Virus record (IMG/VR): IMGVR_UViG_3300050821_002517
Coordinates: 1 to 25,799 of that record
Length of the DNA: 25,799 bases
Direction: 5' to 3' (one strand)
Origin: a virus
Part shown: piece by piece, positions 1 through 25,799 of the stretch
How positions within the stretch are numbered: position 1 is the stretch's first letter
Layout of the letters: the number at the start of each line of letters is the position of its first letter
Made by a program: the position numbers and the translations under genes
The notes under the pieces: model-generated
Database searches by the model: none
Seen by the model: the letters and a program-made list of their open reading frames with translations, nothing else
What the model was told of the DNA's origin: nothing

Positions 1-371
1 AGACCTAATGCTTCTGGAATGTTGGGAGGGGAGAACGTGGGAGGTTTGATGACTTTTCCATCTTCACGGCGCAGGATGACACCAGTATCGGGGATTTTGC
101 TCAGGTTGGATCGGCACACTTCTTTCCACACGGCATCGAAGTTGATTCCAAGCGTGTTGCACAACCCAATCAATACGAAGATCATGTCGGCAATGGCATC
201 GGCAGTTTCCACAACATCCTGATTTCGAAACGCTTCTTCAAGCTCTTGGAACTCTTCACGAACCAACTCTTTGTAGAGAAACGCCTGAGTTTCATTCTGA
301 CTAGTAAAGCCGGGAGTAGTATGCGACATTTGTCCAACCGCCTCCATGAATCGCTTGACATCTAATTGCAT
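1..371 (-). CDS. MazG-like nucleotide pyrophosphohydrolase, partial
   Basis: The reading frame opens at ATG 371 and is still open at the left window edge, so the C terminus is missing; about 123 residues are visible. An all-alpha NTP pyrophosphohydrolase signature is seen: EExxE at residues 39-43 (REEFQELEEAF) followed by E55-x-x-D58 in VVETADAIADM, then a hydrophobic helix and LGINFDAVWKEV. In the MazG/PRA-PH superfamily these acidic residues bind Mg2+ and hydrolyse NTPs to NMP and PPi; phage members may clean up nucleotide pools or act on alarmones, and which applies here cannot be told. AGGA lies 7 nt before the ATG, and a late-type AATAAATA box is at 393-400, just beyond the primase stop codon. 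The family call is good; the substrate is unknown. Confidence 0.8.
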   Translation of the reverse strand, partial: MQLDVKRFMEAVGQMSHTTPGFTSQNETQAFLYKELVREEFQELEEAFRNQDVVETADAIADMIFVLIGLCNTLGINFDAVWKEVCRSNLSKIPDTGVILRREDGKVIKPPTFSPPNIPEALG

Positions 372-392
372 GTGTATCCTGTTTCGTAAGGG

Positions 393-400
393 TATTTATT
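393..400 (-). promoter_or_regulatory. Putative T4-type late promoter
   Basis: On the minus strand the sequence reads AATAAATA, one base off the T4 late consensus TATAAATA. It lies 22 nt upstream of the MazG-like start at 371, which fits a short leader with the AGGA ribosome site. Inferred from sequence only. Confidence 0.5.
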
Positions 401-402
401 GT

Positions 403-1449
403 CTAGCACTTCTTCCAGTCGGTGAAATATAACTCTGCCAACAAGCCGGAGTGCGAGTTTGCCTTGATGATGTCGTGGGGATTCAAACCAGCAAGAACCA
501 TCTCGTTGATGTCCTTGGGTTTAACTGATGCGGGCCAGATACAGACTTCATATCCTTTGCGAATATATTGCTCCAACAAGTTACACACTTCCGCATTCCG
601 TGGTTCATTATCAAAGACCACCGTAATTTCTTGTTTTGACAAATACAGATCGTCTAGTTTACTGAATGCCGTTCCTACGACCGCAATACAGTTAGGAAGA
701 AAGAGACTGTCAATCGGTCCTTCCACCACAAGAATAGGTTGTGTTCTGTCCAATGACGAAAGACCAAAAATCAACGATCCTTCCACGTCTTCATCTTTCA
801 CGTTGATGTACCGTAATTGTTCTCCTCTCAACGCTCTAAGTGCCATGCCAGTCCAATCATGATCACATCCACCAACCTCATTGAACGATTCAAGCGGAAT
901 AGCCAATCGTGGTTCTTCTGATTTAGCCAGACTCTCGTATTGAGGAAACAGTTTAATGATATCTTTGGTGTGTTCAAGAAAAAACAACTTGCTGAACTGT
1001 TCACGGGGGATTTGTCGTTTCAAACAGTACTGAACCGCTTCATTGTCGTCTGGAAGCAGTGAAAGAGACGTGAGTCCAAACTCGTCTATAATAGGTTCTT
1101 TCTTCTTGAACACCGGAGCGTCCTGCTTCATGAACTGAGCGGCGTTCTTGTGTGCAACGGTTTTACCTCCACCATCCTCTGCGAACCTTTCGTAGACGTA
1201 TTGTTGGTACATTGCTGCATCAAGGTCTTTCAAGAAAGTTCCGAAATGACCCGCCCAACCGCAATTGTGACACTTCCCCCAGAGAGCACTTTTTTGAACG
1301 TAAAAATAGAATCGTTTTTTGTTTGATTTTTTCTTACTATCGCCGCAAAGTACACAACGGCATATCCACGTATTTCGCCCTTTCTCTTTGAAGAGTGGTA
1401 GACGTGGAGATATTAAACGAAGATACTTGACATCGATGAACAGGGACAT
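403..1449 (-). CDS. 61: DNA primase subunit, T4 gp61-like
   Basis: Replicative primase that lays RNA primers at the fork with the gp41-type helicase encoded at 17747-19126. The 348 residues are close to T4 gp61 (342). Visible are an N-terminal zinc-binding region (C32-x2-C35 in CRCVLCGDS and C60-x2-C63 in CHNCG), then PRLAIPL, and a Toprim core with VVEGPIDSLF and VVFDNEPRN; the last two are near-identical to gp61 (VLEGPIDSLF, WVLDNEPRH). The frame extends upstream to 1542, but ATG 1449 is preferred: it has GGAG 6 nt upstream and aligns with the gp61 N terminus, and the extra codons would run through the promoter and terminator-like hairpin. It has its own sigma70-like promoter and so appears to be expressed separately from the exported-protein genes upstream. 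Confidence 0.95.
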   Translation of the reverse strand: MSLFIDVKYLRLISPRLPLFKEKGRNTWICRCVLCGDSKKKSNKKRFYFYVQKSALWGKCHNCGWAGHFGTFLKDLDAAMYQQYVYERFAEDGGGKTVAHKNAAQFMKQDAPVFKKKEPIIDEFGLTSLSLLPDDNEAVQYCLKRQIPREQFSKLFFLEHTKDIIKLFPQYESLAKSEEPRLAIPLESFNEVGGCDHDWTGMALRALRGEQLRYINVKDEDVEGSLIFGLSSLDRTQPILVVEGPIDSLFLPNCIAVVGTAFSKLDDLYLSKQEITVVFDNEPRNAEVCNLLEQYIRKGYEVCIWPASVKPKDINEMVLAGLNPHDIIKANSHSGLLAELYFTDWKKC

Positions 1450-1471
1450 GGTTGCTCCAAGGGTATACTGA

Positions 1472-1500
1472 AGTATAGCCAGAGGAACTCCTGATGTCAA
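1472..1500 (-). promoter_or_regulatory. Sigma70-like early promoter for primase
   Basis: On the minus strand: -35 TTGACA (1495-1500), a 17-bp spacer, then -10 TATACT (1472-1477). TCAGTATA follows the -10 at once, making the dyad TATAC-TTCA-GTATA that also occurs at the uvsX promoter. The primase ATG is 22 nt beyond the -10. Confidence 0.85.
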
Positions 1501-1520
1501 GGGTGGGTTGGACCGTTTTA

Positions 1521-1559
1521 AAGCCCCTGCAATCGTCACCAAATCGATTACAGGGGCTT
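1521..1559 (-). terminator. Terminator-like hairpin after the ompA-like gene
   Basis: AAGCCCCTG (1521-1529) pairs with CAGGGGCTT (1551-1559), and AATCG (1531-1535) pairs with CGATT (1545-1549), with one mismatch between the two blocks. In the minus direction it follows the stop of the OmpA-like gene and precedes the primase promoter. The U tract is weak (CTTTAAAA), so a full intrinsic terminator is likely but not certain. Confidence 0.65.
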
Positions 1560-1594
1560 CAAACGTCTTCAGTAGAGCAAACTGCGCCCCAAGG

Positions 1595-2560
1595 CTATTT
1601 TTCTTGCAGAATGATCACTCGGAACTCGTCTCGACGGTTTAAGTCTTGATTTGTCGATGAGACCAAGGCTCCCTTTCCAGAACTTGCGACATCGATACGA
1701 CTTTCGTCAATACCCTGTGCAACAAGGAAGGCTTTTGCTGCCTTGGCTCGTCTAAACCCAAGGGCAAGATTATACGTGTCTGATCCCTTCACATCCGTAT
1801 TGCCGACAATCAGTATTCGAACCGTGGGATGTGCCTGTAACACCGCAATCTTGTCCTTCAACACCGCCTGAGCGGAATCTGAAAGATCAGACTTGTCGAA
1901 TGCAAAGTATATCTTCTGATCGACTACGATTGGCGCAATACGAACAGGACGATCCACAAGAACGGAATCATGAACCTGTACCGTATCATGTACAGTCTTT
2001 TGTACAATCTTTGCTGGATGATCCACAACCACTGTTTTCACAACACGAGTGGGGTGACGATAAAAACTCAACCCTGCTCGAATGGTGGTAAATCGTTTCC
2101 AGCTATAATTGGCCAAGAAATCTTCCTGAGCGTCAACTCTCAACGCCGCAGCCGACCACAAATCCAGTTTTACACCAGCAAGCGCGTTGACGCCATAACT
2201 GTGAAGGAAGTTTGTCTCGGTACTGGCTCCGGCACCCACGCCCAAAAGAATGGACAGCGGACCTGCCTTGACTGGAGTATTGACCAATCGCCCGGACAAG
2301 ATACCAACATTCACGTCCTTCAATCCCGCAGGACGAGTCGCACGCATTTCTGCATCGTCAAACTCCAACGACCATCGGGGATCAAGGAATACTCCAACTC
2401 GTCCACCAATACCACGAGCAGTCAACAAGCTCAAGCTATGGTCAAACGATGCCGAAGAGACGAATGCTCCGAACTCCACGGTTCCTCTTTCTTGCGCCAT
2501 TACTGGTTTCACACACAGCAATAACGCCGCAATTCCTAATACAACGATCTTTCGAAACAT
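1595..2560 (-). CDS. OmpA-family outer-membrane protein
   Basis: 321 residues. Residues 1-22 form a classical Sec signal peptide ending VMA before QERG. Residues 25-170 alternate in beta fashion (repeated G-V/A-x patterns, GLSFY near 165) as expected of a small outer-membrane barrel. A linker rich in Val and HDTVQVHDSV follows, then an OmpA C-terminal peptidoglycan-binding domain at about 215-320: IYFAFDKSDLSDSA, GNTD (253-256), NLALGFRRAKA and NRRDEFRV. In OmpA domains the Asp and Arg of these motifs hold diaminopimelate. AAGGAG lies 6 nt before the ATG; the gene starts 9 nt after the ice-binding-like gene ends, so the two are probably co-transcribed. A complete OmpA protein is rare in phages; it may alter the infected cell surface. 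That role is inference. Confidence 0.9.
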   Translation of the reverse strand: MFRKIVVLGIAALLLCVKPVMAQERGTVEFGAFVSSASFDHSLSLLTARGIGGRVGVFLDPRWSLEFDDAEMRATRPAGLKDVNVGILSGRLVNTPVKAGPLSILLGVGAGASTETNFLHSYGVNALAGVKLDLWSAAALRVDAQEDFLANYSWKRFTTIRAGLSFYRHPTRVVKTVVVDHPAKIVQKTVHDTVQVHDSVLVDRPVRIAPIVVDQKIYFAFDKSDLSDSAQAVLKDKIAVLQAHPTVRILIVGNTDVKGSDTYNLALGFRRAKAAKAFLVAQGIDESRIDVASSGKGALVSSTNQDLNRRDEFRVIILQEK

Positions 2561-2569
2561 ATGTGCTCC

Positions 2570-3331
2570 TTATGGTAGAGTGATGACGTTATTGGTGCCC
2601 AATGAAACAGAACCGTTTCGTGCCAACGCACGTCCACGTAATGTCGCATTGTCTACCAAAGTAATACTTGTGAGAGAAACAACATTGCCCTGCCATGCTG
2701 ATGCAGTTCCAAGTGTGGCTGAACTGCCGACGACCCACCACACATTTTTTGCTTGTGCGCCATTGATCAACACGATATCTCCGGCTGTCGTCAGAGAGGT
2801 TCCTGCTTGAAAGACAAACGTGGCATTGGGATCACCACCACCATCTAATGTCAGTGTTCCAGACACACCAATACCGATTGCCGTACAGTACACTCCTGCT
2901 GGCTTGGTTGTTCCTCCAAGATTTCCTACAATCGCATTGGATGCAGAACAGGGAAGACCAAACAACTTATTGTATGTGATGGTCAAGTCGTTCTGTGCAG
3001 CAAGTGCCACTGCATCGGCCAGATGTTTCACTCCGGTAATCACACATGGAGGAAATCCTGTTACCGTACTACCGGGACTGATGGCAATACCGGCATTGAT
3101 CACACCGTTTGTAATACAGGTGAATGCCTGTCCTGCCATGATCCCATTGACTGCTGCACTTCCAAGAGAAATGGTCGGTGCAAGTGTGTCTGGATTCACT
3201 ATAACGGTATCCGGATTTGTTCCTGTCGAAGACACACCAGAAATACCGTGTACGTCACAAGCAAATGCCAGTGCCACAATGAAAATGGCAAACAATACAG
3301 AACGAACTCTTTGGTAAAAAATCTTTGTCAT
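2570..3331 (-). CDS. DUF3494 (ice-binding-like) exported protein
   Basis: 253 residues. The N terminus is an export signal (MTKIFYQRV, then a hydrophobic run to ALAFAC at about 25); the Cys suggests a lipoprotein, but the lipobox is poor because Phe precedes the -1 Ala. From about residue 53 to the end it follows the DUF3494 ice-binding pattern: AGQAFTCITNGVINAG, ISPGSTVTGFPPC, HLADAVALAAQNDLTITYN, NLGGTTKPAGVYC, GTLTLDGGGDPNATFVFQ, INGAQAKNVWWVVGSSATLG and GRALARNGSVSL. The family forms a discontinuous beta solenoid that binds ice or acts as an adhesin on bacteria. AAGGAG precedes the ATG. Transcription probably enters from 3507 upstream and continues into the OmpA-like gene. I know of no established role for this domain in a phage. 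Confidence 0.9.
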   Translation of the reverse strand: MTKIFYQRVRSVLFAIFIVALAFACDVHGISGVSSTGTNPDTVIVNPDTLAPTISLGSAAVNGIMAGQAFTCITNGVINAGIAISPGSTVTGFPPCVITGVKHLADAVALAAQNDLTITYNKLFGLPCSASNAIVGNLGGTTKPAGVYCTAIGIGVSGTLTLDGGGDPNATFVFQAGTSLTTAGDIVLINGAQAKNVWWVVGSSATLGTASAWQGNVVSLTSITLVDNATLRGRALARNGSVSLGTNNVITLP

Positions 3332-3345
3332 AATGAGCCTCTCCT

Positions 3346-3507
3346 TTAGAGGATGTGTATTTTAGGAGGAATGATGTGCAGGACTGTTCCGAGCCACACT
3401 AAGACTGAAACGCCCATAACGATTTGTATAACGGTTCTGGCGGCGGGAAACAACACACCAAATACGCAGCAGACGAGAACGATAACCAGCAAAGTAAAAA
3501 GGTCCAT
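3346..3507 (-). CDS. Small two-helix membrane protein
   Basis: The frame is open from 3618, but ATG 3507 has GGAG 6 nt upstream and starts directly with a hydrophobic segment, so a 53-residue protein (MDLFTLLVIVLVCC to PPKIHIL) is preferred. Two membrane segments are visible, about residues 3-22 and 26-44, joined by PAART. It lies between the amidase and the ice-binding-like gene. Size and topology are compatible with a holin or a small accessory lysis or exclusion protein, but no family motif was recognised. Confidence 0.6.
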   Translation of the reverse strand: MDLFTLLVIVLVCCVFGVLFPAARTVIQIVMGVSVLVWLGTVLHIIPPKIHIL

Positions 3508-3538
3508 GAATATCTCCAGAGGATTTTTTGTCTGGAAA

Positions 3539-3546
3539 TATTTAGC
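3539..3546 (-). promoter_or_regulatory. Possible weak late promoter
   Basis: GCTAAATA on the minus strand, two mismatches from TATAAATA, 32 nt upstream of the preferred start at 3507. It is the only promoter-like candidate in the 125-bp gap 3508-3632, which otherwise shows only a weak 5-bp hairpin (GAAAA/TTTTC near 3572-3587). Confidence 0.3.
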
Positions 3547-3632
3547 GCCTCTAGATGCGTTTTTGTCTCGAAAATGCCCGTTTTCCGAATATCTTTGTAG
3601 TGATCTTTTCTCACTCAAACGACGTACGATCT

Positions 3633-4181
3633 TTAGAGGAGTTTACCAACCTCAACTCTAATAACGGCAGGGTCCATCACAGGTTTGTTCGGATGGGTGC
3701 CAATAGGATCGACTTTACGTCCTCGTGGCCAAGCTTCATTAGAATGGCCCGTAATCCTCCACAAATCGTTTTTAGACCACTGATGGAAGGTAAAGATGGC
3801 TTCGATGTCTTCCACCAACGATGCCTGCTGGAGAGGCGTTACAACCTCAGTATTGTTGGCACTGATAGCCAACCCATAGAAGAAGCTGTTGGGATATTTG
3901 TAGGTGAACAACGAGCTACTTGGACGACAAACGCCTGCATGATACGCCGCCTGTTCCATAGTGGGAGTAATCTGCGCTATGGTACCGTCCTTGTCATACA
4001 GACGATTATAGGAAACCGCACAGGTGGGATCGGAAAACCATTCCAACCCAGACTCGTCACTGCTGGAATCGTCAAAATGCAACATGACGCCTCCCGGTTG
4101 CACAATCCGATGGTCCAAACATTGCTTGCTTTGGACATTCTTTTTGACAGGAAGTAAACTGCTCAAAGGAACTATATTCAT
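3633..4181 (-). CDS. N-acetylmuramoyl-L-alanine amidase (endolysin)
   Basis: 182 residues forming a single Amidase_2/PGRP-like zinc amidase domain, which cuts the MurNAc-L-Ala bond of peptidoglycan at lysis. Visible landmarks: H35 in VMLHFDDS (first zinc ligand), SYNRLYDKDGTIAQI (57-71), QAAYHAG (77-83), FYGLAISAN, and GHSNEAWPRGRKVDPIG (145-161), giving H146 and D158 as the other ligands with K156 nearby, the usual H-x(n)-H-x-K-x-D layout. No signal peptide or separate wall-binding domain is seen, so it probably needs a holin. Its ATG overlaps the TAA of the membrane gene upstream (TAATG), a translational coupling common in lysis cassettes. Confidence 0.9.
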   Translation of the reverse strand: MNIVPLSSLLPVKKNVQSKQCLDHRIVQPGGVMLHFDDSSSDESGLEWFSDPTCAVSYNRLYDKDGTIAQITPTMEQAAYHAGVCRPSSSLFTYKYPNSFFYGLAISANNTEVVTPLQQASLVEDIEAIFTFHQWSKNDLWRITGHSNEAWPRGRKVDPIGTHPNKPVMDPAVIRVEVGKLL

Positions 4182-4528
4182 TAAGAATCCTTGCGTTCGT
4201 CGTCTTTATGAGAAGGAAGACTTGGGTATGATGCACTGGGTACCGCACTGGCGATGCCCTTGGATACTTCTCCCATGGTTCCAGAAGACGCAATCAACCG
4301 AGCACGACTAAGCGAAGTTCCTGCAATGAAACAGAGCGTGGTAAAGCTGCCGAACCAACTCCATGCCGCAATAGACGGTTCAACCAGTTTTTTGAGAGCA
4401 ATACCAACAAACACCCCCAATCCGATTATACAACAAACAATCAAGATCATCCATCCAAAGTCCAAATCCCCATCCTTGGTGAAGATGAGTTGATGCCATC
4501 TGGTTAGAGGTGGTTGGGTGTCGTTCAT
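4181..4528 (-). CDS. Small membrane protein, holin candidate
   Basis: 115 residues. After a polar N terminus (MNDTQPPLTRWHQLIFTKDGDLD) come two hydrophobic segments, about 25-45 (GWMILIVCCIIGLGVFVGIAL) and 52-72 (IAAWSWFGSFTTLCFIAGTSL), and a charged tail ending HKDDERKDS. Two transmembrane helices, a charged C terminus and direct coupling to the amidase (TAATG overlap at 4181) make it a good holin candidate, by position and topology only. Its start overlaps the stop of the 67-residue membrane protein upstream (ATGA). No homologous family was recognised. Confidence 0.7.
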   Translation of the reverse strand: MNDTQPPLTRWHQLIFTKDGDLDFGWMILIVCCIIGLGVFVGIALKKLVEPSIAAWSWFGSFTTLCFIAGTSLSRARLIASSGTMGEVSKGIASAVPSASYPSLPSHKDDERKDS

Positions 4529-4728
4529 GGAATGGTTATTGGAGAAGGGGTGGGAACCTGTCGAATCATATTAGTACCGTATATGGCAACACTAATAAAG
4601 ATCGTTGAATGTCCCCAATGCACAGGCGGCGTAACAAGCTCATCAATCAAGCACCCTGTTCCTATGACAAGGAACATGATTCCAAGAACGGTATTGAGCC
4701 AAATATTAGCGGATGTTTCTCTTGACAC
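4525..4728 (-). CDS. Small membrane protein in lysis cluster
   Basis: 67 residues with two likely membrane segments, about 10-28 (WLNTVLGIMFLVIGTGCLI) and 40-56 (TIFISVAIYGTNMI), separated by a Pro/His turn. It overlaps the neighbours on both sides: the stop shares ATGA with the 115-residue protein, and the start lies 23 nt inside the coiled-coil gene. Tight packing supports it being real. The function is unknown; it could be an antiholin or spanin accessory. Confidence 0.6.
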   Translation of the reverse strand: MSRETSANIWLNTVLGIMFLVIGTGCLIDELVTPPVHWGHSTIFISVAIYGTNMIRQVPTPSPITIP

Positions 4729-5272
4729 GAGACGATTTCTTTTTAGGAGTCATTTGAGAAATTTTCACCATGTTTGAAGCAGTGGCATTAGCAGCAGCAG
4801 CGGCAATATCAGAAACTTTGTCCGCAGTCAGTTGTGCTGTTCGCAATACGGTGGCGGCAGCTTCAGCAGCAGCCTTTCCAGCCGCTTCTGCGGCAAGCGC
4901 GGCGGAAGCTACTACTTGAGCAGCCGCTTCAGCCGTAGATGCCACTGTAGGAAATGCTCCTTCAAGATTTGATGTTCGTTGTGCCAGATTGCTTATATCC
5001 GTTCCAATAGACTGAATCTTCTTGTCAAGTCCACCAATGCTTTCATTCAATCGTTCTGTATCAGTACTTTGCTGTTCCAAAGCATTTGTAAGACGATCTA
5101 CCGCTGTGGTTAGTTCCGGAATCTTCGATATGTCTGGAACATTCTTTTTGATGGTTTCGGTAATCGTTTCTCGAATCTTTGGAGCTACAAAAAATCTAAC
5201 CGTTCCGACAACTGATGCAAGGAAAGCAACCGTTGAGCCGAGAACAATACCAGCAGTTTCTAAGTTTACCAT
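4706..5272 (-). CDS. Membrane-anchored alanine-rich coiled-coil protein
   Basis: 188 residues. One N-terminal membrane segment (about 7-29, AGIVLGSTVAFLASVVGTVRFFV) precedes a long heptad-rich stretch (about 40-110: LTTAVDRLTNALEQQ, LNESIGGLDKKIQSIGTDISNLAQR), an alanine-rich helix (about 112-165: AEAAAQVVASAALAAEAAGKA) and a basic tail (KKKSSRVKRNIR). The topology suggests a periplasm-spanning helical rod, such as an inner-membrane spanin, next to a lysis cassette, though the length exceeds most spanins. The start overlaps the previous stop as TAATG. Function inferred from shape and context only. Confidence 0.65.
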   Translation of the reverse strand: MVNLETAGIVLGSTVAFLASVVGTVRFFVAPKIRETITETIKKNVPDISKIPELTTAVDRLTNALEQQSTDTERLNESIGGLDKKIQSIGTDISNLAQRTSNLEGAFPTVASTAEAAAQVVASAALAAEAAGKAAAEAAATVLRTAQLTADKVSDIAAAAANATASNMVKISQMTPKKKSSRVKRNIR

Positions 5273-5490
5273 TAGGGACTATTTCCTGCTCCAGCCCCAG
5301 ATGCCATACCCGCTACACGAGTGACAACTGGAGGAGGACTGAATGTGGATTTTGGACGAGGGCGACGGAGCATTTTCTTCTTCTTTCCACCAGATAAATC
5401 AAGAAGGGGGTCGTATTTTGCTATCCCCGGCCCCCCAAACCCGCTATTTACTGGTGCATCTTCTGTAATGAACTCTCTGAATGAAATCAT
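5272..5490 (-). CDS. Small protein with capsid-targeting-like N terminus
   Basis: 72 residues beginning MISFREFITE-DAPVNSG. This resembles the 10-residue capsid-targeting sequence of T4 internal proteins (MKTYQEFIAE in IPIII), which sends proteins into the prohead and is cut by the gp21 protease after (L/I)xE; here ITE is the expected site. The rest is Gly/Pro-rich with a basic patch (GGKKKKMLRRPRPKS). The ATG overlaps the upstream stop (ATGA) and its own TAA overlaps the next ATG (TAATG). The likely role is a small head-interior or assembly protein; the targeting call is by analogy. Confidence 0.6.
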   Translation of the reverse strand: MISFREFITEDAPVNSGFGGPGIAKYDPLLDLSGGKKKKMLRRPRPKSTFSPPPVVTRVAGMASGAGAGNSP

Positions 5491-5867
5491 AACTTCCGAA
5501 GTTTAATAATGATAGTTTGATCTAATGGAATATCTGATTCTGGTATGTGATCTTTGATACGATATCTTTCAGGCAAATAATTCAAGAACACAATGAACGT
5601 CTTGATTTGTGGCCAGTACGACTCTTCAAACTTGAAAAACAACATTGGTACAAGAGCATCAGCAAATACGTTGTGTAATAGAATGATGTGATTCAAAATC
5701 AATCGTTCACTAATCACACCCGTTTTCTTGTATCGTTTCAGAAGTCTCTTGATGTACTTGAATTTCTTCAGGTCATCTTGAAATTCACGAATACCTGTAC
5801 ATGCGGGATTATTGTAATGTTGTGCCGCATATAATGAAAATGTCTGATCACTTAATACAAGTTGCAT
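5487..5867 (-). CDS. Conserved T4-like phage hypothetical protein
   Basis: 126 residues of helical character, with the run FQDDLKKFKYIKRLLKRYKK and then SERLILNHIILLHNVFADALVPMLFFK. From memory, proteins with this pattern (F..DL.RFKYIKRL..RY.. followed by ERLILNHII.L.NVF) recur in T4-like phages, often among tail and structural genes, without an assigned function. No good Shine-Dalgarno precedes ATG 5867, so translation may be coupled to the gene upstream, which ends at 5884. The stop overlaps the next ATG (ATGA). Family recurrence is moderately sure; function is unknown. Confidence 0.65.
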   Translation of the reverse strand: MQLVLSDQTFSLYAAQHYNNPACTGIREFQDDLKKFKYIKRLLKRYKKTGVISERLILNHIILLHNVFADALVPMLFFKFEESYWPQIKTFIVFLNYLPERYRIKDHIPESDIPLDQTIIIKLRKL

Positions 5868-5883
5868 GATATAGAGGAAAAAG

Positions 5884-6099
5884 TTACGGTCCTGCTGTTG
5901 TCGTCGGAGCTAAGGTTGTCGTGGTGGTCGGTGCAATCGTCGTGGTGGTCGTGGTTGATAGCCTGAAAAACGTCCACAAGGCGTCAGCATCAATCTGATA
6001 GTCTGCTCCATTTCGAATCACATAGAAAGTATCGGCTCCCTGTACTGGTGGTGGCAGTACAGGGAAGTCGGTTACTTTTCCGTCAGTTGGCGAACTCAT
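5884..6099 (-). CDS. Small virion-type protein with Thr/Pro tail
   Basis: 71 residues. A globular part of about 48 residues (DTFYVIRNGADYQIDADALWTFFRL) is followed by a low-complexity tail, TTTTTTIAPTTTTTLAPTTTAGP, of the same type as in the Ig-like protein upstream. The ATG follows that gene's tandem TAA TAA with no spacer and no clear ribosome site, suggesting translation by reinitiation. The shared tail argues that both proteins lie on the virion surface or were built from one mucin-like module. No function recognised. Confidence 0.65.
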   Translation of the reverse strand: MSSPTDGKVTDFPVLPPPVQGADTFYVIRNGADYQIDADALWTFFRLSTTTTTTIAPTTTTTLAPTTTAGP

Positions 6100-6102
6100 T
6101 TA

Positions 6103-7062
6103 TTAGAACGGTCCCAAAGTAGTAGTTGTAGTCGTGGTCGGGGCCAAAGTCGTCGGTGCTACGGTTGTTGTTGGAGCGACAGTCGTAGTCGTCGTTGGTG
6201 CTACCGTTGTAGTAGTTGGAGCCAACGTTGTTGGGGCTGCGGTTGTGGTCGGAGCCTTGGTTGTTGTTGGCGCAATAGTTGTCGTCGGTGCTACGGTTGT
6301 CGGAGCCAACGTGGTGGTTGGAGCAACAGTTGTAGTGGTCGGTGCTACGGTTGTGGTCGGAGCAGCCGTTGTCGGTGCTACGGTTGTGGTCGGAGCAGCC
6401 GTTGTCGGAGCAGCCGTTGTCGGAGCAGCCGTTGTCGGTGCTAGGGTCGTAGTTGGTGCCGCCGTTGTGGTTGTGGTCGGTGCCGGATTGACCGTCAAGA
6501 CCGTTGGGCACGCATTGACTGCTGGTGCCGTGCTGTACGGAAGGGTCAAGACGCACTGATAGACGTTTCCTGTCAAACCTGTCGCGTCTGAAATCACCAA
6601 TGAAGCTGTGGTAGCTCCACTATAGACACCGCCGTTTGTGACGTTGCTGTATGATGTTCCACCATTCGTAGACAACTGCCACTGATAGGAAATGACGTAC
6701 AATCCTGTCGGTGTCGGTCCAATCAACGGAGTCGTGGTTGCAGTAAGTGTCAAAGTAACACCGCCCGGAAGCTGGACAACGCTTGGAGTGGTCGGACAAG
6801 TGAGAACGAAGATTGTGGCATCTGGGAACAACGTTTCTGTCAACAGATTCATGGTCGGTGGAACACTCATGCACACCAACGTCTCATAGGTGACACGCGG
6901 ACTATTTCTGAGTGCGTTTCTCCATACCCAACCCGGAGATACCACACCCGGAGTGTTATCTGCTGATGCCTGATTGACACCATAGATGTTTCCAGAAACG
7001 TGCTTTCCGATCATTCCGGGATCGTTATCTCCCGGTTTCACGACTCTACTCCAACCTGACAT
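6103..7062 (-). CDS. Ig-like domain protein with mucin-like Thr/Pro tail
   Basis: 319 residues in three parts. Residues 1-85 are a unique N terminus (MSGWSRVVKPGDNDPGMIG..., PGWVWRNALRNSPRVTYE). Residues 90-192 are an Ig-like fold of the type common in phage surface proteins: YQWQLSTNGGTSYSNV, YSGATTASLVISDA and GNVYQCVLT with the strand-F Tyr and Cys. Residues 194-319 are a nearly pure TTTVAP/TTAAP/TTLAP repeat with no other secondary structure. AGGAG lies 7 nt before the ATG and a late-type GATAAATA box is at 7128-7135. Likely a decoration protein or adhesin on head or tail; phage Ig domains can bind glycans or mucus. That role is inference. Confidence 0.85.
   Translation of the reverse strand: MSGWSRVVKPGDNDPGMIGKHVSGNIYGVNQASADNTPGVVSPGWVWRNALRNSPRVTYETLVCMSVPPTMNLLTETLFPDATIFVLTCPTTPSVVQLPGGVTLTLTATTTPLIGPTPTGLYVISYQWQLSTNGGTSYSNVTNGGVYSGATTASLVISDATGLTGNVYQCVLTLPYSTAPAVNACPTVLTVNPAPTTTTTAAPTTTLAPTTAAPTTAAPTTAAPTTTVAPTTAAPTTTVAPTTTTVAPTTTLAPTTVAPTTTIAPTTTKAPTTTAAPTTLAPTTTTVAPTTTTTVAPTTTVAPTTLAPTTTTTTTLGPF
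6106..6483 (-). repeat. Thr/Pro-coding degenerate tandem repeat
   Basis: About 378 bp coding for residues 194-319 of the Ig-like protein. Units of 12-21 bp code (A/V)APTTT with third-position variation; a 15-bp unit coding PTTAA is repeated three times near 6402-6446. A shorter relative codes for the tail of the next gene (about 5887-5955). The complement gives a long but spurious open frame on the plus strand. Confidence 0.85.
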
Positions 7063-7127
7063 GGTAATTCTCCTGCGTATTTTGTATTACTCAAATCCGA
7101 TTGATTCGAGTGTATTCTATTTGTATC

Positions 7128-7135
7128 TATTTATC
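7128..7135 (-). promoter_or_regulatory. Putative T4-type late promoter
   Basis: GATAAATA on the minus strand, followed by G, 66 nt upstream of the Ig-like gene start. A virion gene is expected to be late. The leader also holds an imperfect inverted repeat (ACTC-AATC / GATT-GAGT, 7090-7112). Confidence 0.5.
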
Positions 7136-7148
7136 TGTTTGAGCTTCT

Positions 7149-7321
7149 TTATAGTTTAGTAATGTATTGATAATCGCTATTAATCTTGCATCTTCGAACT
7201 ATAGCAGACTTCGAAATGTTGTGGGCTATTGATGCCGTGCTCGCTTTCCTTTACCTTTTCCAATATAAAACGGAATATCGGAATGCGGTTTATAGTGACC
7301 ATAAATGTAAAAACTACTCAT
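7149..7321 (-). pseudogene. Relic of a GIY-YIG homing endonuclease
   Basis: The gap 7063-7317 is not empty. From ATG 7321, overlapping the stop of the large modular gene as ATGA, the frame codes for 31 residues: MSSFYIYGHYKPHSDIP then FYIGKGKGKRARHQ and a TAG at 7226-7228. YIYGHY...FYIGKGKGKRARH is the N terminus of a GIY-YIG nuclease. In the +1 frame from 7229, the next 26 codons read IAHNISKSAIVRRCKINSDY and then QYITKL and stop (7149-7151). This matches the C-terminal DNA-binding (NUMOD1-like) module of such enzymes, e.g. SSALIVKRCKIGIDFKY at the end of the intact plus-strand endonuclease at 21089. The whole linker and catalytic Glu region are gone, so this is a gene collapsed by internal deletion and frameshift. 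Confidence 0.75.
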
Positions 7322-9111
7322 TTTTTAAAATAACCTTGTGTCTTGCGATTTTTCTTGGTGGTGCGAACCTTGGCCTTGACGTTCGCCACGTTCGGACTTG
7401 TGTCGAGAACAGAACCAGCTTCTTCCTTATAGCTACCAAGCCTCTTTCCTTTATCTTCTAATGACGGCGAATCTTCATGAGATTTCTTTTTGTTGAAACA
7501 TGATGCAGAACAGTAGTGATGACCACCTTCTTTATGCATTTCGGTCTTTGATCCAGATACTCCACAACCCCAACAAAACTTTCCCGGATAGAGTTTCCAT
7601 TCAGACAACTCAACTTCTTCCTTTACTTCCTTGCTGGCCTTCAAATCCTTGCGGAACAATGCACGAGCAGCGGATGGTCCCTTTTTGGAATCCACATGCG
7701 CCTGATATTCCGCCTTTGCCGCTGCCATCAAACGCGCCTTGTTGGCGTTTCGGGCAGCAATGTCAGCAGCCACACGACTCTTGATTTCATCAGAAACAGG
7801 CAAATGCTTCTGGGAGTTGGCAGAGATAACGCCTTCATCCAGCGTATCCACGTACGCCAAGAAGTCCTTAGTCGTATCCAAATCCAGTTCCGTCACGTCC
7901 TTCACACCGAAATGCTCCAGTGCGTCAGTGAAACGTTGTGCGTAATCCATATGTTCTCCTAGTCCGTGATGTCTGCGACGAAGCAGTTCTTTTTTGGCTG
8001 CTGACGCAAGTTGTTTGTCGTGAGTCGTGATATGACCGCCCGCCTTCTTCTTTCTCGTTGGAGCAACGGCGAATGTTCGAAGTGTGTTGAGCGATGCTTT
8101 GCGAAGATTGATCTCTTCTGTCAGATCGATGGATTCCTTTACATTGACGGAAGTGCGATGCTCGTTTTCGTCAGCACCCTTATGGTGTTCGACCTTGTGA
8201 GCCGGAACCTTCAACGACTCATATTTGCCTACGTCTACGACATAGAATGGAGAGCCGTGAGGGTCTCCCTTGTCATGACGAACGACCTTGCCAGATACCA
8301 TATGACCATTGTGCGGAACACGGACCTTTGCACCATCGGCGTGTTTTCGAGGAATGTTCTCTCGAACGGACTCTATCTGAAATCCGCACTTGGCACACGG
8401 ACCTCCCGCATGAGTTTCTGCACATGATCCGTCCAATCCCTTGATGTTGGCGTAATCCTTGTGCGTGTTCTTCTTGTGGTCGATTTCTTCCTTGTGCGTC
8501 TTGGCCACTGCCTTCAACTTTTTCTTACGAAGCTTGAGGGTGTTCTTGTCCGTTGGGCCGTATTCCGGAATGTCCCAATCTTCTTCCGTTTGTTCCCCCA
8601 TATGCTTGTGCGCTTCAATCGCCTGCAGCTGCTTGACCGCACTGATATGAGACTTGTGATAACCAAGAATCTTACTACCACTCCTGTTCGTCACAACAAA
8701 CCCCGAACCGCTTCTTCGAATGTGTTCAATCAGTTTCTGCACGTCTGCCATGTCCGTTTCCTCTGAGGCTGTTGGAGGACGGTTTTGCACGTCTCCAATA
8801 CTACTTGCACCTGTATCCGTATGCTTATCCCCCTTCGGGAAAGCTTTCTTGTATTTCTTCTTGACCGATTCTCCCAATGGATTACGACGAATCGCTCCTG
8901 TCCTATTCATTACGAGCCTAAGCAATGCTGGATTATCTAATACAACTTCAAGAAAATCATTGATGAACTGATAAAACACTTTTCGCTCTTGTATGGGCAA
9001 ATACATATTTTGCCGAACATGTCCAAAAGCCTTTTTCAACCACGGTAAATCTGCTATTGGCATCAATCCTAATCGAACAAGAACATCTATTTTAGATGAG
9101 AAGTCTTTCAT
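7318..9111 (-). CDS. Large modular basic protein, probable head-associated
   Basis: 597 residues of linked short modules with basic, low-complexity joins. Recognisable parts: a helical N terminus (1-75); GFVVTNRSGSKILGYHKS then AVKQLQAIEAHK (about 137-169), a small alpha/beta module I recall from phage assembly proteins; C230/C239/C242, a possible zinc knuckle; an SH3-like stretch GAKVRVPHNGHMVSGKVV (260-277); INLRKASLNTLRTFAV (334-349); YAQRFTDALEHFGVKDVTEL (390-409), another recurring phage module; and a C-terminal zinc ribbon with C513, C516, C534 and C538. Several (L/I)xE sites (LGE, LTE, LDE, LSE) fall at module edges, as expected for gp21-type protease processing in a prohead. AAGGA precedes ATG 9111, and the start lies inside the end of the endonuclease gene upstream. 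Function inferred. Confidence 0.7.
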   Translation of the reverse strand: MKDFSSKIDVLVRLGLMPIADLPWLKKAFGHVRQNMYLPIQERKVFYQFINDFLEVVLDNPALLRLVMNRTGAIRRNPLGESVKKKYKKAFPKGDKHTDTGASSIGDVQNRPPTASEETDMADVQKLIEHIRRSGSGFVVTNRSGSKILGYHKSHISAVKQLQAIEAHKHMGEQTEEDWDIPEYGPTDKNTLKLRKKKLKAVAKTHKEEIDHKKNTHKDYANIKGLDGSCAETHAGGPCAKCGFQIESVRENIPRKHADGAKVRVPHNGHMVSGKVVRHDKGDPHGSPFYVVDVGKYESLKVPAHKVEHHKGADENEHRTSVNVKESIDLTEEINLRKASLNTLRTFAVAPTRKKKAGGHITTHDKQLASAAKKELLRRRHHGLGEHMDYAQRFTDALEHFGVKDVTELDLDTTKDFLAYVDTLDEGVISANSQKHLPVSDEIKSRVAADIAARNANKARLMAAAKAEYQAHVDSKKGPSAARALFRKDLKASKEVKEEVELSEWKLYPGKFCWGCGVSGSKTEMHKEGGHHYCSASCFNKKKSHEDSPSLEDKGKRLGSYKEEAGSVLDTSPNVANVKAKVRTTKKNRKTQGYFKK

Positions 9112-9739
9112 TTGTTTTCCTTTTTGGCTTCCGCATCTTTTTCTTATCTTCTTCTGTTCTAGGAATTCCCTTATTCCATGTTTTTCTTCCCTTAAGAGCT
9201 ATAGACAAATGTTCCTTATGAGCATCCGTCAATGAAACTCCCTTGTTCCAAGTAGAAACTCCTTTATGAGATTCACTAAGTTTTCGTTTTGTCTCTTCTG
9301 TGTGATGTTTACCAGTATTCGCCTTTGCTATCTTCCGCTTATGCTCTTCACTCTTCGGCCTTTTCATACGATTTCTCGTCTCTTCACTCTTCGGCTTTCG
9401 CATACGTTTTTTAGTTTCTTCTGTATGCGGCCCTTGTCGAAAGAATGGTCCTTCATAAACCGCTTGATTCAACCAATCACTCTTCGATACGGCCTTAATT
9501 CGCTTCAATACCTTCTGTTCCCAAGCATGAGCCGCATATACATCTTCAAATACTTTTCGTACTTCAACCTGAAACGAGTCATTTCCATACGCTTTTCGAA
9601 GTGCATCCACCTTATCGGATGATCCGAAATACTGAACCCACAAATCCTGCTCCGGCTCGACCTTTGGGGCAAGCCGAACCCCGTAATACTTCTTTCCGGT
9701 CGGTGTATGGTATAGATAATATGTGTATGGTTTTATCAT
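9092..9739 (-). CDS. GIY-YIG homing endonuclease with NUMOD3 repeats
   Basis: 215 residues. The N-terminal nuclease domain opens YTYYLYHTPTGKKYYGVR, the Seg-type variant of the GIY...YIG motif, followed by LWVQYFGSSDKV and AAHAWEQKVLKRIKAV with the catalytic Glu in WEQKVL, and WLNQAVYEGPFF. The C-terminal half is a string of NUMOD3-type DNA-binding repeats (HTEETKKRMRKPKSEET, HTEETKRKLSESHKG, TWNKGVSLTDAHKEHLS, TWNKGIPRTEEDKKKM). It lies 14 nt after the nucleotidyltransferase gene and overlaps the start of the 597-residue gene by 20 nt, a compact insertion in the same direction. No clear ribosome site. A selfish free-standing endonuclease spreading by cutting sister genomes. Confidence 0.93.
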   Translation of the reverse strand: MIKPYTYYLYHTPTGKKYYGVRLAPKVEPEQDLWVQYFGSSDKVDALRKAYGNDSFQVEVRKVFEDVYAAHAWEQKVLKRIKAVSKSDWLNQAVYEGPFFRQGPHTEETKKRMRKPKSEETRNRMKRPKSEEHKRKIAKANTGKHHTEETKRKLSESHKGVSTWNKGVSLTDAHKEHLSIALKGRKTWNKGIPRTEEDKKKMRKPKRKTNERLLI

Positions 9740-9753
9740 AGCATTATTTATGG

Positions 9754-11136
9754 TTACGGGTTCTTGAAACTTACACCAGAATGACGGCTGGTATCACGAC
9801 GACGATACTTATATTTCAGACGACTTTCCGGGGCACGAACGTTCAGTTTATACACTCTTTTGGCCGTCCGTTCTGCCCTTCCGCGCTCTCCAAACGGCAG
9901 CTTGGACTTCTTTCTCTTCCCCAAAACAGTCTTATATGTCAGGTTTCGAGCAGCCATATAGGTACGACGATCCACATTCTTGTTCGAAGCCGCTCGTTCT
10001 CTGGAAATCTTAGAGAATCGACTCCTTTTCCATGCCCAGAGCTTGGCGGTACGGTGCTTCTTCCATCGGGTCGTGCTGGAAAGCCCACCAGCCTTTGAAT
10101 GTGGTCCCTTGTGACGATTGACGTAATGGTACTTCTTGGTAGGTTTTGAAGATTTGGATCGACGCTTTTTATGAGCAGCCGTCTTCTCTTCCAATTCTAC
10201 CGACTCTTCGAACTTTGGTGGTTTATCATCTAACGCCGAATATACTTCTTTTTTCGTATGCCAATGTTCTCCATCACCAACCTGATTCCCTTCTGCGTCA
10301 TGCCATGCACCAGACCAATGTTTTCCATGGCGGTCGTACCACACTAACTTGACATGAGGACCATAATGCTTTGGAGAAGGTTTATCAGGATCATAACCTT
10401 TGATATGAAACCCCTTACGAGGAACGGTAGACTCCAGCGTCAGTTTCCTGTCCGTGGTATCTTCAATCGCATCTCGAAGCTTCTTGATCGTCCCGTCATT
10501 TCGAAGTGTCTTGAAGGCGATGTTCTCGGTACTATACTCGCCCTTTGACGCCAGTCCTGCCTTTCTGAACTCCGAGAGACGACGTACAATGTCCATGAGG
10601 GTTTCTTCATTACCTTGCACAATCGCGTCGTTGATCTGATTGGTAAAATCCTCCACCTTGGACTTGACCGCCAGCATGTTCGGCTTGGCAATCATCGTAC
10701 GAGTCGGCTTTCTCACCCACTTGTCGTTCATGAGACTAAAGACACCCTGAGCAATGAGAAGTTCTGTGGTATCCTGTGCGTAGACTTCTACCGGATACCC
10801 ACGCACCTTTACTTTTCTTCGTGCGTTCCATAACTGCTTCTTGACCTTCAGGAACTCTTCCACGAACTTCTTGTCGGCCTTGTCTACTCCGGCCATGTCA
10901 ACTATAACGTGTACGTCGCAGTCAGAAAAAATTGTCCACGAAAACGATGCGTTACTTCCAGTCAGTACAATGTCCTTGACTGGAATACTGAAACCCCACG
11001 ACGCAATGAAGTTGTTTCCCGCCCCCAACAACGCCGAACGCACTTCTTCCTTCAACTCCATCCCGTTCCATAAAACAGGATTGAGGTTTCTGTGATAACG
11101 GTTTGTCTGGGCTTCAATCGTGGCTTCGAGAGTCAT
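9754..11136 (-). CDS. Nucleotidyltransferase-domain protein with basic C-terminal tail
   Basis: 460 residues. Residues 15-150 are a minimal Pol-beta-type nucleotidyltransferase: VLWNGMELKEEVRSALL, then LTGSNASFSW (G60, S61), SDCDVHVIVD (D72, D74) and YPVEVYAQD with E117 as the likely third acidic ligand. This architecture is familiar from T4-like environmental phages. Residues 240-305 hold a separate small domain rich in H and W (HVKLVWYDRHGKHWSGAWHD). FEESVELEEK at about 309-318 looks like a protease-cut linker. The last 140 residues are extremely rich in Lys and Arg (HKKRRSKSSKPTKK, KYKYRRRDTSRHSG), as for a DNA-packing segment. The ATG directly abuts the TAA of the endonuclease upstream. 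The substrate is unknown; the catalytic residues look intact. Confidence 0.75.
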   Translation of the reverse strand: MTLEATIEAQTNRYHRNLNPVLWNGMELKEEVRSALLGAGNNFIASWGFSIPVKDIVLTGSNASFSWTIFSDCDVHVIVDMAGVDKADKKFVEEFLKVKKQLWNARRKVKVRGYPVEVYAQDTTELLIAQGVFSLMNDKWVRKPTRTMIAKPNMLAVKSKVEDFTNQINDAIVQGNEETLMDIVRRLSEFRKAGLASKGEYSTENIAFKTLRNDGTIKKLRDAIEDTTDRKLTLESTVPRKGFHIKGYDPDKPSPKHYGPHVKLVWYDRHGKHWSGAWHDAEGNQVGDGEHWHTKKEVYSALDDKPPKFEESVELEEKTAAHKKRRSKSSKPTKKYHYVNRHKGPHSKAGGLSSTTRWKKHRTAKLWAWKRSRFSKISRERAASNKNVDRRTYMAARNLTYKTVLGKRKKSKLPFGERGRAERTAKRVYKLNVRAPESRLKYKYRRRDTSRHSGVSFKNP

Positions 11137-11874
11137 TTACTTCGTCCACCTTATCGGACTGCCATCCTTTAAAAAACGTCTTCCAGAAACATACCCCGCT
11201 GGTATGATTATATCATACGCAACAAGTTTAGATGTGTGATTATTTAAATCACTTATCCACATATGCTTTGATTTCTTTTTGTGACCTTTTCCATACGTAT
11301 TGCCGAGCATACGTTTTCGTTGATCATCTTTCCATTTATCTGTATGTAAAGGCATAATTTGAAGCGCTCTCTTTTCTTTAATTTGCTTACGAGCCTTCTC
11401 TGTATGTGTTTTTCCTTTTCTTGCGCCTATTTGAACTCCTATCAATCCTTTATTCCATGGAATAAACCACGGTCTAGGACCACGCAATTTTTGTTTTGTT
11501 GATTCGCTTTTTGGTTTGCGCATTTTTTTCTTTGTAGCTTCTGTATGCGGTCCTTGCCAATGATATGGACCAGCTATATTAGCTTGATTCAACCAGTCGT
11601 CGCGTTCCACTGCTTTAATACGACGTAACACATTTTGTTCCCATATTAATGCGGCTTCCTTCGTTTCAAATATCCTTCGGACTTCAGCTATAAATGAATC
11701 CTTTCCATATCTTTCCAAAAGTTCATCGACCTTTTTTGATGAACCAAAATAATAAATCCACAAATCCTTTTCTGGTTCACATTTATTAATCCATCGCACA
11801 CCATAATATTTCTTTTTTGTCGGAATGTGAAAAAGATAATATGTGTATGGACACGCGGGTTTTTTATTTGACAT
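11137..11874 (-). CDS. GIY-YIG homing endonuclease
   Basis: 245 residues, same subfamily as the gene at 9092. The nuclease domain opens YTYYLFHIPTKKKYYGVRWI, with LWIYYFGSSKKVDELLERYG, ALIWEQNVLRRIKAV (catalytic Glu) and WLNQANIAGPYHWQGPHTEATKKK. NUMOD3-like basic repeats follow (STKQKLRGP, FIPWNKGLIG, HTEKARKQIKEK). The end carries a second DNA-binding type, HMWISDLNNHTSKLV...IPAGYVSGRRF, seen at the C termini of many phage HNH and GIY-YIG enzymes. The start overlaps the coiled-coil gene upstream by 11 nt, with GAGG 10 nt before the ATG, and the stop abuts the next ATG with no gap. No late box or structured leader is seen, unlike the plus-strand relatives. Confidence 0.92.
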   Translation of the reverse strand: MSNKKPACPYTYYLFHIPTKKKYYGVRWINKCEPEKDLWIYYFGSSKKVDELLERYGKDSFIAEVRRIFETKEAALIWEQNVLRRIKAVERDDWLNQANIAGPYHWQGPHTEATKKKMRKPKSESTKQKLRGPRPWFIPWNKGLIGVQIGARKGKTHTEKARKQIKEKRALQIMPLHTDKWKDDQRKRMLGNTYGKGHKKKSKHMWISDLNNHTSKLVAYDIIIPAGYVSGRRFLKDGSPIRWTK

Positions 11875-12598
11875 GAATTGCGACCTCTATAGTAGCAAAT
11901 ACACCAACTAGAAACCCTAGTGCTGCCGCAGATTTTCGATCAGGAATGGGTATTATTCCAAGAATTTTCGTCACCGGAGCCTTTGGAAGGTGCGTCAATC
12001 GATACTTCAAGGTATCAATGGCAACACCCTGAATACGAATAATCGTGGTGTCATTCGCATGAGCAAACTGAAGCAGCGCGGTCTGTTTGACGTAATAGGA
12101 GATGGCCGTGTCTTTCTTGGCAATCGTGGTCTGTTGGTCTGCAATCAGTGTATCTTGCTTGGGGATGACCGTACGAGCCAACACCACACTGTCCTTTGCC
12201 GCCTTCAAGCTGTCGATCTGTCTCTTCAGGCTTGCCAAGGTATCTTTGGATGGCATGGTCTTGGTCAGTACGTCAATCTTGGTTTGAATCTGAGTAACTT
12301 GACCAAGCGCCTGTTGAGCCACCTTCTGATGGGCGGCAACTTCCTTGGCGGTGCTGTCTTGAACATACTTGATAGTACTGGCCGCTTCTTTTTTGTATGC
12401 GGTGTAGTTGTCGTTGAACTTGGTCAGGTCACTCTTGGCACTGTAGCTCTGAAAACCAAAATATGCAACAGCAGCAATGGCAAGGATCAACAAACCCTTG
12501 AATGCCGGGGTCAGGGCTGCAAAGGCGGTTCCAATCTCAGTTACTTTGGTCCAGACAGTTGATGTTTTAGCGGGGGTTGGTGGCACTGGGGCAGTCAT
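11864..12598 (-). CDS. Coiled-coil membrane protein, two predicted membrane segments
   Basis: 244 residues. A Pro-rich N terminus (MTAPVPPTPAKTS) precedes a membrane helix at about 33-52 (FKGLLILAIAAVAYFGF). Residues 55-200 form a long coiled coil (KSDLTKFNDNYTAYKKEAAS, VTQIQTKIDVLTK, LASLKRQIDSLKAAKDSV, QQTTIAKKDTAISYY). A second hydrophobic segment is at about 223-241 (SAAALGFLVGVFATIEVAI). The shape recalls i-spanins, but the C-terminal hydrophobic segment is unusual for one; an envelope or injection-related virion protein is also possible. AGGAG lies 6 nt before the ATG, and a late-type CATAAATA box is 37 nt upstream. Confidence 0.65.
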   Translation of the reverse strand: MTAPVPPTPAKTSTVWTKVTEIGTAFAALTPAFKGLLILAIAAVAYFGFQSYSAKSDLTKFNDNYTAYKKEAASTIKYVQDSTAKEVAAHQKVAQQALGQVTQIQTKIDVLTKTMPSKDTLASLKRQIDSLKAAKDSVVLARTVIPKQDTLIADQQTTIAKKDTAISYYVKQTALLQFAHANDTTIIRIQGVAIDTLKYRLTHLPKAPVTKILGIIPIPDRKSAAALGFLVGVFATIEVAIHVK

Positions 12599-12635
12599 AA
12601 TATACTCCTATAGGGGAAACACGTCGGCCTACACC

Positions 12636-12643
12636 TATTTATG
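12636..12643 (-). promoter_or_regulatory. Putative T4-type late promoter
   Basis: CATAAATA on the minus strand, 37 nt upstream of the coiled-coil membrane gene and just downstream of the NAD-operon terminator, as expected at the border between an early operon and a late gene. Confidence 0.55.
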
Positions 12644-12658
12644 ATCTCCCCAACATAC

Positions 12659-12693
12659 AAAAAGCCCCACGGAGTTGAATCCGCAGGGCTTTT
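12659..12693 (-). terminator. Intrinsic terminator of the NAD operon
   Basis: AAAAGCCC (12660-12667) pairs with GGGCTTTT (12686-12693), and an inner stem CGGA/TCCG (12670-12673/12680-12683) closes a 6-nt loop. In the minus direction the stem ends GGGGC followed by five U. The plus direction has four U, so it could work both ways, but only minus-strand transcripts are expected here. Located 31 nt after the stop of the 36-residue peptide gene. Confidence 0.85.
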
Positions 12694-12723
12694 CAATCTT
12701 CACAAAGTACTACCTCACTTTCA

Positions 12724-12834
12724 TTAACACATTCCTAAATGTGACATGATCAACAAGAGAAGAAAAATAATGATGATCGTACCACAGCCACAACCAGAAT
12801 CTTCTCCACGACGAGCAGGAGCGTAATATGCCAT
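12724..12834 (-). CDS. 36-residue single-pass membrane peptide
   Basis: An ATG overlapping the NAMPT-like gene's TAA (TAATG) opens a frame coding MAYYAPARRGEDSGCGCG followed by the hydrophobic run TIIIIFLLLLIMSHLGMC and stop. Layout: a short polar N terminus with a CGCG pair, then one transmembrane helix to the end. It is the last frame of the operon before the terminator. The stop/start overlap, the tight position and the clean membrane helix argue that it is translated, but no family is recognised. Tiny membrane peptides in phages can be toxins, exclusion factors or enzyme anchors; none can be assigned. Confidence 0.5.
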   Translation of the reverse strand: MAYYAPARRGEDSGCGCGTIIIIFLLLLIMSHLGMC

Positions 12835-14303
12835 TAGCTTCTAGCTCTCGCTCGCACTTCCGGCCATGTGCTTCTTCCACCGTCCAACCAACTTCCATCT
12901 CTCCAAATCGGCTTCAACTCCGAGACATGTAGTTGTGACGGTGTGGCTTCATTGATTAGCGTCAGCTTTCCGTTCTTGTCACGAATCACCGCCAGATACC
13001 CCTTGGCTGAGTTCTTCGTGCCGTCGTCAGTCAACGGCTTCTTGAAGATCGGCTTGCTCACGCCGTTAATGATGACGTTGGTGGCCTTCATGGCAAAGTT
13101 GTGGGTGTCTCGTGTCACGTACTGATAGGTGAAGCTTCCCACCCCGAAAACGATGTTGCACGACGCGAAGCCCTTTGTTTCCAGTCCATATAGAATCGCG
13201 TCTGCCCGATCATAGCTGATGGAGTCACCATAGATACATCCAATATGACTATCCAGCACGTCAAAGTGTTCTGCGGTCTCTGTGCCACCAAACAACTCCC
13301 ACAGCAACTGAACGACTCCCTTGTTGGCAGGACTACCCGGATAGGCGTCTGGATCACCACAGATAATCTTGACCGGATCGCCAGAGTCAGGACGGATGAC
13401 CAACTTACCGTCACGAGCCATGATACGATCCTTCAACTGTGGCAGAATGTTGGTCAGGACGTTCCACAAGTCCCATGTATCAGAGACCACGGACAAGATG
13501 CCTGTTGGATAGAGGTCCAGCAGTCGGTTAAACGTCTCCAGTTCGTCATCCTGTCCACCAGCGCACATGACAGAGTGCTCAGTGGCGGCAACTGATCCGG
13601 CCAAGAGATATCCCTTCGGAACACCATAATGCTTCTTGATGTAACTGATGACCGGAACCGTGTCCGTACCACAGAACTGCACCAAATGTCCTGACGCACT
13701 CATCTTGGCCGCTTCCAGTCCCGGCATACCACGGAAGCTAAAGTCGTGTCCCTGCCAGTCTACAAACTCCTTGGGGGAACCTGTCTTGACGGCATAGCGC
13801 TCCAAGAGACCACGCAGCATTCGAGCAGACGTGGCAGACGTGCAAGGCATCCAGATAGAAGCCGACAACAGCGTTTCAAAGTAGTTGGCCAGCCATGAAA
13901 ACTTTTCTCCATGGGTGCTTCGAACCGTGAACATCGGCACTCTGAGCGGCACGTTGGTTCCTTCCGGCAACGCGCAGAACTCCAATGGCGTGAAGCCCAG
14001 AGCGTGCCAGTCCCGGATGTGATCTGTACCAACACCATTATTTGGTCCCAGATATTCATTCACCAAGTCAGCATACTCTTGACAAACTTCATCCACGTCC
14101 TTTGCAAAAAATTCCTCCAACCCTTCCATCAAATACTTGTCAATCATCGGCTGAAGGCCAAGGAATGTTACCGCATCACAGCCCGGAATACGAGTACCAC
14201 GGGGAGTGAAGTTTGAATACACTTCTTCGGTATGATTGGGATATTGTTGGCGATGCCCAATTTTATAAGCATCTACTAATGTAATGGAATCAAGTGCATT
14301 CAT
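12834..14303 (-). CDS. Nicotinamide phosphoribosyltransferase-like enzyme (NAMPT/NadV)
   Basis: 489 residues, close to the usual length (human NAMPT 491). NAMPT joins nicotinamide to PRPP to give NMN; the related phage enzyme Namat joins nicotinamide to ADP-ribose pyrophosphate and gives NAD+ directly. Motifs in order: DAYKIGHRQQYP (11-22), GHDFSFRG (185-192), CGTDTVPV (211-218; D214 matches the nicotinamide-site Asp), TEHSVM with H243 at the catalytic His position, VVSDTWDLWNV, VIRPDSGDP (302-310; phosphoribosyl-pyrophosphate site), YGDSIS, and VFGVGSFTYQYVTRDTHNFAMK. All key residues look intact. The ATG overlaps the stop of the PRPP-synthetase-like gene (ATGA), with GAGAGGA upstream, so the two enzymes are co-translated. 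From sequence alone I cannot say whether the sugar donor is PRPP or ADPR-PP. Confidence 0.93.
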   Translation of the reverse strand: MNALDSITLVDAYKIGHRQQYPNHTEEVYSNFTPRGTRIPGCDAVTFLGLQPMIDKYLMEGLEEFFAKDVDEVCQEYADLVNEYLGPNNGVGTDHIRDWHALGFTPLEFCALPEGTNVPLRVPMFTVRSTHGEKFSWLANYFETLLSASIWMPCTSATSARMLRGLLERYAVKTGSPKEFVDWQGHDFSFRGMPGLEAAKMSASGHLVQFCGTDTVPVISYIKKHYGVPKGYLLAGSVAATEHSVMCAGGQDDELETFNRLLDLYPTGILSVVSDTWDLWNVLTNILPQLKDRIMARDGKLVIRPDSGDPVKIICGDPDAYPGSPANKGVVQLLWELFGGTETAEHFDVLDSHIGCIYGDSISYDRADAILYGLETKGFASCNIVFGVGSFTYQYVTRDTHNFAMKATNVIINGVSKPIFKKPLTDDGTKNSAKGYLAVIRDKNGKLTLINEATPSQLHVSELKPIWRDGSWLDGGRSTWPEVRARARS

Positions 14304-15208
14304 AAAGTTCCTCTCAAAAGGGATTCACAGATTTTGATTTCAACAAGATTACTCTGCCCGAAATCACGAATGATAGAATCTGTTGTAAAAATGGTGTCGA
14401 AATATTTGTACAAGCCAACAACACCATTGGAAAACAATCCATGCGTCACTAACAAATCCAAATTACATTTCACACGATAGTTCTTAATATGATCTGCAAG
14501 GCCAACAAACGTTCCTCCACCGTCACAGATGTCGTCTACAATAAGAAACCGTGGATGATAGTCTCCTCTCTTTACGGCACTCTTTGGCCAAGGTTCAATA
14601 GGTTCAATACCAAACCCATCAAGTTCTCCTGTCGTCACATTGCGCTTCTTCCAACCATGGATCAGTGGAACACCAAGCGCAACAGCTACCGCAGATGCTC
14701 TCTTCTCGGCTCCAGCGTCAGGTGAAATCACTCCGTCATACTGAGCGTTTTTGAGATTTATTCCAGAGGACCACAACGAAATCAACTTTGCCAACGGAAT
14801 GTTGCGGCAACGATCAATCAGTGCTGGCATGACTTCAGAATGACAATCAACTACGGTGACTGATGGAAAGTTACGATGGTTGATTTCCTTGGCGATGGAC
14901 TTGGCCGTGAAGAGGAAATCACCTGACGTATTCAGACGATCCTGTCGAGCGCCAAGAGCAAATGGAAAAATGAGATGAGGTGTAGTGTATCCCCGATCTT
15001 GAAGAGCATCCACATAAAACATAGCAGCAAAAAAAGAATCCATCGTTTTTGGACGTAAAAGCATACTATGTGTTTCTTCTTCATGTGGCAAAGACCATGG
15101 TGTATCCGGTTTAATCAACGGTTCCCCATTAGGATATTTGTCAACATCAACAGAAATGATTGCACTACTTCCACGTCCAAGAAGGATTTCAGTGTTATAC
15201 AATGTCAT
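14300..15208 (-). CDS. Ribose-phosphate pyrophosphokinase-like enzyme (Prs or Adps)
   Basis: 302 residues from ATG 15208; upstream in-frame ATGs were rejected because AGGAGG lies 6 nt before this one and the family aligns from here. Motifs: FPFALGARQDRL (81-92, ATP loop like PYFGYARQDR of Prs), VVDCHSEVMPAL (119-130, metal-binding His like DLHA), VISPDAGAEKRA (160-171) and VDDICDGGGTF (224-234, the ribose-phosphate PPi loop like VDDIxDTGGT). Prs transfers pyrophosphate from ATP to ribose-5-phosphate. A divergent phage form, Adps, does the same to ADP-ribose, and its product is used by a NAMPT-like partner (the NARP1 pathway). Coupling to the NAMPT-like gene by ATGA fits either scheme. Confidence 0.9.
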   Translation of the reverse strand: MTLYNTEILLGRGSSAIISVDVDKYPNGEPLIKPDTPWSLPHEEETHSMLLRPKTMDSFFAAMFYVDALQDRGYTTPHLIFPFALGARQDRLNTSGDFLFTAKSIAKEINHRNFPSVTVVDCHSEVMPALIDRCRNIPLAKLISLWSSGINLKNAQYDGVISPDAGAEKRASAVAVALGVPLIHGWKKRNVTTGELDGFGIEPIEPWPKSAVKRGDYHPRFLIVDDICDGGGTFVGLADHIKNYRVKCNLDLLVTHGLFSNGVVGLYKYFDTIFTTDSIIRDFGQSNLVEIKICESLLRGTL

Positions 15209-15459
15209 GAAGTGCCTCCTATGAATTCGTATCCGTGAGTTTGATTCTTCAGGCTTCTTTGCTTCACATTCCGCATCAACTCTGCCAGCTTGATTTCCCA
15301 TAGTCTTGCCAGTTCCACGGTTTCTGCCTTGGAGATCATGCGAGCCAAGTTCTTCATGCGATATTCGTCCTGATCGATCATGGTTGTGTTATTGAACTCG
15401 CTCGTGTCGCGTTCAAAGTCATGATCGGTCGGTTCGTTGAAGATGTCTCGTTCAAGCAT
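15205..15459 (-). CDS. Small hypothetical protein of the NAD operon
   Basis: 84 residues from ATG 15459 (a later ATG at 15381 would give 58). The N terminus is acidic (LERDIFNEPTDHDFERDTSEF); the rest is helical and mixed-charge (MKNLARMISKAETVELARLWEIKLAELMRNVKQRS). Neither ATG has a Shine-Dalgarno. The frame remains open further upstream, but that part runs through a 14-bp hairpin and into the HTH gene, so it is unlikely to be coding. The stop overlaps the PRPP-synthetase-like ATG (ATGA), which supports the reading. Function unknown. Confidence 0.6.
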   Translation of the reverse strand: MLERDIFNEPTDHDFERDTSEFNNTTMIDQDEYRMKNLARMISKAETVELARLWEIKLAELMRNVKQRSLKNQTHGYEFIGGTS

Positions 15460-15466
15460 AAGAAGC

Positions 15467-15513
15467 GGGGTTGTCGCATTGGTGCTGAGTGCTCGAATGA
15501 ATGCGACAACCCC
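15467..15513 (-). other. Perfect 14-bp hairpin inside the NAD operon
   Basis: GGGGTTGTCGCATT (15467-15480) is complementary to AATGCGACAACCCC (15500-15513) with a 19-nt loop. On the minus-strand RNA it starts 7 nt after the HTH gene's stop and ends 7 nt before the next ATG. There is no U run on that side, so a partial terminator, RNase processing site or translation-control element is more likely than a strong terminator. Confidence 0.7.
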
Positions 15514-15520
15514 CTCTTTG

Positions 15521-15700
15521 TTAAACCGTGTAATACGTGGTGCCACGACGGGTCGTAATGGTACGAATCTGATACCCTTCGTTCCGAAGTTCGTTAACAC
15601 GAGCACGAACATTGGAGATGTTCAATACACGCTTGGCGTAGTTCGGGGTGACACGGTAGCCTTTGAGAAGGCGGGTGGAAAGACGGTCGTTCTGGGTCAT
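15521..15700 (-). CDS. Small winged-helix DNA-binding protein
   Basis: 59 residues from ATG 15700, which has AAGGAG 7 nt upstream; an earlier ATG at 15739 lacks a ribosome site. The sequence LLKGYRVTPNYAKRVLNISNVRARVNELRNEGYQIRT followed by RGTTYYTV reads as a short helix-turn-helix with a beta wing. Phage proteins with the pattern IT..A....I...ARI.ELR.EGY.I are common (Nin-type/HTH_55-like). It is the first gene after the operon promoter, so it may regulate this operon or others. Whether it binds the promoter region is not visible; a small TGAC-GTTT-GTCA dyad overlaps the -35 at 15782-15793. Confidence 0.8.
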   Translation of the reverse strand: MTQNDRLSTRLLKGYRVTPNYAKRVLNISNVRARVNELRNEGYQIRTITTRRGTTYYTV

Positions 15701-15765
15701 GATATAGCTCCTTGTGGGATGGTTGTTAGACGATGCCATTCGGCAACGTCCGGTTGAACTACTGA

Positions 15766-15794
15766 ATACTACTACAATATATGACGTTTGTCAA
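15766..15794 (-). promoter_or_regulatory. Sigma70-like early promoter of the NAD operon
   Basis: On the minus strand: -35 TTGACA (15789-15794), 17-bp spacer ending TTGTAG, -10 TAGTAT (15766-15771), then TCAGTAGT. It faces away from the plus-strand late promoter at 15806. The HTH gene ATG is 65 nt beyond the -10. Confidence 0.85.
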
Positions 15795-15805
15795 GTGGTA
15801 CGGTG

Positions 15806-15813
15806 TATAAATA
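15806..15813 (+). promoter_or_regulatory. T4-type late promoter, endonuclease cassette 1
   Basis: Perfect TATAAATA followed by G. With T4-like spacing (start about 6 nt after the box) the RNA would begin at about 15818-15819, the first base of the P1 stem of the structured leader. Confidence 0.75.
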
Positions 15814-15817
15814 GAAG

Positions 15818-15904
15818 TGACTGTTATACCGCTAAAAATCGTCCCGATAGCCGAAATCCATACCCTCTAGGGTGTAACAGTCAATGGAGTGTAGGCGTCG
15901 GGAC
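15818..15904 (+). ncRNA. Pseudoknotted structured leader RNA, copy 1
   Basis: Predicted fold. P1: TGACTGTTATA (15818-15828) with TGTAACAGTCA (15873-15883), 11 bp including one G-U. P2: GTCCCGA (15841-15847) with TCGGGAC (15898-15904), continued by GCC (15850-15852) with GGC (15894-15896) and TCCAT (15857-15861) with ATGGA (15884-15888). Internal hairpin: CCC-TCTA-GGG with flanking A-T (15862-15873). P1's 3' strand lies inside the P2 loop, making a pseudoknot. The ribosome site AGGAGG (15913-15918) lies 9 nt downstream. A second copy at 20977-21068 supports the fold by covariation. No known family is recognised. Confidence 0.8.
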
Positions 15905-15922
15905 TTTATGTTAGGAGGCATC

Positions 15923-16510
15923 ATGTTTCAACCATACACCTACTATATTTACCACGTTCCTACAGGAAAAAAGTATTACGGATGTGAGCATAAGAAGACC
16001 GCTCATTCTTCGAACTTATGGACCAAATATTTTTCGTCGTCTAAGATAGTTCATAGATTACTCGAACAATATGGACCGGATTCATTTCAAACACAAGTTC
16101 GAAAAATCTTCTCTTCTGCAAAAGAAGCTCTATCGTACGAAGATCGATTTTTGCGTAAAGTACACGCCGTAGAAAAAGATGATTGGCTGAACCAAGCGTA
16201 TGTGTGCGGCCCGTCCCATTGCAACTGGTCCGGAAGAACTCATTCCCAAAAAGTCAAAGACGATGCTAAACGAAGAAAAACCGATTGGTGGAAGTCTCTA
16301 TCCGAAATAGAACGACAACATATATCCAATTCTTGGTGCGGGTCTGGAAATTCGAGATTTGGAAAACCTTTTACAGAAAAATGGAAGCAAGAGCAGAGTG
16401 AGCGAACAAGAGCCGCTTGGACCGATGATAGAAAGGTGACTAGGAGTTGTCAGATGAAAGAATTTTGGAAACTTCGTAAACTACGCGGAGTTGTTGGACG
16501 ACTTGGATAA
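15923..16510 (+). CDS. GIY-YIG homing endonuclease, cassette 1
   Basis: 195 residues from ATG 15923, which has AGGAGG 4 nt upstream; earlier in-frame ATGs at 15884 and 15908 lie in the leader and lack one. The nuclease domain opens YTYYIYHVPTGKKYYGCEHKK. Residues after YYG differ from the other three copies: CEH replaces VR or SR, so an Arg conserved in those copies is absent. LWTKYFSSSKIVHRLLEQYG, ALSYEDRFLRKVHAV (catalytic Glu) and WLNQAYVCGPSH follow. The C terminus is basic and aromatic (RFGKPFTEKWKQEQSERTRAAW), NUMOD3-like but short. It is one of only two plus-strand genes; its end overlaps the 3' end of the convergent 94-residue gene by 30 nt. Likely expressed late. Confidence 0.9.
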   Translation: MFQPYTYYIYHVPTGKKYYGCEHKKTAHSSNLWTKYFSSSKIVHRLLEQYGPDSFQTQVRKIFSSAKEALSYEDRFLRKVHAVEKDDWLNQAYVCGPSHCNWSGRTHSQKVKDDAKRRKTDWWKSLSEIERQHISNSWCGSGNSRFGKPFTEKWKQEQSERTRAAWTDDRKVTRSCQMKEFWKLRKLRGVVGRLG

Positions 16511-16765
16511 AGAAATATCCTTCGAAACGACGTGAAATGCTGCGTCGAAAAAGGTTTGGTTGGAAACTTCACCAGAATGAAGGACATATTCTGCCGCTTC
16601 GATCTTGGTCATGGGGATAGGGAGGGGAAGAAAGTTTACACCTATATGCCCTTTTCTCTTGTATCGCTTCGTTTGTGTGACCGAATCATTGGTCAGGCGA
16701 AGCTTGGTCCTTCCTTTAGGATCGGTCGATATACCCACAAACCGATATGGTCGATTCAGCATCAT
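16481..16765 (-). CDS. Conserved small phage protein, unknown function
   Basis: 94 residues. ATG 16765 is preferred over ATG 16777 because GGAG sits 6 nt before it (it overlaps the earlier ATG), and the earlier ATG has no ribosome site. Sequence features: RPYRFVGISTDPKGRTKLRL, RYKRKGHIGVNFLPLPIPMTKIEAAEYVL. The pattern K.GH..i.f..Lp.PMTK.EA..yl recurs, from memory, in small proteins of many phages without an assigned role. It has its own promoter. Its last 10 codons overlap the convergent endonuclease gene, so the present C terminus (SLSKSSNNSA) may have been remodelled by that insertion. Confidence 0.65.
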   Translation of the reverse strand: MMLNRPYRFVGISTDPKGRTKLRLTNDSVTQTKRYKRKGHIGVNFLPLPIPMTKIEAAEYVLHSGEVSNQTFFDAAFHVVSKDISLSKSSNNSA

Positions 16766-16806
16766 TAGGGTCTCCATGATATAAGGTGATTCTCAGCGAT
16801 CCTTGA

Positions 16807-16835
16807 ACTATACTACAATTCCTCGTCTTTGTCAA
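16807..16835 (-). promoter_or_regulatory. Sigma70-like early promoter
   Basis: On the minus strand: -35 TTGACA (16830-16835), 17-bp spacer ending TTGTAG, -10 TATAGT (16807-16812), then TCAAGGAT. The -35 lies within the last codons of the gene upstream, whose stop is at 16813-16815. It drives the gene starting at 16765. Confidence 0.85.
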
Positions 16836-16968
16836 GGGGTGGCATCAAAATAGTTTCAACAAACCCTTGCATGAGTATCGAAAGCAGTCCACCGTCACCG
16901 TAGTTCATGTAACCTTCATAATCGTCATCTACGTTCTGAACTTCAGAGGTTACATCGGTTTCGGTCAT
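16813..16968 (-). CDS. Small acidic protein, unknown function
   Basis: 51 residues from ATG 16968, chosen because GGAG and AGGA lie just upstream; the longer frame from 17055 would run through a promoter. The protein is strongly acidic at both ends (MTETDVTSEVQNVDDDYEGY and PPLDKDEEL) around a hydrophobic centre (GGLLSILMQGFVETILM). It has its own sigma70-like promoter. Small acidic early phage proteins are often inhibitors of host enzymes or DNA mimics; nothing here identifies a target. Confidence 0.6.
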   Translation of the reverse strand: MTETDVTSEVQNVDDDYEGYMNYGDGGLLSILMQGFVETILMPPLDKDEEL

Positions 16969-16983
16969 TTTCCTATCTCCTGA

Positions 16984-17012
16984 ATGATAACGGGTTGTTG
17001 CCCGATTGTCAA
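16984..17012 (-). promoter_or_regulatory. Sigma70-like early promoter with dyad in spacer
   Basis: On the minus strand: -35 TTGACA (17007-17012), 17-bp spacer, -10 TATCAT (16984-16989), then TCAGGAGA, so the ribosome site nearly abuts the -10. The spacer contains the inverted repeat CGGG-TTGTTG-CCCG (16991-17004), a possible operator. Confidence 0.8.
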
Positions 17013-17015
17013 GGG

Positions 17016-17705
17016 CTACGAGAGTTGAAATATAGGGAACACTTGGGGCATCCATTTATACGCCTTTCTCAGCAAGGTCTTCCGGAGGGTATCCCAGTTT
17101 GTCCCCTTGAACGCCTTGGAGTAGTTCTTGTAGCTCTTCACCTTATGTAACGAAGTAATGTTCTGGAACGCCTCCCGAATAGACAACTCCGGGTAGTACT
17201 GTCGTATTTCTTGACAGATGTCGTGACTGTATGCGTCAACTTCCGTAATATCCGAAAGGTACTTGATTTCATCAGCCCGGACCTTGGACATGCGATCTGA
17301 ATGGTACACTTTGGTCTTTTCAGGGTCGATCTTCGGTCTCTTTCGGCACTGCTGCTGGTGAATCTTTTCGTGCTGAATCGTCTCAGAAACCAGAAAAAAC
17401 AAACGATTCATCCGTATCTTGGACAGGCGAAGACTTTTCTGTTCAGGGTGCAGATGAATCGTCAAGGTAATCGGCTTGTGTCTGCCGTCAAAGTGATATA
17501 CGCCGGAGACATAGAACCCGTTTGGTTGGATCGGATTGGCATACGTGGCAGATGCGGAGTCCCTGATTACTCTTGCACGAACACCCATGGAACGAAAATC
17601 CTTGTTGAGAATTTTCCGAAGAGTCCTATTAGGAATATCTTTCCCCACGTACTGGGTAAGCTCAGAGGTTTCCAGCTTTCGGTTTATGCGTTCATGAGTA
17701 AACAT
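17016..17705 (-). CDS. Putative zinc metallopeptidase (HExxH)
   Basis: 229 residues. A classical zincin motif HEKIH is at 112-116 in SETIQHEKIHQQQ, preceded by a hydrophobic helix (MNRLFFLVSETI). A further acidic motif, SDITEVDAYSHDI with E155, lies about 39 residues downstream and would be the third zinc ligand of a gluzincin. The N-terminal part has KITLTIHLHPE-type beta strands as in SprT/M48-like folds. No signal peptide, so cytoplasmic or virion-associated. GGAGG lies 8 nt before ATG 17705, and CATAAATA is at 17732-17739, so expression is probably late. The substrate is unknown. Confidence 0.65.
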   Translation of the reverse strand: MFTHERINRKLETSELTQYVGKDIPNRTLRKILNKDFRSMGVRARVIRDSASATYANPIQPNGFYVSGVYHFDGRHKPITLTIHLHPEQKSLRLSKIRMNRLFFLVSETIQHEKIHQQQCRKRPKIDPEKTKVYHSDRMSKVRADEIKYLSDITEVDAYSHDICQEIRQYYPELSIREAFQNITSLHKVKSYKNYSKAFKGTNWDTLRKTLLRKAYKWMPQVFPIFQLS

Positions 17706-17731
17706 CGACCGCCTCCATGAAGATTCACCAG

Positions 17732-17739
17732 TATTTATG
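17732..17739 (-). promoter_or_regulatory. Putative T4-type late promoter
   Basis: CATAAATA on the minus strand, 26 nt upstream of the metallopeptidase ATG and 7 nt beyond the helicase stop. Confidence 0.55.
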
Positions 17740-17746
17740 AGCGGGG

Positions 17747-19126
17747 TTATGTCTTGATTTCGTCAAATATTTCCCCGGTTTCCCGGCTAAACCGCATGGC
17801 CGGAAGTGCAAGCGGCTCCTCAACTTCCTCTACAATACCCTTCTGGGCCTCCCAATCCGCGTTGTAGAGGCGCATCTTGGCCGTGTCCACCCCAACGATA
17901 AATCGACGGTTCTGGGCCTTGCTATTGAGACGATTCTTGAGTTGCTTGAACAGATATTGGTTAAGCTTTTCCATGGTCTCGTTCTGGGTTACTGCCAAGT
18001 CCAAGTCAGCCACTTCTGGTACACCAATCGCATATCCGGTATCAGTCATCTCTGGGTCTGAGCTTTCCATACCTGTTCTGTTGAACTGCAACGCCGACCA
18101 CATGACCGTGTTGCTTTCAGACGCCAAACCACGAAGTTCCTGAGCCACCGACTTGAAGTAGCTGTTGGTATTGTCGCCACGTTTGACTCGACTGCTGGCA
18201 CATCCGTCCAACATGTCCACCATGATGACTTCCGGTACAAACTCCTGCTTTAGTGCCAACTCACTCAGCAAGGCACGGAAATGCCCTGCATGAACGCTCC
18301 CTGCTGCGTACTCCTTGACAAACAATCGTCCTTCAGTCTTGTCACGAATCCTATCCAACCGACTCTTAAACGTATCTGGTGGAACCAAGGCCAGATCGTT
18401 CACGGCAATGTTCATCAAATTAGCGTCAATACGTTGAGCGATTTCTTCATCAGCGATTTCCAACGTGATGTACAGGACGTTCTTCCCCTGACTCAAATAC
18501 GACGCGGCGAAGTGACAAAGGATAAGTGTCTTGCCAACGTTGATCGCACCAGTTATCACACATAATTTCTTTTTTGGGACACCACCATTTGTGATAGTGT
18601 TCATCCAGTCAATATCGAAGCGAAGACGTTCCTTCACGTCCGTATAGCTCTTGAATCGCTCTTCTCCGTCTTCAAAGTAGTCGTGTCCAACACTGTCGTC
18701 AAAACTGATTCCCAGTGCTTCCTGTAAAATAGCTGGAAATGCATCGGCAGTTTGTTTCTCGTCTGCACCACCCATGATAAAGACACATTTCTGAACGGCT
18801 TGGAAGATCGCCTTTTTCTTGACAAAATCTTCCGTAGTATCGATCAACCATTCAAGATTCACCACTTCCACATCTTCGTCCAACTCTTTCAATACATCTT
18901 GGACCGCTTCCAACTCACCAGAAGATACCTTGGTGTTTTCGATGATGACCGTCAATGCTTCTATGGTCGGTGGCGCATTATACTCGTCAACAAAGTCCCG
19001 GATAGTCTGAAAGACCCTACACTGGTTAGGGTCAACAAAGTACTCCTCTTTCAAGAACGGTATGACCTGCCTGAGATACTGTTCGTTATGAAGGAGGTTG
19101 CGAAGAATCGTGGTTTCAAACGCCAT
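17747..19126 (-). CDS. 41: Replicative DNA helicase, T4 gp41-like (DnaB family)
   Basis: 459 residues (T4 gp41 is 475). It is the hexameric 5'-3' helicase of the fork, partner of the gp61-type primase. The N-terminal helical domain (1-150) is followed by a RecA-fold motor: Walker A GAINVGKT (193-200), NVLYITLEIADEEIAQRIDANLM (gp41 has NVLYISMEMAEEVCAKRIDANML), Walker B EVIMVDMLDG (299-308), AQELRGLASESNTVMWSALQFNR, and a basic loop FKQLKNRLNSKAQNRRFIVGV. The start overlaps the stop of the 133-residue protein upstream (TAATG at 19126). It is transcribed in the uvsX operon. Confidence 0.96.
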   Translation of the reverse strand: MAFETTILRNLLHNEQYLRQVIPFLKEEYFVDPNQCRVFQTIRDFVDEYNAPPTIEALTVIIENTKVSSGELEAVQDVLKELDEDVEVVNLEWLIDTTEDFVKKKAIFQAVQKCVFIMGGADEKQTADAFPAILQEALGISFDDSVGHDYFEDGEERFKSYTDVKERLRFDIDWMNTITNGGVPKKKLCVITGAINVGKTLILCHFAASYLSQGKNVLYITLEIADEEIAQRIDANLMNIAVNDLALVPPDTFKSRLDRIRDKTEGRLFVKEYAAGSVHAGHFRALLSELALKQEFVPEVIMVDMLDGCASSRVKRGDNTNSYFKSVAQELRGLASESNTVMWSALQFNRTGMESSDPEMTDTGYAIGVPEVADLDLAVTQNETMEKLNQYLFKQLKNRLNSKAQNRRFIVGVDTAKMRLYNADWEAQKGIVEEVEEPLALPAMRFSRETGEIFDEIKT

Positions 19127-19527
19127 TATGGAATGATTTCGTGGTCTGCAAAGGTAATGGGTGTGTCGGAAAGCTCTGGAGTATCACCAACGACAATATC
19201 TTCCACGTTAACGTCTGTGGTCACTTTCAACAACTCCTTCTCCAAGATTTCCGATAAGCACGCAAGGAACGGCTCTCGCTTGACTCGTTTCATGGGAGAA
19301 TGTATGATGTCGAAATCAAAGTCGATCTTCGCCGCTACCGGATTGACTGTTCGAGACTTCCTTTTTGGGCTTTTGACGATCTCCTTCTCTTCTGCCACCC
19401 GGATATCCCCAAACGTAAAACAGACCCCCTTGTAGCGTCCTGAATCAATCCGAAAATACTGATCCACATTGGGGTCCATTCTCTTTCGATACTTGCCGGG
19501 AGCATGTGCGCTATAACGAGGGGTCAT
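19126..19527 (-). CDS. Hypothetical protein between uvsX and gene 41
   Basis: 133 residues. MTPRYSAHAPGKYRKRMDPNVD is followed by FRIDSGRYKGVCFTFGDIRVAEE, a basic stretch (KSPKRKSRT), IDFDFDIIHSP and ITFADHEIIP. It reads as a small mixed alpha/beta protein. In T4 the short gene 40 lies at this place before 41, but I see no membrane-helix resemblance to gp40. The overlap with the helicase start (TAATG) and position suggest a replication accessory role, possibly helicase loading; this is inference from context. Confidence 0.6.
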   Translation of the reverse strand: MTPRYSAHAPGKYRKRMDPNVDQYFRIDSGRYKGVCFTFGDIRVAEEKEIVKSPKRKSRTVNPVAAKIDFDFDIIHSPMKRVKREPFLACLSEILEKELLKVTTDVNVEDIVVGDTPELSDTPITFADHEIIP

Positions 19528-19774
19528 CGTCTTCTGGTCCTGAGTACGTGGGAGGGTCTACACAGTTTGCATCTTCGAGCGGCTTCTTTTCTCTGGGCTT
19601 CCGGGCCACCATGTACTGTGCCTTGTTGATGATGCCCGGACGGGTCTTCTTGGAATATTCGTTGTAGAAACGATCCGCTTCGAGCTTGGTCTTGAACTCC
19701 CGCGTATCTTCCAATCGTGGTTCCCATCCGAAAACATCCTGCTCCACTATTTCAACTACCCAATTACTTTCCAC
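19511..19774 (-). CDS. Small hypothetical protein downstream of uvsX
   Basis: 87 residues. WVVEIVEQDVFGWEPRLE then EFKTKLEADRFYNEYSKK looks like a beta-beta-alpha unit common in small phage proteins. The C-terminal third is charged and Pro-rich (KPREKKPLEDANC, PEDDDPSL). It overlaps uvsX by 11 nt and the next gene by 17 nt, giving continuous coupling from uvsX to gene 41. No function recognised. Confidence 0.6.
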   Translation of the reverse strand: MESNWVVEIVEQDVFGWEPRLEDTREFKTKLEADRFYNEYSKKTRPGIINKAQYMVARKPREKKPLEDANCVDPPTYSGPEDDDPSL

Positions 19775-20870
19775 GCTTAGCCTTCTTCTTCACATCAGTA
19801 AAGGTCTCTGCTGTTTCTTCAACAGTTTCAATTGTTTCTTCAGTATCTTGTAACTCGTGAAGAAGAGAACCGGGCTTTAATAGGTATTTGTTAGTAACGA
19901 ATGCTTGAAAGGTTTCGTCTGCAAGAATAGATTCCCAGAAACTTAGTGTGTTCGTATCATCTTTGCGATATTTCTTCTCTTCGCCTTTCTTCACATACCA
20001 TCCTTGTGAAGAATTGTCAACGTGTCCGCTCTCTATGGCAACTTCAAGAAGACCAGAAAAATTGTTAATACCGTCCTCATATGTTGCCTCAATAACTACC
20101 GAGCTTCCTTCCTTGACAAAACGAGATTTTTGAACCTTCACTACAAAATCCCACCCTTCAATCTCCTTTGTTGTATCGTTTTTGTTTTGACGACGACTGA
20201 TAAAGAAAATAGAGTCAGATGCATACTCCATACCCCGACCACCACTCATTATTTCTCTTGGATGTGTGCTCTGTTCCTGATACACATGTCCAGCGACAAT
20301 CATTGGAATGTTGTGTATCTTGAGATGAGGTGTGACCATTCTGAATAACGATTTCAAACTCTTGGCTCTTGTCATATCGGCAACACTCTTCTCTTCTAAT
20401 GCATCATCAACTTCTTTTGTTGAGGCCAAATTTCCCAAAGAATCCACAACGATCAGCAACTTAGTATCGTCTTCAAACTTATCCAGTTGTCGCATCATCT
20501 CAAACTTCAACTCTTCGATAGTTTTTACTGGAATGTGAGCAACTGTTGCGGTATTAATTCCAAAACTATCAAATAGTGCTAAGGTTGCACCAAACTCCGA
20601 ATCTGCGAATATCGTTGCTCCATCCGGATATTTGTCCTGAAATGCACGAATACAGAGAAGCAAAAATGACGTTTTGAACATGCGACTTGGTGCAGCAAAT
20701 ACTGATACACCAGACCCAATACCGCCATCCATTTTGCCTGAAAACAATACATTCACCATTGGTACTTTGGTTTGAATGCGTGGAACGTCTTCAAATAGCG
20801 ATGAGGAAGATAGCTTACTTGTCAATTTGTTCGTGCTATTTTTTAGAATACGATCAATTGCTGTGGTCAT
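19764..20870 (-). CDS. uvsX: RecA-like recombinase UvsX
   Basis: 368 residues (T4 UvsX is about 390). It forms filaments on ssDNA and drives recombination-dependent replication and repair. Sequence matches to UvsX: VPMVNVLFSGKMDGGIGSG, a Walker A variant APSRMFKT (60-67; T4 has GPSKSFKS), FADSEFGATLALFDSFGI, Walker B LLIVVDSLGNLAS (138-150), SVADMTRAKSLKSLFRMVTP (nearly identical in T4), GGRGMEYASDSIFFISRRQ and VQKSRFVKEGS. The C-terminal tail is acidic (DTEETIETVEETAE) and then basic, like UvsX tails that regulate DNA binding. AGGAG lies 6 nt before the ATG. Its own promoter is at 20895-20923. Confidence 0.97.
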   Translation of the reverse strand: MTTAIDRILKNSTNKLTSKLSSSSLFEDVPRIQTKVPMVNVLFSGKMDGGIGSGVSVFAAPSRMFKTSFLLLCIRAFQDKYPDGATIFADSEFGATLALFDSFGINTATVAHIPVKTIEELKFEMMRQLDKFEDDTKLLIVVDSLGNLASTKEVDDALEEKSVADMTRAKSLKSLFRMVTPHLKIHNIPMIVAGHVYQEQSTHPREIMSGGRGMEYASDSIFFISRRQNKNDTTKEIEGWDFVVKVQKSRFVKEGSSVVIEATYEDGINNFSGLLEVAIESGHVDNSSQGWYVKKGEEKKYRKDDTNTLSFWESILADETFQAFVTNKYLLKPGSLLHELQDTEETIETVEETAETFTDVKKKAKRGK

Positions 20871-20894
20871 AATATCTCCTAAAGGTTATACTGA

Positions 20895-20923
20895 AGTATA
20901 CACTATTGTCATCACAAAATCAA
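20895..20923 (-). promoter_or_regulatory. Sigma70-like early promoter of uvsX
   Basis: On the minus strand: -35 TTGATT (20918-20923), 17-bp spacer, -10 TATACT (20895-20900), then TCAGTATA, giving the dyad TATAC-TTCA-GTATA also present at the primase promoter. An inverted repeat GTTGAA-CCAT-TTCAAC (20930-20945) lies just upstream of the -35, a possible regulator site. Confidence 0.82.
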
Positions 20924-20964
20924 GTACCAGTTGAACCATTTCAACGCTTTGCCGATGTTCTGCG

Positions 20965-20972
20965 TATAAATA
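20965..20972 (+). promoter_or_regulatory. T4-type late promoter, endonuclease cassette 2
   Basis: Perfect TATAAATA followed by GG. The predicted start, about 6 nt on, is at about 20977-20978, the first base of P1 of the second structured leader, the same geometry as at 15806. Confidence 0.75.
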
Positions 20973-20976
20973 GGTA

Positions 20977-21068
20977 TGTCTAATACACTCCATCGAATCG
21001 TCCCTGATTGCCGAAAATCCATGCCCGCAAGGGTGTATTAGACACTGGATAGAGTAGGCGTCGGGGAC
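20977..21068 (+). ncRNA. Pseudoknotted structured leader RNA, copy 2
   Basis: Same fold as copy 1. P1: TGTCTAATACA (20977-20987) with TGTATTAGACA (21034-21044), 11 perfect pairs. P2: GTCCCTGA (21000-21007) with TCGGGGAC (21061-21068), one pair longer than copy 1, continued by GCC (21010-21012) with GGC (21057-21059) and ATCCA (21017-21021) with TGGAT (21046-21050). Internal hairpin: CCC-GCAA-GGG (21024-21033) with a GNRA loop. Unpaired segments AATC before P2 and GTAGGCG are the same in both copies. Confidence 0.8.
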
Positions 21069-21088
21069 TTTTCATTTTAGAGATAGCT

Positions 21089-21808
21089 ATGAACCAATAC
21101 GGCCAACAAACATATACCTACTATCTATACCACATTCCTACGGGAAAGAAATACTATGGATCACGTATAGCTAATAAAGTGTCTCCTGAACAGGATTTGT
21201 GGAACGAATATTTTAGTTCGTCCGAATTAGTTGAAGCTCTAATCAAAGAATACGGTGAGTCTTCCTTTCAAGCCAATGTTCAAAAAACATTCGATACCAT
21301 TGAAGAAGCTCGCTACTGGGAAGATCGTATTCTCCACAAACTAAAAGCACCGGAAAAGGATGAATGGTTGAATCAAGTATATAATAATGGACCATTTTAT
21401 AATACAGCATCGGGAAATCTTCATCACAACTATGGAACAACATGGTCTGAAAAAAGACGAAAGGAAAGGAGTTTAGCAAATAGTGGCTCAGGAAATCCTA
21501 TGTTCGGTAAACCTAGTGCCATGAAAGGAAAACATCATGATCCAGATACTAAAACCATTATCAGTAACAAAAAGAAAATATGGTGGAATGAACGCCGTAA
21601 AAATAATCAAAATTTTGGCAAAGGTTGTCAGCATCCCAGATATGGTAGACCAGTTTCTGAATCACAAAGAAAAAAGAAATATAGACCAATTGAAACGCCT
21701 TCTGGTATATTTGAAAGCGTAAAAGCAGCAGCTTTAGCGTTTAGTTGTTCTAGTGCTTTGATAGTAAAACGTTGTAAAATTGGTATTGATTTTAAGTATG
21801 CAGATTAG
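21089..21808 (+). CDS. GIY-YIG homing endonuclease, cassette 2
   Basis: 239 residues. The nuclease domain opens YTYYLYHIPTGKKYYGSRIA, with LWNEYFSSSELVEALIKEYG, ARYWEDRILHKLKAP (catalytic Glu) and WLNQVYNNGPFY. The middle has NUMOD3-like NSGSGNPMFGKPSAMKGKHH and RYGRPVSESQRKKK. The end is a NUMOD1-like helix-turn-helix, TPSGIFESVKAAALAFSCSS then ALIVKRCKIGIDFKY, the same module that survives in the relic at 7149. The ribosome site is weak (TAGAG). The gene converges on the polymerase gene and overlaps its last 17 nt. Confidence 0.93.
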   Translation: MNQYGQQTYTYYLYHIPTGKKYYGSRIANKVSPEQDLWNEYFSSSELVEALIKEYGESSFQANVQKTFDTIEEARYWEDRILHKLKAPEKDEWLNQVYNNGPFYNTASGNLHHNYGTTWSEKRRKERSLANSGSGNPMFGKPSAMKGKHHDPDTKTIISNKKKIWWNERRKNNQNFGKGCQHPRYGRPVSESQRKKKYRPIETPSGIFESVKAAALAFSCSSALIVKRCKIGIDFKYAD

Positions 21809-24314
21809 AAAATGCTATAATTGATGCCTTTCGTTTAAAACTCCATTTAATAGCATCAAGAACACTCTCCACAGGAGCCAAAAATGTTTTCTCGTACATC
21901 GTATCGTAGTCTATATATCGATGCAGTCCAAATTCTTCAGGAAGTTTACCAGACCATCCAAAAGCATCTTCATGAAGCGGGTTTGGTTCAATCAAATAAA
22001 CAATTTTTATTTTGTCTCCCTCGTGCAACAATTCAAACTTCTTTGTCAATTTTTTCTCTTTCAAAAGATGATTGTGTAACAAGGCACATCTGGTTTGAAT
22101 AGGTGTTCCCTTGATGTAAATAGTGTTGTTGTCGGCGTACTTAGTCAAACCGCTAGCTGGTTTTGGTGTTCCGATAACTTCTGGGGGAAGCAAGCGATAT
22201 TCGGCGGCTGTTGTTTTCATGAACGCCCAAAGCTCCTTTTCCGTTCCAGTCAGACAAATCTTCATCATGTCTTTGAATTTTTGTCTACACCATGCTGGAG
22301 TCGAAGAGCGATTACTTTCCATACCTACGATCTTTATTTGTGGTTCAGTAAGGACCACGCCTTCCGAATTCCATACGCTTAATGCATACCGTTTTTTCAC
22401 AGTAAAAATAGCTTGGTCTGCAATAAGTTCTCGTTTAAATTCCGTAGTATTTCTATAAAAGTTACCATACTGCGCTATACCAGAACATGATTTCTTGATG
22501 ACGGGAAGCAATTTCTCTTTACATATGGTATCTAAAATGTCGATCAACTGATGCCCCTTTGCATCTGGAACAAATTGTTCAACAAGTGGATGTAAAGTGA
22601 TATATGAGCTATCCGTATCGCAATAGAAGACATACCTCTGATTGTGTGTCCCACATATCTTGTTCATATAGGCATCAATATCTGCTGCCACCTGCTGAAT
22701 GATATATTGTCCAGTCATGGTAATACCTTCAGCTATTCGTGTGTCGCTCCATCGAAAGTAATTATTAGCAAGTCCTCCGAAACACGAATTCAATAGAATC
22801 TTAATACCTTCTTGAGCCAACTTCATTTTCTTGGCTTCGTTCTTGTATGTCTCGTTTTTGGTTTCTTCATAAAGTCGTTCTGCTTCCAACTGTTTCTTCT
22901 TAATAGATACGCGCTCGTCAAAAAGACGCTCAATCAACACAGGCAAAAATCCCTGTTTCTTTCTCGTAAAAGCATATCCATTTGCTGCCACCGCTACATC
23001 GTGTATGACAGCATCAGTCATATCATATTCTTTCGCAAGAAATCCTTCAACGGTGCACTTCGGAATATATTGTTTTTGAACAATCGTTTCTGGAGACATG
23101 TTCAGCCCCATCATAATACGCGGATACAAACTGGTGGCATCCATTGAAACAACACTTTGATATCGTCCCGGAGGGGGCTGGCGTACGTATCCTCCCACGA
23201 TATCAGTTTTGGATAGCTTTCTTGCTTGTGGTGGCGCTATTTTTTGTGAGCGCAATTCGTTGTAAATTAGGCAATCCCAAAGTCGAACAGGGGAAAACAC
23301 GTCACTAAAATTAGATTTGGCACGATAAGCCATAAGAAACACGAGTTCCAAAAGCCGCAATCTGTCTTCAAGTTCGTCAACCAAAATTGTATCGACGCAA
23401 TTGTATTCCACAAACAATTGCCAATCTTTCTCATAAAACTCCTTAAATGTTTCATAAGAGCTTTCCAACTTATGTTTTCCTAATTCAATAAATGCAATGG
23501 TATCAAGTTTGTAGTTTTCTGCCCGCTTGCTTGGGTTATACTTACGATATACCTCAATATAGTCCAGCGTAGAAATGCCCACCAGATCAAATACCTGCTG
23601 TTCTCTATTGTTCTCCACTACCATCTTCTCCTGTACAGCCCGCCACGGAGACAAGCGAACTTCACTACGTTCAGGAAGTACCTTAACTATACGGTTTACA
23701 ATATAAGGAATATCGAAGTACCGAATATTCCATCCAGTCACTACATCGGGGGTATCTGCTTCCCAGAACTTAAGAAACATCTTCAACATCTCTTCTTCGT
23801 TTCGACTCTTGTGATATGTATACAACGAGGCATCAAAGTGCGTAATCTTAGTAACATCAAAATCTTTCCAACCAAATGTATCAATATGCTTGGTATTACG
23901 ATTCTTTATGGTAATGAGTAGAATTTTCTCTCCGGCCAATTGTGAATTCGGAAATCCATTTTCAATTTCCGTTTCGATATCAATAGAAGATATACGAATC
24001 AATGCAGGATCGTAATTTATAGCATCTTCATATTTTTCGCTAATATATTGATATTGAAAATACGTATTACCAAAAATAGGAAAATCGCCTACGTCTTCAT
24101 ATTGTTTAATGAATCCTTTAGCGGCATTAATATCATCAAAATGTATAGGCTTGAGTGATTCTTCAAAGAGTGTCTTATACTCACTCTTAGCAGGAGACCT
24201 TACGTAGAGCGTAGGTTGAAAATCGTCCTTTGATTCAATACGTTGACCGTCACTGATTCCTCGGAAAAGAATCTTGTTTCCCCATTGGGTGGCGTTCAAA
24301 TAGAAATTACTCAT
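21792..24314 (-). CDS. 43: Family B DNA polymerase, T4 gp43-like
   Basis: 840 residues (T4 gp43 is 898), the replicative polymerase with 3'-5' proofreading. Exo I is SSIDIETE (D112, E114), Exo II GWNIRYFDIPYI (D201) and Exo III YNCVDTILV (Y304, D308). Polymerase motif A is SMDATSLYPRIMMGLN (D392), motif B is KLAQEGIKILLNSCFGGLAN and motif C YCDTDSSYI (D566, D568). All catalytic Asp residues are present, so the enzyme should be active. T4 gp43 ends in a clamp-binding tail (KASLFDMFDF); here the end is KRKASIIAFSNLHT, similar in KAS but divergent after it, in the part that overlaps the endonuclease gene. The ribosome site GGAG is 11 nt before the ATG, rather far. Its promoter has an operator-like dyad. 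Confidence 0.97.
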   Translation of the reverse strand: MSNFYLNATQWGNKILFRGISDGQRIESKDDFQPTLYVRSPAKSEYKTLFEESLKPIHFDDINAAKGFIKQYEDVGDFPIFGNTYFQYQYISEKYEDAINYDPALIRISSIDIETEIENGFPNSQLAGEKILLITIKNRNTKHIDTFGWKDFDVTKITHFDASLYTYHKSRNEEEMLKMFLKFWEADTPDVVTGWNIRYFDIPYIVNRIVKVLPERSEVRLSPWRAVQEKMVVENNREQQVFDLVGISTLDYIEVYRKYNPSKRAENYKLDTIAFIELGKHKLESSYETFKEFYEKDWQLFVEYNCVDTILVDELEDRLRLLELVFLMAYRAKSNFSDVFSPVRLWDCLIYNELRSQKIAPPQARKLSKTDIVGGYVRQPPPGRYQSVVSMDATSLYPRIMMGLNMSPETIVQKQYIPKCTVEGFLAKEYDMTDAVIHDVAVAANGYAFTRKKQGFLPVLIERLFDERVSIKKKQLEAERLYEETKNETYKNEAKKMKLAQEGIKILLNSCFGGLANNYFRWSDTRIAEGITMTGQYIIQQVAADIDAYMNKICGTHNQRYVFYCDTDSSYITLHPLVEQFVPDAKGHQLIDILDTICKEKLLPVIKKSCSGIAQYGNFYRNTTEFKRELIADQAIFTVKKRYALSVWNSEGVVLTEPQIKIVGMESNRSSTPAWCRQKFKDMMKICLTGTEKELWAFMKTTAAEYRLLPPEVIGTPKPASGLTKYADNNTIYIKGTPIQTRCALLHNHLLKEKKLTKKFELLHEGDKIKIVYLIEPNPLHEDAFGWSGKLPEEFGLHRYIDYDTMYEKTFLAPVESVLDAIKWSFKRKASIIAFSNLHT

Positions 24315-24361
24315 GATTCAGCACACTCCGTGCATGAAAGGGTTGTTCCTGCTGATCCTGA

Positions 24362-24390
24362 AAGATACTACAACTGACGGCAGAAGTCAA
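24362..24390 (-). promoter_or_regulatory. Sigma70-like early promoter of gene 43
   Basis: On the minus strand: -35 TTGACT (24385-24390), 17-bp spacer ending TTGTAG, -10 TATCTT (24362-24367), then TCAGGATC. The leader to ATG 24314 is about 40 nt. Confidence 0.8.
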
Positions 24391-24400
24391 CCGTCAGTTG
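24371..24400. promoter_or_regulatory. Perfect 10-bp inverted repeat over the gene 43 promoter
   Basis: CAACTGACGG (24371-24380) and CCGTCAGTTG (24391-24400) are exact inverted repeats separated by 10 bp. The -35 hexamer sits in the spacer and the left arm covers part of the promoter spacer. Centre-to-centre distance is 20 bp, two helical turns, as for a dimeric repressor site. A terminator for the gene upstream is the alternative, but there is no U run. Confidence 0.65.
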
Positions 24401-24406
24401 GACCAT

Positions 24407-24742
24407 TTAGAAGATGATCTTTTTGGGATCGATGTTTGGGGTCTCCGGAACGAGAATACCGGAGCCATGTTGCGTGCTATAGGCATTACGTATATCGTCA
24501 GTGGGATCAAACGCCACCACCACGGAACTCATCGGAATGCTAAACTTTCTGGTCTTCGCATACATAAGGAAAGGAACGGACATACTCAATCCTATGCGTC
24601 CACCTTCGCTCTTGGATGGTATTATTTGAATATAGATGGGATTTTCAATAACGTAGGCGTCGGCTGTTCCGTCTCGCGCGACATCTCCTATAATCTCTTC
24701 TCCAGAAATCAACTTTAAGCACTTCACTCCCTTTGCGGCCAT
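24407..24742 (-). CDS. Sm-like small phage protein
   Basis: 111 residues. KCLKLISGEEIIGDVARDG then YVIENPIYIQIIPS, FLMYAKTRKFSIPMSSVVVAFDPTDDIRNAYSTQHGSGILVP. The first part (KLxxGEEIIGxV...yxIxNP) is an Sm-fold beta-barrel signature, and I recall this arrangement with D.I.NAY...GSGI.vP in T4-like environmental phages. GGAG lies 7 nt before the ATG. It sits between regA and 43, where T4 has no such gene; an RNA-binding role beside RegA is possible but inferred. Confidence 0.75.
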   Translation of the reverse strand: MAAKGVKCLKLISGEEIIGDVARDGTADAYVIENPIYIQIIPSKSEGGRIGLSMSVPFLMYAKTRKFSIPMSSVVVAFDPTDDIRNAYSTQHGSGILVPETPNIDPKKIIF

Positions 24743-24758
24743 AATAAAACTCCATGAT

Positions 24759-25190
24759 TTAGTGTGTGGGTTTTCCTAGACTATATTTTGACACGAGATT
24801 CCAATCAGATTTTTCTTTAAACGACAACACCTTTATTTGAGACAATGGTGCACGATCCTCTACTGATTCCGTATAAACAATTTTAAGCAGTCCCCAATCA
24901 CTAAGTAAAACTGCGATAGTATTTCGTCTTTGAAGATCGTTTTGACTTAGATCAGCATCCTTACCATCCAACAAAAACATCTCTTTAAACATGACGATGA
25001 AATATTTTCCTTGACGATGCAGAATATGACAACTTTGATAAAGGGTTTTTGTATTACGTGAAGCCACCCCTATACGAGTTAATGTTTCTCTGATTTTTAG
25101 AAAGTCATCCGGTTGCTGTAACTCAACTTCCAAAGGCAAATATCCGGGAACATCAATGTCAAAAAGGTCATGCGGTATTCTTTCCACCAT
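24759..25190 (-). CDS. regA: Translational repressor RegA
   Basis: 143 residues; T4 RegA has 122, and here about 20 extra residues (MVERIPHDLFDIDVPGYLPL) precede the common part. Conserved stretches: DDFLKIRETLTRIGVAS, LYQSCHILHRQGKYFIVMFKEMFLLDG, RRNTIAVLLSDWGLLKIV, and SFKEKSDWNLVSKYSLG (T4: SFKQKHEWKLVPKYTIG). RegA binds ribosome sites of early phage mRNAs, often including its own, and blocks initiation. The order 62-regA-43 is that of T4. The start lies 23 nt inside gene 62, so expression is coupled. Confidence 0.96.
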   Translation of the reverse strand: MVERIPHDLFDIDVPGYLPLEVELQQPDDFLKIRETLTRIGVASRNTKTLYQSCHILHRQGKYFIVMFKEMFLLDGKDADLSQNDLQRRNTIAVLLSDWGLLKIVYTESVEDRAPLSQIKVLSFKEKSDWNLVSKYSLGKPTH

Positions 25191-25575
25191 GGTCTAATCT
25201 CTGCCTAATAGTTTTTAGATTTTCCGGTGTCAGAAGTCGTAGGGCAGCTTTGGCCTTGACAGCACTATACCCATAATAATGCTGAACCAGAGAAACATCC
25301 TCCGATTTCTCACCTTTGATCCACCCGAAACGTTTGGCGGGTCGTATACTATTTAGGAAAAAAGAAAACTGTAACTTCTTGTCCAACTGCGGCATAGAGT
25401 TCATCATGTTAGCCCAGAAAATCGTATCAGAATGAAAACTGAGCGCCCGATTGACCATATACCCATTATACTTCTTCTCCGCACCATCTTCAGCCATCAA
25501 ATCTACTTTAGAGTAGTTGATGGCATTCACAAAGTCGAACAAGTCGAGTTTCTTAGATTCCTCAACTACTTTCAT
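25168..25575 (-). CDS. 62: Clamp-loader small subunit, T4 gp62-like
   Basis: 135 residues, the short form seen in cyanophage-type relatives (T4 gp62 is 187). LFDFVNAINYSKVDLM, EKKYNGYMVNRALSFHSDTIFWANMMNSMPQLDKKLQFSFFLNSI and RPAKRFGWIKGE are the recognisable stretches; the C terminus is KAALRLLTPENLKTIRQRLDHGGK. With gp44 it would load the sliding clamp. AAGGA precedes the ATG; the upstream stop overlaps it (ATGA). The call rests on family pattern and on position directly before regA. Confidence 0.88.
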   Translation of the reverse strand: MKVVEESKKLDLFDFVNAINYSKVDLMAEDGAEKKYNGYMVNRALSFHSDTIFWANMMNSMPQLDKKLQFSFFLNSIRPAKRFGWIKGEKSEDVSLVQHYYGYSAVKAKAALRLLTPENLKTIRQRLDHGGKNTA

Positions 25576-25799
25576 GCTTCCTTCTTATTGTTTTCAGTCC
25601 AGATACGGAACGCCGCATAGATGGCGTTGACCATATGCTGATCAGCCCTTTCATGCTGCCCTCCCGGCCCAAACTGCAACTCTCCAACCGTCTGAATACC
25701 CGGATAGAACGCCTTCAAGGCTTCGTCCCGCATCTCCCCAGTAACCTTAAAAACATCTGCCCACTTGAAAAATCCAGCATCAGTAACAACCTGAGCAAT
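25572..25799 (-). CDS. C-terminal part of an unidentified protein
   Basis: The frame is open from the right window edge and gives the last 75 residues. It contains GFFKWADVFKVTGEMRDEALKAF, VGELQFGPGGQHERADQHMVNAIYAAFRIW and ends NNKKEA. The stop overlaps the gp62 ATG (ATGA), so it belongs to the same operon. In T4 gene 44 lies here, but these residues do not look like the end of a AAA+ clamp loader. The late GGQHERADQHMVNA segment might be the last catalytic motif of a RuvC-like nuclease, a weak guess only. Confidence 0.55.
   Translation of the reverse strand: MAQVVTDAGFFKWADVFKVTGEMRDEALKAFYPGIQTVGELQFGPGGQHERADQHMVNAIYAAFRIWTENNKKEA

Follow-up and report, generated by a model that had tools for sequence, protein, structure and literature searches.

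What does a gene for a DUF3494 (Ice_binding) protein do in a T4-like phage? To date, viral DUF3494 genes have been read singly, as antifreeze genes that aid host survival. PF11999 genes on three Arctic vOTUs and a single antifreeze gene from viruses of the Southern Ocean have been interpreted as cryoprotective (PMC11515562; PMC8407431), and DUF3494 models from Hyperionvirus are present in BFVD. Among the papers searched, none combined DUF3494 with OmpA, or DUF3494 with phage. Phage DUF3494 is already on record; what is new is a captured lipoprotein/OmpA unit that lacks the stalk, together with the recurrence of such a pair. Here, the DUF3494 gene belongs to a conserved two-gene unit of bacteria; the phage has retained both genes, along with the lipid anchor and the head that binds, but no stalk.

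The gene lies in an IMG/VR virus record of 25,799 bases, which is called the window below. The features of the locus are:

403..1542, minus strand: DNA primase of the T4 gp61 type, following the pair (phrog_47, E 4e-67, and relatives)
1595..2560, minus strand: OmpA-family protein gene, 321 aa (PF00691, E 1.1e-15)
2561..2569, minus strand: 9-bp intergenic gap from the DUF3494 gene to the OmpA gene, with the OmpA Shine-Dalgarno sequence AAGGAG in and beside it
2570..3331, minus strand: DUF3494 (Ice_binding) lipoprotein gene, 253 aa (Pfam, AlphaFold2 model and structure match)
3257..3331, minus strand: lipoprotein signal peptide MTKIFYQRVRSVLFAIFIVALAFA followed by Cys25 and then DVHGIS (from the sequence)
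3633..4181, minus strand: N-acetylmuramoyl-L-alanine amidase (Amidase_2), probably an endolysin, preceding the pair (PF01510, E 5e-12)

The T4-like assignment rests on the replication set, which comprises PolB (gp43), UvsX, a DnaB-type helicase (gp41), the gp61 primase, clamp loader A (gp62) and RegA; the genes of the 25.8-kb fragment are for replication, lysis and metabolism, and virion genes such as T4-type gp23 and gp17 would fall outside it. PolB shares 43% identity with its cyanophage counterpart, and the nearest phage relatives have primases that are 47–51% identical. Within the reach of their contigs, these relatives keep the gene order o11864, o9754, o7318, a PT-rich gene, o5487, primase and MazG. 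The stretch from o5487 to the primase is a variable slot in 46 loci, mostly 0.9–3 kb long. The window has 3.9 kb there, with the amidase and the DUF3494/OmpA pair; neither member of the pair was found at any of 80 related phage loci. Small putative membrane ORFs and the amidase precede the pair in one tight transcription direction. The placement between lysis and replication genes made in the earlier note, which was based on the sequence of the window, is borne out by the amidase on one side and by the primase, PolB, UvsX, helicase, clamp loader A and RegA. The primase itself probably starts at an ATG near 1449, with a promoter-like site ahead of it at 1500–1472; promoter-like sites are fewer in the window than in shuffles, and an 11/12 site precedes the primase. 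No late-promoter motif TATAAATA was present upstream of the pair, and a search for RNA elements gave no Rfam match.

Elsewhere in the window, a nicotinamide phosphoribosyltransferase gene lies beside a PRPP-synthetase-like gene (12834–15301) and the two resemble a phage NAD salvage pair, the former sharing ~56% identity with proteins of Rhodococcus phages. A homing-endonuclease-like family with the start TYYLYHIPTGKKYYG is present four times, at 9092–9739, 11137–11874, 15884–16510 and 21089–21808; the copy tested matched phrog_314, and two copies are on the strand opposite to nearly all other genes. The product of 6103–7062 combines an Ig-like segment with a long tail of Thr/Pro/Ala repeats, and a related gene is at the same place in L207. 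Finally, an ORF at 17016–17705 contains a zinc-peptidase-motif-like QHEKIHQQQ stretch and has no Pfam match.

The DUF3494 ORF occupies exactly 2570–3331 and begins with ATG. Its product is divided into a signal with lipobox (residues 1–25), a linker (about 26–50) and a β-solenoid domain (about 51–253). The domain is complete, as had been claimed: PF11999 aligns over model positions 1–207 of 208 (E 1.7e-45; 155.7 bits with a cut-off of 28.7). The AlphaFold2 model, which has a mean pLDDT of 88 and exceeds 90 over most of the domain, shows the discontinuous β-solenoid with a long helix (107–124) that defines the DUF3494 fold. It superposes on known DUF3494 structures with Z of 29.8–33.9 and an rmsd of 1.0 to 7bwy, and the closest solved structure is 6eio (E 4e-37). 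The repeated strand motif described previously fared less well, as GTLTLDGGGDPNATFVFQ is present once and the remaining coils are degenerate.

The export signal, also noted previously, is specifically of the lipoprotein type, with K3, a hydrophobic core and a LAFA-Cys25 lipobox, in which Phe at position −2 is unusual. The residue directly after the lipid-bearing Cys25 is Asp. In E. coli, Asp at this position favors the inner membrane. This makes surface placement in a Gemmatimonadota-type cell less sure, and both inner and outer membrane are possible. Four cysteines are shared with the Gemmatimonadota clade and, judging from sequence, would fit an exported, disulfide-bonded protein.

Nine bp downstream, on the same strand, is the OmpA gene, and both genes have strong Shine-Dalgarno sequences. 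The OmpA protein consists of a signal, a predicted eight-stranded outer-membrane barrel (28–168), a linker and a peptidoglycan-binding OmpA domain (218–309), which scores above the PF00691 cut-off. AlphaFold2 places eight strands in 28–168 with pLDDT mostly 80–94; Foldseek matches of the model are to OmpA, Pal and OprF, and the barrel part matches the OmpA barrel. In addition, D256 and R271 are invariant among relatives, and we take them to be the binding Asp and Arg of the peptidoglycan domain. Anti-phage defense was considered and rejected, PADLOC having given only a generic OmpA/MotB match to ZorB. The finding is a two-gene unit of lipoprotein and OmpA rather than a lone DUF3494 gene. The earlier note was right about the DUF3494 gene; it did not notice OmpA as the partner, the origin in Gemmatimonadota or the lack of an Ig stalk.

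Where did the pair come from? It was taken up from Gemmatimonadota bacteria by the T4-like phage, and the copy is shortened. In bacteria, the top three relatives of the DUF3494 protein come from Gemmatimonadota (59–64% identity; next best, 52%), and over the domain itself identity to Gemmatimonadota copies reaches 79% (L183). The phage OmpA can be aligned almost end to end with the partner genes of L183, L081 and L190, at 47–51% identity. In L081 (RYN_362) the OmpA gene, kin of the phage OmpA, is directly downstream of the DUF3494 gene. PF11999 exceeds the cut-off in 41 of 395 Gemmatimonadota genomes, and among fetched loci with room to judge, 13 of 30 from this phylum have OmpA as the next gene downstream in the same orientation, against 5/66 loci in other phyla and 4/69 viral loci. 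Within the window's own clade the arrangement occurs in 11 of 16 loci and is absent from the other 5. Further support came from a tree of 203 DUF3494 domains, 72 of them viral. Here, the window nests among 12 Gemmatimonadota rows, which together with it form a clade (SH-aLRT 95), and lies within a wider clade of 17 (support 96), apart from all 72 viral rows.

The N-terminus carries the same signature. Among 229 DUF3494 ORFs, the C-D/E-V-H motif is confined to Gemmatimonadota and the window, as is the CDVHGIS motif; the Cys and CDVH are kept in the relatives whose N-terminus is readable (L081, L182, L183, L190, L191 and L199), and in L178. The host proteins (331–858 aa) have a lipoprotein signal, often CDVH, then one to seven Ig-like repeats and then the DUF3494 head. 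The phage protein, at 253 aa, keeps the LAFACDVHGIS start and the head and has no Ig-like stalk repeats. GC3 is 0.37 for the DUF3494 gene and 0.45 for the OmpA gene, within the range of 0.35–0.59 for other phage genes, and is 0.77–0.90 in bacterial pairs. With protein identity high, a GC3 of the phage type suggests that the genes have long resided in the phage under constraint. Host contamination, which the earlier note had named as a ground for dismissal, or a chimeric contig is ruled out by the phage-like GC3, the tight operon spacing and the conserved T4-like backbone around the pair. The pair also suggests a Gemmatimonadota host for the phage.

The pairing is not restricted to the window. 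A search of phage genomes had been recommended, and profile scans of IMG/VR yielded at least 132 DUF3494 stretches on viral contigs. Profiles were needed, as IMG/VR scans with the single DUF3494, OmpA and primase proteins gave no relatives. No match was obtained by tblastn of the DUF3494 protein and EfcIBP against 50,697 phage records, in PHROG families for the DUF3494 protein, or among viruses for a Gemmatimonadota-type OmpA profile. Terminase is present in 14 of 50 DUF3494-bearing viral records, so some of these records may represent fragments or misclassified contigs. Searched for in eight viral records, Gp23 gave no match in any of them, nor in the controls. In terminase-bearing phages (L010, L036, L038, L040, L064 and L070), DUF3494 is found inside longer proteins without signal peptides, in or near virion modules and mostly in virus-only clades, which is probably a separate, virion-decorating use of the domain.

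A second, unrelated phage group (L008, 218 kb; L062; L063; L069; L071; L287) encodes a DUF3494 lipoprotein and then OmpA. Its genes include phage exonuclease, DNA ligase and RNA ligase, and the pair sits among exonuclease, ligase and phosphatase-like genes. The lipoprotein keeps InlB-type repeats as a stalk and has CKKDDF after the signal, which fits the consensus C-X-K-(D/E)2-X described as the optimal surface-export signal for a Bacteroidota species (PMC5080379). A 299-kb relative has a broken DUF3494 copy, with the N-terminal part only (L292:3827–4312). In L049, a putative phage contig of 137 kb, OmpA comes first and is followed by the DUF3494 lipoprotein. As the second-group proteins sit in other clades than that of the window, the pairing arose more than once in phages; the exact window-type pair is on one phage contig only. 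The lipoprotein/OmpA pair thus seems to serve phages in remodeling the surface of the cell during infection. A broader proposal, put forward tentatively and perhaps somewhat doubtful, is that it is a general surface-changing module captured independently from their own hosts by at least two lineages (possibly three, with L049) and trimmed to a stalk-less form in one.

Whether the protein binds ice was addressed on the modeled B-face, as had been advised. The flat Ser/Thr/Ala/Gly face is present, with T, S, A or G at 23 of 27 outward positions and no charged residue. The same score without a charged residue is, however, reached by 45 of 97 other bacterial/archaeal and 43 of 72 viral sequences, and B-face composition was therefore discarded as proof of ice binding; the cold habitat hinted at in the earlier note is likewise only a possibility. 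At the level of single residues, S203 and T206 are equivalent to S153 and T156 of AnpIBP, where Tyr substitutions cut activity to 17% (PMC7277481), and the B-face binding residues are kept. The window protein also has Ser in column 2 and Thr in column 4, a pattern reported for sequences from frozen sediment, rock and the subsurface (PMC12337378). Two of the closest named genomes are palsa MAGs. Palsa is permafrost peat. From the model, ice binding by the window protein is possible.

The model that we favor, at a little short of an even chance, is that the pair is a host-derived surface module which displays the DUF3494 head on the infected cell, with its binding role kept. The phage would infect a cell, probably one of the Gemmatimonadota, and make the DUF3494 lipoprotein, whose lipid anchor would keep the β-solenoid head near the envelope. 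The OmpA-type protein would span the outer membrane and grip peptidoglycan. Acting as partners, the two may put the head on the infected cell, and host-type binding to ice, particles or neighboring cells could then continue during phage replication, with a presumed benefit through surface binding. The lipid anchor and OmpA indicate the envelope of the infected cell, which is most likely where the pair is displayed, and not the virion. Of the coat on infected cells suggested in the earlier note, the envelope role fits the lipoprotein signal and OmpA partner, and ice binding is a possibility. The missing stalk counts against surface display for binding, since the head would be left at the membrane, poorly placed to reach ice or surfaces. 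The Asp after Cys25, the 5 of 16 clade loci that lack OmpA pairing and the restriction of this exact pair to a single phage contig also weigh against the model.

The membrane-close position of the head makes receptor masking a serious, if unlikely, rival to attachment to surfaces or ice. Here, the lipoprotein, the phage OmpA or both would mask or replace a putative host receptor, perhaps the host DUF3494/OmpA pair itself, so that rival phages could not adsorb. The lipoprotein signal with its outer-membrane partner and the recurrence of the pair in unrelated phages are consistent with this, and a membrane-close, stalk-less head is better suited to masking than to outward reach. By analogy, the pair may be likened to the T5 lipoprotein Llp, an inactivator of FhuA; T5 provides a precedent for a phage lipoprotein (PMC9586334). 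Simple masking would have no need of the B-face ligand residues, which are nevertheless kept. Cryoprotection alone, in which the protein would bind ice and give infected cells or newly released virions protection against freezing, is quite improbable: the fold and B-face fit known ice-binding proteins, and the palsa MAGs and the column 2 and column 4 residues agree with it, but the B-face make-up is common across the family and soluble ice binding needs no OmpA partner.

The position of the pair, directly downstream of the amidase and small putative membrane ORFs and read in one direction with them, would suit a lysis accessory, in which the lipoprotein and the OmpA with its hold on peptidoglycan would contribute to disrupting or stabilizing the envelope late in infection. 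This is very unlikely, as the host pair is flanked by cytochrome c-type and MacB/FtsX genes with no lysis genes nearby, that of the second phage group lies in a different gene setting, and DUF3494 has no known lytic role. Still less probable is transient, functionless cargo picked up with host DNA. The variable slot, the absence from all related loci and the degraded copy in the 299-kb contig would be expected of cargo; two intact ORFs with strong ribosome-binding sites and phage-like GC3, a conserved head and recurrence of the pairing in other phages would not. The smallest chance, a very slim one, is left to a DUF3494 protein that decorates the particle, a role that the earlier note had allowed. 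Most viral DUF3494 proteins kept from the IMG/VR scans lack a signal peptide, and the loci examined adjoin terminase, portal or tail-like genes. The window protein, in contrast, has a lipoprotein signal, lies between amidase and primase genes and belongs to the Gemmatimonadota clade, apart from the virion-type clades. Overall, the pair directs attention to the infected-cell envelope, and lets ice binding, adhesion and superinfection exclusion be set against each other.

How does the pair compare with known systems? The Arctic vOTU, Southern Ocean and Hyperionvirus cases resemble it in that a virus contig carries a DUF3494 or antifreeze gene; in the available portions of the first two reports a lipoprotein/OmpA unit is not mentioned, and the window copy is of the Gemmatimonadota type. 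EfcIBP (6EIO) and AnpIBP (7BWX) share the fold (Z about 34 at best), the flat B-face and the S203/T206 equivalents. They differ in having measured ice activity, whereas the window protein, ~40% identical to them, is a candidate ice binder that has a lipid anchor and an OmpA neighbor besides. With T5 Llp the likeness is that of a phage-encoded lipoprotein at the cell envelope, and is one of analogy, not sequence similarity. The group of L008, L062, L063, L071 and L287 has the same order of DUF3494 lipoprotein and then OmpA in a phage genome, but with an InlB-type stalk, a Bacteroidota-type export signal and another DUF3494 clade, and is an independent acquisition. The closest counterpart is the Gemmatimonadota pair itself (L081, L183 and L190), which matches in gene order, strand, CDVH lipoprotein start, DUF3494 head, and OmpA barrel with peptidoglycan domain; the host form has Ig-like repeats between lipid anchor and head, and the phage OmpA has a shorter linker.
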